DNA from: Protonemura montana
Lineage: Eukaryota > Arthropoda > Insecta > Plecoptera > Nemouridae
DNA: 64,000 nt
Assembly (NCBI GenBank): GCA_947568835.1
Contig: OX387606.1
Coordinates: 8,618,001 to 8,682,000 of the forward strand
Reading direction: 5' to 3'
Part shown: one piece after another, positions 1 through 64,000 of the stretch
Numbering within the stretch: the stretch's first letter is position 1
Layout: each line of letters begins with the position of its first letter
The notes under the pieces: model-generated
What the model saw: the letters and a program-made list of their open reading frames with translations, nothing else
Database searches by the model: none
Told to the model about the DNA's origin: nothing
Made by a program: the position numbers and the translations under genes

Positions 1-91
1 AACAAATTATTATCAAATAGCAACAAACGGTATTTAAACAAAAACCATTCAAACTTTAAAAATGAACTCTATAACTATGAGATCGCCTTAG

Positions 92-3000
92 GTCGGGCGT
101 GCTGGTCGTGCAGGATTGGGAGCATTGGGAGAGAGCTTCCTGATGTGCAAACGAGTTGACGCCAAGCGCATCGGTGAGCTGCTCATGTCGAACATGGACG
201 AGGCCAACAGCAACCTCCACGTCGACCATGCGCGAGGAATGCTCAACCTGGTGCTTAGTGCCATCTGTAAGAAATTCACTAATATTGATTGTCAAAAAAC
301 AAAAGCGTGGAGTCATTTTTACAAGCCATAAGACACGAAAATAACTGTCGTGCGTTCCTCTCTCTTTCCTAATTACTACCGAACGGTTTGGCGTGTTGGA
401 AACACCGGTTCTCGTTAGATCACCGAAGTTAAGCAACACTGAGCTGAGTCAGGTATTGAATGGGTGACCATTATACACATGACCAGTTCTGTTCGGGAGA
501 GAGGTTGGAGGGATGAAAGTTAGTACAGCAACTTCATTCGCCTTGCTTATCAACCTCTCGACAGCATGGATATGTGGAGGAATCCTGCTGTTCGAGTTGT
601 ACCGTCCTTCGGAAGGGACGTGAAGCCGGTGGTCCCCTTGGTGCTTTTCGACAGGAGTAGGCTACGTGCCGGCACCGGGTTTCCCCTTCTCCCTTCTAGG
701 CTAGGTTAGGTTCATCATCATCCTCATCATCATCCACTCATTCACCGACGCCATTAGACCAGTGCCGCAGGGCCAGTTGTCAAAACAGTGCGTCGTTAAA
801 CACCACAAATAATAATAATAATAATTTCCTAATTACTAAGCAAATTTTTTCATGGTAGTATTTCTGTGTGCCCAAAAAAATTCTTCTTAGTCAACGAGAC
901 TGTCTCTCAGTGGCAAGTATTAGTACAATGAAATTATTACTATTCAAAATATTGATAGATATAAATCAATCGTTGAGGTTAGTGTTAATAAAGATAAATT
1001 GACGTATACCAGTCTCAAATGCGAGTAATCTGTAAAAAATAACAAAATAACATTTCTCAACACTTGAAGTGACCCGTGACGCCATTTTATTTTTCGTCGG
1101 TATAGCAGTCAGTGCTCGTGATTTTTCGTGAAGACAGTTTAACATAAGCGCTGAGATCTGACTACCTATAAACCAAATGCTAAAATATTTTATGTCTCAC
1201 CAGGCCTTGGCATTGCGACCACTCGCTGGAAAATCCACGCTCTCACCAGATGCACGCTTCTACAGACACAGGCCAACAAGTTGGAGGTAGATGCGTGCAA
1301 GCTGGCGGATAACTGCATCGATGCCCTGTTCAAGCTGGGAGCTGTGAGGACAGCAGAGATTTCTGCTGAGTTGAGTGTTTTGGACATCAACCTGACTATT
1401 CGAATGTCGTCCAGCATGGACAGTGACAATCCTCTGGAGACTACGCAGACTGGCAACATGATGGACTCAAGACATGCCAATATCAAGCAGAAGGTTGTGA
1501 TCAAGAATAACACGGAACTGATTACCAGCCGGCTAGGAAGGGCTGCCTTGAAAGGTTTGTGGCTGGGTTCAAATTTGTGTGCGTTTTTCTATTTATTAAT
1601 TTGATTTATTTTTTAAGGTTTTATGGAAACAATTCACATGAATAAACCAAGTTATGGTATGGTGTAAACTAAATTACAAATTCTTCGATGGTTTCGATGT
1701 CTCAAGAGACATTTCTTCAGGGATTGAAGTTTCTGTTATCAGTAACTTCTCCAGGCAGGTTGTTTTAGCACCTGATATTAACCTGATTTTATTTCAAATA
1801 TATTTACCTACTGATGCATGTTGATTTTGGCTGTATATTTGATCTGATTTCTTGCATGCCAACTGTCCAATCATTTGGTGAGCTTTTAACAACACATGTT
1901 GAGAGCCATTGTCTAGTCAAGTACATTATCACTATTACAAATTTTAGAGTATTTCAAATTCTGATTTTTTCATATTCCAATTTAGAATACTTGAGATGGC
2001 CAGGTTATTTTATTATTGTGATTGCTACCACGCTCTCAAAAATGTGTACCTACTCGCAACAAAAAATTCTCAGTTTGGGAAGAAAGTTTTGAGTAATATT
2101 TAAAATTCTATTCCTTAGATAAACTGGATCAGAAATATTTGTTTGGACAAATTTGTAAATTATTTAGAAACAGAATGTATGCCAAATGTGTAAGGGATTC
2201 ATCAATGCATTGAATAAAAATGTTCCAGGAAGCATCGAGCTCAACCAGGCTCGGGTGATGTACGAAGATCTACGCAAGGCGCAGACATCGTTTGTCTGTC
2301 TCTCTTACCTACACATCCTGTACCTGGTGACTCCATACAACTTATCTGAGCAGATTGCTCCTATCAACACTATCTACTTCAGAGCTGTGAGTGATGCATT
2401 ACATGGATATCAACAATAGATTCTGTACTTTTATTATTAGGAACAATAATAACCTCCTAAAAATTAGTATTGATAATAAAATACTTGGTCCATTGGAATC
2501 ATTAGCAATTTATAGACTATTTACCCGATTCTGTACTCCTTTTTAAATAATTCAAATTTGTTTAATTTGTTTTAGCTAGAAGGGCTTAACAAGAAAGACC
2601 TGCTTACATCTCGCATTCTGGGAATTGACGAAGGAGCCATGGCTTCTCTCATGAGAGGCCAAAAGATCAAGGTATAATTTCTCAGAAGTTAACGTAATTT
2701 TTCTTCTAAAGTGCTCATTGTTTTAATGCATTGTTCTGTCTATTTTTACAAGGGCGTTCCGGACAGAGTCATAAAGCGTTTCTACGTTACTTTGATGCTC
2801 AACGATCTGTGGGAGCAGAAGTCTTCATGGGAAGTAGCTAATAAATTCCAGATATCGCGGGGATTTGTACAGAGTTTGATGACGTCAGCGTCGGCATTTG
2901 CGTCGTGCGTATCCAGGTTCTGCGAGGTATGAACGCCAACTGTTAATTTTCTAACTTGCTTGTGTACCAGAGGTCTGTTATTGATATTGTGCCCACGGAT

Positions 3001-4488
3001 TTGTGCTGCAGGAGCTGGAGGAGATGTGGTGTTTCAAGGACATCTTGGGCAACTTTACGCAGCGGCTTGCTCATTGCTGCTCTCTGGAACTGTTGCCACT
3101 CATGGACCTACCAGCAGTGAAAAAAGTGAGGACACTAACGCCATCTTCTAAACATATTCTAACTAGTTTATACTCACAGAGTTTTTGGTTTCTCTGGTGA
3201 TTCTGGTGAGCTAGACTGGAAAAATGTGCAACCGAACCGGGATACAAACCCAGGACCTCCCAATTGCCAGTCGGGTGCTCCAACTGAGCTATCCGGGCAC
3301 ACATATTCCTGTTTTTGCCGGGTGGATTAAGGGATCCCCTCGAGGGGGAAGAGGTGGAGGTGACTCGTAATGACGAGTTCTTAGCAACTCTATGATGAGA
3401 TGTTAATTTAATGACCACAGGACAGAACGTCTGTCTCCATTCCGCAAATCCCGTTCTGTATCTCGAAAGATTTGGGTTGTTGCAGATTTTTTGTTTTACT
3501 CGTTTTTGATTTATTGTATTGGCAAGATTTTTGTCAATGATTGACTTGAGAAATCTTGAGTGAGGTTATGAGTAGGTTTTCTTAAAAGTGGCTCCTTTTT
3601 TCTATGAAATGAGATTTGATGATGCTTTTGCACTGGTTCTGTCACAACCAGAAATACTTTTACTAATAGCCTGATGAATTTAATTTAGGAGATACTAAAA
3701 TTACTTATAATTAACACTTGATAATTCTCATCCATTCCTTCCTCTACTTGAATGACAGTTGAATTAATTGATTTCTCTACAGGGTCGAGCCAAGCAACTG
3801 TACAATGCTGGTTACAAGTCAATTATGGACGTTGCCAAAGCTGATCCATCTGTACTAGTCTGTGAAATTAATCCGCTTCCGATAAGGATGGCTCATCAAA
3901 TTGTTGCTGCTGCCAAAGTGAGCACAAACATATTGCAAATATTGATCTACGATGGATAATTGTTGTGGTGAGGAAAGAGAGATAGGGCGCAACACACAGG
4001 AGAAGAAAATTGCTGTCAAGTCGTGCACTTACCTGTAAAGAAATTTCAAGAATTTCCAAAAGTTTTAACGTTTTGGCATGTTTGCTTTGTTATTGTTATC
4101 AACTTATCTCATAACAATGACAAATTTAACATGTCAAAATCTTTAAATTTTTGGAAATTCTAGAAATTTCACGGTAAGTGCACCATGTGACACCAATTTT
4201 CTTCTCCGGTGAGTTGCACTCCATCTCTTTTTCCTTCTTCACCTCAACAACTATTTACATATTGGCGTTGAAACCATTCCCTAACATTCATTAGCCCAAT
4301 TTTAATTTTAATATTTAAACAAATTTTCTCTCACCACTGCCTTTAAATTGATAATCTTAATGATGATCTTCCTAATTAAAAAAAAATGTTATCAGATGCT
4401 GTTGCTGGAAAAAGTTGAAACCCTTCGAGAGGACGCTGCTGACGCTATTGAGGTTTTAGCTATGGGGGAAGCATTGAAGTTTGATTAA
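92..4488 (+). CDS. HELQ: HELQ, DNA repair helicase (3' part; gene starts upstream of window)
   Basis: HELQ is a superfamily 2, 3'-5' DNA helicase of the POLQ-like/Mus301 group that acts in the nucleus on stalled forks and in double-strand break repair. Eight exons are visible: 92-266, 1204-1554, 2229-2386, 2576-2671, 2753-2926, 3012-3125, 3783-3917, 4396-4488. All have AG/GT borders and stay in frame (431 residues plus stop). The first exon begins with VGRAGRAG, helicase motif VI (QxxGRAGR). The winged-helix and ratchet regions follow. The helix-hairpin-helix segment [18 protein letters not shown] near the end is nearly diagnostic of HELQ rather than POLQ. The N-terminal region and motifs I-V lie outside the window. 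The protein ends KFD at 4486-4488. Introns hold a 5S SINE, a tRNA-derived repeat and a fold-back element. HELQ is preferred to POLQ because no polymerase domain follows. Confidence 0.93.
379..824 (+). mobile_element. Complete 5S-rRNA-derived SINE (SINE3 type) with target site duplication
   Basis: The first ~110 bases (about 379-490) read as a diverged 5S rRNA. They contain the internal pol III control region around GAAGTTAAGCAAC (A box) and TGGGTGACC (C box). The body includes the block CCTTCGGAAGGGACGTGAAG followed by CCGGTGGTCCCC, similar to a conserved body segment in several invertebrate SINE families. The tail is a short AAT repeat (808-824). The element is flanked by a perfect 14-bp direct repeat, TTTCCTAATTACTA, at 365-378 and 825-838, which marks target-primed insertion. 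It sits in a HELQ intron in the sense orientation. The preserved target duplication suggests a fairly young copy. Confidence 0.9.
3231..3298 (-). repeat. tRNA-derived SINE head or tRNA-Ala-like pseudogene
   Basis: Read on the minus strand this begins GCCCGGATAGCTCAGTTGG, a typical acceptor plus A box. An anticodon arm with a CTGGCAA loop (anticodon GGC, Ala-like) follows, then a T arm with GGGTTTGTATCCC (B box). The 3' acceptor strand pairs imperfectly with the 5' side, so a functional tRNA is unlikely. Flanking sequence on both sides may belong to the same SINE. It lies antisense in a HELQ intron. Confidence 0.6.
3957..4255. mobile_element. Fold-back / MITE-like element, ~300 bp, nearly continuous palindrome
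   Basis: The left arm (about 3957-4090) and right arm (about 4120-4255) are inverted copies. Shared blocks include GAGAAGAAAATTG, GTGCACTTACC and AGAATTTCCAAAA, each found in inverted form on the other arm. The inner sequence TTTGTTATTGTTAT / ATAACAATGACAAA continues the stem, so the whole unit folds around about position 4107. No coding capacity and no clear target duplication were found. It lies in the last HELQ intron. Confidence 0.65.
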
Positions 4489-4685
4489 AAGCTATTAAAA
4501 GCATAACAATTCCTAGTCCATTTATAAAATAGAATATTTAGAAACTGCACAACATTGGGGGCTTTTACCACAACTGTGATATCAAAACTCAGTGGTGATA
4601 TATTAATCCAAATGTGATGAAACTACATTAAACATCCAAGCTAGAAGATCTTATAAACTTAGTACTTGTTTGTATATAACTAAAT

Positions 4686-4691
4686 AATAAA
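4686..4691 (+). terminator. Candidate poly(A) signal of HELQ
   Basis: Canonical AATAAA about 200 bases after the HELQ stop codon and about 200 bases before the EMG1 start. Confidence 0.6.
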
Positions 4692-4755
4692 CATTTTCTA
4701 AGTAACTTCTTTGTGTTCTCATTCTAAATAAGTAGTGCCAAGAAAATTGTTATAC

Positions 4756-4832
4756 GACGGGGTTGAAGGGAAGATTTGAATCTCGCGGTGTTACATAACC
4801 AAGGTTATTTACATTTAACCACTGATCGACTT
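4756..4832 (-). repeat. tRNA-like repeat (B box GATTCAAATC)
   Basis: On the minus strand a tRNA-like order is visible: an A-box-like GATCAGTGGTTAAATG, then a short anticodon-like stem, then GAGATTCAAATCTTCC as B box and T arm. Acceptor pairing is poor. It is best read as a tRNA-derived SINE fragment. It fills most of the short gap between HELQ and EMG1. Confidence 0.45.
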
Positions 4833-4892
4833 AACACGTGTTGGTATAGCGATTTAAACGAGTTTACGAGTTATTAGTCTACTTGCATTGCG

Positions 4893-6669
4893 ATGGGGAA
4901 ACGCAAATTGAATGCTAGCAAAGAGACTGAGTTTGAATTTCAACCGAAATCAAAGCATCTCGTTGTAAAACATTTGAAGAATCAAGAAAAGCGGTTAATA
5001 GTCATACTTGCAGACGCACAGTTGGAGTCTGTGAAGGTAAGTGTGGTTAGAGCTGACCAAAGAGCTTACGACTGTATATCTATGGTGAAGAGAAACGAAC
5101 ACCAATCATAGCTTCAAACATAACAACAAGTAATCGCTGTATATTTTTAATTTCATCATTCATAGGTGGGAAACTCATTCGAATTGTTGAACAGCGATGA
5201 TCATGTCGGCATATTAAAGCACAATGATCGCGCTCCTGGTTCGTGTCGTCCCGATATTGCACATCAATGTCTTCTTATGCTGATGGACAGCCCGTTGAAC
5301 AGGGCGGGTCTGTTGCAGGTATGATAGAGCCTAGCTTCTAAATGCAAGAACGTTTTACAACAGAGTTTTTTTTCGACTTGTTTAAAATGAAGTAAATATT
5401 TCAAATGTTCTAGAATCAAGTCCGTTTTCTTTTTTTATTCAGGTCTACATTCACACAGAAAAGAATGTTCTAATAGAAGTAAACCCACAGACAAGAATAC
5501 CTCGAACTTTTAAAAGATTTGCAGGGTTAATGGGTAAGTTGGCTTAGCCATTACCATAGAATAAGGGTATGGTTACTCTACCCTACTCTTTGGTATGGGA
5601 TCCTTTATCTCTGGTATGGGCATGTATAGGTGTCCATACCTAAAGGCTAGAAATATTCTACTAAATTCCTTTTTTTGTGTTGCAGTTCAGCTCCTACATA
5701 AGTTTGCTGTAAGAGCAACAGAAGGATCAGTAAAATTAATGAAGGTGATAAAGAATCCAGTCACGCAACACTTGCCAGTTGGCTGCCGCAAAATTGGAAC
5801 ATCTTTCACAGGAACTATGGTATCTGATCTTAAGGATATTGTACCGGCTGACGAACCAATTGTAATTGTTATTGGAGCAAAAGCTCATGGAAAGGTAAGA
5901 GTTACTTTTATGACTTTCCACACTACTAGAATTTTGAAAAGGAAACTATCTGAAGAATTTGTAACAACTACTTTTTTATTTGCATTAGAGTGAGCACTTT
6001 AGGATTAGCTTCTAAAATTCATGTTAGATTGTTGGTTTTATTCATTTATAAGCTAGGAGTGAAACCTACTCAATGACATTTGACGGTGTCATTTTTGGCC
6101 ACCTCGGAAGCAGCTGTATCTTTTTTCAAACATTTAGAATTTTGAGACCGAGTGCATCTCTAGCTTAGATGCCGTTTATGTTAGACTTACCATCCGCCAA
6201 GCCATTCTTTCGTCTCTCGATAAATCTCTCTCGATAGCTTATTATTCAAGTCCCATAAGAGCCCATGCTGAATTTGAATCACATCACGGACATGCTAATT
6301 CAAGGCGCGAGCAAATTTTCATTTTTGTACTGAACAGCCATTGGGTTTTCATTTTTAGTCATAGTTCTACAAGAATAGGTGTAAAACAATGTGGCCCCTT
6401 GCTAATTTGCTAACAGACCATTTACCATCGGTATTCCTTGCAAAAATATTTAAAAAAATAGTATTTATGAGAGCTAACATTGTTTGTTAGTGTTAATCCC
6501 ACATAGTAATTAAATACTATTACAACAATTCTAATTTGGTTTTCCTTCATTTCAGGTTGAGGAAGACTACACTGAAGAATGCATTTCAATCAGTGGATAT
6601 CCATTGTCGGGTGCGCTTACCTGCGCTAAAATATGCACTGCTTTTGAACATGTATGGGGGTGCGTCTAA
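4893..6669 (+). CDS. EMG1: EMG1/NEP1, 18S rRNA pseudouridine N1-methyltransferase
   Basis: EMG1 is a SPOUT-fold methyltransferase of the small-subunit processome. It methylates a pseudouridine of 18S rRNA in the nucleolus and is essential for 40S assembly. Five exons (4893-5036, 5166-5318, 5443-5533, 5686-5894, 6556-6669) join in frame to 236 residues plus stop, close to the usual ~245. Diagnostic blocks in order are [32 protein letters not shown], the V-QLLHKF segment, [10 protein letters not shown] and [15 protein letters not shown] near the C terminus (cofactor-binding knot). The start ATG at 4893 opens a short basic N-terminal tail (MGKRKLN), as expected. The gene is complete. Confidence 0.97.
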
Positions 6670-7013
6670 TCTCTAAAGTAAGAAACACCTCCGTATACAT
6701 ATTCTTTGTACTTGTTTGTATCTCATTAATCATTCTCTGACTTAAGCAAATTATGTGCCTACCCAACCATTTGCTTTGGTTATATTTCATTAAAACAATT
6801 TAAAAAAATTTGAAGTATGAAAAAAGCTAAATTAAAGAAATAATAATCAATCCATATAGTTTAGTAAAGCTAGACAGTTCTATGAACTTTTTATCTTTGC
6901 CTTGTCATCATTTATCTTGGTTGTAACAAACATCAGTTTAGGTGAACTATCCACAAAAGAGTTACGAATTATTAATACAGCCAGCAAAGATTTAATTTAT
7001 AAAAGTTGAACTG

Positions 7014-7019
7014 AATAAA
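7014..7019 (+). terminator. Candidate poly(A) signal of EMG1
   Basis: AATAAA 345 bases after the EMG1 stop. The opposing MFSD9 signal begins 9 bases further on, so the two 3' UTRs probably abut or overlap. Confidence 0.6.
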
Positions 7020-7027
7020 TTTTATGT

Positions 7028-7033
7028 TTTATT
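7028..7033 (-). terminator. Candidate poly(A) signal of MFSD9
   Basis: TTTATT on the plus strand is AATAAA on the minus strand, about 410 bases beyond the MFSD9 stop. Confidence 0.5.
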
Positions 7034-7439
7034 ATTAAAAAAAGACAACGTTAGTTTGGTGCAATCACAGTTCTGTTCCATGCATGACATTGCATTTTAA
7101 ATATGTGTTTCAAATTAGTTCCAAAGCTATTCTTTATCCTATGGTATGGAAATATCAGTGAGAAACTTTTGGGATGACTTACAATTTCAACATTTGACTG
7201 ATTACTATTTACAAATCGTGTAAGAGAATGCATGCAGCACGGAGTCTAGGTCGAGGAATTGTGAAATAAACTGAACATTTTATGATAATCGGATCAGATG
7301 TACAGTGTGCAATAGAACACAAAAAAACCTTGAAGACATAATACTTGGTTACTTATTTAGGGCTGGATAAATCAAAGATTCCATTCATTCAACCGGCATT
7401 AGTTGAACAGTTACTGTACCATTCACTTTGCCATTCCAG

Positions 7440-9666
7440 TTACTGCTTCCTTTTCACCTCTTTTGGATATCTGAAGATAATTCCTGATATACTAGCTCCA
7501 AGTACTGCTCCTGCCACTGATAGCATTGATATACCGGCAGAACCGTAAATATCTCTTGTAAAGCCAGCACATATTGGAGAGACTAATCTGGCAACTGACG
7601 ATAAGCTTCCCAGAGTTCCGATTATAGACCCCTTCATGCTGGCATCCGTACGTTGCAGCACTGTTTCGGTCTTGATAATTCGAAGCAAGGAATTACAAAT
7701 ACACATAGGAACCATGCACAAAATGAATACTGCTATGTTTGTTGCCAAACTTATGCAGACTAGCGACACTGAGAGGACTAGAAAACCGTGGAAGATTTGA
7801 AGATCACGGTTTTTTGTGTTGCTGTATAATTTATCGAAATATTTTATGGAAAATCCTGAAGCTGATCCAACGAGACCTGTAAAATTAACAGAGGTTTAAC
7901 ATTTATTCATTATATTTATGTATTCGGTCATGATATACTTACACTAAAATCAGGCTGTGGGTAGTCATTGTACTTACCTTGAAATGATATTGTATATCCA
8001 ATCCATTTAGGAGACAATAGGAACTTGTCTTGAATGGTTATGGAGTATTCGGAGAAGAACACAGACATGACAAATCCAAGAAGGAAAGTTAACAGGAAAA
8101 TATCCCAGTAGCGAGGCCAGTCGATGCTCGTCAGGTTTTGAACTGCGCTCAACATCTCATTCTTTGTTGCTTTCTTTTTATTGCTGTCATCTAGCTGCTT
8201 CTTACCTTGGTCTGGTATGAGAAAGTAGACTATTCCTGGAATCAGAATACAAATTCATTTTGGTACTAACACTGTATGTTTAACTGTCTTGAACCATAAC
8301 TGTCAAGTTTGTCCGACTCCATTACTCCATTAGTCGATGCTTTCAAATATTATATAACATAAATTTGTCTGAAATTCAAATGAAACTCCAATAACTTCTA
8401 AGAAATTCTCTCTTTACAAGCTTAGTGCTTGATATAACAAATGAAGAAACTCTCATCACCATGTGTTCTTACATCCATGCAACCAATCTCTAAGACCTAA
8501 TTTTTTAATGCTGGTCTGTAATAATATGGCATTTAGAACATCCATGTGCTCTCCAAGTAATTTTATTAAAGGATCCCTCTACTTGCATACCTGCATTTAG
8601 CACAAAGATGAGTGCTACCAAGTAGCAGACGTAAGTGAAGCCATTGTCGAACTCCACTAAATGACCGCCAATGATCGGTCCAATAATGAATCCCGTCCCG
8701 GAGATGGCGCTGACTCTACCCGATGCTTCTGTTTGACGAGGTTCAGAAACCAAGTCCGATACCAGCGCTCTGCATAGAGTCTGGGTGTGCTTTAACAAAC
8801 CTTTTAAAAGTCAAAGATATTTTACACTGCGTTAGAATCGTGCCGTTGCTGCCTAGGCATCTGCTTTGCAAAATACTTACCAAGTAATATCCTCGAAATG
8901 AAGACTAGAGTTACAGAAGCGGCAAACCCGAGTAGAAAATAAGAAAGTGCACAGACAGGCAGTGTGAGTAAGAGAGTTGTTTTTCGCCCTCGAACGTCGC
9001 TCCAGCTACCCTGAGAAAAACAAATCGGAAGTAAGAACCCAGTAATAGTTACGAGCGTATTTTTCGTGTTTTTGAAGGGTTGGTTTTGTATCCCGATTGG
9101 GGTGGCTACTTGATGCATTCGGCACAGCTTCCCGGAACAGGTAAATAGTACCTACTACATTTTTTCATTGTTCATTTAAATCAGATAGTATTTTTTTGGA
9201 GAAACTTCTTTAATTACACTATAAAAAACCAAAAATAAAAAATTCCAATTTGACCACATATCATTCTTCCTCTTATCGTTACACCGGTCTTTAACCAGCA
9301 AAAACAAGCTTCAATAAGTAAGGCAGTGCTCTTTTTTTAATGTTGTGCATTGCCATAAATGAAATGCAGGTGGTGAAGTCCATGGTTCAGGTCAAAGAAT
9401 AAATCAGGAAAACGTACGACGATCGGTCCGGATACTAGCTGTAGTCCAGAGTATAGCGACATCAAGAGCCCGCTGACAAGGTGAGTAACACCCATCGAAC
9501 GCAGGTGAGTCATAAACAGAGGGATCGCCACGCTCACCGCGAACAAGTCCTTTGGAAGAAACAAGCTGTCATGCATAGACTTGATCATGACTGCACAAAA
9601 TTGATTATAGATTGAATTTAGGTACTTGAAATTTTTCTTACCAAAAATGCTACAAGACAGATCCAT
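7440..9666 (-). CDS. MFSD9: MFSD9-like major facilitator superfamily transporter
   Basis: This is a 12-transmembrane MFS membrane protein whose substrate is not established for the family. Minus-strand exons in coding order are 9642-9666, 9418-9590, 8881-9010, 8591-8800, 7978-8235 and 7440-7876. They join in frame to 410 residues plus stop (human ~474). The MFS signature between TM2 and TM3 is GSWSDVRGRKTT. The segment KHTQTLCRALVSDL and the TM5 motif GFIIGPIIGGHLVEF match MFSD9 more closely than other MFS families. A charged cytoplasmic loop (GKKQLDDSNKKKATKNE) separates the two six-helix halves. The chosen ATG at 9666 gives a short N terminus before TM1. A further upstream start cannot be excluded. 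The gene converges on EMG1. Confidence 0.88.
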
Positions 9667-10508
9667 TTTACTGACTTTTCACTCATATTTAAGCTATGGA
9701 ATTTTGTTTTAAATGTCTAACATTCATAAATGACTTGGACACAAGCAGCTGATTTTCAAGTAGGCATTTTGCACTATCACTTTATTTTATCACAAGTGTT
9801 ATCATCACAATACAGTACAGTGCTCAGAATATAACAAACTTTAATTATGAATAAAAATCAAGGTGAGATGTAGAAATTGTCACAGTGGCAGGTTCATGTG
9901 TGGACTATGTTTGTGTTTTTTGCTGTATAAATGATTACATAACTTTGATTAGCTTATAAAAAATGTAATTGAACAACAGTCAGCAAATAGCATTGCCTTG
10001 AAGGACAAATAAATTATTCAGAATGTATATAGGCTCCAGATGATCCAACATTTTTCACCAAATATCTACATGGGTATGAGATGAGAGAAATGAGAAAGTG
10101 TGTGGTTGGTAGCAGGTTTCTTGACAAATATAGCAATCTAGACTAGACTAACCTTCTTGAGTCTGACTCACAAGGTCGTTTGCTTTGCTTGGAGGCTTGA
10201 GCTCAGGCTTGAGTCATCATCCTCACTACATGCTTGCTCACATTCCTGCACTGCTGTGAATACCACCTGTGGAATATATTACAATGTGTGTCCTGCTTAA
10301 AAATGTCACAAATAGTATTTGGCATGCTTTTAACATTTTGTGCAGCGACAATAGTGGCTTAGTGAAGAAATCAAAGCTTAAGGTATGGTTTGGTACATTT
10401 TCTTGAATTTTAAAATTTAATTGGCGATTTGATACCAAATTTGGAACAAATTACGACATTTGTTGAGTAGGAACGGTTTCAGATGTTCTTAAAGTAATGT
10501 TTTTTTAG
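9667..10508. other. Divergent intergenic region; holds an unsupported minus-strand exon-like ORF
   Basis: This lies between the MFSD9 start (minus) and the first recognised SWAP70 exon (plus), and should hold both promoters and the missing SWAP70 first exon. I could not find that exon (expected to encode a helical segment ending just before VLTANIGTLLDLYG). One minus-strand segment, 10168-10266, follows a decent TTCCACAG acceptor and encodes 32 residues with an acidic/serine run (CSEDDDSSLSSS) before a stop. Nothing else supports it as a gene. Confidence 0.35.
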
Positions 10509-13500
10509 GTTTTGACTGCAAATATTGGAACTTTGCTGGATTTATATGGTGTTGAGAAAGGATTGGAACATTTTAGAAGCACGTCAAGTCTTAACTTTGA
10601 GCATTATAAGTACTATCTTCAAAAAGAGGTAAGAAAACCATCTATTCGAGGCATGTTTAGTACAATAATTAAGTGTTTAATCATTAAAAAATGCTTGTAT
10701 TGTTTTGTCTAAAATGTATATGTTTGTCAAAATGCAGTTATTTCAATCACTCCCTGAAAGTCTCGACGTAACTAAGCTACGAGAGTATGAGGAAAGGATC
10801 GACGAACTGTGCTGGCTAGTCTGCAAAAAACATTTCTTGGAGCGGGAGAATGCGTCTTTCACAGATGCTTCGGTGTACAAACTTTTCCGAGTTTTCTGCC
10901 TCTTGGCTGATCTAGTCATTGAGAATGGAGATAATTATCAGGTTTGGAAATGGAAGAGCATTTATTTGTTTACTTTTTTATCGACTAAAGTTTCAGGGGA
11001 GTAAAGTTTCAGGGTAGACTTGCTCAAGAAACAAAGTGTTACCAACAAAGAGGGCTTCTCTGCAAAAAAACCCATTAGTTATTATCGTACTGATGAAATA
11101 AAAATTATTTTTAAATCACGCAAGCCATTTTGAGGTCCTAATCAAAGCCTTTCTCGGAAGCCAGATATTTTATTTCCATTCACATTAAAAATAAAAAGCA
11201 GCCATACCAATTGCTTTGGACTAAATATTATATGTTCTTTCACAGGTGCTGTTATCATCGATGGAAGTAAGTCTTGTTGTATCACAGTTTTTAAGCACCT
11301 TGGGGCTCGATTGGAATTTGAGGGAATTCGAGACGTTGACGTCCATGATTGGATCATTCCGTTTCCCAACCTTCCTGGTTCTGGTGGAAACAAAATATGC
11401 TGTCGATGTTGAATCTGGTGCTAGGGAAGAGGCTGTTCAAGATCTTTATCGTTTCTATTTGCACGACGTAATCAAAAAGGTAACTAAAACATATCTATTT
11501 TTTATAAAATAAATTATTTTCCTGCTTCATAATATTTTCTGCTAATCTGATAGGTTTGTATTTGTAATAATCTTTACTTTCGACCCATTCTAGGGCTGGC
11601 TGTCCAAACGTGGCTACCTGTTGCCTACGCTTAGAGAATATTGGTTTGTGTTGCAACCGACGGAGCTTAGTTTCTTCAAGAGTCAAAGTGAACGGGACGT
11701 TTGCGGAACCATAGCTTTGGACTCACGCTGTCGAGTAGAACGAGCTGGAGGGGTCAGAGAGAAGCGATTCCTTTTGCACGCTTCAGACAGAACTTTTGAA
11801 CTGGCCACTCTCGACCACTCGTAAGACCCACGCTCATTGTTAGTTAACTGAACATTGTTACATTTACATCAGCTAGTGTATTAAGCAATTAACAGAGATG
11901 AAAAATCTCGGTGTTTACCTCGTCTTAGTATCTCTTTCTGTCGCGTTGCAGGACTCGCTTGCAGTGGATATCAACAATCGAGATTGCGATCGCCCACTCG
12001 GGCCTTACCGACGGGTATCAGCGGTTGCAGGCTGCCAAACGAAGAAGCCAGCGCGAGAGTGAATCTCGGTGCCGTCTTTCTCAGATGTCAGACATGGAGC
12101 AGACCAAGATGCAGCTTCAAGTTGAGAAAACTGTAAGCTACATTTGATAGTAAGTAAAGTAAAATGACATACGAGAATTTGTTTTTGAAGTCTGAGGAAT
12201 GATTCTAACAGGCAAGGGCAGCAGCTGAAGCAAGAGCCCTGGAACTTCAGGCAGCTCATGTCGAGGAAGAGAAACGACTGAAAGATCTGGAAGAAATTCG
12301 ACAAAGACTGGAGGCACTGCTAGAAGAAGAGACTCAAGCCAAGAGAGACGAGGAAATTGTTAGGAACTTACAGGTACATTCATCTTATTATTTTGTAGCT
12401 TTGTGGCTTGATACTTTTTACAAATATCTAAATCAAAAAATAAGCTTTTAATATTTCAAGCAGTTAGTAATTTTTTTCCCTCACATTTTCTAGGCCCGAG
12501 TTCTTGGAGAGGAGTGGGCAAAGAGGGAGGAGCTGGAGCAACTGCAAGAGGAACAAAGACTGCTGCTTGAACAAGAGAGAGATAAAAGACGCCAATTTGA
12601 ATCCGTACAACGAGAAAATGAGACTCAATTACAAGGTACCTTATTTGGGGTGTGTGTTTTAAAAAGGTAACGAATGGTGCTTGTCAACTTGCCATACTTA
12701 GTCATAGTGATGAAGAAATTTTACTGTCTTGACATTTCGGATTAATGGCTTTGACGTAACTAGTTTCAAACCAACTTTATCATCACTTATGATTAAAATC
12801 ACGTCTAATTTCGGTGTATGCATGTTTATGCATGTTTTAATGGTGTGGCTGTGGCTGCATGGTATATTTTTAATATCTTGTCCATAGTTTCAATCGTAAT
12901 CAGTTAGTAGATTAGCTAATTCACCGGCAGCATCCGTTCGACACAATACCCAATCTCTTTGTCGATGACGAAAGTATTTAATCTCTTGGTGTGCCCACAC
13001 AGAAATACAGATAGTACATTTAATAAGACTTTATGTGTCTCTTTCCGAGTTAACATTTCAGTAGGTATACTAGTCCCGCTAAGTATCGGTGTTCAAACTC
13101 GAATATAGTTCTCTATTCACAAAACAATACAAAGTCTGGGGCTTAATATCCAAAAATATAGTTTAACTCAAAGATACTGACAATAACCTCTGGTTTAACC
13201 TACAATTTTTACAATCAATACAATTATAGAATTTTTATGTGGTAAACACGCTTGGGTCTGTTGTGCATTCACAATATTGTTGTTTATTGGCTACTTACAA
13301 GTACATAGTAATTCTGGTATAATTGCATTTTATCTATAGGTAATGCTAAATAAAAGGCCATAATTTATTTATTATACATGAAGCAGAAACATTACAGTAG
13401 AAAGCATTCCAAAAACACATTGACACCTTGGTGGAACTTTCTTATAACGCTGTGGATCGCACGAGTATCAATGCACATTTTAGTGATTCTCTATGCCCCT

Positions 13501-13719
13501 ACAGAGACTGAAAGGAGATTACAGCAGCTGGAAGAGGAGCGTTTGCAGCTAGATAAGGAGCTGGCAATCGCTCGCAACAAGATCTGTGTGTCTGGCGAAG
13601 CCAAAGGCATCCTCGAGTCTCACCTCGAACGCATGAGCCCTGCGGTTCGAAGGACCCAGTCGTTTGCGCCATCCTCAAGGCAACGGCCTGCCACCATGCA
13701 GCCAAGACATGCCATTTAG
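10509..13719 (+). CDS. SWAP70: SWAP70/DEF6-family protein (PH domain, coiled coil); 5' exon not found
   Basis: Proteins of this family bind phosphoinositides and actin and act as atypical Rho/Rac activators at membrane ruffles. Exons found: 10509-10628, 10738-10941, 11246-11479, 11594-11820, 11952-12132, 12212-12373, 12494-12635, 13505-13719, in frame for 494 residues plus stop. Visible residues 1-186 form the EF-hand-like N-terminal region. A PH domain starts at the exon-5 boundary (GWLSKRGYLLPTLREYWFVL) and runs to about residue 285 (WISTIEIAIAHS). A long Glu/Arg/Lys-rich coiled coil then runs to about residue 465, including the family block QAKRDEEIVRNLQARVLGEE. The tail is basic and Ser/Pro-rich. 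The first coding exon (about 30 residues) is missing from my model. SWAP70 and DEF6 split in vertebrates, so the symbol is a family label. Confidence 0.85.
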
Positions 13720-14356
13720 CTGTTATATAGATGACTGTTCTTGATTAATTCTTTTTTAACAAAGAAAATTATAAACCTTATATGCCTAAGTTGTTTCGAG
13801 TCTCAAATGGTTATTGCAGGAAGAAAACATTTGACTTAGCTAATTAAGATTCAAGATTGTTGGCAGTAACTTAATTAAAACTTCTTTTTGTAATATTTTG
13901 ATACTCCAAATTGTTTTAGAACCATTATGGGAACCGTTGTTGTAATTTGGCAGTACCTGGGCAGTACCAATTCTCAGTAGTAGAATTTCGTTTTTAACCA
14001 ATTTTTTAATGAATGTTTTCTACGATGTTTAAGCAATGCTTGCCTCTGGATTGCCTCTTGTCTTTTTAATATTACTTAACTATTTAACAATCAATTTGAT
14101 AAATTATAACATAAAAGTTTGTTACATTTAAAAACCTGCCTACGACCATTCTAAGCCCTTCCCAACAGCGTTCCACAGTTTTAATTGCATGTCAAACACT
14201 TTCTCTACCAAACTTGCATTTGCATTGCATTTGATAGTGAATTCCAATTTGGTGGTCTTTTTAACTTTCTAGTGGAGTAGTATCTTTGATTAAAACTAAG
14301 TGAATTTATTAAAGTGCAAAGATCAAAGATCATATGATAAGACGCTGCTTTGAGAA

Positions 14357-17297
14357 ATGGAGTTGCAAGTAAGGATCTCAGAAAGAATCCAAGTTCTTAC
14401 AAGGATTTTGCAGTCTGGGAGGAAACCCACAAAGGTAAAACAACAAACATCTTTATTGCATTTAATTGCATGTTATAAATAACTGCAAATATCTATTCAT
14501 TTAAGTTTGTTAACCTCTGATGAGAGATGGGGTCCATAATTTAGGCTTTAATTTCAGCTTCAGATCTCCCAGGCTTCTGTGTTGTCTACGAATGTTCCAC
14601 GTTCGTCGATATCTGTCGAGCCCCCACCAGAGGGCTTAGAATCTGAATATAAACAACTTTTTACACCCGGCGCACTTCAATTTGTTGCTAATCTCATAAA
14701 CAACTTTGACGGAGCAGTAGAGAAAGTAAAGCACCTTTGTTATATTAATTGCTATAAAAATGTTGTCTTGAGTTTAAGAAATGATTATAAAAAATCAATG
14801 CATATGAGATAGAAGAGACGATTTTGTTAAATTACAGCAAATAATGAAGTTTCGTACTATTGCCAGCTCTACTGGCAGCGGCAAAATAAGAAATGTCACC
14901 TAAAAGATCCTTCCCAGCTTCCGGAAATCAAGCAAAAAGCTGCCGGAGATTGGCAAGTTGCTCCGCTTCCACAACGATTGTTGAATCGCCATTTGGATCT
15001 GGGCGATGTTAGTCCATCGAACATTGACCATTTAACTCAAGCGCTTTTGGCAGATGTGCAAGGAATACAGGTATGCGCAGTCTCTAGTGAGAATTGGTCT
15101 TAAAATTAAAAGTGATTTAATTTGCTAGGGGGAATTATTATTTTTTATTTTTAGTAGACTCGTCTCAGTAAAACCGTAGGTAGTACCCATTCACTCGAGG
15201 AATCACACCACAGACCTTTTACATGCAGGTCCAACTTCTAGTACACTTGCCGCTAAAGTCAGAGGTCCAGGGTTCAAATCCCCGAGTTGACTGCCATTTT
15301 AGACTGAACATAAAATAAAAATAAAATTTTGATTACTGATTCTCAAATACATATCTTTTAAACTTCAGGCCATGTTAGCAGAAGAAGTGATTGCTGAATT
15401 TTGATCTGTTATAGGTTGATTTTGATGATGGGCACTGTCCTACCTGGAGGAACCAAATCAGTGGCCTGCACAATGTTTATAAAGCTGCTCACAATGAGAT
15501 TTTTGGCGTTCCTAAGATAAATGTGACACCCGTGTTGATGCTGAGGCCCCGGGCATGGAACATGACTGAGCACAACATGATGGTAGGAAATTTCACCGAA
15601 GTTAAATAGTTAGTTTTATTGGCTGAAGGCATACAACACGAAGCTATTTTAAAGCCCTCCCAAAGTTACTTTGGTTATCATGATAACCTTAGCTTTTGCA
15701 TGGTGTTGGTCCCTTTTTTCTCTATAAAAAGTGACTTATCTCTTTGTGTTAGGTCAACGGGAAAGAAGTCCCTGGACCATTGTTTGACTTTGGGCTGCTA
15801 ATGTTTCACAATGCACACCAACTGATACGCAATGAAAGTGGCCCATTTTTCTACCTGTCTAAAGTGGAGGGTGCAGCCGAGGCAAAACTCTGGGACGAAA
15901 TATTTTCTTGGACAGAAATCCAACTGAACATTAAGCATGGCACAATCAAGGCATGTGTACTCATCGAGAACATTTTCTCTTCTTTCGAATTGGATGACAT
16001 ACTTTTTGCGTTAAGAGACCATTCACTGGGTCTCAACTGCGGGATTTGGGATTATGCAGCATCAATTATTTGCAAATTTGGTAAGCAAATTATTCCATAA
16101 CGCATTCTTGCATTGATCCTTAGAGCATATGCTCGACATTGGTCTCTGGTATTATATGGTATATAGGCAAGTCAATATTATTCTAGGTGACAGCAAGTTT
16201 TTTGTACTGCCTGATCGAAACAAGTACGTGAACATGGAGCGTCACTTTCTTAAGAGCTACATGCAACTAGTGGTTCGCACTTGCCACCGAAGAGGGGCAC
16301 ATGCTACAGGTGGCATGGCTGCTCTTTTGGTTCCTTCTGGAATGTGAGTTTTTGATAATACTCTGGAGCGATGTCATGATCTTGCATTTTTATGGTATTT
16401 AGGTTGAGTTTTGTGCACTGTTCTAGTAACTGAATTTTGTTTCTAGAGACGCAGGTCCAGTGATTGATAAAGTTTGCAAGGGAAAGCTCCAGGAAATTAA
16501 GGAAGGAGTAGACGGATTCATGGTGTATGACGTCATTCTGGTTCCACACATGAATTATGTAAGTGTACTGATTTTTTGATATGGTGCTGTGGAGGTGGCT
16601 TGTACTGTGAGCCTGTAACTCTGTTGTTGCCGATTTTGATTACAATAGTTATATCAATTTAAGCTAACAACTGTGAATATAAAAGTTCTGTTACAAGCAC
16701 TGTGCTGGGTATCAAATAACAGCATGCTTTTAATAATTTGTATGTATATTTGGCCTACAAGCCTGGTTTTAGTGAAAATTTGTATTAATAGTTGAAAAAA
16801 ATCTTTCTGTTTAGTTGTGGAAAACAAACGCTCCTCCAGTTAATCAACTATCTGTTATACGAAATGAGTTACAAGTGACTGGTCAAGATTTGCTGGAGAT
16901 GCCATCTGGGGGTGTGACATACGCTGGGTTGAAGCATAACATTGCTGTCGCAATCCTTTTTATCTACAATTGGTTCCAAGGAACGGGACACTTCTTCCAT
17001 AATGGTGCAGTGGAAGATTCGGCAACTGCCGAGATTTCTCGTTCACAGATCTGGCAGTGGATTAGACATCAAGTTGTTATGGAAGATTTCGATTCAACTG
17101 TTACTAAGCTTCTCGTTGGTGAATTGGCAGAAAAATTTGTTGCAAATCATTCTGAAGCTTTTCACAATGATAGCAATATAATTAAGCTGCATTCAGCTAA
17201 AAATCTTTTTATGGAAATAGTTATGAAAAAAGTTTTTCCTGATTTTATTACAACATACTTAAATGATGGTTTAGTTTTTTGGTCGTATCAAAAGTAA
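14357..17297 (+). CDS. Malate synthase (glyoxylate cycle enzyme)
   Basis: Malate synthase condenses glyoxylate and acetyl-CoA to malate, bypassing the decarboxylating steps of the TCA cycle. Exons: 14357-14434, 14558-~14738, 14838-15070, 15415-15582, 15753-16080, 16187-16343, 16447-16558, 16815-17297, about 579 residues. Family motifs in order: LFTPGALQFVANL, LRPRAWNMTEHN (substrate Arg), the acidic segment ENIFSSFELDDIL, RDHSLGLNCGIWDY (metal-ligand Asp), RRGAHATGGMAAL, and GAVEDSATAEISRSQIWQWI with the catalytic Asp. The catalytic set looks intact. The best donor of exon 2 (14726) does not stay in frame with exon 3. A weaker donor at 14739 does and is used here. The protein ends SYQK, so no C-terminal peroxisomal SKL-type signal is present. 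Most vertebrates and many arthropods lack this gene. Confidence 0.92.
15225..15292 (+). repeat. tRNA-like / SINE fragment in malate synthase intron
   Basis: A 4-bp stem with a seven-base loop (ACTT GCCGCTA AAGT) is followed by a T arm and B box, GGGTTCAAATCCCC, as in the 3' half of a tRNA. The 5' half is not clearly tRNA-like. It is probably a tRNA-derived SINE fragment. Confidence 0.4.
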
Positions 17298-17992
17298 TAT
17301 CCTCTATCGTATGCTACAAAATATGCTCACAAAATGCCTGATTTTGAAATATTTTTGCATGGGTCATATAACTGAGATAGTTTTGTTCATTTTGATGACT
17401 GTCTACTGAATCACCACGTGGGATGCAGTAATTAGTAGTGCATTGCTTTACTGTATCTACTATCTATCTATGTTAGAAGGTAGACCTAAAAAAACTATAT
17501 TAAAAAATATAATTATTTTCAGTAATTCTAGTAATATTCTAGAGTATTTTTTGCCAAACTCCCTCCAAATGCGTTTTAAAACCCACTGCAAATCGAAATA
17601 AGTTTAAAAAACCGAAGCAAACTCCCACGTATTTTTGTGTTGTACTGCAATGCATTGTGGGTGTAACGTTCGGTGAAAGAGTGAAGTTATTACACAGATA
17701 AGAATTAAGATTACTTTTGTTATCGTCAGCTTTGACGGAAATATTGCTTAATGTTGTCAGCATCAGTACTTGGTATTTTACGTAGCTAGTAATATTTACC
17801 ACTATGTGTCACATATATCAAATTTGAATTTTTCTAAATTCCTAACCTAGCCGCATAATGTGGTGGTTGACTGTCAGTCATGGTCAGACTAAAATCACCA
17901 AACCTTTACGTTCGGTCAATATTTTATTTACACATTTTAGACAGTGATATCACGTGAGTAACGAACGTTGGTGTGAAATTCCAAGTACGAGG

Positions 17993-21632
<3,640 letters not shown>

Positions 21633-21916
21633 CAAGAGCAATTAGATGTGATTTTTGATTGATTATTATTCATATAAATACTATAGATGACTGATGGAAA
21701 GGTTTTTCATGAGTTTTCTGAAATGTATTACCTTTAAAATGAATTCATGCTTTGTATGCTTGACTGAGGTGTTTAAATTAATATTTACCACAAATGCAAA
21801 GAATTGTGGCAGTGTATAGGTACATTAAGTTATTATATTGATATTTGATATTGTTTCTTCCAATTGTTTACTTGATGGGTGAAGTTTTGTACTGTACAAA
21901 TGTACACTAATCTGTG

Positions 21917-21922
21917 AATAAA
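21917..21922 (+). terminator. Candidate poly(A) signal of RSPRY1
   Basis: AATAAA 285 bases after the RSPRY1 stop and about 250 bases before the PPP4R1 start codon. Confidence 0.65.
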
Positions 21923-22175
21923 TGTTCGGAATGCTACAACATTCAACCAAAAATATGAAGTTTAATTTCATCTCAATCCGTTGATTCCTTTTCATTTGGA
22001 AGACTATACCTTTTGTTTGTACAAAAGTTACCTAAAATTTTATCAGAGATCAGGACGCGAGTTCATCGGCCTAGGCGTTCAGCGACTATTTTCTGGCGGG
22101 TTAAAAATTAAGTTGGCAGGCCTGAGTAAAATTACCAGTTTGCCCAAGGTTCATCAAACTACTGAATGTTTCAAG

Positions 22176-25100
22176 ATGGCAGGTGAGTGCATTACCGTCG
22201 CGATTCATAAGACGCAGTTATTCGGTGTTTAGAGCGGTATTTTGATACAAGTTATTCTTTACAGATATATTATACATGCCAGACACCGATGGAGATAATT
22301 CAGATGAAGGTAATTTAATATTATACAGTACATTTTTGGACCATCTAGATTCTTGGGGAGGTTAGGCCTACTACGTTTTGAACAATTGAAGCACTGTGCA
22401 GTGTTGTATCAGTTGCGTGTCGAATGATGTTTTTGCATGATGCACCGATTTGATTGATATAAATGTCAGTCCAATGACCCATGCAAGAAGATCCAATGAT
22501 ACATTTAATTTTCTGTGCCCTTTTTTTGTTAGTTTTCGAATAGATGTGTGAAGGTAATCTAGGTCTGTGGCCTATATTTCTCCCATGCTAAGGAAACCTA
22601 GACCACCATATTTCTGAGCTACTTATTAAATTCTGCATTTTCTATTAAGCCCTTGGTTAAATATACACATGAATTTTGAACTGGCTCTTGGGGGTTGTTA
22701 CTTAAATGCATGTTGTTTAGTTCTTGGATTGGTGATCAAACTTCGGTGAGTGGCGGAAAGTTGGTCTTCCATCAGACGTAAGGATTTGTATGTGTAGTTT
22801 TTTAATGTCATGTTAGTAGCGAGGATGACTCCAATGAAATGCATTAGGCAATTGTAATGTCTGCAGTTACTAGCTGGGCTTATAGTCCTTTATTAAGGGC
22901 ATGGCATGTCGTATCAGTTCGATTTCATGTGTACAGAAATATTTTGCCTATGATTAAGATTGCTTCTATTTGAATAATTATTTTAAAGTATGAAAACTTA
23001 CATGATTGTAATATTTTTCATGTTATATTGGGCAATACTTACCTTCTTGTAATTAACTACAATACTTTTGGGTGTCTTGAGAAGTTTGTTGGATGAATTA
23101 GATTAAGAGATTTGATGATACAATTTGAGGATGTTTTGGGGCAAGGTTTCCATTATGCCAATTACAACTACAAAGTAGCATGTTAAGAAAACAACTTAGT
23201 GGGTTTGGCTTATTCATTTTAAAATTGCCACCTTCGTGATGGTTTCTGGGAAATATGAAAAAAATGTGTTAATGAAAATATATGTTAAGAAGTATAGCTA
23301 ACTTATCTCATAACTACTAAGAAAAACGCACAGTAATGCAAGTAGCACACTTCATTTTTTGGATATGTTCAGATTGGTTGCTTATTGGTATTTAATGTTG
23401 ATTTCTGTTAATATACCTGTGCGCATAATGAGTATGTGCGGAGAGGGGCGTAAAGTATTTCCTATGTTGAAAGACTTGCGGTGTTCCTCTCGGAGTGAAT
23501 TGGTAGACCAACGAAAATTGTTCAAGATCGTTTTGTATTTTCGATCGCACTAGTTGCATGAGGGAGTGCTCCCACCTGATTAAGTAGTGCATTCATTTAT
23601 TTTCTTTGCTCGGATAATTTCGGAGCAAGAGCTGATCATTGGGCGTGACCCGAGAGCAAGTAACGCTGACGTTAGATTTCAATGAATATTAAACAACATT
23701 GAGCTGGTGCGGAGGCACATAACCAGTTAAATGTATCACCCTTAGTTTAGGCACGGGGCGCACCACGGCAACCAGTCGATATCGTCATCGGATCCATAGT
23801 TGCGATTGTATATGTATCATGTTTGCGATGTAGCTAGCACAATAATTTTTAAGCTGGCAGGTACCTAGATTAAGGACCATATGTCACTTATCAGAAATTA
23901 TGTTCTCTCCTTTAGCCAAAACATTCTTGGCACCAGACTTTCATTCTGATTCTGGCTTATGATAAATTTATCTTCATTCTCTGTGATCAATTACACCTTT
24001 TATATCGATAAAACTGTCTGTGTAGCTTCCCTTAAGTTGTTTCTAACAACAATTTTTGTCTGTGGATATTTTTAATGCTCTCATTTAGGCAGAGGATATA
24101 ACATAACGCTCATTCGGGATACTAGACTATTTTGTGTTGTGCCTAGGCGTGTATTATCAAGGTTGCCCTTTCCCACCCTTGCAAGCCATTCATGCTTCCG
24201 CCCTTCGACCCTCCCCTCTCCGCCGCCACTGTACCCCTCACCATTGGCGACCCTACGCGGGAAGGGAACATGCGTGCCGGCTTGTAGTAGGCCAGGCTAG
24301 AGCAAAAGCTGAGGGTTCGGTATTCTTCTCAATTCGGTGTGTCTGCTCTAGGACCGGCCACGGCTAGCTCACGCATGATTTAGACGCATCTATACTGCGT
24401 GCCCTATAGGGGTGCGGCTCTACATTCTAGGCTGGCTCAGGATAGAAAATGTTAGTAATCGTTGGGGAGGCTTTGTGAGGTTTTCAAATGCGTTACTTCA
24501 TAGTTCACGTTTTCCGTGTTCGATTCCCTTATATAGATTTCATTTTTGCGGAAATTTTTCAAATTTTGTGATTGTTCTCATATTTTTTTGTTGCAATAAT
24601 TGTTAATTGCTTGTTTGAGCAATTGTTCGTCAGTTGCTTTGAATTTGCATTGTAGCCGTTTTGAAAATCGTTGCTCTTGAAGTGTACAGGACTTATTATT
24701 AGAGAAATTGTGCGTATCCCGAATTGCACATTTCCACCGATGGTCTTCTCAGAATAATTAATTATATCTGCATTTCAATTATTTTTAAATCCCGTGTCCT
24801 TTCGTCGGAATGATTGGCGGCGTTGTGTAACCGTTGTACATGTGGTTATTTTGGATTTGTATGGGTTTTTCAGGTTTCCGCCTAGTCGAGGATTCGCTAG
24901 AAATACGGTCGCGACGGCGGTGCCACTGCTAAAATGCATTTCAAATTTAAGCCATTATCTTACTAAAAACGCGCGCTTTCGTTGAATTCGCACGTCGAAT
25001 TAAAATAACTCGTATTATACCAAGAAATGCCGAAATCCGTGCTGAAATCCACTGCGAATCGGACGATCTTTGCGACGACCATTTTGAAATAATTTGGCGT

Positions 25101-28100
25101 GCATTTTCTTGCCGATGCAAGGATGGGATGGCGAGTTCGCAAGCGCTCGGTCTTTGTCGGTACCACTGTGACTGCCCTAGAATCTACCAGTTGCATTGCT
25201 ATTGGCTGGGAGTGCATGTACAATTATTCGGGGTGGGGGATTCCCTTTTGAAGGACCGGTTTGTGATGTCGAGCCTCGTAGCCTGTTATTAATGTTATTT
25301 TAATTATCATATTGCGCTTAGATCTAGCGTTTTGAAGCCAGATTCCGATTGAGGATGATGCGCCTCCTCTTATCGATGTTTTTTTTTTATCAGCATTCGG
25401 TGGCGGCTGATAGAAGTGGAAATTTAATGTGCTCACAGGAATACATCACGCAGATTGTCTCGATGAGGAATGAGCGTCTAGAGCCTTTAAAATATGAAAA
25501 AAATCAATATACATTTTGCAGATATGAAAATTTAGTGGTTTAGTAACAAATGATTATTAAAGAGATGTAATTCTCCAAAACACCCGATAGAAAAAAAACT
25601 CGAGGAAGTAAAACGAGGGTCTTCGCTTCTCGCGCTACGCGCATTCCTTAGTCCCTGTTAAAATAATTATTTTGTGAGTTCTGATGAAAGTCCACTCAGT
25701 GGGTACACGCCGGCCATCGACAGCGAGAAAATTACTTTTTTGCAACCTGCGAATCGATCTGGTTTCAGGGGTCGGCAGTGACATTCAGAACGAAGAGCCT
25801 TCCGGTGGTAACCACTACGACTATTTGCCGCCCATGCAGCGGCTGGAGAAGCACGTGAAATCGGACAACATATTCCATCGGTGAGTCACCTAATCAGATT
25901 CATGTTAATCACCGCGAATCACCTATCCACCTATCTCAGTGGATTCTTGCTGCGGCAGGCATGATTACTTCCTGGCACATTACCTTGTGGAGTGCCCCAG
26001 CTAATCACGGCCCCCGTGTTCGCTCACAACCATTCGCTGACTGGATCGGGCTCTAGGAACGGCTAATGAATCACACACACATCGAAATCGACCGATGTGG
26101 TCATTTCGAAGTGTATTGAGAATGCGATGGGGTAAGGAGGTGGGTTCTTTTATAACCTTATTCAGTGGCGCAACCAGGCTGTAAATGTGTTGGGGTGTGA
26201 GGGGTCTGAGAGGAGCGGGTGTTGAGGTAGGCGCTATGGTCTTCCTAGAAATTCGAAGAGCAACAGTTTACTTCTCAGGTATCTGAACGAGTCACGACGG
26301 CGCAGTACCCGATAGCTTTGCATTCCACAGATGCACGGGTGCCTCACACGAATTTTGTGTACAAACAAAGCATTTTGGTTTTTCGACTCCTGGTCTGTTG
26401 ACCACGTCAGTGAAGGCCGTAAGGAATCTTTCCAGTTACTTGAATTCGTCCGTTTTTCCTACTCGAACTAGAGTGTAGTTCGGCAGAAAAGTTGTAGTGA
26501 TCGCCGACGTGTCCCAACGGAGGGCGCCACTGCAGTCTCATTTCGGTGTGATGGGTGGGGGGTCGTCGATGGGCCTTTTGGTTTCGCGGCACGTCCAACA
26601 GCCCCTTCCCCCCTACAACGCGATGGCGTCGCGGCATGAATCTTTGTTAGCGCTGGTTGCTTGCCGCTGCTGCTGCTGCTCACAATAATATCATGATGAA
26701 TGTTGATCGGGGAAGATTTCGAGCTTGAGGCGCGTTGTTTGGGGGGAGGGGGGGAGCAAGCAGGGTTGCGAGGGGCAGGCAGATGTGCGTGCACACACAC
26801 ACACTTACGTTGTGTTGTGCGTAACCCTGCGAGCTGCCCGAGAGCCACTTCCGCAACGCAGCTAAGAGAGGATCTCATGAAACCAGTTTTGTTCTCTTTT
26901 TTCCACCATCATTTGGCTGTGAGCACGCAGGCCGGGTCCCAGTCGGGTTTCCAGTCGGTGCTATCAGCTCAGCTGCGATAGCAGTGTGCATTGTCCTTTG
27001 TGAAGGATGCGTCCTTTAGGGATGACTAACGCATTGCGTTGGGCTATTTGAATGAATAATTTAGGTCGGCGCAATCGAAGCGAGGTCTGCTTGACGGCGC
27101 GTACCGCTACGGCGAATGCGGTACCAAATTTTGTGACACCGAGTGTCGGCCCGCATTGGCGGCGGCTGCATGGTGTGAAATTCGGTGGACAACACTGGAG
27201 AGTTTTTATCAAGCTTCACCACGTGGCTAAGTTGATCAGGCGCGTTCTTCGATTCGGGAGTCCTTTAATTGATTGGATAACTCAAGTGTCCCTGGCATTC
27301 TCTTATATTTTGTATGAAGTCTTGGATCTTCTAAACTTGAGTAGGAGTAATATGAAATAGCCGTCGGGTCTGTTTTGGCACCCTGAATTATCTGTTCGAA
27401 AAGAGTACGAAGATAGCCGTTGAAATGATCCAAATTTGCCGTTTGCCTTCTTCGGCGATAGCCGTGGTGGTCTTCCGAGAGGCAGCAATTTTGATTGGTA
27501 TGCTTTAGCTGGAGCATAGTTGACGAACTTGTGATGACCGTAATTTGTTTTTCACTATTGTACACATGTGCAATGAAAGGTTTGTACCAGTAACGAATTT
27601 TGCATGATATTTATGCTGAAAATCTGTAAAGAAATGATCGTAGGAAGTGTGAGCGCCATGAAAGAGTTTAGCGCCAGGGCCGCGTCGTCTAGCCGAGGGG
27701 AGTCCACGTTCCGACGCCGACGACGTCGACGGCTACAAGACGGGACTAAATTTAACCGGCGGCGGGCTATTTGCGGACAGTGATTAGAAACATGGCAAGT
27801 GGTAGGGAGGCTTGGCGTCAGATAATAGTTCAGCGGACACATTTCTTTTCTTCGAAGAAATCTCTAGGCTCGAACGTCTCGAATGATGGCAGTTCAGATC
27901 TGCGAGGCCGCGCGACCCACGCTGTGTTTTTTTTTTCGAGGGAGCGGCGTGAGCTTTATGGGATTCATTGAGCCGTGCTTTGTTCAGATTCTCCGTTTAT
28001 CTTCTGTATCAACGTATTCGCTGAAAGAAATTAACAATATGTACAATCAGTGATCAAAAAGTCGTGCCGTACCATAAGTACCAAAATTACTCAGGGCGAC

Positions 28101-31100
28101 ACAGTTCATGGGGCTCAAAAGAGGACCAGAAATTATGTTGATAATAGCTCCTGAACCTTCGGAAGGGGTTCGCCAAATGACAGCATTAGCTAGATCGTAC
28201 TTATCTTGCTAGTTGCTTTGTGGAAGCTTTCCCGGTTTGTTTGTTGGTACTTGTTTTCACAGACTTTCTAGAATTTCCCAAACGTTTTCTGAAAAGTAGC
28301 TCTACTCCAAATTCAGGAAATTCTTCTCAGTGACAAGCGGGCCACTCAGTCGAACGGGGAATGGGTTTGGGTTTCCGAAATTGACACCCCGTTCTACGAA
28401 ATTATATGGACGTTAAATGTTCGTTGCTGAGAACTATCGTGGCCAAATTAACGTATTTTGTAAGGTGCATCCAACAAATCGACGTTGAATTCATCGCTAG
28501 CATGCAGCACTAGTTGCGGACTAGTAGTACCCGACTTGATCGGCCAAGTTCAGTCGGCGTCGCGCCGTTTGTCTTATCGACGCCATGCCGACGTCACGTC
28601 GATCTGTTATCTTTATCAGTTATCATCGGCGGCCACCTCGCGTACGCTGCCTTGCTTCATTACGCACACAACGGCCATGGTTTCAGCGTACACGCTCTCT
28701 CCTAAGAACATCAGCTCACACTGACCTTACCCTAACGTAGCCTCTTCAACGCAACGCCGTCGCCGAACATGTGCCAATCTATCCAGTCTCTTATCATCGC
28801 GTCGCACAACTGAACCGTGGACCATTCACTGTTGCCTACCATGCGGTACATCTCAAGTACGTCGCGACTAAAGACATGTCGGATCAATTCGCCCACGCCG
28901 TGGCTTTCCGGCGACAAAGTCCCGTCGAGGTACAGATTCCGTTCCCGCCAAATGTGCTCGCCCTGGCCGCGGCTGCGCAGTCCCACGACCGGCGCGTCGC
29001 GTTGCGTAACATCCGTTGAAGATTCGTGCGTTTGGCGGCGCGCAACTTTTTGGGGCACGCAGGATCGGGCGCTGTTGGGCGGGCCAGGGAGGGGCCGCGC
29101 GGGGTGGCGCGCGGGTCGGGCGTGGAGTGTTGGGGGGGGGGGGGGGGGGCCGCTGCGCACACACAAGATAGTCGAATCGATTGCTAGAGAGCTCTCCGCT
29201 CTAGAGTGCCCGTCGTTCGCTCGCCGCCCGCAGCCCGCTCGGTAGGCGACTGACTGTGGTCACAACACGGGTGTTTGAGGGCCTTTGATTCGAACACCCC
29301 GACGAATTTTCGCGTTTCGTGCTTTTCAACGTTAATGGACAACGCGGCTTTCGTTGGTAATCGGATGTGTGCGCTTGTGATTTGTGTCCAAGGCGAAGAC
29401 GCCGGTGACGTTGCGTCTTGAGGCGTGTGCGTAGGCGGTGGTATGCGTACGAACAGTGGCGGAGCGTGCTGCCCAACTCGTTCTCCCCGCAGCGCCAAAC
29501 TCTCGACCAGTTGTTACCGTTGCCGTGGAATGTGATAAGTTGACGGTGGATAATCGAAAGCGGCTCGTTCTTCGGGAAAAGCGACCTTCATGATAATGAT
29601 TGATTAGAACCCCACGTCTAGTGCCAGTGAACTCCCGAGTGCCCCCATGCGACTCTTCGATCTTGCGTGCGTTTGTACCGGCAGCACAGCACCGAACATT
29701 ACGAGGAAAAGCGACGCCTCCACACGCACCACGCTTCGAACTTCAAGTGCTCTTCTTGGCACGCCGATAGCTCGACAATCTGTAGCGGTCCCAACCAAAA
29801 ATTATTATTATTATTTGGTTTTGTTGGCAGCGTGTGGCCCCACCCTAACTAACTGTGAGCAGGCCGACCGAATGAACGCCGAACGGTGGCGGCTGCCGAG
29901 ATAGTAGCGTGCCAGTGTGGTAGTCGTCGTCGACGCCGTTGCCGTGCGGGCTCAAAATGAAATGAAAGTCTACTCGTCGCGTCCGCGAACGACTCACTGC
30001 GCCTTGCCGTCGAGCGCGGCAACGCAAGAAAACAACACTGCGCTGTGTGTGTTTGCAGCCGTAGTGTGCGCCTCTGCCTCTTTTCCATCCATCAAACAAC
30101 CGGATGTGTGCGAGTTGATCGGGTGTGCGTGAGTCGACCGCCGCCGCTGCTGCCGCCTTGCTTCGGGGACTCGGTTCGGCATCTATCGCTGCTTGCTTGC
30201 CAGTCTGCTTAGTGCCTTCGCCTCGAGTCGCACTGTGCGCTGCGTAGACGGTGATCGCAACCTAGGCACAGAGTTGTGTTCGCTACCGAGGACGTCTCGT
30301 GTGCCGCACCGCAAGAAGACATCGGTTCGGGATGCGAATTGCGTGATCTGTGCGAATCGACACGACGGGTAGCTGTGAGAGAACGTGTGGTTGTTCCGCG
30401 GGCGAACTTGTTCACGGCGACACGGGTCTTTTCGAAGGCGGGCGGGTGCGTGCCCTAGTGTGGCCCCTGTGGGTGGATGGTCGTAGTTATTTTGAAGCTC
30501 TAAGATGGCGCCGTTCGTTCGCGGGGTGACCAAGGTTGGCGGGCGTCCGCCGAATGCTCGGCGACGTTGACTGGTGTTAGAGTGCTGTGGAGTTGCAACA
30601 CGTGCGGAGGTGGGACGCCGTTGACAACGTCGTCCTCGTCGACAAGCTACGAACAGATAACGGTGTGTTAGCATTGTGGTCGTCCATGTGTTTGTTAGTG
30701 TGTGTGTGTTTTTTTTTCATTCTATCTTCGTGCACAATGGCGTCTTTTATGTGGGGGTTTCCTTCCGGTAAAAGAAAGGCGACGGACGTACGAGGTAAGA
30801 TGATAAATTACGCTTGAAATTCACATATTAGGCACATGTTACTTGGATTTCGATTGGTATGGTCGCGAGTGGATTTGGCTTTCGCTGTAGATTGAAAGTG
30901 GGGAAACAGGCGTGGTAGCTACACGATTAAATGCGCAGTAGATATTCAATGTGTGCAAATAAAATTGTGATGATCCTAGTTCTCATTTCTCACTTCTCAC
31001 GACCTTTGAATAGAGATGTTAGAAGTTAGCACGTGGCTGTAAGTTGTCTTACGCTGAGCGCCGTGGAATTCCGTGAATTAGCATTATTTGCCGCGTCCGC

Positions 31101-34100
31101 AATTTGCGAGCCAAATGCTAACGGGACGGGGTTGAAGGCAGGGCGCTAGGCCGGCGGTGCCAGTGGCCGGCGAAAGTATTCTCCTCTATGGCGTCGTGTC
31201 TTCGCAGCGCCTTACGGGATCTGCTCGGATCAATGGGCTGGCGAGAGAGCTTATTCCTTCGATTGTCGGCGGCGGCCGATTTGCTGTGCGCCAGCGGGAA
31301 ACCTTAGGGCAGTGTTGAGGGTCAGGAATTCTCGAAGAATGCGACCGCTGGCTGGCCCAGCCCGCCCTGTTACCGATGCGGTGCTGCGGTGCCAATGTCC
31401 ACTCAGCTCGGGCAGCACGAGGTGGAGCTAACAGCTTTGCCAGGTAAAAATGACCAGTACTGTACCACCTCTCTAACGCGTTTGCAAGAATTGTTGGGGA
31501 AGATTGATTGTTGGCTAGTTCATCGTTGGGACGTTTCAAAGAATCATAACTTGCGTGATCTGAATTTCGTTTGAATTGAGCTGGGTGTTTCATCGCGTCA
31601 CACATACTTTCCAATTTTTTTGTCTGCACGGGATTCTTGAAATTGGTAAGCTCGTTAGACTTCTGCTGATTTGACTAGCAGAACAATAGACGTCGTGTTT
31701 TGATCACTGCGCTAGAGAGAAAAAAATATTCAAATTCGTAACGTATCACGAGGCAAGGATATGTCGCATGAGAAATCATTTTCCCGTCTGCTTGTGTGGT
31801 CGAAAAATAGTTGCCATTTCTTTCAAAAGCTGTTCGTTGGGCCCAGTTCGCGGCCTGTGCGTTCGGCCAAATAGATTATCTGTTTCGGAGAAGTGGAAAA
31901 GTTAAATGGTGTGCAGGAAAAAAATAGGTCGGGAGTGGCTTTTGCACCCTCTGGGGAAGGTGCCACTTCGGCGTATTGTGTATGCTCTGTGTTTCCTATT
32001 CCTAGAATTAGGGTAGTGTAGAGCAGCGGCGGCGGCAGCTTGGGGTGAGAAAGCTCGGGTCCTTCAGAGATCAACTCCTGGAAAGAGAATAAGAAAGATC
32101 GCAAATAGCAATAAAACGAAAAGCAGCAGCTACACACAAATCGCACCGAGGTAACCATTTTTTCCTCCCGTCAAAGGTTACCGTTCAATTATTTACAACT
32201 CTAACAATAACCTGCGTACACTGACATTCGACGTTTCGGCCTCCACTCCCATCGCTGCCGCAGCACGCTAGCCTTTCGTATTTGCCTGCGTTTTTGTCGT
32301 GGTGGTGCCTTTGCCACTGGCGTCATTGATCACGACTGTCGCGTTCTTTCACACGCTCGGCAGTTCAGGACTTGGTCTCGGTCCCTTCGCTAAGATGTGA
32401 TGCAGGCGGCTGCTCCATTCATATCGTTTGATAACGCAGCAGCCATCTCAAGCTGGTGTTGCTACTATCGCTCTGGTGGTACTGACCTTCTGAAAACATA
32501 TTCACGTCGGAATAAGAACGTTTTCCAGCGAAACACGACTGTTCCGATCTGAATCAGTCGCTGGAATGGGACGATGATAATATTGTGTTACGATTGACTT
32601 CTACTGAGGTTATCCAGGGTCATCATTGGACCGTGAATCGACTCACAATATCCTTCCAAGTAATGTCGACAACTTGTAATCATTCAATAGTAAAAATAGT
32701 GATTCAACTAGATGTGAGGTTGCGCGAGACTGTTGCGGCATTTGTAGATAGTGATTAGTGATAAGCTGTTTCATTCATGTAATCGGGTAGGTCAGCTGGA
32801 CTAATCCGCGCTGGTGGTAATCGGTATTACGCACGCATTGTTTTTGTGAACAAGCACCGCTGAATCTCGACAACATTTACGTATCTCCTTCGCGGGTCGC
32901 TCTTCTCTGGTACTAACTGCTACCACTGTGTCAACAGACGACTTAACGGATTAATCTTATCAAAAAATGCTATCGCACGCCATAGTCGTAACAACCGGCG
33001 CACTTTTTTCAAGTTCCAGTGTGCTCGAATGGCACCGATGTTTTCAGTTTTGCTATTTCTATTTTCCCTCGGGGGGAATATGAGAGCGAGATTCCATACC
33101 TGACCGTACCTCTTCTCTGAGTCTGAGAAAAACAACTCGAACTCGCCACCGTGGAATGCGAGCCTCTCCACAGTCTACAAACTACAGCATTATTATAAAG
33201 AAGACGCATCGTCTTTGCCGATAGTCGGCAAACGTATTCCACACGGAGCGTGGTAGGCGCCCGATTACGGACGACGAGTAGGTACGGAGTAATGATTCTA
33301 ATAATTAGTGTGAAGCTGGTTGAAATTAGCAGTGTCTTCGTTTGCTTGCGTGTGTGCATGCCCGAATGGCGTGTAACCGAAACGAATGCATCGCGGCATT
33401 ACTGGCATTACGCGTACAACATGAATTATAAAGCAGCATGAAACAAGCTTATTCGATTTACAAATTGGAAATACCGAGAAACTCGAGTCAACTGTGAATC
33501 GCGCTCAGTCCCAGTGACTATTTATTCCATTTTCGGTAGCGTGATTCATTCTTGAACCACGACTATAATTTGTCGGTTGATTCCTTCCATTTATTTCAAC
33601 ATTCTCGACACTGTTCTGGCTGATTTCGGAGGGCGCCAATCCGAATGTGAGCTCCAATTCATTCGGCTTAGCGTGCATATCTGGCCACGTGGTTTCTCAC
33701 TAGTAGTGCACACCGCAACATTCTAGGAACTAACGACTACCTACACCTCTGCTTGCTGAAAGCTCAACTGGCCAGATCATGTTCTTTGTTTCTCAGTTAA
33801 CTCTGCTTGAAAATTGCACGGTGCGGGCAATGAGAGTTAGTGAGAAGCCGACGACTAAGAGTGTGAGTGAACTTTGTCAGTAGACCGCGAGCGTGTCGGT
33901 TCGACGGCTTAGCGTCTTGACTGTTCGAGTTAGTGTCTCACGGCTATCCGTACGGAGCAGGCGGCCACGTTTTGTGACGTCGTCGCGCCCAAAAGCTACA
34001 ACAGGAAACGGTTTCCCCTCATCCCTCTCACTCTACTATACGATGAAGGTTCGAGCCAGCGAGACAGACTGATGTAGCCGCGAGAGTGTGTACGCCATGC

Positions 34101-37100
34101 TTGATTTCCTCTCTCTCCCTCTCCGGCTTTCTTAACATCTTTCGGTCTCGCTCCATTCTTTAAAATGTCCTTACTCGCCAGCGAGCGTCTTATGGCTTAC
34201 ACGTGTGAAAGTATGGGCCCGCGTCTTTCAGCTCACTGGCATGTGGTGGTGGTGGTGGTGGTAACTCCACGCCGTTAGCTTTCGGTGAGGTCTCTTGTGT
34301 TGTGCGTTCGATGAGTGTCGTGGTCCAGGCAGGATGAATGGGATGACTTCGTGCTACTCGCGTAAGTTTTCCCTTTTCCGCTACTGTTCTTTGCTTTGCT
34401 TTGCTTCGCTTCTCGGTTCACTGGGTTTGCGCTACAACGTCATGCGACAAACGGCGCGAGAGATATCCATTGGGTCCCGTGCGCGCGTTGTACGTAGTCG
34501 TTGCTTCTCAATGCTTCGCGTTTTGTGTGGGAAACATTCCTGGGATTTCGCGGGAATCGTCGCTGTGTGTGCCGGTCGTTTGTTGATCGCTTGCCGGCAT
34601 GGTTTTTGCCTGTTGTATTGTACGACGCGAGGACTGGCGCGCAAGACTTGGTGACCTACAAATCAGCTCGAATACATTATTGTCGATTGTATTTAGTCTG
34701 CGGTCGGAACACGTGTTTACCTCGAGAGACCTTATTCGTTTGTCGAGAACGTTTCGAGGCCCTCTCCTCACCCAATTAAATCACTCGGGTAGGAAATAAC
34801 TAACCTATTCCATACGCTCCGTACGCTATTAAAACGATTAATTATGCAAACAAAACGACGTTACGTTCATGAACGATCGGTCAGACGGCCAGTAAAAAAC
34901 TTTTAATCCGTCCTTGAATACAGCTAAACAACTGCGCAATAGTATATAAATGTTCATGTTTTTCTGTTTCAAGTTTAAAATCCATTCAATAACTTGTCCA
35001 TCTAGTCGAGACTCACTTTTCCCGCCAGAACTCGGCGACCGTGCTTCCTAGGCGGAGAGAGGACAACAATTTGACGAGTTGTGTGAGTCTCGGTGTAAAC
35101 AATGCATCCTTCAGCCGGGCCGAATGCCGCCGGCCATCAAATCTGGGTCTTCGCGGTCACATCGCTGGCTGTGAAATGCATCCGAGCGCACCTTACAGCA
35201 AAACGCAGTTACACTAGGTCAACAGCTCTCGGATGTGCCGGTGCGGAGGCGGTGTCGTCCGCTTTACGATCTCGCCCGAAAACACTCAGTCATTCGACGC
35301 ACTTGCACGTTCCTAGCTGAGCTCGAGCGGCGCCCTCCGTTGCGGTCGTAATGAACGCCATCCTCCACTCCAAGGCAACATACCTCGCACTGCAGTGCGC
35401 TGTTTACGCCGCTACAATGTTTTTAATGGTGCATAAATGCTTGACGAGATAAATAATTTCCCGTATTATGCAGGTGCTTGCCTTACGAAGGAGGCGGCAG
35501 GCGGCGGCCATGTTAATAACCGGGTCAATGACTCGCGCATGGTTTTCTACGTATTAGAAGATGTTGTCGTGTTTTCTCCATGAGTCTGTCGTGTGGCATT
35601 TGCTGCGGTGGACGTGGATAGGCAACACCACACGCACTTCTCCGAACTGTTGCTCGCCAGTTCGCCTACCTGCTAGCCCCAACGGCTGTCGGCATGCTAT
35701 TGTGTTACCTTTGGTTTGGAACCATGAGAACCGAAACAAACGATGCGGCTAAATTCTGCTCTGAAATAACGCTATCGTTGCCTCTGGTCAGCACCCGGCA
35801 TCCAGTGGGTGGATTTGATTCGAATACTTGTATGGAAAAGTACGGAACGTTTTAGTGCGTTTTTTTTCGGTGTACAGATACTTTGAATTACATTTACGAA
35901 CTTGTCGATGTACCTAATCAAAATATAATTGAACTCGACTGTGCATGCGCTTGTATTTAATCGACTGGTTATTGCCAACGAAACACAAACGAATTCCCCG
36001 GCAAAAGCTATCTCTGTCTGACTCGGCTAGGAAATTAGCGTTCTGCCAACTCTTCAATTACTAGACATCGAAGGAACGCCATACAATGCAGTGCAGATTG
36101 CAATCCGTCTGCAATGCACTTGAAGTGCACACAAAGTAGCGACGAACAACGCAGTTGACCGCTATGTATAGCCAGCCGGCAGCCACCGTCCGTGCGCTAG
36201 AGTAATAATAGCAAAATAGCGTGTGCACTCGGCTTTCCCACCTTATAAGGCATATCTCACATGCATCCGTGATGTGCTTGCGAATATCTTATAATTGACA
36301 ATAGCGATCCGAGGTATAGTCTTCTGCGAAACATTTATGCTGATATGTCGGGGCGGCAGGGCATCGTCTGTGCTGACTGACAGTGTGCGTGACCTGATGA
36401 CGGTTGACAACTGTCAAATGCTATTTTGCGTGGGTTTTGCGTGATTGACGTTCTCATCGTCCAATGAGGGATCCTTTTCGTCAATAGGTAAATAAAGGCG
36501 ACGAGTGTTACGTTTCATCTTATTCGAAATCTAATTACTTATTGACGGACGTTTCTTGAAAATATGACTCTTGGCCGAACGATATTCTTCGACTACTGCG
36601 AGCAGCAGACAGACCTCTCGGTCCACCATAACATATCCAGACAAGGCGATCAGATCTACTCGAGCCCGTAGTGAACCGTCCGACCGCTCTCTCAGAGCAT
36701 CGAGTGTCGCCGACATTCTTCACAAGACTACGTCTGATGACCTTCAGTATTTGGAGGCCGGCTACACCATAGGCTACACATACGTTACATACTTACGTCG
36801 ATTTGCTTCCCCGCTGCTACATCTAACTACTCCCCACCTTACTAATTCCCACTCTTTTTTTCCTTCGATTGGCCTCTCCCGCTCATACCTGTGTTGCTTG
36901 CATTGGTTCCTCTCGCTCTCTCTGTCTGTCTCTCTCTCTTACACACTGTAAGTGCCGCTAGTACCCCTTGGTGCATACACTGCTAGTGTATTGTGGAGTG
37001 GTGCAATGGGCTCGGTCGGCGGCAGCGACGAAGGCGCTGTTTTCATTCATCGTTGCACTTTCGTGCGTCGCCCGATGCAAGCACGGCGTGCCACTACGCC

Positions 37101-40100
37101 AGTGTACTATTCGTTACTACCTATGCGACTGCTAGCGCGCGCTGACGACGCCGTCGCCGCCGTCGCCGCCGCCGCCGCCGCCATTCACGGTTCACACACT
37201 CTTGTGAGAAGGCATGCAGGATGTTTCGCAGCGATACAGGCGATCCTATAGAATATTGATGTAAACAATTTTACATTCATGTTGCATCGTGGCTCTACGG
37301 TGGGCCTTAGGTTCGTTAACCCATGTGCAGAAACTGACGAGATTCTGAAAGTAGGTACCGGACGAACGAATAGTCACTAGTACCAAAGATTGTTTTTTCA
37401 TTTAAAAAAAAATTAATTGTCATGGTTAGTTCGTCTACCGCAGGTAGATTCATCACAATTCTAATTTTCTGACTGGCCATGCTCAAGGTTTTATAAAATA
37501 CTGTGACAGCTATCTTAAACGATCGCCGTTCATTCTGGGGCGGGCTACGCGTATGTTTTTGATGCGGGCACTTAGCTGGGTAATCAGTGTTGTACTGTAC
37601 GTACTGTGCACCAGCTCCCCATGTGTTCTCGCCCGTTTAGACGTGGGAGTGGCCCTTGCAGTGCCCGCTTGACCTGCGCGCCAGCAGGTCGAATGGTGGC
37701 AATGATTCGTGCAACGTGTTTGTTATACTTCGGCGCCCCTGATGGGGACGCTGGTAGGGTTTGATAGGGACATCCTTAGCACTTGCATTCACATGGTTTA
37801 GTGGCCACTTTATGACCCGTCACCAAATGTCCACTTAACTGTAACTTGAGAGTGGAGGTAGTTTTTTGGACGTGTCCGAAATAGCACGACAGGTATTTAG
37901 CTCTACGATCTCGTGATAAAAGATTCTGAATACAACGGTTATCGGGTTCGAAGATATTTATGTACCTATGTTGTTTTCTCCGCTCTAAAGATTCCACATA
38001 AATTTAAAGACACGGACAGTGTTCCTTTGGCTACCTTCTTCAGGTGAAAGGGCCCTCTGGGCAACACAAATATAAGGTGAACCCATTTCTATTCTTCTCG
38101 GATAGGCTAATGATTTCAGTTTCCAGGTAAACCATTTGGGTTTTCAGTTCGATCGCTGAAAAGAGGCACGGCTGCCAAATGGCGCCAGCAACAAACCCTC
38201 CACAAATTGAACCGTTGCGAGGAGTTGAAAACTTTGTAGCGGATCTGAACGCTCTGAAAGATGCGAAATTAATTAAACGAGCTACAGGATTAGACAAAGT
38301 GTCGCGTAAACGTCGGTTTCCTCGCTGCGGCGACGGCGAGAGGCTGGACAGTCTCGCGCCAAAAAGTCGTGCACGCACGTGGGTCTGTGACCGCATCCGG
38401 TGCGTACGGAACTCGGCGACCGGAGTTTGCCGCTCTCCTTGCTGTAATGGCCGTCCCGGATTTTTGCCGCCTTTAGTTATGCTTTGGTAGCATAAATCTC
38501 CAAACAATAGTATTGCCCAGTTTTCTCACGTTTTTCTCGAATTCGAATCGTATTTCCATCATTACATTATCGAAATCTTCTCAACATGAACCCTTGTAGG
38601 TTCTTGTTTCATTGGACAGCTCGAGCAGGCATAACGGTGATTACCTCGCCGATTATTTTGATGCAATTGTAACCTCGTAACGTATCAATTGAACACTAAA
38701 ATGAGGTCCCGTAAGGCTCGGGCTGCTTGCTAGAAATGGCGCCGTGGTTTTATTACGATTTATTTTTGAACTGAAAATTATTCTGCGGTAGTGGCACCCT
38801 TAACTCAAGCTGATATTAAAAATGTTGCGCTGCCTTCCGGCAATGTTTTTGGAACGTCTTGATTTCGGGCGTTCTTACCGCACGGCGGCCAGGAATCTAC
38901 ATCTCGTGTAAAGCCGGCCAGTGTAAATGGCGCTCGCCAGATAACTTGCTCGTCGCCGCAGCCGCTCAAGACGGGGCGTGGCCTCGTGCGGTAGTAGCGT
39001 AGCGTCGACCTATCACACGGCAGCGCGCGCCTTGTCACGACCAATCACGCGTGCCGCTCGCTGCATGAATGAGTAATTGCACTCGACGAGTACTCTGCTA
39101 TTACTGTGGCCCGTCTAGGCGGGGCCCGCGCAGTGCAAGTGCGCTAGTCGCGTGTACGGCGATCGATCATTCGGCAGGCTGCTAAGCGTTCAAAGAGCTG
39201 AGCGCGTATTTAGATCTTCAGGGGCTATTTTCGGTGTCGCCGACTGAACTTGAAAGATTGGAGACGGAATTGAGGTATAAATACGTTCCGCTGTGATGAC
39301 GCGTTTTTAAACGACGCTTTTTATCAGCGGGCTAATTGAAATTTATACGGCCGCTTTACGTACACAACAATTAAGTAAGCAGCCGACTAATTGAAGGAAT
39401 TGTAAGATAAATCCGCCGCTACCCGCATTATGTACCCATAGATTGAAATCGGTTTCCAGGTTTCAGCAAGGGTCGCCGTTGCACAGTCATGGTATGGCAT
39501 CAGTAACATACAGGCATCCTCTAATTTCGTAATTTTTTTTTGTCCACAGGCAACTCGTGGGCCGACTCATTTTGGAAACGCTACCGGAAGTCGCCGACAG
39601 CCCCGATGAAGTCGCTCTCGTCATGGGGTTCGCGCTCCGAGTCGCCGATGACCCAGGTAATTCACCTGCTGTTAAATTACCCCAATTACCTTCTACCTAC
39701 TCGACTCGCTCGGCTCGCATTTCCGATACAAAACGCTTCTCGGTATTCGCTGGTCATGTGGGCCCAGTATTTCGTTGACGGCATCCTTCCGAAAAGTTTG
39801 CTGTAAAGAACATAGCTTATCCGAATCCTAACCTCACATGGGCAATTCCCCTAGTATTCAAGCGGTGTACCACATCCGTAGTAAAGTAGAATCATTATCA
39901 CATACAATTCTTGCATGGGATCCAGCTTTTTGTTAGCGTCAAAACGACCCCCCCCCCCCCCCCCCCACACCCCCTTTAGTGCGGCGTCCATGTGCGGGCT
40001 GCATTCTCATCAATTAAGGACGACGTGTGTAGATACACACCCCGAGCTCACCGGTGTCAAAATATCGCCACACTTATGCGTGGCACGGGCCGAGCGTCGT

Positions 40101-43100
40101 GCGCCCTTCCGCCGAACCGTGCACGGTACGGTGACTCGTGGGTGGCAATGACGACAATGCCGTGGACGGTAGAATTGGCTCCTGTATCGTGTGCGCACCC
40201 CGTCTGCTAGCAAGCAAGCCAGCCAGCCAGCCAGCCAGCGGCTACACATATTTTATCGACAGCTGCATCCACCAAAGTCGTGAGCTTCAGCTGCAACGCG
40301 GTGTCGTCGTCCCATCCCGCTCGCTCCCGCTAGTCGTCGCGTGTTCTTCTCGCTCCCGCGGCTATTTCCGTACCCGAATATTGTGACTGGGACGTTGGTA
40401 TCGCGTGGGTGAATACACGGTTTACGGAGCTGACATACGACGCCGTCGTGGAGGGTGCTGTATTCACTTCCCGGACTTGCGGCGCATGTGATCTAAGCAG
40501 CGTGCTTCCGACAGATCGCCGTGTTGGCGACCCCGTTCTAGGAAACCGCGACTTCGGCGAACTCTGTCCCGAGCAACCGCGCGCGCCAGAAGCATTGATT
40601 TATCGACGTCAATTTGACGATGATGCTTCGGTGAAGACGCCATGGGTCGACTACTAATATCGCGCGGTAAAATCGTTTACGAATCGCGAACGGAAGTTGC
40701 TCGCATACGAAAATTCCGGACGCTAAGCCGCTGAGAGGTTGCAGGTGCCCGTGATGACCTGATAGTCAACAAACGCCTCTCGTTTCGCACGGCGGACGCG
40801 ATACGTGTCGCGTGCCTCGGCGCCGAAAAACGAGGCTTATTAGCTTCCGGTCGCGGGGGCGTGGGCCCGAGACGAAGATGCAGAGACGCTTTGGAAGACG
40901 AAGACTGTGCCGCCGCGGGGCTATTTTTACGCCGGCGGGCGCGCGAGGCCGGAAAGATGAAGGGTGGTTTTTAAAGCGTTTCCTGTCGCACGTGTGTGAG
41001 GTGCGCTATGGACGCATGTGCGCTGGAATGTGCGAGTGCTTGGCGGCGATACAGCATCTGCGTCGAGGCCGCGCGAAGAGGTTTGCTCCGACTTCTGTGT
41101 TGTGTTGTTTGTCCAATGCACTCGAGCGCCAGATTAGTGATTTCACCGCATGATTCAGGCTCAGGACTAACTGCGTTTTCGTGCAAAAGCGATGCTATTT
41201 GCAACCCCCCCCCCCCCCCCCCCCCCCCCCCGCGCATTCGCAGATTCATTTTTCAGCATTTTTGAAGTGTTTTGGGACGCAGCCACCAGGACTTCATTTA
41301 ATTTCATGGCTATCTTGGAGCATATCTGTTCCATAATAATCTAACTAGAATCTCCCCTCAAGTCGCAGTTCTAGAGCCCAAGTAAAATTCGTACTACCGC
41401 TTTCGGCAAACGCATATGCAGCCTGAAATTCAATTTGTACTGTCTTTTTTGTAGCTCTGCTGTTCGTGCCTTTGTTCTAGTTATTTGGTTAGATGGTAAG
41501 AAGTCGCGAAACTATATTGGTAGAGGCTCGGCTTGGGCAGTAACGAGAAAAATGTGCGAATTTTAGGAACAAGATACGGTTCGCGCTTAAACCCGGTTCC
41601 AACGTGAATATCAACGCAGTAGCATTATGTTCCTTCCCGGGTGGAGCCTGGTTGCAGCTTGGTTGCACTGCTTTACGCACTGCACACTTCATCCCCTCTT
41701 CACATTAAAATCTAGTTCGCGTGGAACGGTGTTCTGACGCATTGCGTAGGCAATCCGTTAACGCATGCCATAGTTATGTCTTTGTAATTAATTTCAATTC
41801 TGCTCTTAAAGTAGAACGCATTGGGTACTTCCCTTGTATGCGTGCTTCCATCCCCATTGCTGGGTCGTGGGTCGAGATGTGGGTCGTGTTGTTGCGACGT
41901 ATTTAACCGGCAACTAAATACCACCCTGACGACGCGCGCTCGAGTGGCATCGATTTGCATAGGTAACCTGTGTCGACATTTAATTGCCGGTGACGGATCT
42001 GTGCGCCATGTGGACTGTTCTCTGCTCCACACATCGGCACGCATGCACACGCGACTAATGCACGTCACTGGGATGCGCTAGATTTTCGTGGCAGATGATT
42101 TTTGTGCTGATCGGCGTACGCGTGTTTTTCAAAATTTTTATTTACAGGGTGTTTTTCAGTATTATTATTTTGTTTTCGAATTGGTTTCTGGCCGCATGTG
42201 TGCACCCGTTGCTCAGGGAGTGAATGCGCTTCGAGGAAGAGAGAGGGAGAGAGCGTGCTGAGTAACACATGAGATTGGGGGCCCACTCCGTGTGCCCTGC
42301 ACCCCCAACCCTTCAGCCTACTGCCGTTTGCCAATCGATTGCCAATACCTCCCTTGCTCGCGCCTAGCCATCTGCTCTAATGTGCACTTGACACAATAGA
42401 GATGGAATTAATGTCGTATTGTCATTTACTATGCTCGACTAGCACCTATGCCAATATTTCGTGTGCTTGGTCGATAATAATGTAAGGGATGAAACTGAAA
42501 GACTCGCGGACAGTGAACAAATGTGTGCGTGTGCAGAGACATTAATCTTTGGGGTCAATGAATGATTTGTTGTAACTTCATTGTCAAGCGATTTGCGGTG
42601 AAATTGCTGCAATGATTTATACAGATGGTTTGTCCGATTGCTAATTAGAATTTAAAGGCAGGAGATTTTTGTTTTTGCCTCTTCGCGGCCAGATAATTAG
42701 AAGAAATGCGCAGGTTTTTGAACTCGATTGAGATCGGCTTTAAACAGCTGAAAACTTGTCCCGCTACAGGGTACTTTATACGAAATACTCGTCCCATTTG
42801 GTTAATGATTATTACCAATTGCTTAATGAACAATAATACTGTTTTATTACTACCATAATCCAGTTCGGTCTCGATAAACGTGCGGGCTAGCCTCCATTCT
42901 CCACTCTGCCTGATGGCAGTCGCTCTACGTTTCGTCTTAGCCTTTGGTTGAGCCTTCTCAGTTCATCGTTGTTGCTCAAAACATCAGCTTAGTGCGTTCC
43001 TCTACGGCTTCTATATCATATTATCTAAATTTTGCTCATCCCCCCCCCTAGCAGTTTGGTAGGCGAGAGGGTGGCTTGGCCCGCGCGCGCACAGGGGTGG

Positions 43101-46100
43101 CTTTGCCCACTGGTGGGGGTTGATAGTATTGATCAGGCGTTACTATGAGAGAGAGCTGATACATTTCAGTAGTAGCATTCCTAGTGAGCTAGCCAGCCAG
43201 CATCCGTTTCTCCGTGCAATCAATGAATCCACAAGTCCTACACCCTCTTTCATGTCATCCTTCAGAATGTTTTCCTAATCCTAGCTCGATCCTTGCTCCA
43301 ATGAGTTGTTCTGGCGAGAGTGGGGCCGATCCCAAAATGTTGGGCTTATCTCGTGGCGTGCCGTGTGGGAAGGTGTGGATGGAGACGGCGTCGCGCCAGA
43401 TGATTTATCACTACCACTTGGTCATGACTTTTCATCCTCCATTGCGCGATTTATTGCTTGTATGTATATCAACTTACATCGGTAGTCTTGATTGTGTTTT
43501 GATGTTGATATTGCCTGATTTTGCTGATAAACATAGTGAATGTATCAAAAGATGCCAGCGTAATAATGAGCCATTGCTATTCTGAAAATTATTTCGTGCC
43601 ATCACGTTGTGTTTTTTGCACATCTTCCCTTGCCTGATCAGCAATGAATGTCGATCTCAACATGCACGGTTCTTCACTTTCCACAGATGCGCCCGTTCGA
43701 GCCGAGTTGATGGAGCAAGTGCCTCATATCACAATGTACTGCCATGAAGAGCGAGATCGTTTGCTTCAAGTCATTCCTGACCACCTGCTGCCGTTGGTCG
43801 TCAAGTTCCTCTCGGACACCGACAATCAGGTACGCACATCAACAACTAGATTCGTGTCAAATCTTTGGGTTTACAATTAAACATTGATATTTGCAAAACG
43901 ATGATGGTTTGATGTTCCAGGCCTTTTGGTGGTTGCCATGGTTTGTCAAAATTTCCGAGGCTCCAAATAGTTTTCCCTCCTTCACAGCTTTGTATGCCGT
44001 GGCAAGCCAGCCAGCTAACAAGTACGCTTACCATTCTGTACAGGTACGCAAGATGTCCCACGCTGCGCTGCTCGTCATGATGGAGCAGGGACTGATCGAA
44101 CAGGAGGCGGTCGAGCGGACCGTTTGCCCTGTCGTGATTCACCTGACCGAGCTCGAGGGACAAGTGGAATATCACACTGGAGCCATTGCGGTTAGTACCC
44201 CCGTTTTCCATCCTTGGCTTTCATTTGAAGCGTTTTAAGCATCGGATTGGTCTTACCAAGCATTGCTAATTAATGATCAATGGTGTAGTACCTAGCAGCT
44301 TGTTAGTTTACAAGGGTAATGGGTCTATTGCAGTTACATGTTCTTCTTAACTTGTAAAAGCTTCACTCGATTGTGTTCTTATCTCTGGTTTGATCTTGGC
44401 TGCCATGTTGGAAACTAACTACTGATGGAAGCATTGATTAACATCCGTGGTGGAGCGAGAGCATAATATTCTATGCATGACTCTGTGATGGCTTGGTTAC
44501 TTTGCTGTTGCCTTGTGAAAGACATGGGTAGTGAGATGTTGCTAGCACTGATCTCACTACCTTGTCTTTCATGTGGCGGAAGCGGAATCGGCAAACTTGC
44601 TTCGTCGATTTGAAGACGTGATGGAATCGGGAGCCGCAAACTTCGAGACGTTTGGCAAAGTTCTGGCATCAATGCTGGTCTGTAATAGAGCTATTGTTGC
44701 TATCACAGCCAGCTTTGATGAGCAGAAAGTTGCCTCCAAATCATCACTGAAGAGTGAAGGCTACAAGATATCATCATCTAAGTTTAAAAAATATCTCGAC
44801 ACATTTCTGGGTACACATGTCAATGTTGATGTAGAATTAATGACAGTAATGGGTTGTTCAAACTGCTAGACATTGAACGTAGGAACTGCTAGACATTGAA
44901 CGTAGGAACTGCTAAGCACACGTTGCTAGAGCTGACACATCAATCTGGTTGTGAAATGTATTTACAATCGCATTCGTATCACAGCCACTTTGATGAGCTC
45001 AGAGCTAGATATACGCATCATCTGGACAGTCGCTGCTAACAATTGTTTCTCTATCTTAAACGTTTGCATTCAATTAAATTTTAACAAAATTAGTAATAGT
45101 TTTGTGTCTTAGATATATTTGCAGAAACAATGCTGGTAGCAAGACCAGTTGCTCCTGTGGCCCGCCAGTCAAAATGGTTGTGATTTGTGTTTTTATTATT
45201 CATATCACAGCCATTTTTGACGAGTTGGGATACAGGAAAGTTTCCACCGACCGGAACACGTTCGAGAGCCGAGAGTGTCGTCTGCTTTGCTCGCAAGGCT
45301 GGTGTGATGTGTGATCCTACTTCATATCACAGCCAGCTTTGATGAGCGAAGCGGACGGCCACATATCTTCAAGCTGCTGAGCCACACGGCTTCGGGGACG
45401 GCAAGTTTCTGGTGACGCTCGTCAGGGTGGCTGTTGTATGTGCGTTTAGCTTCATATCACAGCCAGCTTTGATGAGCGCCACTGGTCACCCATTCAGCGA
45501 GGATCCGATGTGTGTAATCAAATTATTGCGATAATATTTCCTAATATCTATGTGTGGAATATCTGTTAGCTCAAGTATTCAGGCTATTATTAGCTCTCTT
45601 TAAATTGAATTCTATTTGTGCATTTTAATTACTCATACGTCCATTTGCACGTAAATAATACCAAATTCAATTGCTTGTAAAGTTAATTTGGTGCCACTGT
45701 AGTTTGTTTGCTGTACTTACGAGGTTTCATTTTTTCTTTCTGCAGCTGATGGCAAAGATGGCACCACTTCTTGGAGGGAGCAAGACTAAGGAGCTGTTTA
45801 TACCGCATTTTGCAAAACTATGCTGCAACCAATTGTTCTACGTTCGTAAGGCTTGTGCTTCGTTCATCGGAGATTTCTGCGCAGTAATTGGAACTCAGGC
45901 GGCAGAGGAACTCTTGGTAAGAAACTTAATTCGATTTTTGTTTTCGAAGTTGCAAAATTCTCTCATCTTGCATCTATTTAGGATTATTTGAAACCTGCTA
46001 GCAATAGTTTTGTTCAACTATCTTCCCAACTATGGATACTCCTTTTGCATTTAAAAAACAACTAGCTAGAACTGAAAGTGATGTCAAACAGCTGGAAACT

Positions 46101-49100
46101 TGTGCAGTTTTTCATATATCTGCATCTACTATTCTTTATATAAATTACCACCAAATGAATCAGCAACAAGCATAGATTCCCTATGACTCATAATAATTAC
46201 CCAGACCTGTTTGAGTCATATTAGTTGCCTAATACCTGCAAAGGTTTGACCAACCTAATTCACATACAGCTACCAGTGCTAACAAGTCTCTCCTGCACCC
46301 CTGCAGCTGAGCAAGTATATTGCGCTCTGCGGCGACGATATATGGGGCGTGCGTAAGGCTTGCGCAGAGGTGATAATGCCGGTGGCATGCAAGTGCACGA
46401 TGGAGTCGCGCCGCAACGTGCTTGCGCCGGTGTTCAACGCATTGCTGACCGACGGCTCGCGGTGGGTTCGCTCTTCAGCGTTTGCCACACTCGGGCCGTT
46501 TATCTCAACGTTTTCTCCGCGGTGTATAAGCGACCTTGCGTACAACCACCTGCGCGAGTTGGTGGTTGTAGATGATGACCACAACGAGTTCAGGTGAGTG
46601 TGGGGACAGCAACTTAATACTAAACAAATAAAAAAAAAGGGGTTTTGGTAATCACATGTTTCACATTGGTTCATGGTCCCCTCACTTGCCATTCTCGATA
46701 CTTTTTTTTTTAACGGGACCTGCTATTGAAATCTCGTTTGCTCGGTACATTCTTATCTACTGCAACTGACAACTAGTCCCATTAAAGCAGCAGTATGCAT
46801 GCTTGTTTCTGGCAAAAAAAAATTGGCACTAATTTTGCTGTTAACGAGAGTACACACCCTCTTAAGGTTTTCGTCTTATTGCCAACAGGCTGTGCACTGC
46901 GAAAGGGGGCGACGGCGATGTGGTGAAGTTCGTGGACGGCTCGCAGCCTTTCAACCTCAACTTCAGGTACAACAACCTCACAGAAGACAACAGCAACAAT
47001 AGCAGCGGCGGCGGTGGAACCGTCGAAGCAAGCGAACAGGAGGACACAAATCCGCCCAACCGCCGGCAATCAGCCAATTGGTCAATTAGCACGCCTGTGA
47101 TAAACTCGGAAGGATCAACCGAAACCGATCCCTCCGATGCCGACAATAAACCCAACGAAACAGAAGTCAAAAGCAGTCCAACGGAAACGATTGACGACCA
47201 CACCTATGCAGAAAAACCCACCATAGATGAAAATGCAGATTCCACCGATCGAATCGGAGTCGGCGGCACCCTGGAGCCTCAGGCCGATGTCGTCAACGCT
47301 GAGGACCAGGATGCCGAACTGCCGGCTTATGATGCGTTACGAGCAACGAGTAACAGTGGAGACGGTCTCGCAGAAGGCCGGTTGGATGATAAGATGGCAA
47401 GAGATAGTAATGTGAAGCCGGACGGATTGATCAAGAACTTGGAGCAGACGCTGACTCTGAACGGCGGACAGCGGCATATCCACGTCGAGAGCTTCAACAC
47501 GTTTCAGTACTGGCGTGTGCCGATACCCGAGCTGTCAGTGGACATCAGCCTTGACGGGGGGAAGACTACGACTGTGCAGGTCACGGCCAAAGTGACGCAT
47601 CCTGCTACGCAGCAGACATATGCTGCCAAGCTTGATGTCAACATTGACATCGAGGTAAGGAGATTTTTGTAAATCCATATCAAGTGTGATCAATTTATAG
47701 AAAAACTCGTGAAAAAGATCCTTTAACACATTTGAATCCTGAGAATTGGCTTTGTTCGTTCATCTGATGCTTCCGAATACAACAGGCAGGGATCATGGCA
47801 GGTTTAACAGCTAAATTCTCAAGCAGTTAAACAGTTAAATTCTAGCTCTGCTAAGAAGCAAAAATAGAGAACATTGGTAGAAACATTGTGAGTCTCGATA
47901 AGTTTTTTAATCAATTATAGTCACAACTGTGAATTTCTTCCTGTGTAGTTGTAAAGGCAGCAGCTATCTAACTCGAGGGCATTTGGTATATCAATTTCTT
48001 TGGAAAGTTTATTAAATGTTAATTCAGGATTCTTTTCTGAGAACGTCACGTGGAATGGCGGTCTTGAACAAAACTCGGTAGCGAGCCAACATGGGCGTGT
48101 GTTAGGTCCCAAAAATTTGCCAGCCCAATGTTGTTGTTTTACGCTGTGCCTGCTCACTCGCGTGGTTTTTACAGAATGACCTGGAAAAACTTGCCAGTCA
48201 ACTGGAGCTGGGCGGGTCAGGTGTGGGGCCAGTGTGCTCGACTACGGCTACAACAGTGAATAAGAGCTGCAAATCACGCGATTTCTACATTGGAGTTGGT
48301 GCCTACGACTCCGGTGCCAGCACCCAGCTGCGTGCAGACGTTGTGTGCAATTGTGAGTTCCCATTCTCATGCTTAATGAAACAGTCCACTGCCAGTAAAG
48401 CGGAAATAACAACAGCATTCAACCTCGAAGAAGCTTAACAAGTTGTGTAAACAAGTTTTAAGGTTTTTATTATTTTGAAGAGTAGCACCCCGGTAAAGCC
48501 ACTGTTGTATGAAATTTAATTTTGATATTTCTCGTTGGTTACTCGCTTTTCAATCTCTACCTCAATCGTTGAGGTAAACATCGATAGAGATCTTTTGAGC
48601 ATGAAAAGTCTCGAAAGCGAGCTAACCTACGAGTGGCTCCACTTAACGGGGTGGTGTTCCGGTACTCTACATTTTTGTCGGTAAGGTAGTCATTTGGCGG
48701 CCATCTTTCCCGCAGAAACTGTAAAATAAACATTCTGCCTCTACCTATAACCTGCACAGTCTACGGTAGTAGTGCTCATAATAATGAAATACCCTGCGCA
48801 TTGCAAGCGTTTGCAATTTAAATAAGATTTAAAATAAGTTTTAAAGTTGCATACATAAATTTAATGGCCATCATAGATTGCACAAACAGGCCCCTCATTT
48901 TGCTAAATTTTATAAAATTTAATACATAAATTGCACCCAAGCTAACAAACAGCTCTGGCCCTGTAGTGGTCCCCAACGCGACAGACTGGGATGGAGAGGA
49001 TCGACGAAGTCCGTGGTCCCGGGGTGTCGCCTTAAAGCCAACGGCTGCAGCAGCGGAGGCTTTGGCAGGGCAGGATATTGTGCCGCCTATGCTGCTGCAG

Positions 49101-51772
49101 CACTACGTCTCGATGGGAACAACTACGCAGGCGCAGGCAGTCGACTCCGAGGTCGCGCACCACTGCGCCTTCAGCTTCCCTGCTGTAGTGATGACGCTTG
49201 GCAGGGATAACTGGCCTTTGCTTCGGCCGACCTATCAGGCGCTTGCCACAGACTTTCAGGTGGGTTGATTATTTGTGTGGTGTTTGGAGCTGGACTTTAT
49301 AGTTAATTTCATGTAAATTTTGAACGTCTCATCCTTATGCCACTTTCTTTTTCCTGAGACATGACTTGTGTGCCCAAGTTCTTGAAGCAGAAAGTTCTGG
49401 CTATGAAAATATACATATCCCACTATTCGAAGTTTGCTATACTGGATAGTCCTTAATTACATCTGAATTTTGAAATTCAGGCCTGAGAAGGGTACGGTAG
49501 CGCAGTGTTGTTTTAAATTAGGCTAGTTGGTGTGGTGCAGCTGGCTAATCAAAACCCCATCTTAAACTTTAAAGCTATGGTTAATTGGTTATGTTAACTC
49601 TAATCTAGTCGGACCCCGCTCGCTCCTTTGACAATTGTGGAACTTGCCATTGTCTGACGCTTACAGCATTGTCGTTTTCAGTGGAAGGTTCGTCGAACGG
49701 TGGCTTCGGGTATCCACGAGGTGGGCCTTGTGCTTGGCTTGCAACTGGCCACGCATGACCTCATCCCGATATTCAACGACTTTATCAAAGACCTCGACGA
49801 AGTGCGGATCGGCGCTCTTAAGCACCTAGCCAGTTTTCTAGCGGTAAGACAGGCTCCTCGTTACCATATCGTTAGTGATCTTTTTCAGATGGCCCAATGA
49901 CCATTTTCCAATCGAAAGATTTTAGTCCAGGAATACTTGTTGGAAGTAGACTTGAGTGTTATCAAGTTTAGAGTTGGCCGTGGCTCTTTGATATGGAACT
50001 ATCTTAAAGCGAGCCTAGTTTGGTTGACAGAAATCATGAAAGATGCTCATGCTTGGCATTTAAACTGGGACCTCAGATTTTAGATGTGGTTTCTCTCTGT
50101 ACACAGCTGTAACTTTTTTTGCGTAACACCGTGGAATCATATCATATAATAATGTAACAAACAATTGTTCCTTCTACAGCTGCTCCTTCCAGAGGAACGG
50201 AACACGTACTTACCACGACTGCAGGAGTTCATGTTGACCGATAACGAATGGAACTGGCGGTTCCGTGAGAAGTTGGCTGAGCAGCTGTATCTGTCGGTGC
50301 CTCTTTTTGAGCCTTTTGATGCTCGTACCTACATCATGCCGTTGGGCTACACATTGCTGCTAGACAAGGTGTCTGCCGTCCGACACATGGCACTTAACTT
50401 GGTGAGTTGAATGATCGTTGATTCTTGTTAACCTACTTCCGGGTCCCGTATCGAGTTTCTAAGGTAGTAACCATTTCTACCCCCCAAGATTTCACTTTAT
50501 CTTCAATTCTCTTCTGACTGTGCATTCTTATCTGACCAATAGTATTCAAGGAACTGGTGTGATCAAGAATTAAGATTATAATCAAGTTGAAAGGTCAAGC
50601 AGTTGTTAGAAAGACTTTCAACAAGTAAGTTGCGTTACAATTTTTTCTGTAAAAACCCAGTATTTTTTTGAAGCAATCGATAAAGTTTTCTTAACCCGGT
50701 GAGATCAAATGTCTTACTGTGCTGTGTTGTTTCAGGTGAAGCAGTTGGTCCAGCGTGTGTCGGCAGAGGCTGGGCTGGTGCGCGGAGTACTGACTGACTT
50801 GGCGCAGCAATTTGCGCACAGCAAGTGCTGGTGTCGACGCCAAATGTTTGCGCTGCTCTGCGCCCGGCTGGTGGCCGAGAACGTGCTGAGCGATGAGGAC
50901 TTTGCGCGAGACGTGCTGCCGCATTTGCTGGACCTGAGCTGGGATGCGGTGCCCAACGTTCGGCTTGCCGTGGCAAGAACACTTGCCTCGCCCATCATGG
51001 AGAATGGTCAGTCCAGGCTTGATCAGATTGGAGTTTAGTTAAATGTTAATATTGGAATGACATGGGTGGTTGTAAGGTACTTGTTTTGACAAAAAATACT
51101 CCAAGGCTTAGTAGTCAGCCGCCCATACATTGAGACAGGAGAACACCGGCTAGCCTTTATTAGAATTGGTAATGAATTCAACATTTTAAGTGATGTGTGA
51201 AGACGAAAGACAGGTGTGGGGGTAGGGGAGTGGCACAGTTTACGGGAAAATAAATAAGGTGGCGGTTCGTGGCACACTTGTATCGTTTTGGCTCTTGCCA
51301 TTATCACAATGGAGTAACTTAGCCTGGAAGTTGAGTATGTTTATGAGATAGCTTAATCTCTTAATCCTTAATTGGCTTATCCTTAACTGACGAGAAATTT
51401 GTGTTAAATTAACTTGCATAAAGGTTAACTTGTCTGTGGATAATCAGACATTGAAACTAATTTCTTTGTTGTTGATTCCACAGTGGTATTTATTCCATAA
51501 GCTGTTATGTCATATATGTTTTTGTCATGTAAACTCGACTAGTATTTTTTAATTTTAAAGTGTCTGTATGTTACCTTATTGTTGGGTGTTGCTTTGTTTC
51601 AGATTACTTCCTAAGCGATGACTGCCCTCATTCTGAGCTAACGTACCAGGTTATGCGGCGTCTTCAGAATGACGCCGACCAAGATGTTCGGGTGTGCGCC
51701 TTGGCAGTAGGGAGCCAACGAGTACATAAATACACCCCTAGCAATCTACGATTCCCCATCCCTCTGGCCTAG
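22176..51772 (+). CDS. PPP4R1: PPP4R1, protein phosphatase 4 regulatory subunit 1
   Basis: PPP4R1 is a HEAT-repeat scaffold that binds the PP4 catalytic subunit and directs its dephosphorylation targets. Fifteen coding exons: 22176-22182, 22265-22309, 25769-25880, 39550-39656, 43687-43829, 44044-44190, 45746-45916, 46307-46593, 46889-47654, 48175-48352, 48967-49259, 49682-49843, 50180-50401, 50736-51006, 51603-51772. They total 3081 bases, in frame throughout, giving 1026 residues (human ~950). HEAT blocks include RAELMEQVPHI, WGVRKACAE, SRWVR, WKVRRTV and DLDEVRIGALKHL. Exon 9 carries an acidic Asn/Ser/Gly-rich disordered insert (about residues 370-520), as in vertebrates. Exon 1 codes only seven bases (ATG GCA G). 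Intron 3 is 13.7 kb and CpG-rich. Intron 6 houses the miR-71/miR-2 cluster. No AATAAA was found in the 500 bases after the stop. Confidence 0.95.
30737..30794 (+). other. Candidate alternative first coding exon (MASFMWGFPSGKRKATDVR)
   Basis: In the CpG-rich part of PPP4R1 intron 3, an ATG opens 19 codons. They end at G|GTAAGA, a strong donor, in phase 1. PPP4R1 exon 5 (43687) starts with two bases of a codon, so skipping exon 4 would keep the frame. It could be an alternative PPP4R1 start, the first exon of another gene, or chance. Confidence 0.3.
34334..34361 (+). other. Second candidate alternative ATG exon (MNGMTSCYS)
   Basis: ATG, nine codons, then C|GTAAGT, a near-perfect donor, also in phase 1 and so also compatible with PPP4R1 exon 5. 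The region is CpG-rich. There is no similarity evidence. Confidence 0.25.
39657..43686. other. PPP4R1 intron 4: no gene seen; long poly-C tracts
   Basis: This 4-kb intron contains C19 at 39948-39966 and C27 at 41205-41231, an AGCC tandem run near 40215-40240, and CpG-rich sequence up to about 41.2 kb. It becomes AT-rich afterwards. ORFs on both strands show no recognisable domain. Confidence 0.5.
44503..44582 (+). ncRNA. mir-71: mir-71 precursor
   Basis: The 5p arm 44516-44538 begins TGAAAGACATGGGTAGTGAG and matches mature miR-71 of protostomes as I know it, including seed GAAAGAC. The 3p arm 44551-44573 (TCTCACTACCTTGTCTTTCA) pairs with it almost completely around a 12-base loop. The stem extends outward through TTGCC / GGCGG. 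It is the first hairpin of the cluster in PPP4R1 intron 6, on the host strand. Confidence 0.95.
44654..44734 (+). ncRNA. mir-2: mir-2 family precursor, copy 1
   Basis: The mature-like 3p arm at 44701-44723 begins TATCACAGCCAGCTTTGATG, the miR-2a-type sequence with seed ATCACAG. The 5' arm (GCATCAATGCTGGTCTGTAA) pairs with it. The base is closed by GGCAA/GTTGCC. Confidence 0.93.
44861..44914. repeat. Short tandem repeat, 23-bp unit, ~2.3 copies
   Basis: The unit beginning AACTGCTAGACATTGAACGT is present exactly twice, at 44861-44883 and 44884-44906. An eight-base partial third copy follows. It lies between two miRNA hairpins of the cluster. Confidence 0.85.
44926..45008 (+). ncRNA. mir-13: mir-2/mir-13 family precursor, copy 2
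   Basis: The 3p mature-like segment at 44977-44998 begins TATCACAGCCACTTTGATGA. It has the miR-2 seed and the shortened middle typical of miR-13a-like members. The 5' arm CATCAATCTGGTTGTGAAAT pairs with it. Flanks CTAGAGCTGA / TCAGAGCTAG close the stem. The sub-family name is tentative. Confidence 0.88.
45154..45236 (+). ncRNA. mir-13: mir-13b-like precursor, copy 3
   Basis: The 3p segment at 45203-45226 begins TATCACAGCCATTTTTGACG, close to miR-13b. The 5' arm GTCAAAATGGTTGTGAT is almost perfectly complementary. CCTGT/ACAGG closes the base. Confidence 0.9.
45275..45360 (+). ncRNA. mir-2: mir-2 family precursor, copy 4
   Basis: The 3p segment at 45325-45347 begins TATCACAGCCAGCTTTGATG. Its mature sequence is identical to copies 1 and 5. 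The 5' arm (GCTCGCAAGGCTGGTGTGAT) pairs with it, and GTCTGC / GCGGAC extends the stem. Confidence 0.92.
45409..45485 (+). ncRNA. mir-2: mir-2 family precursor, copy 5
   Basis: The 3p segment at 45455-45477 is identical to copies 1 and 4. The 5' arm (GCTCGTCAGGGTGGCTGTTG) pairs with it. Base CTGGTG / CCACTGG. It is the last recognised hairpin, 260 bases before PPP4R1 exon 7. Confidence 0.92.
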
Positions 51773-53033
51773 CCCTCCCCTTGCCACTAGCATCAGGTTC
51801 GACATACAATCTAGCCAAGATATTGATTATTAATGTTGATCCGTTTGTTTCTAATCTTACATATATTTCACCATCCAATCAATATGAAACTGAAACTTGG
51901 TTATGTGATAACAGTTATTGCAAAGTGCTAATACTAGTCAACCGAGGATGTTTGTTTTTTGTTTTATATGAGTATAGCACGTTTCATTGGCGCTGGACAC
52001 TTAATGATTTTTTTATACTGTACAAATTTTGTCTCTTCCCTTGGACAAAATTGTACTCCACAGCTGACTAGGCTATCATTGCTTCTTCTAGGGGCTAGAA
52101 ATACTTTATCTCTATCCTGGACCTCGATATCTTACACTTCACACTTGCCTCGGAGAGCTTTAAGTTCTGTCGTATAAAATATTCGATGATATTCGATGAA
52201 ATTAGCTGTAACAATATATTAATGATATACCCATCTTAACATGTTGCAGCAAGCAGTTATCATTTATGTAATACATTTTGGGAGTATATTCATATATTTT
52301 TATTATTTGCTCAGTGAATCAGATACTGGATAGCACCAGACATTGAAATTAAGAATTAAAGTGATTTTGAGAAACTCGGTACCATCAACTGCTTGTACTC
52401 TTGAAGGCACAAATCGCACCATTTGCTTAGCTTTTTTCCGATCCAATTGTTTCATCAAGTGTCGTTCTTTAGCTGCTAGATACTCCTTTATGTAATACGT
52501 CCCAAGTGGTCTCAAGTTGGCTGTCGCGTGTTGTTGTCACGCACGGTGTCTGTTGTTTTTGTTAAATATGTCAATCCTTGGAGGTTTTGTAGATTAAAAC
52601 ATGTGAAGAGTGCTGTTCTCCATTTCATGGTACTTTATATTGCGTAGGTGCTTGCACCCTTATGTGTAAACACATTTGATACTATACTATGAGACTGTTA
52701 AAATTGGAGGGAGCTCTGAGAAAGTGGAAAGTTCGTGTCACTGGGCCTAGAGTTAAAAGGCGAAATGTTAACTGATTTTTTAAAAATATTTCTAAATAAA
52801 CTGATAATGATATGTAGCAGTATAGTGTTTTTAATTGTGGGTGAGCTGGGGCAGATACATACTAGCTTGGGTGCTTTGCTTGGGATCCGTAAAGGAATAG
52901 GTTTTTTCTACTTCATAAAATGCGGTCCTATTTGAATATGGTGTTAATACACATAGCAAATTTAGGGTGCTTTGAAGGTCGAAAGGTTTGTATTTTTCCC
53001 AACTTGAAGGAAAACTAACCCGAAAGGACGATC
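51773..53033 (-). other. Region after PPP4R1; possible unrecognised minus-strand exon at 52303-52540
   Basis: A minus-strand ORF ending at 52303 encodes a hydrophilic, plausible-looking segment (LRPLGTYYIKEYLAAKERHL, then MKQLDRKKAKQMVRFVPSRV). An in-frame stop is followed directly by AATAAA. An acceptor-like CGACAG precedes it near 52520. I do not recognise the family. Composition looks more protein-like than random ORFs here. It would converge on PPP4R1 and diverge from USP38. The rest of the region shows nothing. Confidence 0.35.
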
Positions 53034-53360
53034 TTAAATATGGCGCGCTCTTGAAATGAGTTGCCAGTTGGCGGTAGCGTTGGTGGTTGTCAAAGTTCTA
53101 GGGTAAGATGGGAGGGGTTGAATTGACGAGGAGTTTGAGCGTGAAATCAATTCCGGTGTTGTAATTGAGGTTTTGGGAAGTTTTCGGGGATAGATCTCGA
53201 TGGCGCGGAAAGGAGAGTTGTTTTCTGCGTAAATACTTATTGGAGTTTTTACAAAGCTTTTATTTTGTACTAGATTTGATACGTAACCGCAACTGATGCC
53301 GGGTGGTAAAATAAGAGTGGGGTTATGGTGCGTTGACGTATAGTGCAAACGCGTGGTCAT
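53034..53360 (-). CDS. Hypothetical ORF divergent from USP38
   Basis: A 108-codon minus-strand ORF starts at an ATG 77 bases upstream of the USP38 ATG, a typical bidirectional-promoter spacing. The product is Thr/Ser/Pro/Asn-rich (MTTRLHYTSTHHNPT...), with no recognised domain. It could be the first exon of the gene whose 3' part lies near 52303-52540. I could not join the two. It may also be chance. Confidence 0.25.
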   Translation of the reverse strand: MTTRLHYTSTHHNPTLILPPGISCGYVSNLVQNKSFVKTPISIYAENNSPFRAIEIYPRKLPKTSITTPELISRSNSSSIQPLPSYPRTLTTTNATANWQLISRARHI

Positions 53361-53437
53361 GTTGTCTTCAAACCTAGCCTACTTCGAAGATGAGATTAGA
53401 TTGTGATATTTGGAAGAGAGATATCCTACTTTAGAAA

Positions 53438-56400
53438 ATGAATGGAAAAATACTTGAAGAAATGTCCGAAGATGGTGACTTGATCATCAATGCAAAGATT
53501 GTCGTATTATTAATTGCCAAATTAAAGAGGCCGGCACCAGATCCGAAGAATCTGAAGGAGTTTAATGATGAGGTTAATAAGTGGGCAGTCGTTTTGGAAG
53601 GAATTTGGTGTAGATCTAAAAGTCCACATGACGCTATGTATTCCAGTTTGTTGGTCGTCTATGAATCCATATCGGCAGGTTAGTTTTAGTCGTGATTTTA
53701 CTGAATAATTTTATTGTAAATTTGGATTCCATAATCATATGATCTGTAATTTTCTTTATTTTAGAGAGTTCTCCTAACTCATCACTTGCTTCTGTTCTTC
53801 AATTAGTACCACCCAACCTAATTGTAGTGGCTTCACGTGCACTTGTGTTGGCTCCAGAATCGACACCAGAGGGTCTAACCAAAACTTTACAAGCCCTTTG
53901 TGATTGGCTGATTGTGGCCCCAAAAGCAACTCACCTCCCGATTTGGATTAAAGCATTAGTTGATGCCTTATGCCAAGATGGCAAGAGTGCAGTCGTAACT
54001 GAAGTTGCGTCAAATGTGGTTGAGAAACTAATGAGTGTCTTGCACCTTCACTTCCTCCGTCCTGGTGCACTGGCTGCCCTTCAATGTTTGGTTGGTTTCT
54101 CAAACCCGGATATTATAAAGGTTTGTTAATTTCATTTGTTGATATGGTAGGTACCTAACCATTTTGATAGTTAGCTACATAGTCAGGAAATGTTATCTTT
54201 TTAAATACTAGTAGCCTTAAATATATTTTGTATATTGTTAACAGGCCTGCATAGAAGAGAGGTTACCAGCTTTAATAAATACGCTACAGCTAGAAAACTC
54301 TCCCTCAAGCACGGAATGCATAAAGTTGCTGATGGGAGTTCAACAGGTACCCATGAAAAAACTACTGAAAAATACAAGATATGTTAATTGCTTTTTTGCC
54401 ATTGGAGATAATATTCACTTGATGACAATCTATTAATACCAGCAACTTAAATTCTTAATAAATGGGGTGCATGAGTTATATTGGGCGTCAATACGCGTGG
54501 ATGTAAGCAGTCTTTCTCATTCATACTTATATTTTGGTCATATCCCCACTTCCACAACTTTGAGGAACACTTGGGTGTGCAATTGTTCAAAATAATCTTA
54601 CAACTATAACCAATTTAACTAGATCTGTAAGATATTGCTAGATGTTTAGATATTGATATATTAGATTGCAATTCGTAATATTGCTTATAGAAGTGCAGAG
54701 TAGCAATGGATCACCTTTTAATATCCTTGGAGAATGGACACTTGGGTTAGCCTGATCCGGTAATGGGTGACAACAATAAACCGGTTTGATTTTGTGGTGT
54801 AGGGGGGGGGGGGGGGGGGTTATATTTGTAAGATTATTTTGAACAATTGCACACCCAAGTGTTTATCAAAGTTGTGGAAGTGGGGATATGACCAATCACC
54901 TAATTCAAAACACTCCTCAATCGATCAGATGCATGCTCAAAAGTAAATATTTTAGGGCTTAGTGTTATGGCATAATTGTTATCATCGTCCTAAGCCCAGT
55001 AGTAAACTCATTTTCTGCACTGATTGTCAGCCAAAAACATATTGCACTTGTTACCACTGTCCACCGGAGGCCACGGCCGGACTCCAGTTACCATTTCATA
55101 TCAAGACATTTTTCATTTTTTCACCCTTACTCTCTAAGCAGTTGCAACAACTGCTTTCGGCTTTTTATGCCACGCCACTTGTCGGACATTTCACAAGCAG
55201 ATTCACTGAAAGATAAAAACTAAAGTTACAAAACTTAACGCATTAGCAGCAAGATTGAACTGGGTCCATCAATTGGGTTGAGGAATTACTGATTCAGATT
55301 GGTACTCAATGATTACTCAATGATTGGTACTACATGTGTCGCTCTTGTCAAAATAAATCCCATATTTCACTTCCACTACAATCTGCAATCTTGACAGTTG
55401 TACAAATACCCCTTGTTTGTTTTGAGGACTGCAAATAGGGTCGCTATGTTTCGCATTGGCAAAATAATGAATGCTCCCGATTGGATTCGATTCTTGCTTG
55501 TAGGAGTTCTAGAAAACTTAAGATTAATTTTGGGCTTTCATTTATTGCTGTTAAGTCTCCAGGGCAGTGGTTAAAATAACTAAACTCCCAGATTTTCAAC
55601 GGGGCCACTAAACTGATGCGAGGGCCCGAGCCCCGGCGCCTGAACTAGGCGCCGGGGCTCGGGCCCTCGCACTGAAGCTACAGCACTTAAAAACTACAAT
55701 ATACTGGGATTAACATATTTTGCATGTTTATAATTTGTAAAATTATCAATGCTTATTATTTGTATCTCAATTTATGTACATAATACGATGCATGATGCAG
55801 TAATAAAAACTTACAATTGCAGATTGGAGTAAACTTTGCTGCACAACAAAAGGTTGGGCTTGTGAACCTGGGAAACACTTGTTATATGAACAGTGTCCTT
55901 CAAGCACTGTTCTTGACAAATCAGTGAGTTGAAATTTCTTACATGAAGTTATCTAATTATAAATTACAGACTTTTTAACTCTTTGTAACAAAATTGAGAA
56001 CTTCCATCAAAATGCATTTTTTTTTCTTGTTGCACTGTTTTCATTAAATTGAGTATGGGTATTTAGTGCATTACTTTTGTTTAAACTTACCTTGTTTAAA
56101 AAAAAAATAGCAAAGTGTTATGTATATATCGTATAAGAATGGCAATTTTTTTACTAATTAATTTAACTAGTATTTTTATATTGAACCTTGGCCTCTGGAG
56201 GTGTATAGCCTGCTCGATTTTCTGTCCCGATACCTGCATCTTGAGCTTTATTGGCTGAGTTTTTAGGTTCTGTGCGGACATTTTGGCGGCACCGTGTGCT
56301 CCTGCTAGGCCCGTATCATGCAGGCTGCAAGAGCTGTTTGCCCTGCTGAGGTTTTCTCGACGTTCAGCGATTGCTCCCAGGGACTTCATGTGTGTCAGCC

Positions 56401-58460
56401 GTCCCTCCGCCTTCTCACTTGGCGAGCAGCAAGACAGCTCCGAGTTTCTCATGTAAACATGATATACACAGTTTTGGCTGCAGTGCTTTACGAGTTAGTG
56501 CAGTTCAAATTCTCGCAGTAATCTTGAAACAGTTCAAAATATTTTGCTCATTAGTTGTGCAAAGTACTGCTTACATAAAGAAAAAAAAATAACTCATTTA
56601 CTATATTTGTTTTCGGAATATCAAAATACCTAGTTGGAATACAAATACCTACTTGAAAAACTGATATTCATACAAATAAAAATGATTTGAAAAAAACTCG
56701 TCAATAATTCGTTCAATTTCATTAATCAATTTCTCATCTCTATTGACGGGTTACAAAATTGCTGGCACTTTTTTTCGTTACTTATAATTTAATAGAGCCA
56801 AATGGCTTAATAATCTGGCAGCACACCTCGAGAGAAAATGTAGCACAAGATATTTTTCGGAGTGTCAGTGAAAAATTATGTATTGAAAACACAGCAACAG
56901 CCGTGGAAAACTGTGTGACAATGTTGTGAAATCTGATATACACTGCAAATTGCAAAGCACATGGTCCAAGTAGCTCAATTGGTTAGACCAACACCCATGG
57001 CAGGTGGTGATCAGGATTCAATTCCCTTTTTGGGCACTAATTTTTGAGAGGTTTAGTATTGCTAATAACAAATGCAACAATGTTAACTATGATTTGTTGC
57101 AGCCACCTGCTAGACACAATCCACGAGGAAGAGAACAGCACGGTGAGTGTCCAGGAGAGCGACTCGAGCCTTACGAGCGTGACCTTGAAGCAGATCCGGT
57201 CCCGGTCCTTGTCCCCAACGGCCGGTGAGTGCTGGCTGGTGCATGCCCTGCTTATCACTGTCTTGGATTTTTTCAGAATGACATTATATAAACACAAAAA
57301 ACTTGCTGTCGTTAGGTAGTGGCACAGATAAGCTTACACAGAATACTGTTCTAGTGTATATAATATATATATATATATGTATATATATTTATGTAATGAC
57401 TAATGAAGTCTGTCATTATATGTCAAATTATACCATTTCTGTGGTGCTTGCAAATGTTTTTTCTATTTTGAACATTGTCTTCAAGAATTTACCAATGAAA
57501 GAAATTGCCTTGAATTATTGATTATCTACGTGCTTCTTACAAATCTACTTCCTTGTAGGATTTTCGGAAGCTGCTGACCTACGGAGGATTCGCTCGGCCG
57601 ACGAAACTCTATCGCTGTCCGTACCGTTCAGGCGGTGTCGCAAAATTTCAAAGTTCAACGGGTTAACTCAACGATCGTTTGGCGGGAAAATGCTGACCGT
57701 TGTCAGATGCTTCACCTGTTTCTCAGAATCGCAAAACATTGATCCTTTCATCGATATGCATCTATCATTCCCACGCCAAAACAGGACTCCCCAAACGTTG
57801 CAAAACCTGGTTGACATTTATTTCAAGCCCGAAATTCTTACCGGGGAAAACCGCTACAAGTGCGACAAGTGCAAGAAATTGTGTGATGCGCAACGAACGT
57901 TACAAATGGTAGAAACGCCATCCAACCTGATCGTCACCGTCAAGCTCTTTGGTTCCAACCCCCCCACGAAACTGGCGCACAGACTGAGCTATACAGAGAG
58001 CATCCACTTACCTGGCAACCTGGCATACAAGCTCTACGCCGCCGTTGTGCATTATGGCAGCTCGCTCCACTCGGGCCATTACCTCACCTACGCGAGCAAC
58101 TCCAACTCTGAGTGGCATCTTTACGATGATGATCTTGTGATGCCGTCGTCGTTTGCAGAGCTCTCGCGCTGTGTCTCTCCACGCACGCCCTATGTGCTCT
58201 TCTTCTCGCGATCAGCTGCACCACCCCTGGACATGTTTATAACAGCAGCGCAACTTCCGGTGCGACTGCGCGAGTTTGTTGCACAAGACAACGCCGCCTT
58301 CACGCAGGGACAACGTGATGAGGAGGAACGCCGGCGTCGGCGCAATGCTGTAGTGCAGTTCAAAGACCATCGCCGAGATGACAGTGACGACAACAACCCG
58401 CCAAGCAATTGTGGTGGGGGCTCGGGCAATGGGATGCCCCCAATGCGGTTTACATACTAG
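53438..58460 (+). CDS. USP38: USP38/USP35-type ubiquitin carboxyl-terminal hydrolase
   Basis: This is a cysteine protease that removes ubiquitin (peptidase family C19). Exons 53438-53678, 53765-54120, 54245-54346, 55823-55923, 56267-56452, 57103-57224 and 57559-58460 join in frame to 669 residues plus stop. Residues 1-230 are helical and armadillo-like (PHLP-type helices, ending KACIEERLPALINTLQLEN). The Cys box KVGLVNLGNTCYMNSVLQAL puts the nucleophile at about Cys253. The exon-5 block GEQQDSSEFL is the USP QQDxxEFL motif. Zinc-binding pairs CFTC (420/423) and CDKC (471/474) follow. The His box YGSSLHSGHYLTY places His at about 543. The C-terminal tail is Arg/Asp/Gly-rich and disordered. Vertebrate USP35/38 are about 1000 residues, so the N-terminal repeat region is shorter here. 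No extra exon was evident. Confidence 0.93.
54534..54895. mobile_element. Fold-back element with ~77-bp terminal inverted repeats
   Basis: The left arm 54534-54611 and right arm 54819-54895 are inverted copies with only about three mismatches. Shared blocks include TTGGTCATATCCCCACTTCC and CACTTGGGTGTGCAATTGTT. The interior is about 207 bp and includes a G18 run at 54802-54819 immediately inside the right arm. No coding sequence and no obvious target duplication. It lies in USP38 intron 3. Confidence 0.8.
55618..55670. repeat. Perfect 23-bp GC-rich hairpin
   Basis: The arm 55618-55640 (starts GCGAGGGCCCGAGCCCCGGC) and its exact inverse at 55648-55670 surround a seven-base loop TGAACTA. It is almost pure G/C within an AT-rich USP38 intron. 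The function is unknown. A template-switch inversion or a repeat terminus are possible. Confidence 0.85.
56963..57036 (+). repeat. tRNA-like sequence in USP38 intron
   Basis: The 5' GTCCAAG can pair with 3' TTTGGGC (with wobbles). TAGCTCAATTGGTTAGA is a good A box. GGATTCAATTCCC serves as a B box. The anticodon loop lacks the normal T33, so this is more likely a tRNA-derived SINE head or a tRNA pseudogene than a working tRNA. Confidence 0.5.
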
Positions 58461-58779
58461 GCTGGCAGGCTTTCCTTCCGGCTTTTTCCCCCGGACGACA
58501 GAAGGGAGCTACGCCTTTTTCTATCCGCCATTGTGCCTAATTGGGGACCTGCGATCCGTCTGTTAACCAGGATCCCAATTTGTTGATGTGAGTATTATCT
58601 GAGATTTCTGCTAATTTGAATTCGTCCTTAAACACAGTCTATATTGAGCTTTTGGACTCCATTCTACAAATTTGGCAGGAAGAGCTATGGTAATTTTTAT
58701 GTGCTAGGATTATTTCTTGGCTATGGTTGTTTTTCAAATTGAAAAACTCACCATGTTATCACTTACAGTTAGTAGGTGA

Positions 58780-58785
58780 AATAAA
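58780..58785 (+). terminator. Candidate poly(A) signal of USP38
   Basis: AATAAA 320 bases after the USP38 stop codon. Confidence 0.55.
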
Positions 58786-61400
58786 AGCAGTTATTCTACT
58801 TAAAAATGTAATAATATGTGGATAATAGAATATTATAATATTATACATAATATTAATATGTTTTGTCATAAAAAATACTCTTTTGTAACAATAAGGATAG
58901 ATATTTAAAGTGTTCACATCCTTCAAAATAGTGCGTACCACTTGATCATTGTGGATCTACCTTGGGTAAAATTATTGTGAGAGGGGAAAGCGCGCATCGT
59001 GGGCCTCAAAATGTGTACCCTGGCCCAAATAAAAGTATTTTTTTATATATGTAAAATCCACTCACGTTAACTGGGCCTCTGTTTTCTCGTCCCGATAAAC
59101 TCGATCTGAGATTGAAAATCTGGTCGCGTTTGTTCTCACAACTGTCGTGTAACTAAGTCGCTGAGACACTATTCCCACAGAGAGCCATGCGCACATGTCA
59201 GCGAAAACCTGTTTGTACTGCAGTATTTAAACTAACGCAGGAAGTGCCATACTAACCACAACGGTGACAAGGAATATGACTGCGAGAACTCCCGACAAGT
59301 ATTCAGAGCACACCAAAAGCTAATACCATGTTACGGAGGTTTTTACCTACAACTAGGACTAGGTCAACATACAAATACACCAACATACACCATACAAGTT
59401 AACATCGCCACCCTAATAAACAGAATGGCATTAACTATGTCCACGACAAGGAAGGTGTCAGTGTCGTAGTCAATTACGCCATCCCTTACATCTTTGGCAC
59501 CTTCGCTTTGTCCCTCTGGAAGCAAGCCCAGTGAGAATCTCCCACAAACATTAGGACTCTGTTGAAGGTGTCAACCTCTTAAGCTTCCTGACATTTACCT
59601 CCATGATGCTGTCCCTCAAATGGTTACACATCGTACCAAGTTTTATCGATTTTTGAGTGGTGATGGTTTTTTAGTCAGTTGATTTGACATGGAATGACAT
59701 ATTGTGGGTGCAGAACATAATTTAGCAATTCAAAAGATCACATGCCAAAAAGGTGTCCGATCAACCATTCTTGGTAAGTCTGAAACATCCAATGCTGTGG
59801 ATATAGATATTTTTAGTATCAAACAAAAGTCGCTTTTCGACTGTACATTTACGACTCCTCCCCAACAGGGTGCGTCATATCCTTGCATGTATCCTAAAGA
59901 TAGGTTGTTCTAAAGATAGCCCCTTTGTAAAGTGTTGCTGCGGATTTATCTTGTTCTGTTGCCCTTAGATTGATGCCCTCGTTGGTGCTCGAAGGGCGAG
60001 GCCACTACACTCCGTGGACGAAGTCGAGGAGGCGTCTTAATTTTCGAGTAGTCAATTCTAGTCAAGAGTAGATTTTGTATATAAATATTTGTACCCTATG
60101 TAAAAATAAAGTATTCTTGAACTGATACCTTAGAGAAAAGAATGGGTAGGGTAGAGCCGTATAGTATATGTCAAGATTTCTACTGGTTTCCTGGACCTTC
60201 TTTGGAATCACACCATGATCGCAGCAGTCGTTTGGGGTACTAGCGGGTAACGATTGCTGGATTTAGTGGCACACCAAGCAAATACATGAGATGCGTTACC
60301 GACTTGCCTCAGGCCATCGGAAAATGCGGTATTTGTGAGTCTGTCGACGGGCTAGCAATTGACAGGTAGCGAAAACGGTGTGATATTTTTAGAAACGGGT
60401 AGCAACCGTTCTTCTTATCAGTTTCAAGATGACTTGACAAAACCACTTTTGTGAGACGATTCCAAATCAATTCTCATGTTTAATGTTATTGACTGTTGTA
60501 AAGAAGCGAGGAAAATGGTTCTTTTTAATTTTAAGAAACATTTTACATCAGGCTCACTCAGGTTCTTTACTTTCTTTCTTAGGTTCTTAGGTTTCTGGAT
60601 GATGGCTTTTTTAAGTTTCATGTTATAAAACTGTGACTTTTGAAATAGCATGTAATCAACAGCAATAATCTGATCTTTTCAGTTGCTATCACAAATTAGT
60701 GCAAATTAGTTTCTTTAGGTACAGGAAACAAAGTGTCCCCGAGGCAAAGGTGAGAGAGGAATTCCTTTGGTTCCTCCGAGCAGGTATTGAACGCAAATTA
60801 GTGTTATTTACTCAACTGACATGTCGAAGCGACAAGTCAGCTTCAGCGACAAGACAGGGCAGGGAAAATCTGACAGATAAACGTGGTTAAACGATAATTT
60901 TGACGTTAAAAGGGTGATTAATACAAAAATCTTGACAACACAGCTAGCGGAATTGAATCAAATTTAAGTGCTTTACGTAATAAAAGTTTTTCAGTGTCTA
61001 TTCTTTTTAGACGACAATCTTAAGCATTAAAATACCTTTGTGCTATTGCCAATACCACTCGTGCCGTAGGGCGGTCATGCCCCTACGAAGAGAACACCCA
61101 GCCCTGGGCAAAAAAAGGCTAACATTTACAAAAATTTGGTTTTCATTTATTTGCGCGAAATTAAAGGGGGGGGGGGGTATACCTCCTTGCATTTTTTACA
61201 GAAGATAGAAGACAAATGTACCATGATTTTTTTTCTAGTTTTATATTTTCATTTACTCACAGGAAATATTTAATATAAAATACTCATATCCATTATAATA
61301 TCCATTAATATCGTAATATCCAACATAAAATCCAACAGATTGCACTAGGGGCCACGGTGCGACTTAACACGACTGCATGTTCGGTGAAACATAAATAAAA
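58786..61400. other. Gene-free stretch; possible LTR-like fragment near 59.9-60.13 kb
   Basis: No ORF with recognisable protein content. The segment about 59930-60130 ends with TATATAAATATTTG followed shortly by AAAAATAAAGT, an order of TATA-like and poly(A)-like motifs seen in LTRs. No matching second copy, primer-binding site or gag/pol sequence was seen. The stretch 58780-58960 is very AT-rich. A G13 run lies at 61166-61178. Confidence 0.3.
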
Positions 61401-61435
61401 AAGAGAACCTGGAGGACCTGTGATCAGGCAACGGA

Positions 61436-61485
61436 GTTCGACTGCCGTTCCTCCAGTCGCCCAACTGGAGGAACGGCAGTCGAAC
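61436..61485. repeat. Perfect 22-bp hairpin
   Basis: The arm 61436-61457 (GTTCGACTGCCGTTCCTCCA...) is exactly inverted at 61464-61485 around a six-base loop CGCCCA. A related sequence, TCTGGAGGAACGCCAGCCGA, recurs near 62990, so part of it belongs to a repeat family. Confidence 0.85.
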
Positions 61486-61605
61486 TACGTTGCATCGCGC
61501 TAGATCTTGTCGTGCTAGATCCTTCTGTCTCGACGCTGTTACTGGAATTATCTAATTGCTTGATGGCGTTCAGATATTTGGCCATTCTACATATTACGAA
61601 GAAAG

Positions 61606-61676
61606 AAAGACGGCGGGAATCAAACGCGGGCCTTACCATACTGCAATCGTATAACTTAACCGCTTGACCTCGAATG
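61606..61676 (-). repeat. tRNA-Cys-like SINE head
   Basis: On the minus strand GGTCAAGCGGTTAAG resembles an A box. A TTGCAGT anticodon loop (GCA, Cys-like) and a B box GTTTGATTCCCG follow. The body may be the sequence downstream on that strand. Confidence 0.5.
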
Positions 61677-61689
61677 TTTTTAAGTCGAG

Positions 61690-61995
61690 AGGGTAGTACC
61701 AGATTCTGCCAATAGGTAGCGCTGGTTGACGCTAACACAAAGTACCATTCCCATATACTTGATGCTAGACTTAGGAGCTGCACACGGGGTATAGGTGGGG
61801 TTTGGGGTCGTGGGAACGGCCCGCAATATTGGCGGGCGCGACTGGCGCGAAGCGCCAGGAGCAATGTGCCAGAAAAAAACCATCAGAAAGTGAAACTGCG
61901 TTGAGGAACGAACGTGATTCGAACCTAGAATTTCCACACAGTTTTGATCAAGAGATCGATGGTTGATGCCTTAAACCACAAGACCAAGTGGACGT
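61690..61995 (-). mobile_element. tRNA-derived SINE, copy A
   Basis: On the minus strand a tRNA-like head (TGGTTTAAGGCATC as A box, GGTTCGAATCACG as B box at about 61913-61925) is followed by a body. The body contains CCCGCCAATATTGCGGGCCG, the CCCCACCTATACCCCGTG block and a GCGTCAACCAGCGC stretch. The same head and body recur at 62060-62395 in the opposite orientation. Confidence 0.7.
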
Positions 61996-62059
61996 ACGTA
62001 TTCGTTGGCATTTTTTAGATACATAAGTCTCCTGACGCCAGCTAACACGGGTGGAAAGA

Positions 62060-62395
62060 ACATTTTTACAGTCAAAAGCTTCTTCCGTCGAGTGGGTCCT
62101 ATCTAAGTAGCGGTTACCTTTGACAGAGTTTTACACTTCTAGGTTCGAATCACGTTCGTTCCTCGACGCAGTTTCACACTCTGACGGTTGCTTTTTTTTT
62201 GGGCATATGTTTTAGACAGCATTGCCTGGCGCGCCTGCGCCCGCCAATTTTGAGCGCCGATCCCACGACCCCTAACCCCACCTATACCCCGTATGCAGCT
62301 CCTACGTCTAGCATCAAGTATATAGGAACGGTACTGAGTGTTAGCATCAATCAGTGCCACCTGTTGGCAGAATCTGAAACTACTGCAAGTCTTTG
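62060..62395 (+). mobile_element. tRNA-derived SINE, copy B (inverted relative to A)
   Basis: The B box GGTTCGAATC at 62142-62151 is followed by CACGTTCGTTCCTC, as in copy A. The body shares CCCGCCAATTTTGAG, CCCACCTATACCCCGTATGC and AGCATCAAGTATATA with copies A and C. The A box end is poorly preserved. Confidence 0.7.
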
Positions 62396-62444
62396 AGGTA
62401 TCATATTATCGGACGAAAGAAAAATGAAAAAAAAAAAATCCAGA

Positions 62445-62615
62445 GTGTAGTACCAGATTCTGCTAACAGATGGCGCTGGTTGACGCTTACACTCAGTACC
62501 GATCCTATATACTTGATGCTAGACCTAGGAGCTGTGCATGAAGTATAGGTGAGATCTGGGGTAGAGTTGGCGGCCCGCAAAATTGGCGGTCACTCCTGGC
62601 ACTTTGCGCCAGTCG
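62445..62615 (-). mobile_element. SINE body fragment, copy C (head missing)
   Basis: Plus-strand AGTACCAGATTCTG, GGCGCTGGTTGACGC and ATATACTTGATGCTAGAC repeat the copy-A sequence in the same orientation, about 760 bases further on. The region corresponding to the tRNA-like head is absent. Confidence 0.7.
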
Positions 62616-64000
62616 TGCCGAAGAGAAGTCCCAATCATCCACGCAATAAAAATGGCAAAAGTGTAAAAATGCATCAAGAGAAACCGTCAACGCATGAGTG
62701 GGTAAGATGGTATGCGCTTCGTGCATGCTGAAAAATAATAAGGTGCACAAGGGTCTTTAATATAACGTAGATACATCCAACTTAAAGAAGTAGATTTAAA
62801 TTCAAGAAGAATATATATGTACCTATGTAGATAGTAGGCATAACATACACGAATGTATGAAATTCGAGCATATAGAGGAAGAAGACATCACCTCGACATA
62901 ATTGTAAAAGCTGGACCTGACCTCCATACCAATCAGTGCAGAGGCACTCGGCCGCTACAAAGAATACGGGCTTTCACCAGTTGGAGCCCGTCTGGAGGAA
63001 CGCCAGCCGAGCCCCGTTAACCGTACATGGATTCCGAGGGTCTATGTCTCTCACTAAAGATGTACAAATGCGCAGTCGAGCTAAGTCAGGTAAGGCTAGG
63101 TAAGTAGATAGACCACGAACTCTATTGGATATCAAATGTACTTGATCAATTAAAATGTCGATAAATAACGACCATCGGTCGATAACACGTTTACCTGTTG
63201 CATGTAGTACTCCTGCAATTTATATACCTTAAAAATCCTCCGTGAACTTCAGCCTCTCTCGTGGTCGAGTGGTTATACTGTCCGATTCCAATGCAGTAGT
63301 TCCCGTGATCGATTCTCGCCCGTGAAATGTTTTATTTTTATATGTAAACTAGAGCTTTGCGAACGCATTTTGAGTTTGGTTGTAAGATGAGCGTGGCGAT
63401 ATTAAAAGGATGACTAACTGTGAAACCGATCCATGGTACAGACCAAAGCAAAAAAGCCAAAATCGACTAAATTAAGTCAGACATTTCTCAACTACTTAAT
63501 TTTGATTTTGATTTTGAATTTACATTTTTGCAAAGTTTGTTGAAAAAGTATCAAAACATTTCGGCGGTACAACTCCAAAACGGTTATAAAACATCTGAAA
63601 TAGTTAAAAAAAAAAGAAATTAAAATAAAATAGTTTCAAAACTAAATGACTAATTTTTCAGAAAAAAACAGCGAGTTGAGAACACAAAAATCTGCTGTGC
63701 AAATTTCTTTCAAATCTGAGCAGGCCGCAAGCATGGTATCGCAAGAGCGCGAAAAAAAAACAAAAAAAACACACATACAATTTTTTTTTTTTTTTGGTAA
63801 GTGGAATTGAAGAATTTGTTTTGCTCGGTAGGCTAATAAAAAATTTAATTTACGAATAACTACAGCGAAATTGTTACAATTTGCGAGACTAATTTAGGGC
63901 ATACCTATGCCCTAAAAAGTAACAACTAAGAGAAGGAATGCATTCCTTGCTTCCACTGCTCCACAGCGTCGGCAGCCGAAGTTCTTGCAGCCTGTAGGGA
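62616..64000. other. No gene seen; tRNA-like fragment at about 63247-63335
   Basis: The sequence is AT-rich with A- and T-runs. At 63250-63330 (+) GTGGTCGAGTGGTTATACTG resembles a tRNA A box, a CCA-containing loop follows, and GTGATCGATTCTCGC is a degraded B box. This suggests another tRNA-derived SINE head. No ORF is convincing. Confidence 0.4.

Follow-up and report, generated by a model that had tools for sequence, protein, structure and literature searches.

A mir-71/mir-2/mir-13 microRNA cluster in an intron of a PPP4R1-like gene of the plecopteran insect Protonemura montana

Introduction

Six hairpins lie close together on one strand of a Protonemura montana gene, and they raise a question with three parts: are they the protostome mir-71/mir-2 cluster, which gene carries them, and what does that address say of their history and expression? 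The window analysed here is a stretch of 64,000 nucleotides (NCBI GenBank assembly GCA_947568835.1, contig OX387606.1, positions 8,618,001 to 8,682,000 of the forward strand), and all coordinates below are counted from its first letter. An initial annotation, made from the letters without database searches, had read the locus as a microRNA cluster inside an intron of PPP4R1, the gene for a regulatory subunit of PP4. MicroRNA hairpins of this kind are processed by Drosha and Dicer, after which miR-71-5p and miR-2/13-3p act through Argonaute.

Judged from sequence, positions 44503-45485 are very probably orthologous to the protostome mir-71/mir-2 cluster, whose arthropod form they show, and lie within a PPP4R1 intron. 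The cluster and its arrangement within a PPP4R1 intron are both already published for other invertebrates; the reading is right, and it is not new.

Identity and order of the six hairpins

Along the + strand the order runs mir-71, mir-2, mir-13a, mir-13b, mir-2, mir-2, with all six hairpins inside 1 kb: mir-71 comes first and the mir-2 family copies follow it on the same strand, the arrangement by which the protostome mir-71/mir-2 cluster is recognized. The initial annotation fared well on these points. Its six same-strand hairpins are all detected by Rfam on the + strand, its mature 5' ends (44516, 44701, 44977, 45203, 45325, and 45455) are exact in every case, and the order with miR-71 first, which it described as known from protostomes, is matched by the content given for four arthropods in PMC9170749.

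The mir-71 hairpin (44510-44578, +) scores 67.2 bits against RF00832, for which the cut-off is 50, and its fold has a z of -7.4 against shuffled sequence. Its 5p arm (44516-44539) and star arm (44552-44573) agree letter for letter with the bmo-miR-71 and miR-71* sequences given in PMC2500172. Position 44516 is paired to 44571, two positions short of the star's end at 44573, which leaves the 2-nt 3' overhang of a Drosha end. The antisense strand of the hairpin (44509-44577, -) reaches 46.8 bits in Rfam, under the cut-off of 50, as expected because the hairpin is near-perfect.

The five mir-2 family members, all on the + strand, were scored against RF00047, which has a gathering score of 45.5. 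Three exceed it: mir-13a, or copy 2 (44933-45002, mature 3p 44977-44999; 54.7 bits, fold z -4.9), mir-13b, or copy 3 (45162-45229, mature 3p 45203-45226; 62.7 bits, fold z -6.2), and mir-2 copy 5 (45415-45481, mature 3p 45455-45477; 45.9 bits, fold z -6.8). The other two fall below it: mir-2 copy 1 (44662-44727, mature 3p 44701-44723; 32.7 bits, E 0.0011, fold z -5.4) and mir-2 copy 4 (45287-45351, mature 3p 45325-45347; 40.9 bits, E 8.9e-06, fold z -10.1). Between mir-2 copy 1 and mir-13a lies a perfect 23-bp tandem repeat of 2.3 copies (44861-44914).

As had been claimed, 5/5 copies carry the seed ATCACAG, in each case within the 3p arm of a stably folded hairpin, and three mature copies are identical, with one 23-mer common to 44701, 45325, and 45455. 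The copy at 44977 is identical to dvi-mir-13a of Diabrotica as printed in PMC9170749, and that at 45203 to bmo-miR-13 of Bombyx as printed in PMC2500172; compared with this latter copy, dvi-mir-13b does not match, being one U shorter inside. The locus thus carries exact counterparts of four published strings of 22-24 bases (miR-71, miR-71*, miR-13, and miR-13a). The 10-mer TATCACAGCC occurs five times on the + strand of the window, always within the cluster, where simple arithmetic predicts about 0.1 occurrences; a search of the window's - strand for the same 10-mer found none.

Detection limits and controls

At its curated cut-offs, Rfam passes four of the six hairpins (mir-71 and three mir-2); mir-2 copies 1 and 4 were added, with the E values given above, by a permissive scan of 43600-46600 (3 kb). 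This 3 kb scan returned 29 matches up to E 1, including other microRNA families below their own cut-offs; two mir-2 hairpins also scored on their antisense strands (36.1 and 31.2 bits), again below cut-off. Since antisense strands and other families score as well, the 32.7 bits of copy 1 are not decisive when taken alone; what supports copy 1 is its sequence and its position, not the score.

These scores bear on one rival explanation, namely that some of the weaker hairpins, chiefly mir-2 copy 1 at 44701, have decayed and lost their processing. Copies 1 and 4 do lie under the Rfam cut-off, and copy 1 does not outscore the antisense strands of other copies; against this, both fold far better than their shuffles and retain the same 23-nt mature sequence as copy 5, and a mir-2 in first place is also listed in PMC9170749. 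We regard such decay as quite improbable, and read all six hairpins as members of the cluster.

In a fold check of each hairpin, suggested by the initial annotation, all six were more stable than 300 of 300 dinucleotide shuffles, with z from -4.9 to -10.1. Plain stability, surveyed over 2131 + strand segments of 90 bases on a 30-base grid, is not unique to the cluster: the 25 most stable segments include ones over four of the six hairpins, leaving out mir-2 copy 1 and mir-13a, and the top two lie elsewhere. Two perfectly paired inverted repeats were seen in the window, at 55617-55671 (26 bp stem) and 61435-61486 (23 bp stem); the 90-base segments that hold them, near 55591 and 61411, fold at -65.4 and -60.8 kcal/mol and exceed the stability of every cluster hairpin.

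Other, even stronger hairpins in the same window could invite the view that the six arose by chance, or belong to a miR-2-like repeat family. Against this, the locus reproduces four published strings of 22-24 bases exactly, side by side, with the content known from the literature and in a host of the kind already described; these exact matches in effect refute a chance or repeat origin and leave the protostome cluster as the reading to be followed.

The host gene and its intron

The cluster lies in an intron of 1555 bp (44191-45745, +) that begins with GT, ends with AG, and is in phase 0; the donor reads GCG/GTTAGT and the acceptor TTTCTGCAG/CTG. The exons on its two sides share one reading frame (...HTGAIA/LMAKMAP...). 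The host gene looks like PPP4R1, a name that comes from comparison with a human sequence: the tblastn query consisted of two pieces of human PPP4R1 reconstructed independently of a database copy when the translations of the window were already known, so the likeness to PPP4R1 may be overstated.

Of the 17 rows with E below 2, 11 are collinear on the + strand between 25819 and 51700; the best E among these is 4e-21, and three have a weak E of 0.003 to 0.045. The remainder comprises three cross-matches within the host gene and three weak - strand matches elsewhere. Four PPP4R1 blocks precede the cluster intron. Among the coding blocks nearest to it, the alignment at 43695-43844 (+; 52% identity, E 1e-12) extends beyond a GTACGC donor at 43830, and the exon that abuts the intron on its 5' side (44044-44190, +) falls within a match over 43987-44193 (E 2e-10), its ends being set by reading ...ACAG/GTACGC and GCG/GTTAGT. 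On the 3' side, the abutting block (45746-45919, +; start exact, end as aligned) has 47% identity and E 4e-15; it is included in the query that gave the PP2A scaffold match and is without a Pfam match of its own. Next comes a HEAT repeat block (46283-46516, +; 50% identity, E 4e-21), which reaches 26.5 bits in Pfam HEAT at a cut-off of 23.5. The C-terminal coding sequence is spread over five tblastn blocks with introns between them (49071-51700, +): those at 49071-49259, 49679-49846, 50192-50416, and 50736-51005 have E of 2e-19 to 4e-12, and the last, at 51551-51700, is weak (E 0.029). A long + strand open frame inside the host (46866-47672), with a Pfam WRNPLPNID match of 19.3 bits that is below the cut-off of 27, is perhaps a variable central exon of PPP4R1.

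Database searches taken by themselves (PDB and Pfam) describe the host as a HEAT-repeat, PP2A-scaffold-like protein. When the translations of three host exons were joined and compared with the PDB, they matched the PP2A scaffold subunit (best whole-sequence E 2e-13), none of the 25 PDB sequences listed for these exons being named PPP4R1, and Pfam on three host stretches places HEAT above cut-off in one, with a second HEAT below it. Residues 1-42 of human PPP4R1 and the stretch between the two query pieces found no placement in the window. The initial annotation had spoken of intron 6 of PPP4R1 on the same strand: a + strand intron of this gene is borne out, and the number 6 is not confirmed because the 5' exons are not all placed.

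Other genes and gene-like matches are present in the window. Downstream of PPP4R1 on the same strand is a USP38-like ubiquitin hydrolase gene (53743-54129 and 57522-58460, +), with Pfam matches to Usp38-like_N (E 5e-13) and UCH (E 3e-17). A 5S rRNA match (378-498, +; 58.6 bits, above cut-off) and a tRNA-Ala(GGC) (3228-3298, -) are each either a gene or a SINE-like remnant.

History of the copies

The initial annotation had explained the identical mature sequences by tandem duplication with selection on the mature strand. Part of this account stands: likeness among the copies is restricted to the mature strand, and the flanks do not support a recent duplication. On the downstream side of the mature arm no copy pair out of ten stands out: the observed identity is equalled or exceeded by 37 to 300 of the 300 shuffles. 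Upstream of it, three of the ten pairs (2-3, 3-4, and 3-5) exceed their shuffles (at most 1 of 300 does as well), as expected because the star arms are complementary to the mature arms. An exact 29-mer common to copies 4 and 5 consists of the mature arm and six further bases.

Recent duplication of whole units was considered and is unsupported, the flanks downstream of the mature arm being no more alike than shuffles; this shuffle-level likeness is better fitted by old copies whose arms have been kept. An origin of mir-2 within a mir-71 transcript, followed by expansion through duplication, is discussed in PMC3763532.

Expression, processing, and a possible link to the host

Sequence, folds, family, order, intron boundaries, and host homology come from the analysis itself; from established microRNA biology we infer how the locus would be transcribed and processed, which arms would be chosen, and what would be targeted. 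The primary microRNA would most likely be either the pre-mRNA of PPP4R1 or a transcript that begins within the gene. Drosha would cut the six hairpins from the intron and Dicer would then make duplexes, of which Argonaute would keep miR-71-5p and the miR-2/13 3p strands; these loaded strands would repress mRNAs that contain GTCTTTC or TGTGAT (K-box) sites.

How closely the cluster would follow its host is a separate matter. A possible expression link between microRNA and host is backed by co-expression in oyster, where the correlation with PPP4R1 reaches r = 0.93 for the best of six mir-2 (PMC4138081). The cluster might instead have an intragenic promoter of its own within PPP4R1 and be expressed independently of the host. 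Strong co-expression of host and microRNA in just 21 of 76 oyster pairs (PMC4138081) would suit such independence; the position of the cluster on the host strand in a short intron speaks against it, as does that oyster correlation for mir-2 and PPP4R1. We hold a separate promoter to be possible, if somewhat doubtful, and retain transcription with the host, or from within it, as the working proposal.

A stronger claim would be that the cluster has stayed fixed in the PPP4R1 intron ever since the protostome ancestor because the microRNAs need the expression programme of the host. If this were true, the host's reported loss in Drosophila would go with the cluster's move and break-up; the new part would be the forced link between host and cluster, ancestral residence having already been proposed (PMC4138081). 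We consider this claim unlikely.

Sites through which the microRNAs might act back on the host were also sought. In 51700-53400, the stretch after the last PPP4R1 block in a gene whose 3' UTR is not mapped, CTGTGAT, GTCTTTC, and TCTTTCA are absent, and TGTGATA (the K-box 7-mer) occurs once, at 51904. These counts say little for or against feedback on the host because about 0.1 of each 7-mer is expected in 1.7 kb.

Comparison with known clusters

The locus adds one more record of mir-71/2/13 inside PPP4R1, with no wider consequence from this record alone, and it agrees with the published view of an ancestral address. Its content is that described for four arthropods in PMC9170749: one mir-71, one mir-2, two mir-13, and two mir-2, in the same sequence. 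The variation given there includes a silkworm gap of over 15 kb after mir-71, an added mir-3842 in the red flour beetle, and one mir-2 on the opposite strand in the honey bee, whereas here all six members lie on one strand within 1 kb. For Diabrotica, the same source reports that expression of the cluster members is correlated across six life stages.

The address, too, has precedents. In the honey bee, a cluster was placed in 2007 in intron 3 of the serine/threonine phosphatase gene GB15727, which Drosophila has lost (PMC2394756); the honey bee cluster comprises three mir-2, one mir-13a, and mir-71, as against three mir-2 and two mir-13 after mir-71 here. We infer that GB15727 is PPP4R1, a name absent from the passages of PMC2394756 that describe the gene. 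The same microRNA family is present in Drosophila, but in two clusters and with mir-71 lost (PMC3763532); mir-2 lies there in a spitz intron and mir-13 in a CG7033 intron (PMC4138081). In Echinococcus, the cluster has been described as intergenic.

Whether PPP4R1 is the host in other protostomes, a point raised by the initial annotation, is largely answered in print for oyster and C. elegans (PMC4138081). In the oyster, six mir-2 were reported in 2014 from an intron of PPP4R1 (CGI_10023188), and in C. elegans a single mir-2 lies in ppfr-1, the PPP4R1 orthologue. The main text of that paper does not contain the term "mir-71", whereas the present cluster includes mir-71; what the P. montana locus has in common with both animals is the host gene and the intronic placement, the mir-2/PPP4R1 arrangement that PMC4138081 proposed to be ancestral.
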